40,851 nt of DNA from Chitinophagaceae bacterium. Its GTDB lineage: Bacteria > Bacteroidota > Bacteroidia > Chitinophagales > Chitinophagaceae. The position numbers and the translations under genes were made by a program. Positions 1-40,851 of this stretch are shown here, one piece after another (the stretch's first letter is position 1; the number at the start of each line of letters is the position of its first letter). The notes below the pieces were generated by a model. It saw only the letters and a program-made list of their open reading frames with translations, made no database searches and was not told where the DNA came from. The stretch is taken from NCBI GenBank assembly GCA_947474815.1, contig CANJJU010000008.1, positions 1 through 40,851 of the forward strand, read 5' to 3'.

Positions 1-156
1 AACAACGCTTTTGGATTTGTAGATCCAACTAAATATTTCATCTTCGACAATGTAGGAAAGCAAGTCATTGAAAGAAAAGGACCACTGTCTAATAATGAAA
101 TAAAAAAAGGACAATCACTTGAACAGCTTTCATTTGCAGACTTCTTATCGAAATAA
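1..156 (+). CDS. C-terminal end of an unidentified protein (partial)
   Basis: Frame 1 is open from the window edge to the TAA at 154-156 and encodes 51 residues, beginning NNAFGFVDPTKYF and ending SFADFLSK. The gene starts upstream of the window, so its function cannot be settled. The fragment has a turn-rich strand pattern and then a charged helix, with no membrane segment or metal motif. It loosely recalls the C-terminal tail of LTA-synthase/sulfatase-type proteins of Bacteroidota, but that is only a memory-based guess. It converges on iscA and shares a hairpin terminator with it. Confidence 0.6.
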   Translation, partial: NNAFGFVDPTKYFIFDNVGKQVIERKGPLSNNEIKKGQSLEQLSFADFLSK

Positions 157-158
157 AA

Positions 159-181
159 AATCCGACTATAATTGTCGGATT
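159..181. terminator. Bidirectional intrinsic terminator
   Basis: The 8-bp arms AATCCGAC (159-166) and GTCGGATT (174-181) enclose a 7-nt loop. On the minus strand the stem is followed by a T-run (complement of the A-run 154-160), so it should end the iscSUA transcript. It may also end the plus-strand gene that stops at 156. Confidence 0.75.
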
Positions 182-206
182 CTATTAAGTAAGATTAAGA
201 ATAATG

Positions 207-557
207 TTACACTGCAAAACTTTCTCCACATCCACAACTTCTGCTTGCATTGGGATTATCAAAATAAAATCCCTTTCCATTCAAGCCATCACTAAAATCC
301 AATTCTGTATTTACGAGATAAAGAAAGCTTTTTAAATCAGTGACAATCTTCAATCCTTTGTCTTCAAAAGACTGATCCATGGGTTTGATTTCATTGTCAA
401 AATCTAATTTATAACTCAGCCCGCTACAACCACCTCCCACAACACCTACACGAAGAAAATAAGTATCATCTCCTTCTAAGCCGGCATCTTTCATGAGCTG
501 CATTACTTTAGCTTTTGCCTTATCGCTTATATAAATGCTGTTATCTGTTGCTACCAT
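207..557 (-). CDS. iscA: Iron-sulfur cluster assembly protein IscA (HesB/A-type)
   Basis: This 116-residue cytoplasmic A-type Fe-S carrier has the three invariant cysteines of the HesB/IscA family: C44 in GGGCSGLSY, and C108 and C110 in the C-terminal SCGCGESF. The family holds iron or a [2Fe-2S]/[4Fe-4S] cluster between subunits and passes it to apo-proteins. It is the last gene of an iscS-iscU-iscA operon, 22 bp after iscU, and ends at a hairpin terminator. The operon context favours IscA over SufA or ErpA. Length and motifs are normal and the start is an ATG at 557. Confidence 0.9.
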   Translation of the reverse strand: MVATDNSIYISDKAKAKVMQLMKDAGLEGDDTYFLRVGVVGGGCSGLSYKLDFDNEIKPMDQSFEDKGLKIVTDLKSFLYLVNTELDFSDGLNGKGFYFDNPNASRSCGCGESFAV

Positions 558-579
558 GAGTATATAAAACTTACAATGA

Positions 580-999
580 TTAGTGCACTACGCTCTCTTC
601 AAATTTAATTTTATCCATGCCATTTTTCTCTCTGTAATCGTTGATAGCTGCTTTGATAGCATCTTCCGCAAGAACAGAACAATGGATTTTAACCGGAGGT
701 AAATTTAACTCTTCTACAATCGTCATATTGTCAATCTTAAGCGCCTCATCAACACTTTTGCCTTTTAGCCATTCTGTAGCTAAAGAAGAAGAAGCAATAG
801 CGGATCCACAACCAAATGTCTTGAATTTCGCATCTGTAATCATACCAGTAGCATCATCTACTTGAATTTGTAAACGCATCACATCACCACATTCAGGCGC
901 GCCTACTAAACCTGTTCCTACATTTTTACTTGCTTTATCAAGTGTTCCTACATTTTTAGGATTTTGATAATGATCAATAACTTTTTCTGAGTATGCCAT
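580..999 (-). CDS. iscU: Fe-S cluster scaffold protein IscU
   Basis: IscU is the scaffold on which IscS-derived sulfur and iron are assembled into [2Fe-2S] clusters. The 139-residue protein has the three ligand cysteines C37 (APECGDV), C64 (FGCGSAIAS) and C107 (KIHCSVL), and D39, which promotes cluster release. It keeps LPPVK at 100-104, the motif recognised by the HscA chaperone, although no hscA or hscB lies in this window. It sits 37 bp downstream of iscS and 22 bp upstream of iscA on the same strand, so it is very probably cotranscribed with both. Confidence 0.95.
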   Translation of the reverse strand: MAYSEKVIDHYQNPKNVGTLDKASKNVGTGLVGAPECGDVMRLQIQVDDATGMITDAKFKTFGCGSAIASSSLATEWLKGKSVDEALKIDNMTIVEELNLPPVKIHCSVLAEDAIKAAINDYREKNGMDKIKFEESVVH

Positions 1000-1036
1000 G
1001 TTAAAAAATTTTAAATATTAATTAGATTTTTTTGTT

Positions 1037-2254
1037 CTAGTGAGCAGCCCATTCAATTGAATTTAAATCAATCCCTTCTTTATACATTTCCCAAAGCGGG
1101 CTCATGTCTCTTAATTTATTGACTGTTTCGCTGATGGCTTTTATGGTATAATCAATTTGCTCTTCTGTTGTAAATCTACCCAACCCAAATCTAAGTGAAC
1201 TATGAGCAAGATCATCGCCCAGTCCCAATGCTTTTAATACATAGCTAGGCTCTAAAGAAGCCGACGTACAAGCAGATCCTGAGCTTAATGCGATGTTTTT
1301 ATTAAATCCCATCAACAATCCTTCTCCTTCTACATGCTTAAATGAAATATTAGAAACATGAGGCAAGCGATGTTCGGTGCTGCCATTTACATAAGCTTCT
1401 TCTAATTTCAATAAAGACGACTCTAACTTATCTCTCAACTTGCTGATTCTTTGTGTGTCAGACTCCATTTCCAACTGGCACAATTCGCAAGCTTTACCAA
1501 AACCAACAATACCTGGAACATTCAATGTACCACTTCTCATTCCACGCTCATGACCACCACCATCCATTTGAGCAGTTACTTTTACTCTTGGATTTTTTCT
1601 TCTAACATATAAAGCTCCAACTCCTTTTGGACCATACATTTTATGCGCAGTAAAAGCCATTAAATCTATTCCATCTTTATTTACATCCACTGGTATTTTA
1701 CCAACGGCTTGTGTAGCATCTGTAAAAACCAACACCCCGTGCTTACGAGCAATGGCACTGATTTCTTTGATAGGCATTACAGAACCAATTTCATTGTTTG
1801 CATACATCAGTGCTATCAAAACAGTGGATGGCTTAATGGCCGCTTCTAATGCTTTAAGGTCAATTAATCCATCAGGCTGTACGTTCAGATAAGTAACCTC
1901 TCCTCCTTGCTTTTCGATGTGTTTGCAGGTATCAAGAACCGCCTTGTGTTCGGTTGTAGCAGTAATGATATGATTTCCTTTGGATGCATACATTTCAAAA
2001 ACCCCTTTAATAGCTAAATTATCAGCTTCTGTAGCACCCGATGTGAAAATAATCTCTTTAGGATCGGCTCCAATCAGCTTAGCAACTTGTTCACGTGCAT
2101 AATCAACGGCTTCTTCAGCTTCCCACCCAAATGGATGATTACGGCTAGCCGCATTTCCAAAATGGTTTAAAAAATATGGAGTCATCGCCTCTAAAACACG
2201 AGGATCCATTGGAGTGGTTGCATTGTTGTCTAAATAAATCGGCAATTTCAACAT
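1037..2254 (-). CDS. iscS: Cysteine desulfurase IscS
   Basis: IscS is a PLP enzyme that converts cysteine to alanine and a protein persulfide, supplying sulfur for Fe-S clusters and tRNA thiolation. The 405-residue sequence shows the N-terminal [12 protein letters not shown], the PLP lysine in [11 protein letters not shown] and the group I persulfide loop SSGSACTS with catalytic C329. Its tail [16 protein letters not shown] is nearly identical to the IscU-docking tail of E. coli IscS, so this is true IscS rather than SufS or NifS. It is the first gene of iscSUA. No iscR regulator precedes it; the next gene upstream is the divergent mce. Confidence 0.95.
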
Positions 2255-2399
2255 GATATATGATAAATTTTATTATATTTCTACTATAACGCGAATTTAC
2301 TATAAAAGGTTTTATTTTGAATATGATAAAAGGGAATAAAACGATTAATTAACGCATTTCGTAAATGAAAATCAGCATTTTAAATCCTAATTTCAACTT

Positions 2400-2804
2400 A
2401 TGCAACAAATTGACCACATAGGGATTGCAGTGAAAAGCCTAGATCTTTCATTGCCCTTATTTGAAAAATTACTTAATTCACCCTGCTATAAGATAGAAAA
2501 TGTAGCATCGGAACAGGTTAAAACAGCTTTTTTCCAAACGGGAGAAACAAAAATAGAGCTTTTAGAAAGCACCGCACCTGAAGGTGTTATAACAAAATTT
2601 ATTGATAAGAAAGGAGAAGGAATTCATCACATTGCCTTTGAAGTGTTGGATATCGTATCTGAAATGGAAAGACTAAAAAAAGAAGGATTTGTACTCCTAA
2701 ACGAATCACCCAAAGAAGGAGCAGACAATAAATGGGTATGTTTTTTACACCCCAAAAACACCAATGGAGTCCTGATAGAGCTTTGCCAAACAAAACCGCT
2801 TTAA
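2400..2804 (+). CDS. mce: Methylmalonyl-CoA epimerase
   Basis: This 134-residue protein is of the vicinal oxygen chelate (glyoxalase/bleomycin-resistance) superfamily. It interconverts (R)- and (S)-methylmalonyl-CoA in propionate/succinate metabolism. The family's two half-repeats are visible: QIDHIGIAVKSLDLSL at the N-terminus and GIHHIAFEVLDI near residue 75, with metal-ligand histidines in DHIGIAV and IHHIAFEV and a glutamate in GVLIELCQ near the C-terminus. Length matches the family. It diverges from iscS across 145 bp and its stop lies 4 bp from that of the convergent MBL hydrolase. No mutase subunit is nearby. Confidence 0.88.
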   Translation: MQQIDHIGIAVKSLDLSLPLFEKLLNSPCYKIENVASEQVKTAFFQTGETKIELLESTAPEGVITKFIDKKGEGIHHIAFEVLDIVSEMERLKKEGFVLLNESPKEGADNKWVCFLHPKNTNGVLIELCQTKPL

Positions 2805-2808
2805 TACA

Positions 2809-3453
2809 TTATACTTTCAGCAAATAGGGATTGTGTAATTTTTCATCCCCAATAGTAGTGGGAGAACCATGGCCACTATATACGTTGGTTTGATCGGGCA
2901 ATACCAGTAATTTTTCTTTGATACTTTTAATAAGAATCGCATGGTTACCTCCGGGCAAATCTGATCGACCTACACTTCTATTAAAGAGCGTATCGCCACT
3001 TATCACAAATTCATCTACCTGACTATAATAACTTAGGCTACCCGGACTATGGCCAGGTGTTAAAATAGCTTGCAGCTCATTTGAGCCAATTTGAATACGT
3101 TGTGAATCTTCCAAATAAATCAACTCGCCCGTATAGTTATCAAAAGGAAGGTTATACATCAACCCGCTAGTAGGGGCATAATCTAACACCACCTTTTCAA
3201 AAGGATGAATATGCAACCTTAAATTAAATGTTTCAGCTATAAACTTGTTTCCAAATACATGATCTAAATGGCAATGTGTATTGATTAATAGCACCGGCTT
3301 TAAACCGCCATTTTGAATAAATTGCAGTAAAAGTTCCTTTTCTTCTGGGAAATAACAGCCAGGATCAATAATAGCACATTCCTTTTCTTCATTAAATACG
3401 ATATAGGTATTTTCTTGTATAGGACTAAATTCAAATGAGTGCACTTGTAGCAT
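2809..3453 (-). CDS. MBL-fold metallo-hydrolase, glyoxalase II-like
   Basis: This 214-residue cytoplasmic metallo-beta-lactamase-fold hydrolase has the full two-metal signature: THCHLDH (HxHxDH), the histidine in TPGHSPGSL, the bridging aspartate in ISGDTLF and the last histidine in YSGHGSPTTIG. This arrangement is typical of small stand-alone glyoxalase II-like or YcbL-type enzymes that hydrolyse thioesters. The long C-terminal substrate-binding domain of classical hydroxyacylglutathione hydrolase is absent, so the substrate is unknown. Its stop is 4 bp from that of mce with no space for separate terminators. It diverges from the large TolB-like gene. Confidence 0.85.
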   Translation of the reverse strand: MLQVHSFEFSPIQENTYIVFNEEKECAIIDPGCYFPEEKELLLQFIQNGGLKPVLLINTHCHLDHVFGNKFIAETFNLRLHIHPFEKVVLDYAPTSGLMYNLPFDNYTGELIYLEDSQRIQIGSNELQAILTPGHSPGSLSYYSQVDEFVISGDTLFNRSVGRSDLPGGNHAILIKSIKEKLLVLPDQTNVYSGHGSPTTIGDEKLHNPYLLKV

Positions 3454-3520
3454 GAGCTATAAATTGATTTTAACGATTAAGCTTAATGAAGTAATTTAGT
3501 ATTCAATATAATATTTTGGT

Positions 3521-6500
3521 ATGACAAAGTTCTTCAGAATAATTTTAATTTCAGCATTTTTCATTTTCGGTTCATTGGTAATAAAGGCCCAAGTGAGCTC
3601 AGTGACTTTTGGTAAAAACCGTGTCCAGTATAATAAATTCAAATGGCAGTATTACCAAACACAAAACTTCAATGTCTATTTTTATGACAATGGGCAAGAG
3701 CTGGCAAAATATGCTCTTCAAATCGCTGAAAAAGAACTGCCAGAAATTGAATCCACTGCCGAATATAGCCTTCAACGCAGAGCAAACATAATTGTATACA
3801 ATCATTTTGCAGATATGCAGCAAACGAATGTTGGATTGGAGTCCGATATTTTAAGTACAGGCGGTACTACTAAATTGGTAAACAATAAAATGCTTATTTA
3901 TTTTGATGCCAATCATGCCAATTTAAAAAGACAAATACGTCAAGGTATAGCAGATATCATTACAAAAAATCTATTATTTGGCGACGACATTGGGGAGATT
4001 GCTGGCAATCAAGCCCTACTCGATTTACCCAAATGGCTAACAGACGGCTATGTAGCCTATCTGGGTGAAAACTGGAGTGCAGATCTAGATGATGAATTAA
4101 AAAGCGAAATACTGAGCGGTAATTATAGTAAATTTTCAAGCTTTAGTTTTAAAAAACCCCTCTTAGCAGGACATGCCTTTTGGTATTTTATTGAAGAGAA
4201 ATATAAAAAAGAAAACGTAACCTATTTTTTATACCTAGCAAGAACATATAAAAAAATTAATAAAGCGAGCATTCAAATTACCAATAAAAAATTCAAAGAC
4301 CTTACGGCTGAATTTATGGAGTTTGAAGAAGAAAAATATTATAAAGACATCGCTCGAAGGAAACCTTATCCTAAAGGAAATGTTGTAGACGGATTTGATA
4401 TTAGCCCTCGATTAAATTATTATCGTTTCAATGTAAATCCAAACAAAAAAAATAATTCATACGTTGTTACTCAATTTAAAAATGGAATTGTGCGAGTTAT
4501 TTTAAATGAAGACGACGAAAACAAAACATTACTCAAATATGGTATTCGTGCTAAGGAAAATGAAATGAACCCTAGCTACCCAATGATGGCATGGGATCCA
4601 AAAGGAACAAGGATTTCAGTGGTATATGCTGAAGAGGGAAGACTAAAGTTATTTATTTATGATGCGGTTACCCGAATCAAGCAATTTAAAATTGACCTTA
4701 CTGATCAATTTGATCAAATTCAGGACATTAAATATATGCTCGACAGTAGAACTTTATTATTGTCGGCAGTAAAAAATGGACATTCAGACATCTACACATT
4801 CGATATTGAAAAAGAAAAAGCGAAACAAATTACCAATGATGTGTATGATAATCTTGATGCAACATTTGTATCATTTCCAAACAAAACAGGGATTCTTTTT
4901 GCGAGCAACAGACCTAGTGCTGATGCGCCTACTTCCGATACAATACTCCCTAGCAATCATCGATATAATATATTTTTAATTACCAATTATGGTGACAAGC
5001 CTGAGTTAAATCAAATTTCACAACTAACTAATTTGAAATACGGCAATGCACGATATCCAGCACCATATAATGTTAATCATTTTACTTTTGCTAGTGATGA
5101 AAATGGCATTGCAAATCGATACGCAGGTTTTTTTACAACAAAGAAAGTTGGACTAGATACATTGGTAATCATTAACAATGAAATACTAAGAAATCCTACA
5201 CAAAGAGAAGTAGACAGTACTCTTGCCGCAAATAAAAAAACCGCTATAGATTCGGTGGCCGTTGTTTCAATCTCAGCTGACTCGGCGTATTCATTCCCGC
5301 TTACTAATTATCAAAGTAGTTTGGCTGAAACCAAAACATCCGGAGTAGATAGAATATTAAGTGAAGTAACCAGACAAAGTGATCAAAAATTATTGTACAA
5401 ATTAAAAGTTGATGAAATCACTTTAAACAAAAGAAATGTTACAGCCGCTCCCACTGAATATGCAAAAAAATTGATGCTGGAAAGTAAATTAACAAAAACA
5501 ATTCCTGCAAATAATTCCCCCATTTTAGATAGTAGTAGAAAGCAAGATGATCAATTTCAAAGCGAATTTCCAACAGAACAAAAAGACAGCACTCAAGCTA
5601 CTATAATAAATTTAGCAACCGAATCTGATAATGTTTTATCTACTGCCAGACTATATAAATACAAACCAATAAAATTTTCTGCCGATGCTGGCTCTGCAGG
5701 ATTTAGCAGCACTATTCTTTATAATAAATATCAACCTTACGCTGGAGGCTCAGGCCCTATTATGCTCAATAGCAATACCCCTTTAAATGGAATGATCAGC
5801 CTCAGTACCTCCGACCTGATGGAAGATATAAAAATATCAGGCGCCTTTAAAATTGGCACTAACTTAAAGGATAATGAGTGGCTGTTGAATTATCAAAATT
5901 TAAAAAGAAGATTTGATTGGGGGGCAACTTATTACAGAAATGCAACAAGCGCGTCTGCAATATTAACAGACAATCAAGGGAATATTGTTGAAGAATATCC
6001 TGCAAAATTATTCACTAATTTATATCAGGGAAATATCAGTTATCCTTTTGATGCTGCAAGAAGCATTCGATTAAGTTCGGGGATTCGATCCGACAATATT
6101 GTCGTTTCTTCCGTTGATCAATTAAGCGCAAGCTTAGATAATCAAGAGACCTTGTATTCCGTTTCTCATTTGGAATTCGTTTACGATAATAGCGAGAATA
6201 AAGCGTTGAATATTTGGAATGGATTGCGATATAAAATATTTGCTGATTGGAATCGTCAAGTAAGCAAAATTAAATTTGCTGACGGTCCGAATACTTTTAA
6301 TATTGGTTTTGATGCGAGATACTACTACCCTATTTATAAAAACTTTATATGGGCTGGTAGAGCGGCAGGTGATTTTAGCTGGGGCAATCAGAAGTTTATT
6401 TATTACTTAGGCGGTGTAGATGGATGGATAATGCTGGGTAACAATATAAAGCCAGGGACAACCAAAGAAAGATATTTTAATTCTTCCAACACTCCTGCAA

Positions 6501-6958
6501 ACGATCAGTCTTATGCATTTCAAAGTCTTGCTGTAAATATGAGAGGCTATATTCAAAATGTAGCTAATGGAAATAATGCAGTAGTCATTAATAGTGAATT
6601 ACGATTACCTATACTATCTACACTATTTGATAAAACAGTCAATAATAAATTTTTGAATGATTTTCAGATTACACAATTTATTGATCTTGGGACAGCTTGG
6701 AATGGTGCTTATAAAAAAATTAAACGCCCCGACATTGTTTACAATACTCCCATTACTTTACCAAATGGAGAGGTAATACCTGGACCAGTTAGTGTTATTA
6801 AAAAGGCAGGGGGTGTAGGACCTTTTGTGGGCGGATATGGTTTTGGTGCCAGAAGTACGCTGTTAGGTTATTTTGTAAAATACGATGTAGGTTGGCCAAT
6901 GGAGGGATTCTTTAAAGGAAAACCTATTATGTATTTATCCTTAGGGTTGGATTTCTAA
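3521..6958 (+). CDS. Exported TolB-like beta-propeller / outer-membrane barrel protein
   Basis: This 1145-residue protein begins with a signal peptide (hydrophobic run at residues 7-22, cleavage near KAQ). Residues about 45-270 resemble a gluzincin (peptidase MA) domain, with LPKWLTDGYVAYLG, but the position expected for HExxH reads RQGIADI, so it is probably not a peptidase. Residues about 300-540 contain TolB/WD40-like propeller repeats (AKQITNDVYDN, GILFASNRPS). A polar linker follows. Roughly residues 690-1145 show alternating strands ending in LSLGLDF with a terminal phenylalanine, typical of an outer-membrane barrel. Its specific function is unknown; a surface or envelope-assembly role is inferred. 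It is monocistronic and ends at a strong terminator. Confidence 0.8.
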   Translation: MTKFFRIILISAFFIFGSLVIKAQVSSVTFGKNRVQYNKFKWQYYQTQNFNVYFYDNGQELAKYALQIAEKELPEIESTAEYSLQRRANIIVYNHFADMQQTNVGLESDILSTGGTTKLVNNKMLIYFDANHANLKRQIRQGIADIITKNLLFGDDIGEIAGNQALLDLPKWLTDGYVAYLGENWSADLDDELKSEILSGNYSKFSSFSFKKPLLAGHAFWYFIEEKYKKENVTYFLYLARTYKKINKASIQITNKKFKDLTAEFMEFEEEKYYKDIARRKPYPKGNVVDGFDISPRLNYYRFNVNPNKKNNSYVVTQFKNGIVRVILNEDDENKTLLKYGIRAKENEMNPSYPMMAWDPKGTRISVVYAEEGRLKLFIYDAVTRIKQFKIDLTDQFDQIQDIKYMLDSRTLLLSAVKNGHSDIYTFDIEKEKAKQITNDVYDNLDATFVSFPNKTGILFASNRPSADAPTSDTILPSNHRYNIFLITNYGDKPELNQISQLTNLKYGNARYPAPYNVNHFTFASDENGIANRYAGFFTTKKVGLDTLVIINNEILRNPTQREVDSTLAANKKTAIDSVAVVSISADSAYSFPLTNYQSSLAETKTSGVDRILSEVTRQSDQKLLYKLKVDEITLNKRNVTAAPTEYAKKLMLESKLTKTIPANNSPILDSSRKQDDQFQSEFPTEQKDSTQATIINLATESDNVLSTARLYKYKPIKFSADAGSAGFSSTILYNKYQPYAGGSGPIMLNSNTPLNGMISLSTSDLMEDIKISGAFKIGTNLKDNEWLLNYQNLKRRFDWGATYYRNATSASAILTDNQGNIVEEYPAKLFTNLYQGNISYPFDAARSIRLSSGIRSDNIVVSSVDQLSASLDNQETLYSVSHLEFVYDNSENKALNIWNGLRYKIFADWNRQVSKIKFADGPNTFNIGFDARYYYPIYKNFIWAGRAAGDFSWGNQKFIYYLGGVDGWIMLGNNIKPGTTKERYFNSSNTPANDQSYAFQSLAVNMRGYIQNVANGNNAVVINSELRLPILSTLFDKTVNNKFLNDFQITQFIDLGTAWNGAYKKIKRPDIVYNTPITLPNGEVIPGPVSVIKKAGGVGPFVGGYGFGARSTLLGYFVKYDVGWPMEGFFKGKPIMYLSLGLDF

Positions 6959-6981
6959 AAAATGAAAATAATTTATTCAAT

Positions 6982-7009
6982 AAAGCCGAGCAAATTTGTT
7001 CGGCTTTTT
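6982..7009 (+). terminator. Intrinsic terminator after the TolB-like gene
   Basis: AAAGCCGAGCAAA is followed by the near-perfect complement TTTGTTCGGCTTT (one G-U pair) and then more T residues, a classic rho-independent terminator for the plus-strand gene. The trailing T-run also supplies the stop codon of the convergent aminotransferase (7008-7010), so it is shared sequence. Confidence 0.85.
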
Positions 7010-8192
7010 ATGTAATCTTATTTAAGATGACAATGAGTTTATTACATGCCGAAGTAATGTCTTCATTTGAAATATTAAGAGGCGGGGCAATTCTCAATGC
7101 ATGCGAAGAAAACAAAAACCAATCTGTAAATACCCCCTCTTCAATCAACGCATCAATTATTTTTTTATTCGTCTCAAACTGATCAAATTCCACTGCTATC
7201 ATCAACCCTTTACTATTGACACTTTTTATTAAAGGATGCTGAAGCAATGATAGAAAAAGTTGCTCTTTAGCTACAACGTTTTCTATAATATTTTCATTGA
7301 GCAACACCTGCATCGCAGCGTATCCAGCAGCACAAGAAACAGGATGTCCACCAAACGTATTTATATGCCCTAAAACAGGATTATGTGTAAATGAATCCAT
7401 TAATTTTTTATCAGCAATAAAGGCGCCTAATGGCATTCCTCCACCGAGTGCTTTGCCTAATAAAAGAATATCGGGCACCACTTGGAATTGCTCAAATGCC
7501 CACAAAGTACCATTTCTACCAAATCCAGTTTGTATTTCATCCAACACCAACAAGGCTCCCGTTTCATCACAACGTTTACGCAATGCCGCTAGCCATCCAT
7601 TTTGAGGAATATTTACACCAGCTTCTGCTTGAATGGTTTCAGCAATGACACAAGCTGTTTGTTCTGTAATTTGTTGTAAATCTAAAATTGAATTGTATTG
7701 TAATTGTATAATACCCGGTAATAAAGGCCGAAAGGCTTGTTGCCAATATTCGCTTCCCATTACACTCAACGCGCCTTGGGTACTTCCATGATATGAATTT
7801 TTAAACGATACCATTTGCGTTCTGCCAGTGGCTCTTTTTGCAAGTTTCATTGCTCCTTCTGTTGCTTCGCTTCCACTGGTAGTAAAGAAAATTGAATTTA
7901 ATGACAGAGGAAGATGCTTGGAAAGCAGTGTTGCATATAGTACTTGTGGGTTTTCAACCAGTTCGCCATACACCATTATATGAAGATAATCGTCTACTTG
8001 TTTCTTAATCGCCTCCACTACCAATGGATGAGAATGGCCAATATTACAAACACTGATGCCCGCAATAAGATCGATATACTCCTTCCCATCAGCATCCCAC
8101 ATCTTACTGCCTGCCGCCTTTATGATATTTAAACAAAGAGGCGCCTCAGAAGTTTGTCCAACATGCTGTAAAAATAACTGTCGATTGTTCAT
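7008..8192 (-). CDS. Class III aminotransferase (acetylornithine/ornithine type)
   Basis: This 394-residue PLP-dependent fold-type I enzyme shows the class III hallmarks: substrate-entry GISVCNIGHSHP, the phosphate-binding loop TTSGSEATEGAMK, SYHGSTQGALS, the PLP-pyridine aspartate in LVLDEIQTGFGR, and the Schiff-base lysine in LLLGKALGGGMP. The family includes acetylornithine, ornithine, 4-aminobutyrate and other omega-aminotransferases. No arginine-biosynthesis genes are nearby, so the substrate is not assigned. It faces the TolB-like gene and diverges from gamma-carbonic anhydrase across 115 bp that contain a perfect palindrome. Confidence 0.88.
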   Translation of the reverse strand: MNNRQLFLQHVGQTSEAPLCLNIIKAAGSKMWDADGKEYIDLIAGISVCNIGHSHPLVVEAIKKQVDDYLHIMVYGELVENPQVLYATLLSKHLPLSLNSIFFTTSGSEATEGAMKLAKRATGRTQMVSFKNSYHGSTQGALSVMGSEYWQQAFRPLLPGIIQLQYNSILDLQQITEQTACVIAETIQAEAGVNIPQNGWLAALRKRCDETGALLVLDEIQTGFGRNGTLWAFEQFQVVPDILLLGKALGGGMPLGAFIADKKLMDSFTHNPVLGHINTFGGHPVSCAAGYAAMQVLLNENIIENVVAKEQLFLSLLQHPLIKSVNSKGLMIAVEFDQFETNKKIIDALIEEGVFTDWFLFSSHALRIAPPLNISNEDITSACNKLIVILNKIT

Positions 8193-8257
8193 GTATTAAA
8201 GGCATTAAAAAAACTTACTATTAAAAAACTTCGAATGCTGTAATTTTATGCAAGATA

Positions 8258-8276
8258 TCATATTGATTCAATATGA
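8258..8276. promoter_or_regulatory. Perfect 19-bp palindrome, candidate operator
   Basis: TCATATTGATTCAATATGA has perfect 9-bp arms around a central T. It lies 31 nt before the ATG of the gamma-carbonic anhydrase gene and 65 nt from the start of the divergent aminotransferase. The odd symmetric centre and lack of a loop suit a dimeric repressor or activator site better than a terminator. The regulator is unknown. Confidence 0.55.
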
Positions 8277-8307
8277 AAATAAACCATTCTTGATTTAAAA
8301 AAATATT

Positions 8308-8826
8308 ATGCCAATACTCTATCCTGTTAATGGAATTGCTCCACAATTAGGAGAAAATTGTTTCGTTGCACCAAATGCAACAATAGTGGGGGATGTAAAA
8401 ATGGGCAACGATTGCAGTGTCTGGTTTAATACAGTAATTCGGGGGGATGTAAACAGCATTGTGCTTGGGAATAAAGTAAATGTTCAGGACGGCGCAATTA
8501 TTCATTGCACCTATCAAAAAACAAAAACATTGGTTGGCAACAATGTAAGTATTGGGCACAATGCAATTGTACATGGCTGCACCATTGATGACAATGTTTT
8601 GATAGGAATGGGGGCAATCGTAATGGACAATGTTCATGTTGGGCGCAATAGTATTGTAGCCGCGGGTGCCGTTGTTCTGGAAAATACGATCATAGAACCT
8701 GGAAGTATTTACGCTGGCGTTCCTGCAAAAAAAGTAAAAGATATCAGTCAGGATTTAATTAACGGAGAAATCAATAGAATTGCAAACAATTATGTAAAAT
8801 ACAGTGAGTGGTTTAAGGATTTATAG
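8308..8826 (+). CDS. Gamma-carbonic anhydrase family protein
   Basis: This 172-residue left-handed beta-helix protein has hexapeptide repeats along most of its length (GDVKMGNDCSVWFNTVIRGD, SIVLGNKVNVQDGAIIH, TLVGNNVSIGHNAIVHG). The zinc-ligand histidines of the gamma-class are recognisable in AIIHCTYQ and SIGHNAIVHG, and the C-terminal AGVPAKKVKDI ending is standard for the family. It would act as a cytoplasmic trimer; reversible CO2 hydration is possible but many YrdA/PaaY homologues have little activity. A short lipoprotein gene follows 48 nt downstream. A perfect palindrome upstream suggests specific regulation. Confidence 0.88.
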   Translation: MPILYPVNGIAPQLGENCFVAPNATIVGDVKMGNDCSVWFNTVIRGDVNSIVLGNKVNVQDGAIIHCTYQKTKTLVGNNVSIGHNAIVHGCTIDDNVLIGMGAIVMDNVHVGRNSIVAAGAVVLENTIIEPGSIYAGVPAKKVKDISQDLINGEINRIANNYVKYSEWFKDL

Positions 8827-8874
8827 ACAATGCGAGAGTATGTATTATTAAAAAACAATTATTATCTTCAACAC

Positions 8875-9066
8875 ATGAAAAAACTATTGCTAATTTTTAT
8901 TGTGATTTCTTCCTTATCGAGTTGTTTTATATTTCAGAAAAAAGAAAAAGTGGGCTGCCCTACTAGTGGAGCCGCAATAGGCGCAGAACGAATTGCTGCA
9001 GGAGATGCAAAAGCAATCAGAGCGAGCAACAAATCAAAATATAAAGGAGGCAGAAAGTCCTATTAA
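8875..9066 (+). CDS. Small lipoprotein, unknown function
   Basis: A 63-residue protein starts at the ATG at 8875. The frame is open from another ATG at 8830, but starting at 8875 places a normal lipoprotein signal (MKKLLLIFIVISSLSSC) at the N-terminus with the lipobox cysteine at residue 17. The mature part is short: KVGCPTSGAAIGAERIAAG, then a very basic tail with several lysines and arginines and ending KSY. I recognise no domain. It follows gamma-carbonic anhydrase by 48 nt and probably shares its transcript. Its stop is directly adjacent to that of the convergent rsgA. Confidence 0.7.
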   Translation: MKKLLLIFIVISSLSSCFIFQKKEKVGCPTSGAAIGAERIAAGDAKAIRASNKSKYKGGRKSY

Positions 9067-9990
9067 CTAGTACTTTTTTTCTACAATTGATTCTAGAATA
9101 TTAAGGTAGCTGTAATACCTTTCTGTGTGAATTTTATCACTATTAACTGCATTTTTAATAGCACATCCTGGTTCATTTATGTGCATGCAATTGTTGAACT
9201 GACATTCATTCATTAAAGCATGCATCTCCGGAAAATAATGAGCCAACTCTTGTTTGGATATGTTTACCAGACCCAACTCTCTTATTCCTGGTGTGTCGAT
9301 AATTTTTCCACCAAATGGTAAATCAAACATTTCAGCAAAAGTTGTGGTATGCATTCCTTTGCCACTCCAATCGCTAACGTGCTGTGTCTTTAAATGTAAA
9401 TCAGGAAACAATCGATTGATAAAAGTTGATTTGCCCACTCCAGAATGTCCGCTTAGCAAGGTTATTTTGTCTTTCAATAAATCTTCAACTCCTTCTACAC
9501 CTATATTTTCTGACAAACTAATTGCTTTGATAGTATAGCCAATGGGCTCATAAATATGTCGAATTAAGTCTAACTTTTCTAGCTCTGCTTCTTGAAAAAG
9601 ATCGAGCTTATTAAAAATAATAATAGAGGGCACCCGATAAGCTTCAGAAGTAATTAAAAATCGATCAATGAATCCTAAAGAAGTTTTGGGTTCTTTTAAA
9701 GTAGCAAAAAGCAATGCCTGGTCAATATTTGAAGCAACAATGTGATGTTGATGGGCATTATGAGGGGACACCCTGTTGATGTAATTCCTTCGTTCGTAAA
9801 TGGCTGAAATAATAGTACTATTTGTATCCAACTCATTTTCAATTTCAACTACATCCCCAACAGCAATAGGATTGGTAGAAGTGATGTTTTCAATTTTAAA
9901 TCTCCCTTTGAGTCTTGCATTGAATATTTCACCCTCTTGATTTTTGACGATATACCAACTACCTGTTGATTTATACACGATTGCCCTCAT
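9067..9990 (-). CDS. rsgA: Ribosome small subunit-dependent GTPase RsgA
   Basis: RsgA (YjeQ) is a circularly permuted GTPase that checks late maturation of the 30S subunit. The 307-residue protein shows the permuted order: an N-terminal OB fold (about 1-75), G4 NKLD at 127-130, the P-loop GHSGVGKST at 181-189, the switch region around GKGMHTTT, and G3 DTPG at 232-235. The C-terminal zinc-binding set is intact: C263, C268, H270 and C276. It lies 76 nt downstream of nadE on the same strand and abuts the stop of the convergent lipoprotein gene with no gap. Confidence 0.95.
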   Translation of the reverse strand: MRAIVYKSTGSWYIVKNQEGEIFNARLKGRFKIENITSTNPIAVGDVVEIENELDTNSTIISAIYERRNYINRVSPHNAHQHHIVASNIDQALLFATLKEPKTSLGFIDRFLITSEAYRVPSIIIFNKLDLFQEAELEKLDLIRHIYEPIGYTIKAISLSENIGVEGVEDLLKDKITLLSGHSGVGKSTFINRLFPDLHLKTQHVSDWSGKGMHTTTFAEMFDLPFGGKIIDTPGIRELGLVNISKQELAHYFPEMHALMNECQFNNCMHINEPGCAIKNAVNSDKIHTERYYSYLNILESIVEKKY

Positions 9991-10066
9991 AGACGAAATA
10001 TAATTATTGTTGCGTAAAGGTAAGTTGCAATATTTTTCAATTCAAGATAATTAACTACGTAAAAAA

Positions 10067-11749
10067 TCAGATAAGATACTTGCCAACGATTGGCATTCTT
10101 CTTCCCACACCAAATGCCTTAGGTGAAATTCTAATAATGGGACAAAATTGATTTCGCTTATACTCATTTACATTAACCATTTTTAAAATCCTATCCACCA
10201 ATGCCGCCTCATACCCTAAGGCTTTTATTTCTTGAGGCCCTTTGGCTTGTTCAATATATTGATATAATATATTATCCAACATATCGTAATCAGGAAGACT
10301 GTCGATATCTTTCTGATTAGGCCTCAACTCAGCACTGGGTGGCTTGTTGATTATATCCATGGGAATAATTTCAGTATCCCTATTGATGTATTTTGCTAGT
10401 TCATATACTTGTAACTTATAGCAATCACCCAGCACCCCGAGACCGCCAGCCATATCTCCATAGAGGGTTCCATAACCTGTAGCCAATTCACTTTTATTGG
10501 AAGTGTTCAATAAAATAAATCCAAATTTATTTGCAATGGCCATTAAAATATTACCCCTAGTTCTACTTTGAATATTTTCTTCTGCAATATTAAAAGGCAA
10601 CTCTTTGAATAAAGGAGAAAGCTCAGATAAAAATCCATCATATATTTTATTTATTGGAACAATATGATAAGGATTCTGTAAATGCAGACTGAGCTTTTCT
10701 GCATCTTCGATAGAATGAGAGGAAGAATATTGAGAAGGCATCAATACAGCCGTTACATTGTCTTTCCCTAAAGCTTCTACTGCCAATGCGAGCGTAACTG
10801 CGCTATCGATTCCACCGCTACTACCAATGATTGCTTTGGTGAAGCCCATTTTAAAAAAATAATCTCTGATCCCTAATACCAATGCGCTGTGTACTGCTTC
10901 AATATGCAGAGAAGGAGATAATGTAATAGGGTTTAAATCTGTATCAGGTAAACTATTTACAGATTCAATGATACTTTGTTCAATAGTGCCATCATCATTA
11001 ACAGTAAACAATTTATAATCCTCTTCAAAACTTGCCAAGCGACCACAAAGATTAGCCTGCTTATCAAAAACAAGTGACGTTCCATCAAATACTATTTCAG
11101 TTTGACTTCCAACAGCATTGCAATAAAAAAGCGGAAGTTGATATTTCAATACATTCGCTTTCACCATGGCTTTTCTATCTTCATCATGTGTATAATCGAA
11201 AGGCGAAGCTGATAAATTAATCATGATGTCTGGTTGCAAAGACATCAACACATCCATGGGGCAATGCGTATATAAAGGGTCATTCCCCAGATTCCATATA
11301 TCTTCACAGATAGTGACGGCAAGTTTTTTCCCTTTAAAATGAATGACATCCCATTTTTTGGCAGGCTCGAAATAACGATTTTCATCAAAGACATCATAAG
11401 TTGGAAGACAAGTCTTGTGTACGATTTGTTTGATTTCACCCTCTGATAAAAAATAAACAGCATTAAAAAGATTTTTACCCTTCGGATCTGAATTTTTATG
11501 AGGAGCCCCTACTAATACTGCAATACCTATCGCAGCCATTCTTATTTGATCAATACTCGCAGCACATTTTTCGATAAAATCATTAAAATAAAGAAAATCA
11601 CGTGGAGGATATCCACAAACAGACAACTCGCTAAAAACAATAAGTTCTGCACCCGCTTGTTTAGCTTTAGCAATTGCTGCTATGATTTTATTGGTATTGC
11701 TCTCAAAATTGCCAATATGATAATTCTGTTGAGCTAAAAATATTTTCAT
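10067..11749 (-). CDS. nadE: Glutamine-dependent NAD+ synthase
   Basis: NadE makes the last step of NAD synthesis, amidating nicotinate adenine dinucleotide with ATP and ammonia. The 560-residue protein carries both domains: an N-terminal nitrilase-type glutaminase (about 1-260) with triad residues in FSELSVCGYPP (Glu), HKTCLPTYDVF (Lys) and VTICEDIW (Cys), and a C-terminal synthetase (about 275-560) with the PP-loop GSSGGIDSAVTLAL and TSNKSELATGYGTLYGD. Fusion of glutaminase and synthetase means it can use glutamine. It diverges from gldB. With nadC in the same window, two steps of the NAD route are present. Confidence 0.95.
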   Translation of the reverse strand: MKIFLAQQNYHIGNFESNTNKIIAAIAKAKQAGAELIVFSELSVCGYPPRDFLYFNDFIEKCAASIDQIRMAAIGIAVLVGAPHKNSDPKGKNLFNAVYFLSEGEIKQIVHKTCLPTYDVFDENRYFEPAKKWDVIHFKGKKLAVTICEDIWNLGNDPLYTHCPMDVLMSLQPDIMINLSASPFDYTHDEDRKAMVKANVLKYQLPLFYCNAVGSQTEIVFDGTSLVFDKQANLCGRLASFEEDYKLFTVNDDGTIEQSIIESVNSLPDTDLNPITLSPSLHIEAVHSALVLGIRDYFFKMGFTKAIIGSSGGIDSAVTLALAVEALGKDNVTAVLMPSQYSSSHSIEDAEKLSLHLQNPYHIVPINKIYDGFLSELSPLFKELPFNIAEENIQSRTRGNILMAIANKFGFILLNTSNKSELATGYGTLYGDMAGGLGVLGDCYKLQVYELAKYINRDTEIIPMDIINKPPSAELRPNQKDIDSLPDYDMLDNILYQYIEQAKGPQEIKALGYEAALVDRILKMVNVNEYKRNQFCPIIRISPKAFGVGRRMPIVGKYLI

Positions 11750-11797
11750 ACTTAATACTTACGTGCTAATTAACTTTACACTAACTTATTAAAACCA

Positions 11798-11813
11798 TTA
11801 CTTTGCAAAGTTA
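11798..11813. promoter_or_regulatory. Back-to-back -7 elements for gldB and nadE
   Basis: TTACTTTGCAAAGTTA is nearly palindromic. On the minus strand it contains TAACTTTG (11813-11806), a perfect Bacteroidota -7 box (TAnnTTTG) 56 nt from the nadE ATG. On the plus strand TTACTTTG (11798-11805) is one base from consensus, 18 nt before the gldB ATG, with TTTA 19 nt upstream as a weak -33. The two boxes touch, so the polymerases may exclude each other. Confidence 0.5.
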
Positions 11814-11823
11814 AATTATTTGT

Positions 11824-12834
11824 ATGCGTTTAATGATCTGTTTGGCGGCAATCTCAATATTTTTTTCCTGTAATAACAGTGAAAAAACACCTGATGTATC
11901 CAATATTCAGGTTAATTTAAAGACAATAAGGTTTGAAAAAGAGCTGTTTGCGCTCGATACCAACCAAATTTCAAGTCAGCTTGGACCATTGATTGAAAAA
12001 ACCCCTTCGTTTGGGCAAAACTTCCTTTATACTATTTTAAATGCTGATCCGCAGTGGGGCGCCGACACAACTACTCAGTATTTGAAAGGATTTATGCGTT
12101 CCTATAAAAGTGTATATGATAGTGCTGAGTTACTATTTAGTGATTTTACTACCTATGAAAAAGACATAAAGCTATCGCTGCAATACCTTAAATATTATTT
12201 CCCCTCTTATAAATTACCCGAAACAATAATTACTTATATAGGACCCTTAGATGGATATGGTGATATTATTTCAGATGACGCTATAATCGTAGGACTTCAA
12301 CATCATTTAGGTAAAGACTTTACATTATACAATTCTATTGGTGTAAGAGAAACCTATCCCGAATACATTACCAATAGATTTGAACCAGATTACATTTCCA
12401 TTAATTGCATCAAGAACATCGTTTCTGACATGTACCCAGAAAAAAGTGAAGATGCTACCCTGGTAGTACGTATGGTGGAGCAAGGAAAAAGACTTTACCT
12501 GCTCAGTAAATTATTGCCTCATTTTGAGGAAAATAAAATAATTGGATATACAAGCAAGCAATTAAAAGAGTGCTATGATCATGAGGCTAGTATATGGAAT
12601 TTATTTGTGCAAAACAATCTCCTTCAAAATCCAGACAATAATATCATTAAAAATTACATAGGAGATAGTCCAAAGACACAAGAATTAGGAGATGCCTCGC
12701 CTGGTAATATTGGTGCTTTTGCGGGATGGCAAATTGTAAAGAAATTTATGAAAAAATCATCCAAGATCTCCTTAAACAAATTAATGCTGATGGATGCAGA
12801 GGCTATTTTAACCGAGGCAAAATACAAGCCGTAA
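11824..12834 (+). CDS. gldB: Gliding motility lipoprotein GldB
   Basis: This 336-residue lipoprotein has a short hydrophobic leader and lipobox ending SCNN (cysteine at residue 16). The body matches the GldB family by pattern: a start of the mature part in NIQVNLKTIRFEKELFALD, a central YFPSYKLPETIITYIGPLDGYG and LQHHLGKDFTLY segment, and ASPGNIGAFAGWQIVKKFM near the end. GldB is required for gliding in Flavobacterium johnsoniae, but its biochemical role is not established. The neighbour nadE is also the neighbour of gldB there, which supports the call; no gldC is seen here. Its stop is 1 bp from that of the convergent desaturase. Confidence 0.8.
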   Translation: MRLMICLAAISIFFSCNNSEKTPDVSNIQVNLKTIRFEKELFALDTNQISSQLGPLIEKTPSFGQNFLYTILNADPQWGADTTTQYLKGFMRSYKSVYDSAELLFSDFTTYEKDIKLSLQYLKYYFPSYKLPETIITYIGPLDGYGDIISDDAIIVGLQHHLGKDFTLYNSIGVRETYPEYITNRFEPDYISINCIKNIVSDMYPEKSEDATLVVRMVEQGKRLYLLSKLLPHFEENKIIGYTSKQLKECYDHEASIWNLFVQNNLLQNPDNNIIKNYIGDSPKTQELGDASPGNIGAFAGWQIVKKFMKKSSKISLNKLMLMDAEAILTEAKYKP

Positions 12835-12835
12835 G

Positions 12836-13945
12836 CTAGGCCAGTTGTGGCTTGAATACTTTATTTTCTGCAGGTTTTTTACCTAATTGCTTCATAACTC
12901 TGAAATGTGAAGCAAGTGCCTGAGTCATAGTGGGGTATTGATTATAAGGAAGATTAAATTCCTTACATTTTTCCTGCACAATTTTACTGATTGCCGGATA
13001 ATGTACATGACTTACTTTAGGAAAAAGATGGTGTTCCACTTGAAAATTTAATCCTCCCACAAACCAAGAAATAATTTTATTGTTCATGGCAAAATTGGAG
13101 GTCGTTTTGATTTGATGTTCAGCCCATGCCGTATCTAGGTGTTTCGTTGTATCTAAAGGAATGTGCTCAAATTCAGTATTCTCTAACACATGCGCAAGTT
13201 GAAACACAAACGAAAGCGTTATTCCCATTGCACCGTTTGCAACAAAAAAACCTATTAGCCAGCCTGCCCATCCCCAAGTCATGATAGGAACAATGATGAA
13301 AAAAGTTAAATAATATAATTTCGTCGCCCAAAAAACAAGGTGATTTTTCCAACTCAGTTCCCATGCATCAGTGGTATAAATTTTTCTTCCAAAATATTTG
13401 GTGAAATCCATGAAAAATATCCAGAAAATAGAAGAAAGAGAATAGACAAAAGGAAGGTATATATGCTGTATCTGATGGAATGGCACCCACTTTTGTGTTT
13501 CACATTGGCGAATAATGGGACTTTTAGCAATATCGTCATCAATGCCATCAACATTGGTATATGTATGATGAATAATATTGTGTTTTTGTTTCCAGAAAAA
13601 AGCATTTGCACCAAGTCCATTTGAAGAGAGCAATCCTATAAAATCATTGAGTGTATTATTGGTACTATAACTTCCATGATTGGCATCATGCATTACACTA
13701 AATCCAATGCAAGCAAATAGAAATCCCATTAACGCAGAAAGCAGAATAGCCGTAACCGCATTTAAATCTAATAGCATCAGGCACAAATACAACGATATTG
13801 CTGAACCAATCAATACAACTGTTTTTATATACAATCGAGCATCTCCAGTCTTTTTGATGTTATTCTGAATAAAATATTGATCTACGCTTGACTTCAAGCT
13901 TTGATAGAAATGATTGTTATTGTTATTAAAGGTTAATTTAGACAT
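12836..13945 (-). CDS. Membrane fatty acid desaturase
   Basis: This 369-residue integral-membrane di-iron desaturase has three histidine boxes: HDANH at 86-90, HNIIHH at 122-127 and QVEHH at 302-306. The glutamine-type third box is typical of front-end (delta-6-like) or linoleoyl-CoA desaturases, but no cytochrome b5 domain is fused. Hydrophobic stretches at about 42-85, 160-180 and 205-250 fit four membrane helices. It would insert double bonds into membrane acyl chains using O2, so the organism is probably aerobic. Regiospecificity cannot be read from the sequence. It converges on gldB with one base between the stops. Confidence 0.9.
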   Translation of the reverse strand: MSKLTFNNNNNHFYQSLKSSVDQYFIQNNIKKTGDARLYIKTVVLIGSAISLYLCLMLLDLNAVTAILLSALMGFLFACIGFSVMHDANHGSYSTNNTLNDFIGLLSSNGLGANAFFWKQKHNIIHHTYTNVDGIDDDIAKSPIIRQCETQKWVPFHQIQHIYLPFVYSLSSIFWIFFMDFTKYFGRKIYTTDAWELSWKNHLVFWATKLYYLTFFIIVPIMTWGWAGWLIGFFVANGAMGITLSFVFQLAHVLENTEFEHIPLDTTKHLDTAWAEHQIKTTSNFAMNNKIISWFVGGLNFQVEHHLFPKVSHVHYPAISKIVQEKCKEFNLPYNQYPTMTQALASHFRVMKQLGKKPAENKVFKPQLA

Positions 13946-14042
13946 AAAAGTATTTAATAGAATAGAAAAGTATAAAATTCAGACTAATTGAAACATCTTA
14001 CACTATAAGTCAAATAAAGTTAAGCAAAAACATTGTTGTAAT

Positions 14043-14429
14043 CTAATTCAGCTTACATGGCGCCACAAGTGAAAAAGCAGGAACTGCTACCATGAATTTT
14101 TTATTATTATTTATATTTTCCAACAAATAATTGCCTTGCATTTTCCCTATCTCAGTTTTAATATTGCACCCACTAATATATTGGTAATGCTTACCTGGGG
14201 CAATAACTGGCTGAACCCCTACTACACCTTCTCCCTCCACTTCTTTCATGGTTCCATTGCTATCATATATTTTCCAATGCCGACTTAACAGCTTTACTGG
14301 AAAATCATTAACATTTTCAATAGTTATCTTGTAAGCAAACATAAACTCTCCATTTGATGGATCGCTATACTTAGATTGATAAAAAGATTCAACACTTACT
14401 TTAACTCCGCCAGAAATTTTAGAATTCAT
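14043..14429 (-). CDS. apaG: ApaG family protein (DUF525)
   Basis: This 128-residue single-domain protein has the ApaG immunoglobulin/fibronectin-like fold signature: VSVESFYQSKYSDP at the start, FAYKITIENVNDFPVKLLSRHWKI in the middle, GEGVVGVQPVIAPGKHYQYISGC, and a GKMQGNYLL turn. ApaG proteins are linked genetically to cobalt and magnesium tolerance, but their biochemical function is unknown. Length matches the family. It stands between the desaturase and the SUI1-family gene with gaps of about 100 nt on both sides, so it may be transcribed alone. The C-terminal end SLVAPCKLN is family-like. Confidence 0.88.
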   Translation of the reverse strand: MNSKISGGVKVSVESFYQSKYSDPSNGEFMFAYKITIENVNDFPVKLLSRHWKIYDSNGTMKEVEGEGVVGVQPVIAPGKHYQYISGCNIKTEIGKMQGNYLLENINNNKKFMVAVPAFSLVAPCKLN

Positions 14430-14551
14430 GTAACCCGTTTGATGTAATTTATTGCAAAAAATGCGCCTTAAAAAAGAATTTTTAAACTTTATATGTTAAA
14501 TACTTCCAATAAATGTGTATCTCATTTTTTGAAGGTACATTCACCCTGCTA

Positions 14552-14893
14552 TTATTGATTTCTAACTCCTTGATAACCACTCTTTACTAACCATTTAAGC
14601 GCTTTTTCTCTTTGATCTCCCTGAACAAACATTTCTCCATCTTTAGAGGATCCGCCTGTACCACAAAAAGCTTTTAAATTTTTAATCAATTCATCCTTTT
14701 CTGTTTGACTGCCCACAAAGCCTTCAATTAATGTAACCATTTTACCAGCTCTATGTTTTTTTTCTAATCGAATACGAAGCTTTTGATCTTTAGGCAATAG
14801 AGCTGCCTGCTCCTCTTCTTTTTCAAATGAAGCGACAAAATCAGGATTGGTAGAATATACTATTCCGGCATTTGATTGCTTGTTTTTTGCCAT
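14552..14893 (-). CDS. SUI1/YciH-family translation factor
   Basis: This 113-residue protein has a C-terminal SUI1 (eIF1-like) domain at about 40-113: IRLEKKHRAGKMVTLIEGF, a CGTGGSSKDGEMFVQGDQR loop that corresponds to the ribosome-contacting loop of eIF1, and a KALKWLVKSGYQG ending. YciH in E. coli can discriminate initiator tRNA and start codons, but its physiological role is uncertain. It lies 10 nt downstream of nadC on the same strand and is probably cotranscribed with it. Confidence 0.88.
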   Translation of the reverse strand: MAKNKQSNAGIVYSTNPDFVASFEKEEEQAALLPKDQKLRIRLEKKHRAGKMVTLIEGFVGSQTEKDELIKNLKAFCGTGGSSKDGEMFVQGDQREKALKWLVKSGYQGVRNQ

Positions 14894-14903
14894 CGAATTT
14901 AAT

Positions 14904-15755
14904 TTATAGAATAACTGCTTTTAAACTTAAATCAAGACAAGTTGCTTGATGTATAATAGCGCCGCTAGAAATATAATCAACTCCTGTTGAAGCATATTTT
15001 TCTAGATTATCATAATTGATTCCTCCACTAGCTTCTGTTTCATATTGTTTGTTGATTATGATAAGGGCTTCACTGATTTTTTCAGGAGAAAAATTATCTA
15101 ACATTATGCGATCAATTTTTCCAACAGCCATTACACGTTTTACTTCCTCAAGGTTTCGGGTTTCCACTTCAATTTTTAATCCTGGTTTTGTATGTTGCAC
15201 ATAGTCAAACGCTAAATTGATGGCGTTCTCAATAGACCCACAATAATCAATGTGATTGTCTTTTAGCATAATCATATCGTATAATCCAAATCGATGATTG
15301 ATTCCTCCACCTATTCTTACCGCTTCTTTTTCTAATAATCTAAAATTAGGCGTTGTCTTTCTAGTGTCTAATAATTTAGTATGATACGGGGCAAGTTTTT
15401 CAGTATATTTTCTGGTAAGTGTTGCAATGCCACTCATTCTTTGCATACAATTAAGCACCAATCTTTCGCACTGTAAAATAACGTGTATGGGTGCTTTTAC
15501 CTTAAAAGCGATGTCGCCCAATTTTATGGTGTCTCCATCTTCTAATTGCTTTTCGAAAACGACATTGGCATCAAATTGATTGAAAATAGATTCTGCTACA
15601 TTGATTCCTGCCAAAACACCCTCCTCTTTTATTTTAAGAATGGCTTGCCCTACAGCAGATTTGTCAATACAACAAAGGGTAGAATGATCACCGTCACCAA
15701 TATCTTCCTTTAAAGCATGGGCAATTAATTCATGTAACTGATCAGAGTATCGCAT
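14904..15755 (-). CDS. nadC: Nicotinate-nucleotide pyrophosphorylase (carboxylating)
   Basis: NadC converts quinolinate and PRPP to nicotinate mononucleotide in de novo NAD synthesis. The sequence shows ALKEDIGDGDHST near the start, LNCMQRMSGIATLTR, DTRKTTPNFRLLEKEAVRIGGG, RFGLYDMIMLKDNHI, MLDNFSPE and TEASGGIN, all conserved phosphoribosyltransferase motifs. I choose the ATG at 15755 (283 residues, MRYSDQLHELI) over an in-frame ATG six codons upstream, because homologues begin there and a perfect TAnnTTTG box at 15768-15761 overlaps the longer version. Together with nadE it gives two NAD-synthesis steps in the window. Confidence 0.93.
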   Translation of the reverse strand: MRYSDQLHELIAHALKEDIGDGDHSTLCCIDKSAVGQAILKIKEEGVLAGINVAESIFNQFDANVVFEKQLEDGDTIKLGDIAFKVKAPIHVILQCERLVLNCMQRMSGIATLTRKYTEKLAPYHTKLLDTRKTTPNFRLLEKEAVRIGGGINHRFGLYDMIMLKDNHIDYCGSIENAINLAFDYVQHTKPGLKIEVETRNLEEVKRVMAVGKIDRIMLDNFSPEKISEALIIINKQYETEASGGINYDNLEKYASTGVDYISSGAIIHQATCLDLSLKAVIL

Positions 15756-15760
15756 ACCAA

Positions 15761-15768
15761 CAAAGCTA
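15761..15768 (-). promoter_or_regulatory. -7 promoter box of nadC
   Basis: On the minus strand the sequence reads TAGCTTTG, a perfect TAnnTTTG match, followed by only TTGGT before the ATG at 15755. If transcription starts about four bases after the box, the nadC mRNA would have almost no leader. The -33 region has no clear TTTG, so this is tentative. Confidence 0.4.
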
Positions 15769-15903
15769 CGCATTGAATTGAAAAATAATCAGTAGAAATC
15801 GTAAGAATTATCAGTTTTCTCCTATTAAACGATAGAAAGATAAAATAAAGAAGGATGAGCCACATATTAACACCTAAAACAATAAGTTTCCCCTCAAAAT
15901 ATT

Positions 15904-15911
15904 TAGCTTTA
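15904..15911 (+). promoter_or_regulatory. -7 promoter box of gpmI
   Basis: TAGCTTTA matches TAnnTTTG at all but the last base and is separated from the gpmI ATG (15916) by only CAGT. This predicts a leaderless or near-leaderless transcript. No good -33 TTTG is seen at the expected distance. Confidence 0.35.
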
Positions 15912-15915
15912 CAGT

Positions 15916-17430
15916 ATGGAAAAGAAGAAGGTTTTATTGATTATTATGGATGGATGGGGACTAGGAAAAATTAAGGAAAGCGATGCAATTCAACATGCAA
16001 AAACGCCCTTCGTTAGTTCATTATATACCCAATACCCCCATACTACATTAATCACATGTGGAGAAGACGTAGGGCTTCCAGATGGACAAATGGGCAATAG
16101 TGAAGTAGGTCATTTAAATTTAGGAGCAGGAAGAATCGTATATCAAGAATTACAAAGAATCAATGTAGCTATCAAAGAAAAAGAATTTCAAAAAAATAAA
16201 ACTTTGCAAAATGCAATTGAATATGCAAAGAAAAACAATACCTATTTACATTTAATTGGATTGGTGAGTGATGGAGGAGTTCATTCTCATATCAATCACT
16301 TAAAAGCAATCATTTCTACTTGTAAAGACAAAGGGCTTGAAAAAGTATTGATACATGCATTTACTGACGGAAGAGATACGGATCCAAAAGCAGGGATCAA
16401 ATACATCAAAGAGCTCGAAGCATTCATGCAAAATTCTGTGGGGGAAATTGCTACCATCACTGGAAGATATTATGCAATGGATCGTGATAAAAGATGGGAA
16501 AGAATTAAAATTGCTTATGATGCAATGGTGCATTCCATAGGCACTAAAACTACCGATTTAATAAAAAGTATTGAAGACTCATACAACAACGGAATTACGG
16601 ATGAATTTATAAAGCCACTAATAAATCAACATGTAAGTAATGCAGCTATTCAAAAGGGCGATGCAGTAATATGTTTTAATTTTAGAACAGATAGATGCCG
16701 AGAAATTACAGAGGTATTGACGCAAGAAGATAAAACATCTTTTGAAATGAAAAAATTAGAATTGCATTATACCACTATGACTCAATATGATCATTCGTTT
16801 AAAAACATAGAAGTAATATTTAAAAACGATGACCTTAAAAATACATTGGGCGAAATTTTATCTGCTAGCGGAAAAACACAATTAAGAATTGCCGAAACAG
16901 AAAAATATCCGCATGTTAGTTTTTTCTTTAGTGGAGGGAGAGAAAATCCATTTGAGGGAGAAAAGAGAATTATGATGCCCTCACCAAAAGTAGCTACTTA
17001 TGATCTTCAACCAGAAATGAGTGCTCCCGAATTAACGGAAGCGGTTATTTCAGAAATTAGTACAACGCACCCAGATTTTATTTGTTTAAACTTCGCAAAT
17101 GCAGACATGGTGGGGCACACAGGCGTTTGGGATGCCGTTATAAAAGCAGTTGAAACGGTGGACACTTGTGTAAAAAAAGTGGTGACCAGTGCCCTTGAAA
17201 ACAATTACACCATTTTTTTAACAGCGGATCATGGAAATGCTGATGTTGAAATAAACGAAGATGGTACACCAAACACAGCACACACTTTAAATCCTGTTCC
17301 CCTTTTTATTATCGATAAAAAATGGAATGGAAAGATCGCCAATGGAAAATTAGGCGATATAGCACCTACAATTTTAAAAATAATGGGACTTCCCAAACCT
17401 GCAGAAATGACAGGAAACATTTTAATCTAA
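15916..17430 (+). CDS. gpmI: 2,3-bisphosphoglycerate-independent phosphoglycerate mutase
   Basis: GpmI interconverts 3- and 2-phosphoglycerate in glycolysis and gluconeogenesis with two Mn2+ ions. The 504-residue protein of the alkaline phosphatase superfamily shows metal ligand D12 in IIMDGWG, the phospho-serine S62 in QMGNSEVGHLNLG, FTDGRDTDPKAG, GRYYAMDRDKRWER, NFANADMVGHTG and TADHGNADVE. Length is normal for the bacterial enzyme. A promoter-like box sits immediately before the ATG. A haem-binding protein gene begins 6 nt after its stop and is likely cotranscribed. Confidence 0.96.
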   Translation: MEKKKVLLIIMDGWGLGKIKESDAIQHAKTPFVSSLYTQYPHTTLITCGEDVGLPDGQMGNSEVGHLNLGAGRIVYQELQRINVAIKEKEFQKNKTLQNAIEYAKKNNTYLHLIGLVSDGGVHSHINHLKAIISTCKDKGLEKVLIHAFTDGRDTDPKAGIKYIKELEAFMQNSVGEIATITGRYYAMDRDKRWERIKIAYDAMVHSIGTKTTDLIKSIEDSYNNGITDEFIKPLINQHVSNAAIQKGDAVICFNFRTDRCREITEVLTQEDKTSFEMKKLELHYTTMTQYDHSFKNIEVIFKNDDLKNTLGEILSASGKTQLRIAETEKYPHVSFFFSGGRENPFEGEKRIMMPSPKVATYDLQPEMSAPELTEAVISEISTTHPDFICLNFANADMVGHTGVWDAVIKAVETVDTCVKKVVTSALENNYTIFLTADHGNADVEINEDGTPNTAHTLNPVPLFIIDKKWNGKIANGKLGDIAPTILKIMGLPKPAEMTGNILI

Positions 17431-17435
17431 CCAAA

Positions 17436-17936
17436 ATGAAACGACTACTTAAAATGCTGTTTTTTGTTGTATTGATCGCTTTTGTATTAATACAGTTTTA
17501 CCCAAAATCAAATAACAATATTTCAACCACGTCTTCTGGAAATGAAATCGAGAAAATTCATGCAGTTCCAAATGAAGTAATGAATATACTAAAGACAAGT
17601 TGTTATGATTGTCATAGTAACAATACCATTTACCCCTGGTATGCGAAATTTCAACCTGTTTCAATGTGGCTTAGCAATCATGTTGAGGAGGGGAAAGACG
17701 AACTTAATTTCTCAGAATTTGGCTCCTACTCACTTAGAAGACAATACCATAAGTTAAAAGAAATGGATGAACAAATTGAAGAAGGTGAAATGCCGCTTGA
17801 ATCATATACCCTTATACACAAAAATGCTAGCCTAAAAAAAGACCAAAAAGAATTAATCACTGGATGGGTTAGAGCCCTTAGGGATAGTTTTAAAACAAAT
17901 TATCCAGAGGATAGCCTAAAAAGGAAAAGTAAATAG
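17436..17936 (+). CDS. Haem-binding domain protein (CxxCH), membrane-anchored
   Basis: A 166-residue protein starts at the ATG at 17436, 6 nt after gpmI. An N-terminal hydrophobic segment (residues about 5-22, LLKMLFFVVLIAFVLIQF) acts as a signal anchor. A single c-type haem motif, SCYDCHSNNT, is followed by the aromatic IYPWYAKFQPVSMW, the pattern of the haem-binding domain family common in Bacteroidota. A basic, charged C-terminal half follows. It should face the periplasm. Its partner is unknown; roles in respiratory electron transfer or haem sensing are possible. The frame is open upstream into gpmI, but that extension would be an artefact. Confidence 0.8.
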   Translation: MKRLLKMLFFVVLIAFVLIQFYPKSNNNISTTSSGNEIEKIHAVPNEVMNILKTSCYDCHSNNTIYPWYAKFQPVSMWLSNHVEEGKDELNFSEFGSYSLRRQYHKLKEMDEQIEEGEMPLESYTLIHKNASLKKDQKELITGWVRALRDSFKTNYPEDSLKRKSK

Positions 17937-18035
17937 AACTATAAAAAGCTAATGGACAATCATACAGCTATTTTAACTATTATTACTTATAGTATAATAC
18001 AAATTTGCTTATATTTATCAGCCTAAATCTTCACT

Positions 18036-18617
18036 ATGACCGAAGAGCAAATGCTTGCCGGAAGTAAATTAAATCATGCCGTAGCACAGGAGCTGCTATA
18101 CAATAAATTCAGCCCCAAAATGCTAGGGGTTTGTTATCGCTTTGCCAAAAACAGACAAGATGCCGAGGATATGTTACAAGAAGGTTTTATAAAGGTTTTT
18201 GCACAACTTCATCAATACAGAAACGATGGAAGTCTTGGAGGATGGATTAGACAAATCATTGTACATAGCTGTATCAATCATTTAAAAAAGAATAAAAAAT
18301 TTACAGAGACATTAGACATTATTCATGCTGAAAACATTCATATAAGGGCAGATTATATTCCCTCTATCATACAAGCAAAACAAGTGGTAGAATGCATTAG
18401 AATGCTTCCTCTGGGCTATAGAACAGTATTGAATTTATTTGCAATAGAAGGATACTCGCATAAAGAAATTGGTATCCTACTTGAAATTGAGGAAAGCACA
18501 AGCAGAAGTCAATATGCAAGGGCTAAAAAAATGCTAGAAACACTATTAATAAAAAGAGATATATTATTTAAAGAGAAAAGTAAGATTTCCTTTGATTCAG
18601 CTATATCATTATTATAA
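18036..18617 (+). CDS. ECF-like sigma-70 family RNA polymerase sigma factor
   Basis: This 193-residue protein has only sigma regions 2 and 4, as in extracytoplasmic-function sigma factors. Region 2 (about 20-90) includes FAKNRQDAEDMLQEGFIKVF and GGWIRQIIVHSCINHLKK. Region 4 (about 125-180) includes LPLGYRTVLNLFAIEGYSHKE and a helix-turn-helix followed by SRSQYARAKKML. It would direct polymerase to an unknown regulon. The gene 27 nt downstream encodes a protein with a membrane segment and a barrel-like C-terminus that could be its regulator or target. A TATATTTA box (18010-18017) precedes the start. Confidence 0.9.
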   Translation: MTEEQMLAGSKLNHAVAQELLYNKFSPKMLGVCYRFAKNRQDAEDMLQEGFIKVFAQLHQYRNDGSLGGWIRQIIVHSCINHLKKNKKFTETLDIIHAENIHIRADYIPSIIQAKQVVECIRMLPLGYRTVLNLFAIEGYSHKEIGILLEIEESTSRSQYARAKKMLETLLIKRDILFKEKSKISFDSAISLL

Positions 18618-18644
18618 AGGAATAAATAAATGTTGAAGTGAAAG

Positions 18645-19892
18645 ATGGACAATAAATTACATAGAGGTTATTTTGAAGAATATCTGAAAGACGTGACAGA
18701 TGAATTTAGCATGTATCCAACAGCAAGGATTTGGAACAGTATCTATAATAATATACACCCTAACAAGAAACTCCCTTCTATTGTCACAAGCATTCTGATT
18801 ATTTTAGCGCTGGGCTTTTTAGGCAATAACAATACCATTCAGCCAAATAAGCCTGCTACTGCTAATAATACTGAAATGGTGGATTCGAAAATCCTTTTAA
18901 CAAAAAATCAAGACTTTTCAATCAATAATAATTCTATCTTAAAAATATCCCCTCAATTATCAGTTGTACATTCAAAAGCTATTTCAAGCAACACTTTTGA
19001 AGGAAGGAGCGAATCAACAAAAGATGCCAATACTTTATACTCGTCAAATAACTTACTACCTACAGAGAAAAATAATCAATACCCATTACAACATTCCCCT
19101 ATCAACAATGTAGTAAGTCCACAAATATTATTAAGAATAAACTCTATTGAAAAAGAAGCAATTCAACATCCAATAGCGCAGTACAAACAAGACCTAAACC
19201 GAAGAGGAAGCATCTCTTATCAATTATACACAACACCATCCCTTGAATATAGGTTCCCTTTGGCTGCCGAACAAACAACAGAATTGCTATCAGAATCAAG
19301 TGCATCAATGCTTAAAAATAGCAATAGCCAAGACAATAATTTGATAAATAAAGAGCCTAGCTTAAATATAGAGGCAGGAGGTGCATTGCTTATAAAAGTA
19401 TCAGATGCGGTAAGAATTAAAGCAGGTATGCAGTTAAATTATGCGAAGTTTAAGAATAGTTCAATACAATCAACGGCCTCACCTATTATAGGATCCTTTT
19501 CAAATATTAATGATCCAATAAACAATCATTCCTTTAATAATACAAGGTATCAAATCTCTTTACCTATTGGGACGGATTATAAAATCGCTGAAATAAATCA
19601 TTTACAATGGTTTGCTGGAGCCACTGTACAACCTAGCTTTACTGTAATGGGAAGTTCATATAATGAAAATAACGGAACGAGCCAGTACAGTCAACCTTTT
19701 GATATTATGCGTAAATGGAATGTAAACACAAGTATAGAAACCTTTTTTAGTTATACATTAAAAAACGGATCTACTTTAAATGCTGGCCCACAATTTAGGT
19801 ACCAGCTGTTTTCATCCTATGGTAATAATTACAACTACGATGAAAAATTGTATAACATTGGAATTAAGCTAGGTATTACTAGAAACTTATAA
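18645..19892 (+). CDS. Membrane-segment protein with outer-membrane-barrel-like C-terminus
   Basis: A 415-residue protein with no known-function match. Residues 1-40 are soluble and charged (YFEEYLKDVTDEFSMYPTARIWNSIY). A single hydrophobic helix lies at about 44-60 (LPSIVTSILIILALGFLG). A long Asn/Ser/Gln-rich linker runs to about 235. The last about 175 residues alternate in beta-strand fashion (NIEAGGALLIKV, LNAGPQFRYQLFSSYG) and end IGIKLGITRNL, like a PorT-type outer-membrane barrel. The N-terminal layout resembles anti-sigma factors, and the gene follows a sigma factor. Whether it regulates that factor is inference. The same arrangement recurs in Chitinophagaceae as far as I recall. Confidence 0.65.
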   Translation: MDNKLHRGYFEEYLKDVTDEFSMYPTARIWNSIYNNIHPNKKLPSIVTSILIILALGFLGNNNTIQPNKPATANNTEMVDSKILLTKNQDFSINNNSILKISPQLSVVHSKAISSNTFEGRSESTKDANTLYSSNNLLPTEKNNQYPLQHSPINNVVSPQILLRINSIEKEAIQHPIAQYKQDLNRRGSISYQLYTTPSLEYRFPLAAEQTTELLSESSASMLKNSNSQDNNLINKEPSLNIEAGGALLIKVSDAVRIKAGMQLNYAKFKNSSIQSTASPIIGSFSNINDPINNHSFNNTRYQISLPIGTDYKIAEINHLQWFAGATVQPSFTVMGSSYNENNGTSQYSQPFDIMRKWNVNTSIETFFSYTLKNGSTLNAGPQFRYQLFSSYGNNYNYDEKLYNIGIKLGITRNL

Positions 19893-19933
19893 AAAAATAA
19901 TTTCACCACCCTCATTTGGAATAAAATAATGGC

Positions 19934-19964
19934 TTTGAAATGAGTCATTTTCTAACTAATTTTA
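19934..19964 (+). promoter_or_regulatory. Promoter of the 190-residue lipoprotein gene, with palindrome in spacer
   Basis: TTTG (19934-19937), a 19-nt spacer and TAATTTTA (19957-19964, one mismatch to TAnnTTTG) form a good Bacteroidota promoter. Only AAGT separates the -7 box from the ATG at 19969. The spacer opens with AAATGAGTCATTT (19938-19950), a perfect palindrome around a central G, which would place a bound regulator between the two promoter elements. Confidence 0.5.
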
Positions 19965-19968
19965 AAGT

Positions 19969-20541
19969 ATGAAAATTCATTTCTCCTTCGCCCTTTTATT
20001 GATAGTTCAATTATCTTGTACGCAACCAAATAATACCGTTAAACAAGTTCAAGAAAAAGAAAATTCAGAATTCTTCCCTGTAGGAAATTATATAAAAGGT
20101 CAATTAATTGACATTCAAAATAAAGGCATTACCCCTATAAAATTTATAAAGAAAAATGAAGCCTTAGATTCTTCCTGGATAAAAACATCACAAATGGAGA
20201 GCGAATTTTCAGAATATACTGAACCTTCGATTGACTCTATTACAGTTGCTCCCTTTTTTACTGTAAAGAAATTTTTCGACCAAACGCTTAATCTAATCAC
20301 CTTGTCATACGATCCTACAGGCCCGATTCCTGATAGTATTCCTTGGCGACATTGGGATATTTACATAGACCCTGAAACGAATACTATAAAAAGGATTTAT
20401 CTTGTTAAATCGCTTAAAAACAATAGCATCAGACAACTTACATGGATCACTGGCAAATATTGCAAGGCTATAACAATAGAAGAAGATTTGCAAGGAAAAT
20501 CAACCATAAGCAATGAAGTAATTATTAAATGGGGGTACTAA
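19969..20541 (+). CDS. Lipoprotein of unknown function
   Basis: This 190-residue protein has a lipoprotein signal peptide with lipobox cysteine at residue 17 (LLIVQLSC). The mature protein is polar, with a conserved-looking core rich in aromatic and proline residues (PDSIPWRHWDIYIDPETN, IRQLTWITGKYCKAI). I recognise no domain. It has its own promoter-like sequence with an operator-like palindrome, and uvrC begins 6 nt after its stop, so it may lead the uvrC transcript. Its link with the upstream sigma/barrel pair is only positional. Confidence 0.7.
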   Translation: MKIHFSFALLLIVQLSCTQPNNTVKQVQEKENSEFFPVGNYIKGQLIDIQNKGITPIKFIKKNEALDSSWIKTSQMESEFSEYTEPSIDSITVAPFFTVKKFFDQTLNLITLSYDPTGPIPDSIPWRHWDIYIDPETNTIKRIYLVKSLKNNSIRQLTWITGKYCKAITIEEDLQGKSTISNEVIIKWGY

Positions 20542-20547
20542 TACACT

Positions 20548-22353
20548 ATGACGGCTGCTGAATTTTCTCTATTATCGAAAAAAGTGCCTACACTACCAGG
20601 CATCTATAAATACTACGACATTTCTAATAAGTTAATTTATGTAGGAAAGGCCAAGCATTTGCGCAAAAGAATTAGCAGTTACTTTTATTCTACCCAACAC
20701 AATAGAAAAACAATTGAATTAGTAAAGCGCATTTATAAAATAGAATTTACCATAGTCAACAATGAACAGGATGCTTTTTTATTGGAAAATTCTCTCATTA
20801 AAGAACACCAGCCAACTTACAATATCAATTTAAAAGATGACAAAACCTACCCTTATGTAGTGATAAAAAAAGAGGCCTTTCCGAGAGTTTTTTTAACCAA
20901 AAAAAAGATAAATGATGGGTCGCAGTATTTTGGACCCTACGCATCTGTAACTAGCGTGAAAGAAGTGATTGGTTTCATAAAAGAATATATTCCACTTCGC
21001 ACATGCACTTTAAAGCTTACAGAAAAAAATATTAATTCGAAAAAGTTCAAGGTTTGTTTAGAATACCATTTAGGAAACTGCAAGGGCCCCTGCGAAGGAT
21101 TGCAATCATTAGAAGATTACGAAAAAAATATTGAGCAGCTAAAAGACATCATTAAAGGGAATGTAACACCCATTATTAAGGAATTTAAAAAAACAATGAA
21201 CATTCATGCTAAAAGCATGGAGTTTGAAAAAGCGGCTATTTATCAACAAAAGATCATTAACCTTCAACAGTATCAGGCAAAATCAACTGTTGTAAATACC
21301 AAAACCGGAACGGTAGATGTATTCAGTATTATTGAAGAAGGGAATCTTGCTTTTGTAAATTACTTAGCAGTAAGTAATGGGAATATCATATTAACCAAGA
21401 CCATTACCCTTGAGAAAAAACTGGATGAAACCAAAGAAGAAATACTTCCATTTGCCATTGCCCAACTAAGAGAAACTTTCAATAGTCAAGCAAATGAAAT
21501 AATTATTCCATTTAAAATAGACTTCCCTCAACAAGACATTAAAATATTGATTCCAAAAGCAGGAGACAAGAAAAAGCTTTTGGAGTTGTCACAAAAAAAT
21601 GTAGACTACTTCATAAGTGAATTGGAGGCAAAAAAAGCTTTGCGATTAGAAGATAAATCAGCAGAAGAGACAATAGCAATACTGCATCAAATTCAATCTG
21701 AGCTTCATTTAAAAGAAACTCCCCTTCATATTGAATGCTTTGATAATTCAAATCTTCATGGAACGAATGCCGTAGGTGCGATGGTATGTTTTAAAAATGG
21801 AGAACCTTCCAAAAAGGACTACCGACGTTTTAATATCAAATCTGTTGTAGGAATTGATGATTTCGCTTCTATGAAAGAGATTGTGTATAGACGTTATAAG
21901 AGAGTTATAGAAGAAAAGCAGCCACTTCCACAATTAATTATTATTGATGGCGGCAAGGGCCAATTAAGTGCGGCGCTAGAAAGTATTCAAACCTTAGGCC
22001 TCATCGGGAAAATAACCTTGGTAGGATTGGCAAAAAATAAAGAAGAGCTGTTCTTTTCCGGAGATACAGCATCCTTACAGCTACAATGGAGTAGTGAAAG
22101 TCTGAAATTGATAAGACGTATTAGAGATGAAGTGCATAGATTTGGAATAACCTTTCATAGAAATAAAAGAAGTAAATCTGCTATTCAACATGGATTAAAT
22201 AATATTCCTGGTATAGGAGTCAAAATAGCAGAGGCCTTACTGAAAGAATATAAGTCTATAAAAAAGTTAAAGGAGGTTGATCTAATTGCCCTTGAGAAAT
22301 TAATCGGCAAATCGAAAGCACACATCGTTTATAATGCGTTACAAACAATATAG
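20548..22353 (+). CDS. uvrC: UvrABC nucleotide excision repair subunit C
   Basis: UvrC makes the dual incisions around UvrB-bound DNA lesions. The 601-residue protein shows a GIY-YIG nuclease domain (GIY at 18-20, YVGKA at 31-35), a cysteine-bearing segment (CLEYHLGNCKGPC), a UVR domain (SMEFEKAAIYQQKIINL near residue 230), a C-terminal RNase H-like nuclease (IECFDNSNLHGTNAVG and IIDGGKGQLSAAL), and tandem helix-hairpin-helix motifs near the end (LNNIPGIGVKIAEALL). Length matches the family. It follows the lipoprotein gene by 6 nt and ends at a strong shared terminator. Confidence 0.96.
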   Translation: MTAAEFSLLSKKVPTLPGIYKYYDISNKLIYVGKAKHLRKRISSYFYSTQHNRKTIELVKRIYKIEFTIVNNEQDAFLLENSLIKEHQPTYNINLKDDKTYPYVVIKKEAFPRVFLTKKKINDGSQYFGPYASVTSVKEVIGFIKEYIPLRTCTLKLTEKNINSKKFKVCLEYHLGNCKGPCEGLQSLEDYEKNIEQLKDIIKGNVTPIIKEFKKTMNIHAKSMEFEKAAIYQQKIINLQQYQAKSTVVNTKTGTVDVFSIIEEGNLAFVNYLAVSNGNIILTKTITLEKKLDETKEEILPFAIAQLRETFNSQANEIIIPFKIDFPQQDIKILIPKAGDKKKLLELSQKNVDYFISELEAKKALRLEDKSAEETIAILHQIQSELHLKETPLHIECFDNSNLHGTNAVGAMVCFKNGEPSKKDYRRFNIKSVVGIDDFASMKEIVYRRYKRVIEEKQPLPQLIIIDGGKGQLSAALESIQTLGLIGKITLVGLAKNKEELFFSGDTASLQLQWSSESLKLIRRIRDEVHRFGITFHRNKRSKSAIQHGLNNIPGIGVKIAEALLKEYKSIKKLKEVDLIALEKLIGKSKAHIVYNALQTI

Positions 22354-22357
22354 CTAA

Positions 22358-22389
22358 AAAAAAGCCCCTTTAAATAAAGGGGCTTTTTT
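22358..22389. terminator. Bidirectional terminator between uvrC and gldN
   Basis: The 14-nt arms (AAAAAAGCCCCTTT at 22358-22371 and its exact complement at 22376-22389) enclose the loop AAAT. The GC-rich core is flanked by A- and T-runs on both sides, so it should terminate uvrC on the plus strand and the gldKLMN transcript on the minus strand. Confidence 0.92.
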
Positions 22390-22408
22390 AAAATACTATA
22401 TACGTGGA

Positions 22409-23440
22409 TTAATAACTCCACAAATCTTGTTCGTAGTTAAATATCTTTTCTTTGATGTTTTCGCCTTCAAACAATTGAAGAATGCCATTGTTTTCCATAC
22501 CCGACATTGCTCTGATTTGAATGTCTTTTGGATTATCCATGGTACTTTTAATAATTCTTCCTGAAAACATACGGCTTTCGAATAGTTCTTCCCAGCTCAT
22601 ACGACCGCCATAATTTTTTCCATTGTATACTTCATATTTCGAAAAAACAGGACGCATATCTGGATAATATACCCAGAAGAGTTCTTTTGGACCTAAGAAT
22701 ACCCCTTGAGAAGTAATAACGTTTACTACTGGAGCAATTCCCAATATTCTCCAGAATAGTCTAGAACTTTCTTTATCAAAAATCACTTCTTCCTTCACAT
22801 GAAATTTATAAAAAGAATCTAGATTTAACTCACGGAATTTATATACTGGAGGAAGTGGATTTCCTAAAGAATCATAATTAATAACAGGGATTTTTTCTCC
22901 CAAAACCGCTTTTGCAACTTCAGACTTTGTCATTGGAGTAGTAAAGCGATCATCAATCGTTGAGAAAACTGTTACGGCGCTATCTTGTATAGCTTTAAAT
23001 AAAATAGATATAAAACTTTGATTTCCATTATTCTCGTCTGCAGCATACATGAAAGGCAAGTTTATTTTCTCCCTAGCATCAATTTCTCTCCAGATGCGAT
23101 GACGATACACTGCATCATCTGCACGAAGATGCTCATATGGCAAAGGAGTTCTTTCTCTTAATGTACTAGTTTCTACCGCCTCGTCAGGTCTAAGGGATTT
23201 TCTAACAGTTTTTATAGGCAAACTGTCTATTTCGGGCTCAACAACTACAACGGGCGCTTGCACAACAGCAGTAGTATCTACTGTAGGAGTAGCAGCTTTA
23301 ACATTTGATTTGCTTCTTGACTTGGTTGTTCTCTTCGTCGATTTACGAGAAGATTTTTTCTGAGCATCTACCATATTGGCGAAACCACAGAATAAAACTG
23401 TCAAAAAGAATAATTTAAGAAACCTCAATTTCATATACAT
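22409..23440 (-). CDS. gldN: Gliding motility / type IX secretion protein GldN
   Basis: GldN (PorN) is a periplasmic component of the type IX secretion system that, with the lipoprotein GldK, forms the ring attached to the outer membrane. The 343-residue protein has a signal peptide (LFFLTVLFCGFANMVDAQ), then a Lys/Arg/Ser-rich stretch and a Pro/Val-rich segment, and then the family domain from about residue 100 (YRHRIWREIDAREKINLPFMY, FWVYYPDMRPVFSKYEVYN, EELFESRMFSGRI). The first ATG (23440) is 5 nt after gldM; a second in-frame ATG two codons later (MKLRFLKL) is equally plausible. It is the last gene of gldKLMN. Confidence 0.93.
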   Translation of the reverse strand: MYMKLRFLKLFFLTVLFCGFANMVDAQKKSSRKSTKRTTKSRSKSNVKAATPTVDTTAVVQAPVVVVEPEIDSLPIKTVRKSLRPDEAVETSTLRERTPLPYEHLRADDAVYRHRIWREIDAREKINLPFMYAADENNGNQSFISILFKAIQDSAVTVFSTIDDRFTTPMTKSEVAKAVLGEKIPVINYDSLGNPLPPVYKFRELNLDSFYKFHVKEEVIFDKESSRLFWRILGIAPVVNVITSQGVFLGPKELFWVYYPDMRPVFSKYEVYNGKNYGGRMSWEELFESRMFSGRIIKSTMDNPKDIQIRAMSGMENNGILQLFEGENIKEKIFNYEQDLWSY

Positions 23441-23445
23441 TTTTT

Positions 23446-24987
23446 TTAAAATAGCGCTATAGATTTACCATCAATTGATCTAAGTCCATCTGGACCTTGC
23501 ACTTTTACATTATCAAAAGTAACCACTGAACCAGGGCCACATCTAGACATAAAAGAACTTAAAGAAGATAAATTATTTCCTTGAATTGTTGCTTGTTGAA
23601 CATTTGGAAAGTTAGCGCCCGAGAAATAAACAGTGGCACTTACCACATTAAATCTTAAATCAAAATCAAAGTTTTCCAAATCAGCACGACAGAATTGTTG
23701 ATTTTTAAATTCTACTGATGGCATTCTAGCTTTACCAGAACCAACCTTAAATACAGGATCTGGAATTCTTTTAATTCTAAATTCAAAAGTGCTAGGCTTT
23801 TTATCTGCTACTACAGTAATGATGGCTTTTTGTCCTGGTGTTGCTGCAGGGCGTACTACTCTATTAGAGGCCGTTCCTGTAATGGTTCCGTTGCTCATAG
23901 CAACTGTTGTTTTATCCCATCCTGTTGGAGAACCAATTGTAACTGGATTGTCAACCCCTATATAAAACACATTCATTTTATCAGGCATTACTGCTGCTCC
24001 ACCTGGAGTTCCTACAGTATATTTTACATCAAATGTTTTGGTTTCTTTTGTGCCATCAGGTTTAGTATAAGTAACATTTACAGCTACAGATTTAGAACCT
24101 GAACCACTTACCTTAAATTTTGACGTTGCTCTTCCATCTTCTGCTAATGGAACAGATGATCCACCGATGCTAATTTGAGGTTGAGCAGCTTTGCTATAAG
24201 AACCCACACCTGCATTGATCTCAAGTTCTTCTCCTGGCATTAGGTAATTTGAACTTTGTCCTACCAATGCAGCAAATTGATCATACACTACTTTAACGGC
24301 TCCTACTTGATTATGACAATAAGTAACTACTTGATTTTCGCCGTTTTTTACGTTGTTTTGAAATTTACTTAACAAAGTTAAAGCAGCAACAGTAGGAGTC
24401 ATGTGGAAATAAGCTGTTGTAAATTCTTTTTCTTTCCCATCCTGACCCTTTACTTTATCTTGAAAATCTACAGGAAATGTTTTATCGAATTCTTTTGCAA
24501 TGGCAGTATCAATTCCAAGCATTGCTTTTCTAAAAGCATTCAATTTATCTTTCAATTCAACTCCCTTGTTTTGTCCGCCTTTTTCATTTCCGAACAAACG
24601 AGTAGCTGCTTCTAAATCATCTTCTTTGAATTCTTCCACCATTTTTCCATCCACTTCCACCATTTTAGAATCTGCTTCTTTTTTAAGATCTATTTTCAAT
24701 TGATCTATATAAGAACTTAAATCAGAAGAAAGTTTTTTCGCCTGATTGGCCTTGTCATTCCATGGTTTTGCTTTTTCAGCAGTCATTGGGTCCTTTAGCT
24801 TAGCTTCCAATGATGTGTAAAGCGTGCTATTGGCTGAGTTTAAATTTTCATTTGAGGTCATCAAACTTTTATCTACAACCTTGAAGGCATTAAGGATTTC
24901 TGAAGATACATTCAGCGCCAACAAAGCAGTAAGCACAAGGTACATTAGATTGATCATCTTCTGCCTGGGCTCTTTTGGTAAAGACAT
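23446..24987 (-). CDS. gldM: Gliding motility / type IX secretion motor protein GldM
   Basis: GldM (PorM) spans the periplasm from the inner membrane and transmits rotation from GldL to the outer-membrane ring. The 513-residue sequence begins with the conserved PRQKMINLMYLVLTALLALN: arginine R8 (equivalent to R9 of F. johnsoniae GldM) precedes the single transmembrane helix at about 11-28. A long helical periplasmic domain (about 35-220) is followed by beta-rich domains, with VGTPGGAAVMPDKMNVFYIG near residue 325 marking a domain boundary. Length matches the family. It lies between gldL and gldN. Confidence 0.95.
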   Translation of the reverse strand: MSLPKEPRQKMINLMYLVLTALLALNVSSEILNAFKVVDKSLMTSNENLNSANSTLYTSLEAKLKDPMTAEKAKPWNDKANQAKKLSSDLSSYIDQLKIDLKKEADSKMVEVDGKMVEEFKEDDLEAATRLFGNEKGGQNKGVELKDKLNAFRKAMLGIDTAIAKEFDKTFPVDFQDKVKGQDGKEKEFTTAYFHMTPTVAALTLLSKFQNNVKNGENQVVTYCHNQVGAVKVVYDQFAALVGQSSNYLMPGEELEINAGVGSYSKAAQPQISIGGSSVPLAEDGRATSKFKVSGSGSKSVAVNVTYTKPDGTKETKTFDVKYTVGTPGGAAVMPDKMNVFYIGVDNPVTIGSPTGWDKTTVAMSNGTITGTASNRVVRPAATPGQKAIITVVADKKPSTFEFRIKRIPDPVFKVGSGKARMPSVEFKNQQFCRADLENFDFDLRFNVVSATVYFSGANFPNVQQATIQGNNLSSLSSFMSRCGPGSVVTFDNVKVQGPDGLRSIDGKSIALF

Positions 24988-25053
24988 AACTATTTAGATT
25001 AAGTTATTTTAAAATATTGTTTAAATTGAAATGTTGAAGATAGATAATCGAAA

Positions 25054-25800
25054 TTATCTTCCTTGCATTGCTGTTAGCATATTGCCATAAACAGCATTCA
25101 ATTTGCTTAAGTTGCCAGCTAACACTGAAATTTGATCTTTCACTTTAGTAGCATCTTCCACACTATTAGTCATAGCTTGACTTGCTTCAGCTAACTTACC
25201 ATAGAAAGTATTCAATGCTTTCAAATGATTGTTGCTTTCTTTTAATTCCAATTCGTAAATAGTATTTAAAGAACCTAAGTTTTTAGTTAACACTTGAACT
25301 TGTTCGTGGAATCCTTTTGCACTTTCTGCAGCATTACTGAATGATCCCATGGTAGCAGCACTTGCACTAAATGCAGCAGACATAGAGCCCATTGAAACAG
25401 TTGCCTCTTTTGCTTTAGCACTAAAATCACTAGTAGATTTTATCACATCACTTACATCAGCGATGCTTGCAACAGTCGTTCCTAATTTTTGGAAACTTTC
25501 TCCTAATTTTTTCATGTTTGCAGGATTGATATCTGCATCATTCATCATTTTATTCATAGCATCCATTGGACTTGCGCCTCCTGGAGCGTCATGCCCAGTA
25601 TAATCAATCTCAGCTTTAATATATATAATACCATAAAGTGCAAAAATTGCAGCCTCAGTATATAAACCAATTTGTAGAAAAAGATCTGCGATTGCAGTGT
25701 GAAGAATCTTTTGTAGTGCTCCAAAGATAACTACGGCAGCAGCTAGAGATACTGCAACATCCATCCATTTACTTGTTTTTGGATTAATTTTAACTGACAT
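25054..25800 (-). CDS. gldL: Gliding motility / type IX secretion motor protein GldL
   Basis: GldL (PorL) forms the inner-membrane stator pentamer that, with GldM, converts proton flow into rotation. The 248-residue protein has two transmembrane helices (about 13-33 and 39-60). Helix 2 contains GLYTEAAIFALYG with the glutamate at residue 49, the same position as the essential E49 of F. johnsoniae GldL. The rest is a cytoplasmic helical domain of Ala/Ser-rich heptads (about 85-248). It lies 117 nt downstream of gldK, a gap with no gene or convincing hairpin. Confidence 0.95.
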   Translation of the reverse strand: MSVKINPKTSKWMDVAVSLAAAVVIFGALQKILHTAIADLFLQIGLYTEAAIFALYGIIYIKAEIDYTGHDAPGGASPMDAMNKMMNDADINPANMKKLGESFQKLGTTVASIADVSDVIKSTSDFSAKAKEATVSMGSMSAAFSASAATMGSFSNAAESAKGFHEQVQVLTKNLGSLNTIYELELKESNNHLKALNTFYGKLAEASQAMTNSVEDATKVKDQISVLAGNLSKLNAVYGNMLTAMQGR

Positions 25801-25917
25801 GTGCTTTTAATTTTTAAGGTTTTTTTTGTGAGATTATGTTTTTTAAAAACTTACTTTAAATACCGTTTTTATTTTATTAAAACAGTACTAATTTTTTATG
25901 AATGTTAAATTCGGATA

Positions 25918-27222
25918 CTATTTTTTACTGCTTTTAATCGTAGAAGAGGGCAAGTCAATCACGCAACGGAATCCAATATAAGACTTAGCTGTATCTTGGT
26001 ACTCGTATGCACGAGTACTTGTTTGAAGGAAATAACCTACATCTTTCCAGCTTCCACCGCGCAACACTTTACGCTTCATTCTTGGTGGATCAGAATCTTT
26101 TGCATTCCAACGAATATCTGGATTCATATCGTGCTGAAAATTGTAACCGCCTTCGTAATACAAAGAAGAAGTCCATTCTGATACGTTACCCGCCATGTTA
26201 TATAAACCAAAATCATTTGGCCAATATGCATCTGCTCTAACAGTGTAAAATCCACCATCTTCAGGATAATTACCACGACCTGGTTTAAAGTTTGCTAACA
26301 AACAACCCTTTTTGTTTCTCAAATACGGACCGCCCCAAGGATAAGGAGATTGAGATCTACCACCTCTTGCAGCATATTCCCATTGAGCTTCAGTTGGAAG
26401 TCTGAAATCAGTCTCCGTAGCTCTTTTTTTAGATTCTAAAAAAGCATTTTGATAATGAGTTCTCCACTCGCAGAAAACAGTTGCTTGCTTCCAATTTACC
26501 CCGACAACAGGATAATTTCCAAAAGCAGGATGACTGTAATATTTTTTAGCCATTGGCTCATTATATGAATAGGCGTAATCTCTTATCCAACAAAGAGAAT
26601 CAGGATAAACAGGCACTCTTTGTTTAAGTATAAAAGCCGATCTAGGAATAGTAGCATCTTTATTTTGAGCGGCGGCTTTATAATCAAATACTTCTGATTG
26701 ATATACAATCTTTGTTGCATCAATTTCTTTCTTTCCGAAAATTCTATTATCAGGAGTCACAATAATAGCATCAATTTTTTCTATTGTTGCTTTATCACCC
26801 CATTTGATAGAAGATGCTTTCTTCCAATCTATCTGTTCAATACCATCTGGAGATTGCTTAACGTATCCCATCAGCTTTGCAGCAATAGAATCTCTTACCC
26901 AGTTTGTAAATTGACGATATTCATTATTAGTTATCTCAGTTGCATCCATCCAAAAGCCACTGATTGAAACAGACTTGTTACGTGCGGTAAATGAATAGTT
27001 AACATCTTCATCACTAGGACCCATGTGAAAAGTTCCTGATGGAACATATACCATTCCTGGAGGCCTTGAAGGAGTCCATCTTGTAGCAGGTGCTACACCA
27101 TGTAATTGACCATCGTTTGGCAACCCTTTTTTAGAGCTGTTTTTCCCTCCTAGCATTTTGCAACTACTCGAGCTTGCAGTGATAGCTACAAATGCCATCA
27201 TGTAAATCAACGTTTTTTTCAT
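25918..27222 (-). CDS. gldK: Gliding motility / type IX secretion lipoprotein GldK
   Basis: GldK (PorK) is an outer-membrane lipoprotein that forms a large periplasmic ring with GldN. The 434-residue protein has a lipoprotein signal (TASSSSCKML, lipobox cysteine 21) and a formylglycine-generating-enzyme-like (SUMF1) domain from about residue 55 to the end: MVYVPSGTFHMGPSDED, GFWMDATEITNNEYRQF, RLPTEAQWEYAARGG, YNMAGNVSEWTSS and RKVLRGGSWKDVGYF. Family members use this fold structurally rather than as an enzyme. It is the first gene of gldKLMN, with a good promoter and a large inverted repeat directly upstream. Confidence 0.95.
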   Translation of the reverse strand: MKKTLIYMMAFVAITASSSSCKMLGGKNSSKKGLPNDGQLHGVAPATRWTPSRPPGMVYVPSGTFHMGPSDEDVNYSFTARNKSVSISGFWMDATEITNNEYRQFTNWVRDSIAAKLMGYVKQSPDGIEQIDWKKASSIKWGDKATIEKIDAIIVTPDNRIFGKKEIDATKIVYQSEVFDYKAAAQNKDATIPRSAFILKQRVPVYPDSLCWIRDYAYSYNEPMAKKYYSHPAFGNYPVVGVNWKQATVFCEWRTHYQNAFLESKKRATETDFRLPTEAQWEYAARGGRSQSPYPWGGPYLRNKKGCLLANFKPGRGNYPEDGGFYTVRADAYWPNDFGLYNMAGNVSEWTSSLYYEGGYNFQHDMNPDIRWNAKDSDPPRMKRKVLRGGSWKDVGYFLQTSTRAYEYQDTAKSYIGFRCVIDLPSSTIKSSKK

Positions 27223-27245
27223 TATTTATACTTTGTAGGTATGCG

Positions 27246-27278
27246 CAAATGTAATGATAATTCTAATTAAAAATCAAA
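27246..27278 (-). promoter_or_regulatory. gldK: Promoter of the gldKLMN operon
   Basis: On the minus strand TTTG (27278-27275), a 21-nt spacer and TACATTTG (27253-27246) match the Bacteroidota promoter consensus exactly. The -7 box ends 23 nt before the gldK ATG, predicting a leader of about 20 nt. The -33 element lies inside the left arm of a 14-bp inverted repeat. Confidence 0.65.
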
Positions 27279-27301
27279 TTGAACTCCTTGATTTTTAATT
27301 A
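27264..27301. repeat. 14-bp perfect inverted repeat at the gldK promoter
   Basis: TAATTAAAAATCAA (27264-27277) and its exact complement TTGATTTTTAATTA (27288-27301) flank a 10-nt spacer. It overlaps the -33 element of the predicted gldK promoter and lies 70 nt downstream of the stop of the preceding minus-strand gene. It may be an operator for the motility operon or a weak AT-only terminator of the upstream operon; the absence of a GC core argues for the former. Confidence 0.7.
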
Positions 27302-27370
27302 ATTTATTGATTAATAGGGTTAAAATAAAGTCCGAATTTATTAGATTATTATTACCTAAAATGTTAAAGA

Positions 27371-29431
27371 CTACCCAAATTTGATTAATTCCTTGAAATC
27401 ATCCATATTTCTTACGGGCGGCAAGCAGGCCTGGTTCTTACAAACATATGCCATTGCCCCTTGTTGGAATTCTTTATGCTGAAACAATGGGAAAGCCTTA
27501 AATTTATTGGATCTTTGCAGGATTTTATTGGGTAAATACAAGCTAGATATATTACTATTCAAAACTTCTTGGTTATCCCCAGTAATGACTATTTCTAAGA
27601 CTCCTTGAACTTGCTTTAAAATTGAAAAACACCAAACTCCGAAAGAGCTTGGATATTTTACGAGTAATGGTGACATAGCTACCATCATTTTATTTGCTTG
27701 TTGATGCCATTCTTTTTGATCAAATATGGCAGATAAATACAGGAGATTTTCAGCCATAATACTATTCCCCGATGGAATAGCTGAATCATAGATTTCAACC
27801 TTTCTCAGTATCAAATCCTGCTGGTCCTTGTGAGTATAATAGAAAAAACCCGTATCTATTTGGACAAAATGCTCCATTAAGTACAAGGTGATTGATTGCG
27901 CGTCTAGTAAATACTGCTGATTGCCCGTTAATTCTTGTAAATAAATAGCGGCCTGAATCAAGTAAGCATAATCATCTAGATAGGCAGGGTGTTTTGCTAC
28001 CCCATTTTTATAGGTATGATGAACCACTTGTCCATTCATTGAGAATTTCTGTTGTAGAAATTCATACAATGTGATAGCTGAAGATTTATATTGATCATTA
28101 TCTAATGCAATCGCAGCCTTACACAAGGCAGTTGCAAAGAGTGCATTCCAACCCAAAATAATCTTATCGTCTGTTATTGGTCGGCTTCGTTTTTCTCTTT
28201 CCTTGAGCAGTTTTTGTTCAGCTACAGCTAAAAACTCACTCAATTCGGCTAATGACAGTTCATTAATTGAGGCAAAAACGTCCTTTTCCTGCTTGCTATG
28301 TAAAATATTGGTGTTTTCCCAGTTTCCATTTTCTGTTATTCCATACCAATCACAAAATAACCGGGTGTCTTTTCCAAGAATTTCATCAATCTCCCTCTTA
28401 TTCCACACATAATATTTACCTTCTTCCCCTTCACTATCAGCATCTAAAGCTGCAAAAAATCCTCCTCGTTCATGTTGAAGTTCTTTTAAACAAAAATGGA
28501 TGGTTTTTTCAATCCCATGTTTAAAGAAATTATCGCCAGATAATTGATAGGCGTCACACAAAACATTTATTATCAATGCATTATCATAAAGCATTTTTTC
28601 AAAATGAGGCGCTAGCCATTGATTGTCGGTACTATAGCGCGCGAGTCCACCCCCTAAATGATCATAGATTCCCCCGTTGAGCATCTTTTTTAAGGAGAAC
28701 AAGGCATGTTGCGTAGCCATTTTATCTTCATAAAAACAACCATAGCCAAGTAAAAATTGAATGGAGAATGTTTGAGGAAATTTAGGCGCATTTCCAAATC
28801 CCCCCTCTTCATAATCAGCATTCTTTAGTATTTGATCACAGATTTTTTTACAAAATGAGGCATTGAATACTTCCTCTTCGCTATTAAGTAGCTTGGGTGA
28901 TTTTTGGTCAAATAAATTACTGGTAGTTTTTATATGCGATAATAATTTATCGGCTTGATCTTCAATTTCATTTCTTCTGTTTGTCCATGCATCATGGATG
29001 TAATGCAAAACATCAGACCAAGAAGATCGATTAAAGGCTTTCTGTGGAGGAAAATAAGTGCCTCCATAAAATGGTTTGCCGTCAGGAGTAAGAAACACAT
29101 TCAATGGCCAACCTCCGTTACCTGCAATAGCCTGTACTGCATCCATATAAATATGATCAATATCCGGGCGTTCTTCTCGATCGACTTTGATATTTACAAA
29201 AAAATCATTCATTAAAGTAGCAATAGATTCATCCTCAAAACTTTCTCTTTCCATCACATGACACCAATGGCAAGCAGCGTAACCAATGCTGATTAAGATA
29301 GGCTTATTCTCTTGGCTAGCTTTTTGAAAAGCAGCTTCACCCCAAGGAAACCAATTTACTGGATTATGTGCATGCTGAAGCAAATACACACTTGATTCAT
29401 GAATTAATTCATTTGTAAATGGGTGCTGCAT
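27371..29431 (-). CDS. Thioredoxin-domain / N-acylglucosamine-epimerase-like protein (YyaL, DUF255)
   Basis: This 686-residue protein has an N-terminal thioredoxin-like DUF255 domain (about 1-165) with C54-HW-C57 in [15 protein letters not shown] and [14 protein letters not shown]. An (alpha/alpha)6-barrel follows, with conserved [48 protein letters not shown] and [11 protein letters not shown]. Length and order match the YyaL/SPATA20 family, whose substrate is not established. No signal peptide is seen, so it is cytoplasmic. It lies 61 nt after the HemD-like gene and is probably the last gene of that operon. Confidence 0.85.
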
Positions 29432-29492
29432 GGAATAAAATTACACTAAAGAAAAATGTAGAATGAAAACAATTTGATTGCTTAAAAAAGAT

Positions 29493-30284
29493 TTATTTCT
29501 TAACTGGTGTGGTTAAGAATTTTTCCAATGCACTAATCATACTAGGCGTTTGGGGAGTAGGCGCTTTGATATCAAGAGTTAACCCTGCTTCTTCTGCAGC
29601 TTTCAATGTATTGGTACCGAAAGCAGCAATTTTGGTTCCGTTTTGTTTAAACTTAGGGAAGTTTTCTAAAAGACTTTTAACACCTCCGGGTGTAAAGAAG
29701 CAAATTACGTCATACTTTCTTCCAATTACTTCTTTCACATCATTACTGATAATCTTGTATAATACCGGAGTGGCATACCCGCAATTATTGGTTTTAAGCC
29801 AATTCGTGATTTCGCTGTCAAATGATTCTGAACAAGGATATAAAAATCTCTCATTGTCCTTATGCTTATTGATTACATCAAAAAGGCTTTTATTCACCCC
29901 ATCGGCACCATAAAAAACTTTTCTTTTTCGATATAAAATAAATTTCTGAAGATACAGCGCCACAGATTCGGTAATACAGAAATATTTGGTATCCTGAGAG
30001 ACCGTCACTTTCATTTCTTCACAAATGCGAAAAAAATGGTCGATGGTGTTGCGACTTGTAAAAACCACCGCAGAATAGCTAGCGATATCGATTTTTTGTT
30101 TTCTGAACTCTTTGGCAGGGATTCCTTCAACAACAATAAAAGGATGGAAATCTATATTTAAAGCATACTTGTTCGCCAAATCAAAGTAAGGAGACTTGAG
30201 GCCTTCTGGTTTAGGCTGAGTGATCAGTATTTTCTTAACAGCTTGATTTACACCTGCTATTTTATTGACGCCTTTTTTTACCAT
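29493..30284 (-). CDS. Uroporphyrinogen-III synthase-like protein (HemD family)
   Basis: This 263-residue protein has the two-lobed HemD pattern: KKILITQPKPEG at the start of lobe 1, YSAVVFTSRNTIDHFFRI, then lobe 2 with FLYPCSESFDSEIT, ICFFTPGGVKSLLENF and KIAAFGTNTLKAAEEAG, and a TPQTPSMISALEKFL tail. HemD closes hydroxymethylbilane to uroporphyrinogen III in haem synthesis. No other early haem genes are adjacent; neighbours are a DUF4271 membrane protein and a YyaL-type protein. It may be the housekeeping HemD or a paralogue used elsewhere. A TAATTTTG box (30314-30307) lies 22 nt before its ATG. Confidence 0.75.
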   Translation of the reverse strand: MVKKGVNKIAGVNQAVKKILITQPKPEGLKSPYFDLANKYALNIDFHPFIVVEGIPAKEFRKQKIDIASYSAVVFTSRNTIDHFFRICEEMKVTVSQDTKYFCITESVALYLQKFILYRKRKVFYGADGVNKSLFDVINKHKDNERFLYPCSESFDSEITNWLKTNNCGYATPVLYKIISNDVKEVIGRKYDVICFFTPGGVKSLLENFPKFKQNGTKIAAFGTNTLKAAEEAGLTLDIKAPTPQTPSMISALEKFLTTPVKK

Positions 30285-30311
30285 GCTTTTTCTTCCAATG
30301 ATGGTGCAAAA

Positions 30312-31181
30312 TTACAAACTTTTACTAAGAAAACTAACCACTGTTTTATAAATCAACAAAATGGGCAAAAATTCAACACCAATGATGTATAATAAAAAAT
30401 GAAAGAAGCTGACTTTTAATCTATGTTGAAGAAGTCCGTATGAACGTATGAACCTTAAAATAAGCATACTCACAAGGAGCAAATAAGATAAATACAATGA
30501 AGTATCGAGAATGAACCTATCTGCAAAAGCAATTAATATTACCAAAGGGAGCAATAATAGACCAACAATTTTATTAAGAAGAAATACAATAAAAATATAA
30601 GTATTGGCCTCTTCATTGAAACCAGAAAGCCATCCAGCAAATTGTAACACTATATTCTTTACAATATAAACAGCTGTTAAGCAAAGTATAGCAATAAATA
30701 ACACATCCCAATGCTGATAAGAGGATTTGTCGAAGTGATTTAATACTATATATATATACATACCTCCAATGACAAAAAATAACAAATTAAAAAGCAAGGA
30801 GGGTAGTTTTGCTTGTAATAGTTGATCTGTTAATTGACTTTGCCTCAAGGATGAATTAAAAAAAACTCTAAACATATTTACTACATACTTATTGTAGACA
30901 ACTTTGAATACCCCTACAATTAGTGCAAGTGCAGCAAGTAAATAAAACAGAGCATTCATTGAAATATAATTCCTTGAAATTTCTATTGGGGGAATAGGGA
31001 TTGAATGAGAATTAAGCAATGAATTTTTGTTTAGCAGCATTTGGAGGCTAGCTATTTTCGATATCCCTACCACTGTATCAATCGAATTGGTAGGCAGGAT
31101 AGAGCTGTCCTTGCTTTGAGCAAAAACACTTACAGACAGCAACTGTAATATTAACAACCAAGAAAAAAAAATATGTTTCAA
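30312..31181 (-). CDS. DUF4271 membrane protein
   Basis: This 289-residue membrane protein starts at a TTG (31181); no ATG is available nearby in frame, and from the TTG an N-terminal signal peptide is seen (FFSWLLILQLLSVSVFAQS). After about 70 polar residues come seven or so hydrophobic segments between about 72 and 285 (including FYLLAALALIVGVFKVVY and LYLSYLLLVSMLILRFI). This fits DUF4271, a Bacteroidota family that often sits beside a HemD-like gene. Its function is unknown. It lies 44 nt after the Omp85 gene, with a TATTTTTG box in the gap. Confidence 0.75.
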   Translation of the reverse strand: MKHIFFSWLLILQLLSVSVFAQSKDSSILPTNSIDTVVGISKIASLQMLLNKNSLLNSHSIPIPPIEISRNYISMNALFYLLAALALIVGVFKVVYNKYVVNMFRVFFNSSLRQSQLTDQLLQAKLPSLLFNLLFFVIGGMYIYIVLNHFDKSSYQHWDVLFIAILCLTAVYIVKNIVLQFAGWLSGFNEEANTYIFIVFLLNKIVGLLLLPLVILIAFADRFILDTSLYLSYLLLVSMLILRFIRSYGLLQHRLKVSFFHFLLYIIGVEFLPILLIYKTVVSFLSKSL

Positions 31182-31197
31182 ATTGCTGCTCTTTTTA

Positions 31198-31205
31198 CAA
31201 AAATA
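31198..31205 (-). promoter_or_regulatory. Possible internal -7 promoter box before DUF4271 gene
   Basis: On the minus strand TATTTTTG is a perfect TAnnTTTG match, 16 nt before the TTG start at 31181, inside the 44-nt gap after the Omp85-like gene. No clear -33 TTTG is found. A chance match is possible in such AT-rich DNA. Confidence 0.3.
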
Positions 31206-31225
31206 CTTTGCTTTTGTGATAAACC

Positions 31226-33046
31226 TTAAAAGTAATTGATATAACCGAAATGAATTTTAGAAGCCTCCTTTATATTGAACTTGATGTCGTTTCTTTTACC
31301 CAGGGCATAACTGATGTTTAACAGGCCAACTTTAGTTTCATACACAATACCCATACCCCCTCCTATAAAACTGTTGTTTATATTGACCGACTGATATTTA
31401 TTTTTGGTTAGGGCTGCATCGGAAAAAAAAGACAAATAGGAGTTTAAAGAAAGTAGTAATCTATACTCTGCCGTAATGACTCCAAAACGATTTGCATAAA
31501 TACTTTCTTCATCAAACCCTCTCAAAAGTTTATTGCCGCCAATTTGAAACAATTCATTTCTAAAGGTATATTGAGTAGCGTAGTAACCACAATTGATGGC
31601 AGTTTTAATAGTTGAAAGTTTGCCAATCGGGAAATAATGAGCAGCATATAACCTTATACGAAGCTGATAGCTTTTACTATTTAGAGAATCATACAAAGAA
31701 GCATAATTGAACGTAGGATCTTTGAGATTAACAATATCGTTATTCTGCTTTATTTGTTTAACTCCCACTGTAGAAATTAAATTCATTTCATTTCCACTAC
31801 GAGGATTAAGTAAATAATTAGTCTTATTCCAATCATAATTCAAACCAATATTAAAACCAGTCATGTCAATATTTACAGGAAGTTTTTTTGATGACTTAAC
31901 AAGGTTGGTATCAACAGCTCCTGGCAACAACAAGGAGTTTTGCCACTGAAGAAAAAGCTTCCCTGTTTGATGAATCGATAAACCATATTGCAATCCAACT
32001 TGTGCATTTAGATGTAAAAAATTAGAATCTTTTTTAAATAAGTCGAATAAGAAATCTGCTCCGAAGGCTGATTTAAAAATATAAGGCTGATTGTATCCGA
32101 GGGTTAGCCTAGGCGACTGAGGTTGTAATTGCTGCCATTTCAATAAAATCCTTTCTCCACCTCCAAGTAAATTTTTAAAATCTAAATTCACGTCTCCAGT
32201 AAGTTGAAGCTTTCCGGTATTAAGCGCTGAAGGTAAAAATCCAATAAGAAAGTTAAACTGACTGCTTTTTTTAGGCTGTAAATAAAGATTCAAAACTGCT
32301 CCGCTGCCCAACAAGGTAAGATCAGAAGGTTGCACTGCGCTTACAAAAGAAAGCTCACGAATGCGTTTGTCAATATCTAGTAATTTTTTCTTGCTGTACA
32401 CCGATCCATTGGGAATAAAAAGATATCGCTGCAAGAAATAGGGAGAAATTTTTATTTTGCCAACCGCTCTGATGCTGTCAATGTGATACAACACTCCTTT
32501 GTCAGCCCTAAGCGTTGCACTAATTTTATCTTGATTAATTTTTATACTATCCAATACAACAGCAGCAAATGGATACCCCTCATTTTCATAATACTCAAGC
32601 AGCCGATGTTCTAATAATTGCAGCTGATTGATATCGATAGGTTTATTTGTAAACTGTACAAAACTTATCCCGGATAGATTTAATGCAGCTGGTTCTATCA
32701 ACGAAGTATTAAGACTGATAAAATTATATTGCATGCCGAGATACAAATCAAGATAGCTAGTGGTATCTGTTGAATTCATCTTATCTATAGAAGCTATAGG
32801 AAATCCTTTTGACGTAAGGAATGCGGGCAACTTTTTAACATACGTCATTGCTTGAGTAAAGTCGTTGAAGCCAACTTGCAACTTTAAATGCGAAGGATTA
32901 AAGGAGCTATCTTTGTCAATAAAAGTATATATTAATTTATAACGGTTTTTTGAATTTGCATTTTGCGCATGTACTTGCAACAAAAGAAACGAAGCAATCA
33001 TAAATATTGCCCATTTCTTTACAATTTGGTTGCTTTGAGAATACAT
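31226..33046 (-). CDS. Omp85/BamA-family outer-membrane protein
   Basis: This 606-residue protein has a signal peptide ending near LLLQVHAQ. Residues about 35-275 contain POTRA-like modules (LLEYYENEGYPFAAVVLDSI and GKIKISPYFLQRYLFIPNG are typical of POTRA turns). The C-terminal 16-strand barrel region (about 280-606) shows NLLGGGERILLKW, the Omp85 LRGFDEES motif (the conserved (V/I)RGF-type loop) and the terminal IHFGYINYF. Members insert or translocate proteins or lipids at the outer membrane. It lacks the five-POTRA length of BamA, so it is probably a TamA-like or surface-antigen paralogue. It heads a four-gene minus-strand operon. Confidence 0.85.
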   Translation of the reverse strand: MYSQSNQIVKKWAIFMIASFLLLQVHAQNANSKNRYKLIYTFIDKDSSFNPSHLKLQVGFNDFTQAMTYVKKLPAFLTSKGFPIASIDKMNSTDTTSYLDLYLGMQYNFISLNTSLIEPAALNLSGISFVQFTNKPIDINQLQLLEHRLLEYYENEGYPFAAVVLDSIKINQDKISATLRADKGVLYHIDSIRAVGKIKISPYFLQRYLFIPNGSVYSKKKLLDIDKRIRELSFVSAVQPSDLTLLGSGAVLNLYLQPKKSSQFNFLIGFLPSALNTGKLQLTGDVNLDFKNLLGGGERILLKWQQLQPQSPRLTLGYNQPYIFKSAFGADFLFDLFKKDSNFLHLNAQVGLQYGLSIHQTGKLFLQWQNSLLLPGAVDTNLVKSSKKLPVNIDMTGFNIGLNYDWNKTNYLLNPRSGNEMNLISTVGVKQIKQNNDIVNLKDPTFNYASLYDSLNSKSYQLRIRLYAAHYFPIGKLSTIKTAINCGYYATQYTFRNELFQIGGNKLLRGFDEESIYANRFGVITAEYRLLLSLNSYLSFFSDAALTKNKYQSVNINNSFIGGGMGIVYETKVGLLNISYALGKRNDIKFNIKEASKIHFGYINYF

Positions 33047-33087
33047 GTATTTAAATTAACGAATTCGAAAACGTAAATCTACAATCT

Positions 33088-34218
33088 TTGGCGGGTATTT
33101 ACATTCATATTCCTTTTTGCAGACAAGCCTGTACTTACTGTAATTTCTACTTTTCTACCTCGTTGAAACAAAAAGAAACATTTTTAAGCGCTCTACATCG
33201 AGAAATATTAATATCTCAAGACTTTATAGCGAATTCGGAAACAATCGATACGATATATTTTGGAGGAGGCACACCTAGCCTGTTGAAAAAAGAGGAGTTG
33301 AAAACAATCATTCTTTTAATACGTCAACAGTTTACCCTTAACAACCAAGTAGAGATAACATTAGAAGCAAACCCAGATGATATTAATGACTCCATTGTAT
33401 CGGACTGGATTGACATGGGCATCAATCGATTAAGTGTAGGGATACAGTCCTTTAGTGAAGCAGAATTAAAATGGATGAATCGCGCTCACAATGCAACCGA
33501 GTCTCTTAAGAGCATAGATATTATTAGAAATGCGGGGATAGAAAACTTTTCAGTGGATCTTATTTTTGGATCCCCTTTACTTTCTGATGATGAGCTGAAG
33601 CAAAATGCGACTATCCTCATTGAGAAAAATATTCCCCATATTTCTTGTTATGCACTAACCGTAGAACCTAAAACCACTTTACATCATTTAGTTAAAACAA
33701 ATCAATCTGCCCCAATAGATGCAGAAAAACAAGCTAGGCAGTTTTTGATTTTATCTGATTTGTTAGAAAGTGCGGGATATGAACATTATGAAATAAGCAA
33801 TTATGCAAAGCCAGACATGCGCAGCAAACACAATAGTAGTTATTGGAAAGGGAAGCCTTATCATGGATTTGGGCCTTCTGCACATTCATACAATGGAAAA
33901 AATAAAAGACGATGGAACATTGCAAACAATGCTTTATACATTGATCAAATTTTAAAAGAGACCACTTTTTTCGAAGAAGAAATTTTGACTGAGTCTCAAC
34001 AAATAAATGAACACATCATGATTTCAATCAGAACTGCCGAAGGAATTCACCTTGAAACAGTTGAACAAAAATTTGGAAGAGAAAATTCCAATACCCTACT
34101 TAAAAAATGTGCCGAATTAATTGAAAGTAAAAAGATTAATATTAAAAACAATATCATTACACTTACAAAAGAAGGGAAATTATTTGCAGATGGAGTTGCA
34201 AGCGAATTGTTTTTTTAA
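33088..34218 (+). CDS. hemW: Radical SAM haem chaperone HemW
   Basis: HemW is a radical SAM protein related to coproporphyrinogen III dehydrogenase (HemN) that acts as a haem chaperone. The 376-residue protein has the cluster motif CRQACTYC (residues 10-17) preceded by AGIYIHIPF, FGGGTPSLL, LEANPDDI, LSVGIQSFSEAELKW, and SAHSYNGKNKRRW. The start is TTG at 33088: it gives the canonical MAGIYIHIPFC N-terminus and there is no in-frame ATG before the preceding stop. It diverges from the Omp85-like gene and its stop overlaps that of gpsA through a shared TTAA. Confidence 0.9.
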   Translation: MAGIYIHIPFCRQACTYCNFYFSTSLKQKETFLSALHREILISQDFIANSETIDTIYFGGGTPSLLKKEELKTIILLIRQQFTLNNQVEITLEANPDDINDSIVSDWIDMGINRLSVGIQSFSEAELKWMNRAHNATESLKSIDIIRNAGIENFSVDLIFGSPLLSDDELKQNATILIEKNIPHISCYALTVEPKTTLHHLVKTNQSAPIDAEKQARQFLILSDLLESAGYEHYEISNYAKPDMRSKHNSSYWKGKPYHGFGPSAHSYNGKNKRRWNIANNALYIDQILKETTFFEEEILTESQQINEHIMISIRTAEGIHLETVEQKFGRENSNTLLKKCAELIESKKINIKNNIITLTKEGKLFADGVASELFF

Positions 34219-35255
34219 ACCAACACCTCTTCTATTACTTTGAATCCATCAGCGGCTGATAAGTTTTCCCATAACACTTTATATATAGCGGAAGCAATCG
34301 GCATATCGGCGCCGATGGTGGAGTTAATGTGATGCATACATTTACTAGCATTATAACCTTCAGCTACCATGCTCATTTCTAATTGAGCTTCTTTTACAGA
34401 ATGTCCCTTCCCTATCATATTTCCAAAAGTTCTATTACGACTATACAGCGAGTAGCAAGTAACCAGTAAATCTCCTAGATATACAGAAGCTGCGTAATTA
34501 TTGTGTATTTGTTTGGGCTCAGTGTTTTTTTTATGTTCTATGTATCCTACTTCCGCGTTTATAATGCCAGCCTTTCTTAAAAACCCTGCCATTTCATCGG
34601 CACTGTTGGCTATTAGCACACTCAAAAAATTATCGCCATAATTTAACCCAGTGGCAATACCAGCTCCTACTGCATAAATATTTTTTAACACGGCTGCATA
34701 TTGAACACCATAAATATCTTGATTCAATATTGTTTTCAGATAAGGGGTAGTAAAATAAGTAGCTATTGCTGTTGTAGCCATTTGATCAATTCCTGTAAAG
34801 GTGAGGTATGATAATTTTTCTGCAGCCACTTCTTCAGCATGACAAGGACCCAGCACAGCAAAATAATTTTCGAGCGGGAATTCAAATGCTTCTAAAAGAT
34901 AATCGTTCAATAATAAATTCTGTTCTGGCAAAATCCCTTTGATCGCCGATAGTATTTTTTTGTCTTTGAAAATACCTTTAGGAAGTGCCGACAATACTTG
35001 AAGGGCAAAGGCAGAAGGAACTGCGATTACAATAACATCTGATTGAGAAATTACTTCCTCTAAATTGGAACTTAGTTTAAGTTGATTGACCTCAAATTGA
35101 GCAGAAGGTAAATATTGAGGATTATGAAAATTTGTTTTTATATACTCAATGCTTGCTTCGCTTCGGTTCCACCAATAAATTGTTTGACCATTGTCGGTTA
35201 AGATTTTCGCAATGGCTGTTCCCCAGCTGCCACTTCCTATGATTCCAAATTTCAT
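34215..35255 (-). CDS. gpsA: NAD(P)-dependent glycerol-3-phosphate dehydrogenase
   Basis: GpsA makes sn-glycerol-3-phosphate from dihydroxyacetone phosphate for phospholipid synthesis. The sequence shows the Rossmann motif GSGSWGTAIAKIL, IAVPSAFA, SAIKGILPE, LGPCHAEEV and the catalytic-region lysine in AAVLKNIYAVGAGIA. I choose the ATG at 35255 (346 residues, MKFGIIGSGSWG) because it gives the canonical N-terminus; an extension to 35309 would add 18 unlikely residues. It lies downstream of rnc on the same strand and converges on hemW with a 4-bp overlap of stop codons. Confidence 0.95.
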   Translation of the reverse strand: MKFGIIGSGSWGTAIAKILTDNGQTIYWWNRSEASIEYIKTNFHNPQYLPSAQFEVNQLKLSSNLEEVISQSDVIVIAVPSAFALQVLSALPKGIFKDKKILSAIKGILPEQNLLLNDYLLEAFEFPLENYFAVLGPCHAEEVAAEKLSYLTFTGIDQMATTAIATYFTTPYLKTILNQDIYGVQYAAVLKNIYAVGAGIATGLNYGDNFLSVLIANSADEMAGFLRKAGIINAEVGYIEHKKNTEPKQIHNNYAASVYLGDLLVTCYSLYSRNRTFGNMIGKGHSVKEAQLEMSMVAEGYNASKCMHHINSTIGADMPIASAIYKVLWENLSAADGFKVIEEVLV

Positions 35256-35338
35256 ACAATTGTTGTTTAGTGTTAGATGCTTGCTACTGATAAACATCAG
35301 TCGAACCATTACATATCAAAATAAACTTCAAACAATAT

Positions 35339-36049
35339 TTATATACCTAATTTTTCTACTGCTAATTGTGCGGCGATGTGACTAGCCTCTTTTTTATTAA
35401 ACCCTTTTGCCTGAGAAATAATTTCACCATCGATTGTAGCTGCTATGGTGAACAACCGCCGCCCGTGTTCGTATTTTTCATCAAGCGTAGCAAATTCAAT
35501 TGCTTTACCGTTTTTATTAGCCCAACCGTATAGCTTGTTTTTGATATTGATATCAATACCTTCTAAATCATCCGTAAATAAATGAGGAAGAATAATAAAA
35601 TCTTCTACCCATTGCTGAGTATTTTTATATCCGCGCTCAAGATAAACTGCCCCAATAACTGCCTCTAAAGAATTGCCAAAAATTTGCGAAATCTTCAATG
35701 CATTATCGAATTTATTATAGATAGTAATTTTTTTTAGACCCATTTTCAATGCAATCTCATTGAGCTTCTGACGATTGACCATTTTACTGCGCATTTCGGT
35801 AAGAAATCCTTCGCCTTTATAGGGGTATTTCTTAAAAAGATGATGGGCAATAATTGAACTTAGTACGGCATCTCCCAAAAATTCAAGGCGCTCATTGTTT
35901 TCATCCGCCCCTTCTCTTACAGACCTATGACTCAAGGCTGTTTTATATAAAGAAAGGTTCTTTGGAGTAAAACCAAGTACATTGGCAAGTTGTTTTTTAA
36001 ACTCGATGTTGTTTTTATTCCCTTTAAAAAAATCAAATAAAAATTGCAA
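35339..36049 (-). CDS. rnc: Ribonuclease III
   Basis: RNase III cleaves double-stranded RNA in rRNA maturation and RNA regulation. The 236-residue protein has the catalytic signature NERLEFLGDAVLSSIIAHHLF (about 50-70), a second metal-binding segment NSLEAVIGAVYLERG, and a C-terminal double-stranded RNA-binding domain (about 165-236) ending GFNKKEASHIAAQLAVEKL. Length is normal. It follows fabF by 78 nt on the same strand; acpP-fabF-rnc is a common gene order. Confidence 0.95.
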   Translation of the reverse strand: MQFLFDFFKGNKNNIEFKKQLANVLGFTPKNLSLYKTALSHRSVREGADENNERLEFLGDAVLSSIIAHHLFKKYPYKGEGFLTEMRSKMVNRQKLNEIALKMGLKKITIYNKFDNALKISQIFGNSLEAVIGAVYLERGYKNTQQWVEDFIILPHLFTDDLEGIDINIKNKLYGWANKNGKAIEFATLDEKYEHGRRLFTIAATIDGEIISQAKGFNKKEASHIAAQLAVEKLGI

Positions 36050-36127
36050 AATATATCTAAAGATGTTTGTTTGAAATTAAACTATTTGTACTAAAGTAAA
36101 TACAAGGAGATAGAGTAGAAATATAAA

Positions 36128-37381
36128 TTAAGCAGAATATTTTTTTACAATCACAGAAGCGTTGTGTCCGCCAAAGCCAAATGTGTTGCTTAGTGCAGCA
36201 TTGACTACCTTTTTCTGAGCTGTATTAAATGTAAAGTTGAGATGGGGGTCAAGCTCTGGATCATCTGTAAAATGATTGATGGTAGGCGGGACGAGGTCAT
36301 GTTTTACAGCCATTATACAAGCAATGGCTTCCATCGCACCAGCTGCTCCAAGGCAATGACCCGTCATACTTTTGGTAGAACTAATATTTAAATTATAAGC
36401 ATGGCTACCAAATACATTCAGGATTGCTTTTGTTTCAGCGATATCTCCTAAAGGAGTAGATGTTCCATGAACATTTATGTAATCAATATTTTCAGCGATC
36501 ATTCCTGCATCTTTTAACGCAACACGCATTACATTATTGGCGCCAAGTCCTTCTGGATGAGGTGCTGTAATATGATGTGCATCTGCAGTAGCGCCTCCGC
36601 CAGCAATTTCACAATAAATTTTTGCCCCTCTAGCAAGCGCATGTTCCAAACTTTCAAGTACCAACGCACCTGATCCTTCCCCCATTACAAATCCATCGCG
36701 GTCTTTATCGAAAGGTCGGCTAGCTGTTTTAGGGTCGTCATTTCTTTCACTTAGGGCTTTCATTGCATTGAATCCACCCAACCCTGCTGCGCTGATTACA
36801 GCTTCACTTCCTCCGGTAATGATAATATCTGCCTTACCCAAACGAATATTATCAAATGCATCAATAATAGCATTGGTAGAAGAGGCGCAAGCACTTACTA
36901 CTGCATAATTGGGACCACGAAAACCGTGACGCATGGAGATTTGTCCTGCGGCAATATCAAGAATCATTTTGGGAATAAAGAAAGGATTGAAACGAGGGGT
37001 TCCATCTCCTGAAGCAAAGTTTAGTACTTCCTCTTGGAAAGTAATTAAACCGCCGATGCCACTTGCAAAGATTACGCCAACCCGATCTGGATCAACATTC
37101 TCTTTACTAATTCCAGCATCTTTTACAGCTTCATCACTAGAAATTAAGGCGAACTGACAATACCTGTCTAGTTTACGCGCATCTTTTCGATCGAGGTAAA
37201 CAGTTGGGTCAAAATCCTTAACCTCACAGGCAAATCGTGTTTTAAATTTAGCAACGTCGAATTGCTGGATGAAATCACATCCACTTACCCCATTAGAAAG
37301 ATTTTGCCAAAATTCATTGACAGTTTTTCCCAATGGAGTGATAGCACCCAATCCGGTAACGACTACTCTCTTTAAATCCAT
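36128..37381 (-). CDS. fabF: Beta-ketoacyl-ACP synthase II
   Basis: FabF elongates acyl-ACP by condensation with malonyl-ACP in fatty acid synthesis. The 417-residue thiolase-fold protein has the nucleophile cysteine in VSACASSTNAI, the two histidines in NVHGTSTPLGD and MTGHCLGAAGA, and the conserved GSGALVLE and TFGFGGHNAS C-terminal glycine loop. The N-terminal RRVVVTG-like MDLKRVVVTGLGAITP is normal for FabF rather than FabB. It begins 30 nt after the stop of acpP on the same strand, the usual partner arrangement. Confidence 0.96.
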   Translation of the reverse strand: MDLKRVVVTGLGAITPLGKTVNEFWQNLSNGVSGCDFIQQFDVAKFKTRFACEVKDFDPTVYLDRKDARKLDRYCQFALISSDEAVKDAGISKENVDPDRVGVIFASGIGGLITFQEEVLNFASGDGTPRFNPFFIPKMILDIAAGQISMRHGFRGPNYAVVSACASSTNAIIDAFDNIRLGKADIIITGGSEAVISAAGLGGFNAMKALSERNDDPKTASRPFDKDRDGFVMGEGSGALVLESLEHALARGAKIYCEIAGGGATADAHHITAPHPEGLGANNVMRVALKDAGMIAENIDYINVHGTSTPLGDIAETKAILNVFGSHAYNLNISSTKSMTGHCLGAAGAMEAIACIMAVKHDLVPPTINHFTDDPELDPHLNFTFNTAQKKVVNAALSNTFGFGGHNASVIVKKYSA

Positions 37382-37411
37382 ACAATTTACCTGTGAAAAT
37401 TAAAAAGATAA

Positions 37412-37648
37412 TTACTTGGCATTTAACTCCAAGTATGAAACAGCTTGACCAACAGTTGTGATGGTTTCAGCCTGCTCATCCGGAATAGAAATATTAAATT
37501 CTTTTTCAAATTCCATAATTAGTTCAACGGTGTCCAAGCTATCGGCACCTAAATCATTAGTGAACGAAGCTTCAGGAGTAACCTCTGCTTCATCAACACC
37601 TAATTTGTCAACAATGATTTTTTTAACTCTTGTTGCAATGTCTGACAT
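37412..37648 (-). CDS. acpP: Acyl carrier protein
   Basis: ACP carries growing acyl chains on a phosphopantetheine arm. From the ATG at 37648 the protein has 78 residues ([17 protein letters not shown]) and the attachment serine S37 in [12 protein letters not shown]. It is strongly acidic and four-helical as expected. The frame stays open to an upstream ATG at 37678, but that version would add ten unrelated residues and overlap the promoter. It leads acpP-fabF-rnc. Confidence 0.95.
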
Positions 37649-37675
37649 GATAGTAAAATTTAGTTTATACTGGTG

Positions 37676-37705
37676 CAAAAATATACTTTTTGAGCTAATT
37701 ACAAA
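37676..37705 (-). promoter_or_regulatory. acpP: Promoter of acpP-fabF-rnc
   Basis: On the minus strand TTTG (37705-37702), an 18-nt spacer and TATTTTTG (37683-37676) match both elements of the Bacteroidota promoter. The -7 box ends 27 nt before the acpP ATG at 37648. It also shows that the alternative upstream ATG at 37678 is unlikely to be used. Confidence 0.65.
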
Positions 37706-37835
37706 GAAATACTATTAAGGATATTTTTTATTTATTAAAAGAGGGCCTTAAAATTTAAAAAAGTCAGCATTTTAGCTATAAAAATTACGTATATTTAAAT
37801 TGATTGATGGTGTATTATTTACTAAAAATATGTTT

Positions 37836-38264
37836 ATGGGCTTAAAGCAAATTGACCATGGAAGTGAAGAATACAAACAAATGGTTCAGTTGAGACTGCA
37901 AATTCTTAGGCAACCATTAGGGCTAAGTTTCACCCATGAGGAGCTATTGAAGGAAAAAAACGAAATCCTGATTGCCGCATTTGATGATGAAGAAATTATG
38001 GGTTGCTGTATGCTCTGCCCTGTCAATCAAAACACCATCAGATTAAGACAAATGGCCGTTCAAAATCAAGTACAACGAAAAGGAATTGGCGCTTCCATCA
38101 TGTCTTTCGCAGAGAATATTGCCAGGGACAAAGGATATAAAAAAATGATGATGCATGCACGGGTAGCCGCCATGGGGTTTTATGAAAAATTCGGATACAA
38201 GCCCAATGGGCATGAGTTTTCAGAAGTTGACTTGCCTCATTATGTGATGGAAAAGGATTTGTAA
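37836..38264 (+). CDS. GNAT-family N-acetyltransferase
   Basis: This 142-residue protein has the GNAT acetyl-CoA-binding core: RQMAVQNQVQRKGIGASIMSFAEN (motif A, Q/RxxGxG/A as QRKGIG) and the following FYEKFGYKPNGHEF strand-loop typical of the C-terminal half. It resembles the ElaA/YjcF-like small acetyltransferases; the substrate is unknown. I use the ATG at 37836 (MGLKQIDHGSEEY) because it gives the shortest N-terminus before the domain. An ATG at 37830 and a TTG at 37800 are also in frame. A TATATTTA box lies at 37790-37797. Confidence 0.82.
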   Translation: MGLKQIDHGSEEYKQMVQLRLQILRQPLGLSFTHEELLKEKNEILIAAFDDEEIMGCCMLCPVNQNTIRLRQMAVQNQVQRKGIGASIMSFAENIARDKGYKKMMMHARVAAMGFYEKFGYKPNGHEFSEVDLPHYVMEKDL

Positions 38265-38275
38265 AGTGCTTGACC

Positions 38276-38752
38276 CTACCTTTTTATTTTTTGTACCAAT
38301 ATCCTCCTAACTTCCTGCACTTCATCGGCAGAGAATGCTTCTTTAGGGATTAGAAAAAAACTACTGTTATTAAAATATAGGTGAAAGTGATGGGGACTTT
38401 CCATCCAAATACTAAACTCTTTCCAAGACCAACTTCTATTTCCGTGATTGTTTTCAATTAAAAAATGGTCATTTCCTAAAGTGGCTTTAAGTTTATCACG
38501 AAAAGTGGGAGATTTTGAAAAAATTATCTGTGGTAATAAAAACCAAAACAGTATCATCATGATAAACCAAAGAGTAGAACTAAGCAAAAAGGCAACAGGA
38601 GATATTTTTTTAAAAAAATACAACCCAGCAGAAAGCAAGGCAAATACATTCACCAATATCATCATGAACTTTATCTCCTTCCTACTGATAAAATGATATC
38701 TTAACGCCTGAATTACTTTTGGCTTGTTATATTGAAAGAATGCAGAAGTCAT
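38276..38752 (-). CDS. YcxB-like membrane protein
   Basis: This 158-residue protein has two hydrophobic helices (about 30-46 IKFMMILVNVFALLSAGLYF and 52-75 VAFLLSSTLWFIMMILFWFLL). A C-terminal soluble part (about 80-158) resembles the YcxB domain: NDHFLIENNHGNRSWSWKEFS, followed by FHLYFNNSSFFLIPKEAF and a final helix. YcxB proteins have no established function. Its stop is 11 bp from that of the convergent GNAT gene and it lies 22 nt downstream of the PhoD-like gene, with which it may be cotranscribed. Confidence 0.72.
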   Translation of the reverse strand: MTSAFFQYNKPKVIQALRYHFISRKEIKFMMILVNVFALLSAGLYFFKKISPVAFLLSSTLWFIMMILFWFLLPQIIFSKSPTFRDKLKATLGNDHFLIENNHGNRSWSWKEFSIWMESPHHFHLYFNNSSFFLIPKEAFSADEVQEVRRILVQKIKR

Positions 38753-38774
38753 GTTTATATTGATTTATATGCTG

Positions 38775-40142
38775 TTATTTACTTGGTCTTAAATCGTTTT
38801 CACTCAAACTCCATTCTCCTAGCTTTTCTCCTTTAATGCCTATAAAATCTACCTTCATCACCCGTTCGTTTTTCTTCCCCGTAAATGAAATCTTAGCAAA
38901 ATTTTGCGCTTCCACCAATGTATTGGGTTCTCGATAAGGATTGTTTAATTCTGGTCCAGCAACCTTGCTAATGCCCGCGGTATAAGGAGATACTGTAATG
39001 TCGTATAATGGATAGGTAGAAGCTCTTGGTATTTTAATTATTTCGCTATGGTGTCTGTCACCCGTTAAAAACAATACACCTTTTATTTTTTGATCTGATA
39101 AAAAATTCAACAGTTGATTGTACTCGTAAGGATAGTGTTGCATGCATTCATATTTATTAAATGGATTCATTACTTGACTTCCAGTTACAATAATTTTAAA
39201 AGGAGCATTGCTGAATAATAAAGCGTTTTTTAACCATTCTAATTGCTGCATTCCAAAAAAAGACTTTTCCTTGTTGGGCATTCCATTGATAGAATCGGGC
39301 ATTTCATCTTCCGACCTAAAATACCTGTCGTCTGTTAGAAATAAATCTACATCTCCATAACTGATTTTGGTATAGATTCCTTTACCCTCTTCTCCATAAC
39401 TTGGATTGAGTGTATAATTTTTAAAAATATTTCTACTTTCTTCCTTAAGTAAATAACTTTTGCCGGCATCATTAGGGCCATAATCATGATCATCCCAAAT
39501 AGCATATTGTGGCATTGAGGCCATAAATGATTGAAGCACTTTTTGTCCTCTATCACGAGAGGCTCTATAATTCAAGCCCCAAGCAGAGTTGTAGTCAACT
39601 TCTCTCGTATACCAATTATCGCCCAACCAAACTTGAAAATCAGCTGGCGTGTTGGCCATCGTTTCAAAAATAGATGAATCACTGCCGTAAGGTTTTCCAG
39701 GTCTGTCATATTTTGATTCATTAAAATAAGCACAGCTTCCGGTTAAAAAACTAAAATCCGGAACAGGCTTTCTATATTGCCATAAATCTTTGGTAGTGAA
39801 CTGCGTTTTGAAATCTGAGCGGATTTCTTTACCATCAATTAAAAGTCGATACTCATAGACTGTTCCAAAATCAAGGCCATTTAATTCTATTTTAATGGGA
39901 TTAAACGAATTGCCTAATACCCCTCTAAAAGGAACTAACTGACTCAAAGCAGGCTTATTTATAGGATAATATTTAACCGATACCGACTTAGCAGCTGAAC
40001 TTACTTCTGCCCAAATCATGGCCGTCCTTAACTCTACATTTCCCGCCCATGGGCCACTAATAAGTTTTACAGTCTGTTGGCCAAAAGAATGCAAGAAGAA
40101 AAAACTCAATAAAATGACAAAGCAGGCGGCAGATTTTTTCAT
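38775..40142 (-). CDS. PhoD-like metallophosphatase, exported
   Basis: From the ATG at 40142 the 455-residue protein has a signal peptide (MKKSAACFVILLSFFFLHSF, cleavage before QQTV). An N-terminal Ig-like domain (GPWAGNVELRTAMIWAEV) is followed by the PhoD phosphatase core: FLTGSCAYF, WLGDNWYTREVDY, WDDHDYGPNDAG, TDDRYFRSED, IVTGSQVMNP and LTGDRHHSEI, carrying the metal-ligand Asp, Asn and His residues. PhoD enzymes are calcium/iron phosphodiesterases or alkaline phosphatases. There is no C-terminal type IX secretion domain, so it probably stays periplasmic or is lipid-independent. An in-frame ATG at 40169 would hide the signal peptide. Confidence 0.87.
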   Translation of the reverse strand: MKKSAACFVILLSFFFLHSFGQQTVKLISGPWAGNVELRTAMIWAEVSSAAKSVSVKYYPINKPALSQLVPFRGVLGNSFNPIKIELNGLDFGTVYEYRLLIDGKEIRSDFKTQFTTKDLWQYRKPVPDFSFLTGSCAYFNESKYDRPGKPYGSDSSIFETMANTPADFQVWLGDNWYTREVDYNSAWGLNYRASRDRGQKVLQSFMASMPQYAIWDDHDYGPNDAGKSYLLKEESRNIFKNYTLNPSYGEEGKGIYTKISYGDVDLFLTDDRYFRSEDEMPDSINGMPNKEKSFFGMQQLEWLKNALLFSNAPFKIIVTGSQVMNPFNKYECMQHYPYEYNQLLNFLSDQKIKGVLFLTGDRHHSEIIKIPRASTYPLYDITVSPYTAGISKVAGPELNNPYREPNTLVEAQNFAKISFTGKKNERVMKVDFIGIKGEKLGEWSLSENDLRPSK

Positions 40143-40185
40143 TGTAAAAACATTTTGTTTGGTGTGCAAGTTAATTCAATAGGTA

Positions 40186-40533
40186 TTAAATGTCCGAATT
40201 GGTCAGTTTGGGATTCTGAATATGCCGTTGGCCATCTCTCGAAGATTTTTTTTCAAAGTTTTTCTGAAGCGCCTCTGTTAGGTTAACCCCTGTTTGATTG
40301 GCCAAGCAAATCAACACCCACAAGACATCAGCCATTTCATCCGCCAACGCTACTCCCTGATCCGATTCCTTAAAAGACTGTTCGCCATATTTCCTAACCA
40401 TTATCCTACTCAACTCTCCCACTTCTTCCATCAACACGCCAAGATTTGTTAACTCATTAAAATATCTTACGCCAATTGTTTTAATCCATTCGTCTACTTT
40501 TATTTGTGCTTCATTAAGGGTAATGTTGTTCAT
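40186..40533 (-). CDS. MazG-like nucleotide pyrophosphohydrolase
   Basis: This 115-residue all-helical protein has the MazG/dUTPase-superfamily Mg2+ site: LMEEVGELSRIM (ExxE) and ADEMADVLWVLICLAN (ExxD). It is a single-domain house-cleaning enzyme that would hydrolyse a nucleoside triphosphate to the monophosphate; the preferred base is unknown. It lies between the PhoD-like gene and dtd, 56 nt after dtd, a reasonable pairing of cellular quality-control genes. No promoter is apparent. Confidence 0.85.
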   Translation of the reverse strand: MNNITLNEAQIKVDEWIKTIGVRYFNELTNLGVLMEEVGELSRIMVRKYGEQSFKESDQGVALADEMADVLWVLICLANQTGVNLTEALQKNFEKKSSRDGQRHIQNPKLTNSDI

Positions 40534-40589
40534 AATGCAATAGTTTAAAAATTTAATTAAGCGACACTATTTAGAAGTAATTTTTATTC

Positions 40590-40851
40590 CTATTCTTTGT
40601 TTTTTGTGTCTATTAAAATTGTTATGGGTCCATCGTTTAACAACTCCACTTTCATGTCTGCTCCAAATTCTCCGGTTTTAATTTGTTTCCCTAAATCTTT
40701 ATTTAATCGTGCAATTAATTGAAGATACAATGTGGTGGCTATTGCTGGCTGACTCGCGCGAATATAACTAGGGCGACTACCCTTTTTTGTTGATGCATGA
40801 AGAGTAAATTGACTTACCAATAAAATTTCTCCATTGATGTCTTTAACAGAT
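40590..40851 (-). CDS. dtd: D-aminoacyl-tRNA deacylase (5' end outside window)
   Basis: The reading frame is open to the window edge and gives SVKDINGEILLVSQFTLHA, then KKGSRPSYIRAS, KTGEFGADMKVELLNDGPITI. These are the SQFTL and C-terminal NxGP motifs that form the DTD active site, where D-amino acids mischarged onto tRNA are released. About 60 N-terminal residues are missing because the gene continues past position 40851. The TTG at 40820 is internal and is not a start. It is probably the first gene of a dtd-MazG operon. Confidence 0.92.
   Translation of the reverse strand, partial: SVKDINGEILLVSQFTLHASTKKGSRPSYIRASQPAIATTLYLQLIARLNKDLGKQIKTGEFGADMKVELLNDGPITILIDTKNKE

Follow-up and report, generated by a model that had tools for sequence, protein, structure and literature searches.

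We find that an ECF-type sigma factor gene and the gene directly downstream of it in a Chitinophagaceae genome very probably encode a switch of the Dma/Reo kind, made up of a sigma factor and an anti-sigma factor that spans both membranes. The window analysed is a stretch of 40,851 nucleotides (contig CANJJU010000008.1), to which all positions refer unless another contig is named. What we observe is the gene pair, the domain order of the second protein with its predicted barrel, an almost invariable linkage between the genes, and a conserved promoter-like motif in the relatives. We assign the pair by the published descriptions of Dma1-3 and Reo. Dma1-3 are anti-sigma factors of Bacteroides thetaiotaomicron, two of which form the pairs Dma1/Das1 and Dma2/Das2 (PMC13088901), and EcfO/Reo is a sigma/anti-sigma pair of Bacteroides fragilis and Phocaeicola vulgatus (PMC9308784, PMC13114119). 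The architecture was in print in 2022 and was named as a class in 2024 (Pardue 2024 PNAS, as cited in PMC13088901). Going by these accounts it is already known (PMC9308784, PMC13088901), and the window pair is an additional member from another bacterial family. The initial annotation had suggested that a single chain reaching from an anti-sigma-like N-terminus to an outer-membrane barrel could carry a signal straight to the sigma factor, and our analysis supports this interpretation as right but not new. Of the outcomes named there as refuting it, neither a structure lacking a barrel nor orthologues lacking the sigma gene was observed.

The linked sigma and anti-sigma genes

The sigma factor gene (18036..18617, + strand) encodes a Das-like protein of 193 aa, for which we built an alignment of 48 rows (A4). 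Its product matches Pfam Sigma70_r2 (E 2.8e-16) and Sigma70_r4_2 (E 6e-13), both over the cut-off; among the best 25 NCBIfam rows, the general sigma70-ECF model TIGR02937 is the sole model over its cut-off. The gene of the Dma/Reo-type anti-sigma factor (18645..19892, + strand, 415 aa), identified by homology, alignment and a structural model, follows on the same strand after 27 nt, and both open reading frames have the boundaries given in the initial annotation. Upstream of the pair lie the phosphoglycerate mutase gene gpmI (15916-17430) and a haem-binding domain gene (PF14376, E 9.4e-47; 17436-17936) that ends 99 nt 5′ of the sigma gene. On the other side, beyond uvrC, the type IX secretion genes gldN and gldM (22409-24987, minus strand; TIGR03523 and TIGR03517 over cut-off) are convergent with uvrC. 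Among the genes identified at 14-25 kb of the window there is no TonB-dependent receptor.

The two genes stand together almost without exception. We assembled 81 distinct loci including the window, five duplicate loci having been dropped. In 79 of them a sigma homologue is the immediate upstream neighbour in the same orientation, at a distance of -14 to 76 nt (median 26). L001 and L115, the remaining two, both start at contig ends. The pairing of a sigma factor with an anti-sigma-like barrel protein, first proposed from a single locus, is thus confirmed by the open reading frames, the Pfam matches, the structural model described below and this co-occurrence. The same neighbourhood is found for weaker relatives (<120 bits), where 32 of 33 have the sigma gene upstream, the exception being L062. 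Five short relatives of 187-259 aa (L061, L074, L076, L079 and L083) match the N-terminal part, have a sigma gene upstream, and are possibly single-membrane versions that lack the barrel.

Within the family of the window, a search with the single protein hit 77 of 117 genomes and a search with profile A2 hit 89, of which 78 score >180 bits (counted from the table). A sigma orthologue of at least 296 bits is present in 73 of the 117 genomes, and 72 of these also have a Dma orthologue >180 bits; the remaining genome (G041) shows a Dma fragment, located where a contig ends. For the other genomes among the 78, four more sigma matches fall at 230-264 bits, a range with no score gap to paralogues, and two genomes (G112 and G078) have no full sigma gene, at a contig end. 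In wider searches, profile A1 at E <= 0.001 has matches in 38 of 149 genomes of the order and 29 of 296 of the phylum. Those with E <1e-20 are confined to the window's own family, and the others are weaker and mostly N-terminal. Among these weaker matches are 27 longer relatives with PF13568 in 14 and PF13505 in 13 (overlapping counts), and the architecture therefore extends beyond this orthologue group. More than one Dma-like gene is present in many family genomes. In the genome of the window we find a single strong Dma match and nine Sigma70_r2 matches. Two of the other eight Sigma70_r2 proteins resemble primary sigma factors, and the partners of the rest were viewed by eye. At one such locus (L037, contig C11, 1977-2907) another sigma gene is accompanied by a one-helix partner of 108 aa and by a periplasmic-looking protein of 243 aa with a small-residue motif, by eye the arrangement of an ordinary anti-sigma factor.

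Predicted topology of the 415-aa protein

Family models identify little of the 415-aa protein. PF13568 (OMP_b-brl_2) is its only Pfam match, at E 0.0009 and under the family cut-off, and is found at E <= 0.01 in 65 of the 81 aligned homologues (window protein included). There is no NCBIfam match, and no anti-sigma family model of Pfam or NCBIfam matches it. A structural model was obtained with AlphaFold2 from the 81 sequences of alignment A2 (mean pLDDT 70.1, pTM 0.57); a single-sequence model (mean pLDDT 30.3, no strands) was dropped in its favour. The A2 model has helices at residues 7-21, 27-37 and 43-61, a coil without secondary structure at 62-189 (pLDDT mostly <55), and nine DSSP strand segments between 190 and 414. 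By ten-residue block, pLDDT is mostly 94-98 in the strands, 58-79 in the N-terminal domain and 67-72 in the helix at 43-61, and confidence in the N-terminal domain and the helix is only moderate. This is the layout put forward in the initial annotation, with an N-terminus, one membrane helix, a long linker and a barrel.

Residues 190-415 (19212..19889) are predicted from PF13568, the model and fold matches to form an OmpA-like outer-membrane beta barrel. With VIA-align 2, residues ~186-415 fit OmpA best (Z 17.6, rmsd 2.8, 170 aligned) and also fit NspA, PagL, OprF, OmpW and designed eight-strand barrels. Foldseek concurs, with 35 matches at E <= 0.001. The segments 296-305 and 308-317 would be one strand interrupted at P307, which is invariant in A2; counted as one, they would give eight strands and place both ends of the barrel on the periplasmic side. 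The nearest named relative is a protein of a Chitinophagaceae MAG with 67% identity across residues 38-415.

The linker (residues 62-189; 18828..19211), bounded by the model and by conservation, comprises 128 residues and is taken to cross the periplasm. Its mean top-residue fraction is 0.24, compared with 0.54 for residues 1-42 and 0.51 for the barrel. Proteolysis within the chain is plausible because the linker is long, poorly conserved and modelled at low confidence, and other anti-sigma factors are cut during signalling. A constitutive cut in the periplasm would leave the N-terminal part in the inner membrane and the barrel as a separate protein, with no continuous chain at rest. However, Reo is described as spanning all compartments (PMC13114119), and we consider it improbable that the window protein is divided in this way.

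Residues 1-42 (18645..18770) are predicted to form a cytoplasmic sigma-binding domain and residues 43-61 (18771..18827), from the model and their hydrophobicity, an inner-membrane helix. In the N-terminal 42 residues, E11, M23, P25, S26, W30, I33 and H38 are conserved at >=80% (M1 is also listed as conserved), with P25 and W30 near-invariant; the two predicted helices are conserved over the 81 sequences. A sigma-binding role of this part is indicated indirectly by its conservation, by the fixed linkage with the sigma gene and by the analogues Dma1/Das1, Dma2/Das2 and EcfO/Reo. A hydrophobic stretch of 19 residues (mean >= 1.5) is present in 76 of 80 sequences, and its N-terminal side is the more positive one in 56 of 80, so that the charge bias around the helix amounts to a modest lean towards N-inside. 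An A-x-A after the helix is found in just 8 of 80. The N-terminal conservation, the hydrophobic stretch, the charge lean and the rarity of A-x-A together speak, short of proof, for a membrane anchor behind a cytoplasmic domain rather than for a cleaved signal peptide. The alternative in the initial annotation was a signal peptide-like region ahead of a simple barrel; put more fully, cleavage would remove an unusual signal anchor and leave an ordinary outer-membrane barrel that lies beside a sigma gene by chance. The barrel is indeed the sole part with a family match, and such small barrels are common in Bacteroidota; PF13568 was found in all 99 genomes searched from the order, and for that reason a search with it across the order is uninformative. 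A chance neighbour, however, would fit poorly with the linkage described above, with distant relatives that retain the N-terminal part next to a sigma gene, and with a helix that starts at residue 43, behind a conserved domain of two helices. We regard the simple barrel as very improbable and retain the membrane-anchored anti-sigma factor.

A promoter-like motif and the lipoprotein-uvrC cluster

The region upstream of the sigma gene (17876..18035, + strand) carries a promoter-like motif, GCAGC-N15-17-TGTC, in most homologues. CAGC-N15-17-TGTC is present in 61 of 78 upstream regions. The form with N16 occurs in 50 of the 78, whereas no gapped word reached more than 9 in any of 20 block shuffles. 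Scored by a leave-one-out matrix, 67 of the 78 regions exceed the 99th percentile obtained by shuffling the window's region; a misplaced start codon may lie behind a few low scores. Across 117 genomes the strict form TGCAGC-N15-17-TGTCTAAATT has 16 sites, all 16 just 5′ of this sigma gene, and the reversed control has 0. With a looser form there are 56 sites, of which 37 belong to this operon and 19 do not; the control yields 7. A broad regulon is thus unsupported at strict stringency, and the 19 off-operon sites of the loose form compared with 7 in the control make a few more targets possible. The motif sites at the sigma promoter make it very likely that, in the relatives, the sigma factor transcribes its own operon.

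The window copy itself is without a recognisable motif in this region (PWM score -5.0, compared with a mean of -6.7 and sd of 4.2 for its own shuffles). Motif-like sites are present in same-genus relatives (G034 as L016 and G245 as L053). Either the site has drifted in the window copy or its operon is driven by other means. Elsewhere in the window's genome there are 5 loose matches and no convincing site; the most promoter-like of the matches was rejected as coding sequence, being inside a long open frame.

In most homologues the gene order is sigma, Dma, lipoprotein, uvrC. The third gene of the window cluster (19969..20541, + strand) encodes a conserved lipoprotein, defined by alignment and profile, whose Cys17 is invariant over 69 aligned rows. 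The window copy has no Pfam match and no relevant NCBIfam match; a Pfam scan of the alignment gave weak DUF4901 rows in 6 of 69 (best E 0.00018) and none for the window copy. After 6 nt it is followed by uvrC (20548..22353, + strand; TIGR00194 485.9 bits, cut-off 285.45), a possible fourth gene of the transcript, and a scan of the + strand at 17850-20700 found no terminator-like site. By profile, the lipoprotein gene is downstream in 71 of 81 loci, in one at a distance of 1.2 kb. The uvrC gene is downstream in 75 of 81, both genes are there in 70 (counted from the table), and in 62 loci uvrC starts <=40 nt from the lipoprotein gene. The lipoprotein has a match in 99 of 117 family genomes. We also looked at 16 stretches (L128-L143) from genomes without a strong Dma orthologue, and 12 of them have the lipoprotein beside uvrC; the sigma-Dma pair was not seen in these stretches, some of which are cut by contig ends. 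We therefore rejected the idea that the lipoprotein is exclusive to the switch, as it occurs next to uvrC without the pair. There are also genomes with the switch in which the lipoprotein is located elsewhere (e.g. G064, G103 and G096).

The motif and the cluster, both read from sequence, imply autoregulation and perhaps co-control of uvrC. A bolder reading, which we hold to be rather unlikely, is that in this family an outer-membrane sensor is wired straight to DNA repair, the main or only strong promoter of the sigma factor being its own and the transcript running through sigma, Dma, a surface lipoprotein and uvrC. If so, an outer-membrane insult would raise the excision-repair nuclease subunit along with the lipoprotein. 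In a search mostly of literature outside subscription journals, we found neither the uvrC cluster and motif in print, nor a tie of uvrC to a sigma or anti-sigma factor in Bacteroidetes, nor a beta-barrel anti-sigma factor of Chitinophaga.

Comparison with known switches and proposed mechanism

Surface signalling of the Fec type (FecI/FecR/FecA) uses three proteins including a TonB-dependent receptor. The likeness to the window pair is that an outer-membrane signal frees a sigma factor; the difference is that in the window pair a single chain is predicted to serve at both membranes, so that the 415-aa protein would bypass the receptor. The closer likeness is to Dma/Das as described, with an N-terminal anti-sigma domain, one TM helix, a long disordered tether, a C-terminal barrel, a neighbouring ECF sigma gene and one or more further genes downstream. 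The window pair differs in coming from another family of the phylum and in its downstream genes, which are the lipoprotein and uvrC rather than the DUF4943/DUF4858 genes described for Dma/Das. EcfO/Reo, by its descriptions, likewise has a sigma gene followed by a long anti-sigma factor predicted to span the periplasm and to end in an outer-membrane barrel. The EcfO regulon is reported to include three nigD lipoprotein genes, whereas strict motif sites occur here only at the operon itself and the lipoprotein beside the window pair has no match to any Pfam NigD model.

In Bacteroides thetaiotaomicron, deletion of dma2 raises das2 and nearby genes with a das2-dependent phenotype, and the reported targets of Dma2 are chiefly its own operon and PULs (PMC13088901). 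For EcfO/Reo, insertions in the anti-sigma gene activate the regulon and outer-membrane attack induces it (PMC9308784, PMC13114119). By analogy with Dma2/Das2 and EcfO/Reo, we infer that the partner holds the sigma factor and releases it on outer-membrane disturbance. Residues 1-42 would hold the sigma factor in the cytoplasm, the predicted helix would sit in the inner membrane with the linker across the periplasm, and the barrel, placed in the outer membrane, would report its state. A disturbance of the outer membrane or of barrel assembly may then pull on or cut the chain and release the sigma factor. The freed sigma factor would transcribe its own operon, which in the relatives is sigma, Dma and lipoprotein with uvrC close behind. 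The sign of regulation is not visible from sequence alone, but in the published analogues the sigma regulon is switched on when the partner is lost (PMC13088901, PMC9308784), and a role of the partner as a positive regulator, either a co-sigma factor or a surface-signalling helper, is very improbable.

The conserved motif and the fixed lipoprotein/uvrC cluster provide concrete targets for tracing what such switches sense and what they control. As 78 of 117 genomes have a strong orthologue, the dual-membrane anti-sigma design of gut Bacteroidales is also common in Chitinophagaceae, and from the multiple Dma-like genes in many genomes a single cell probably contains several of these switches.
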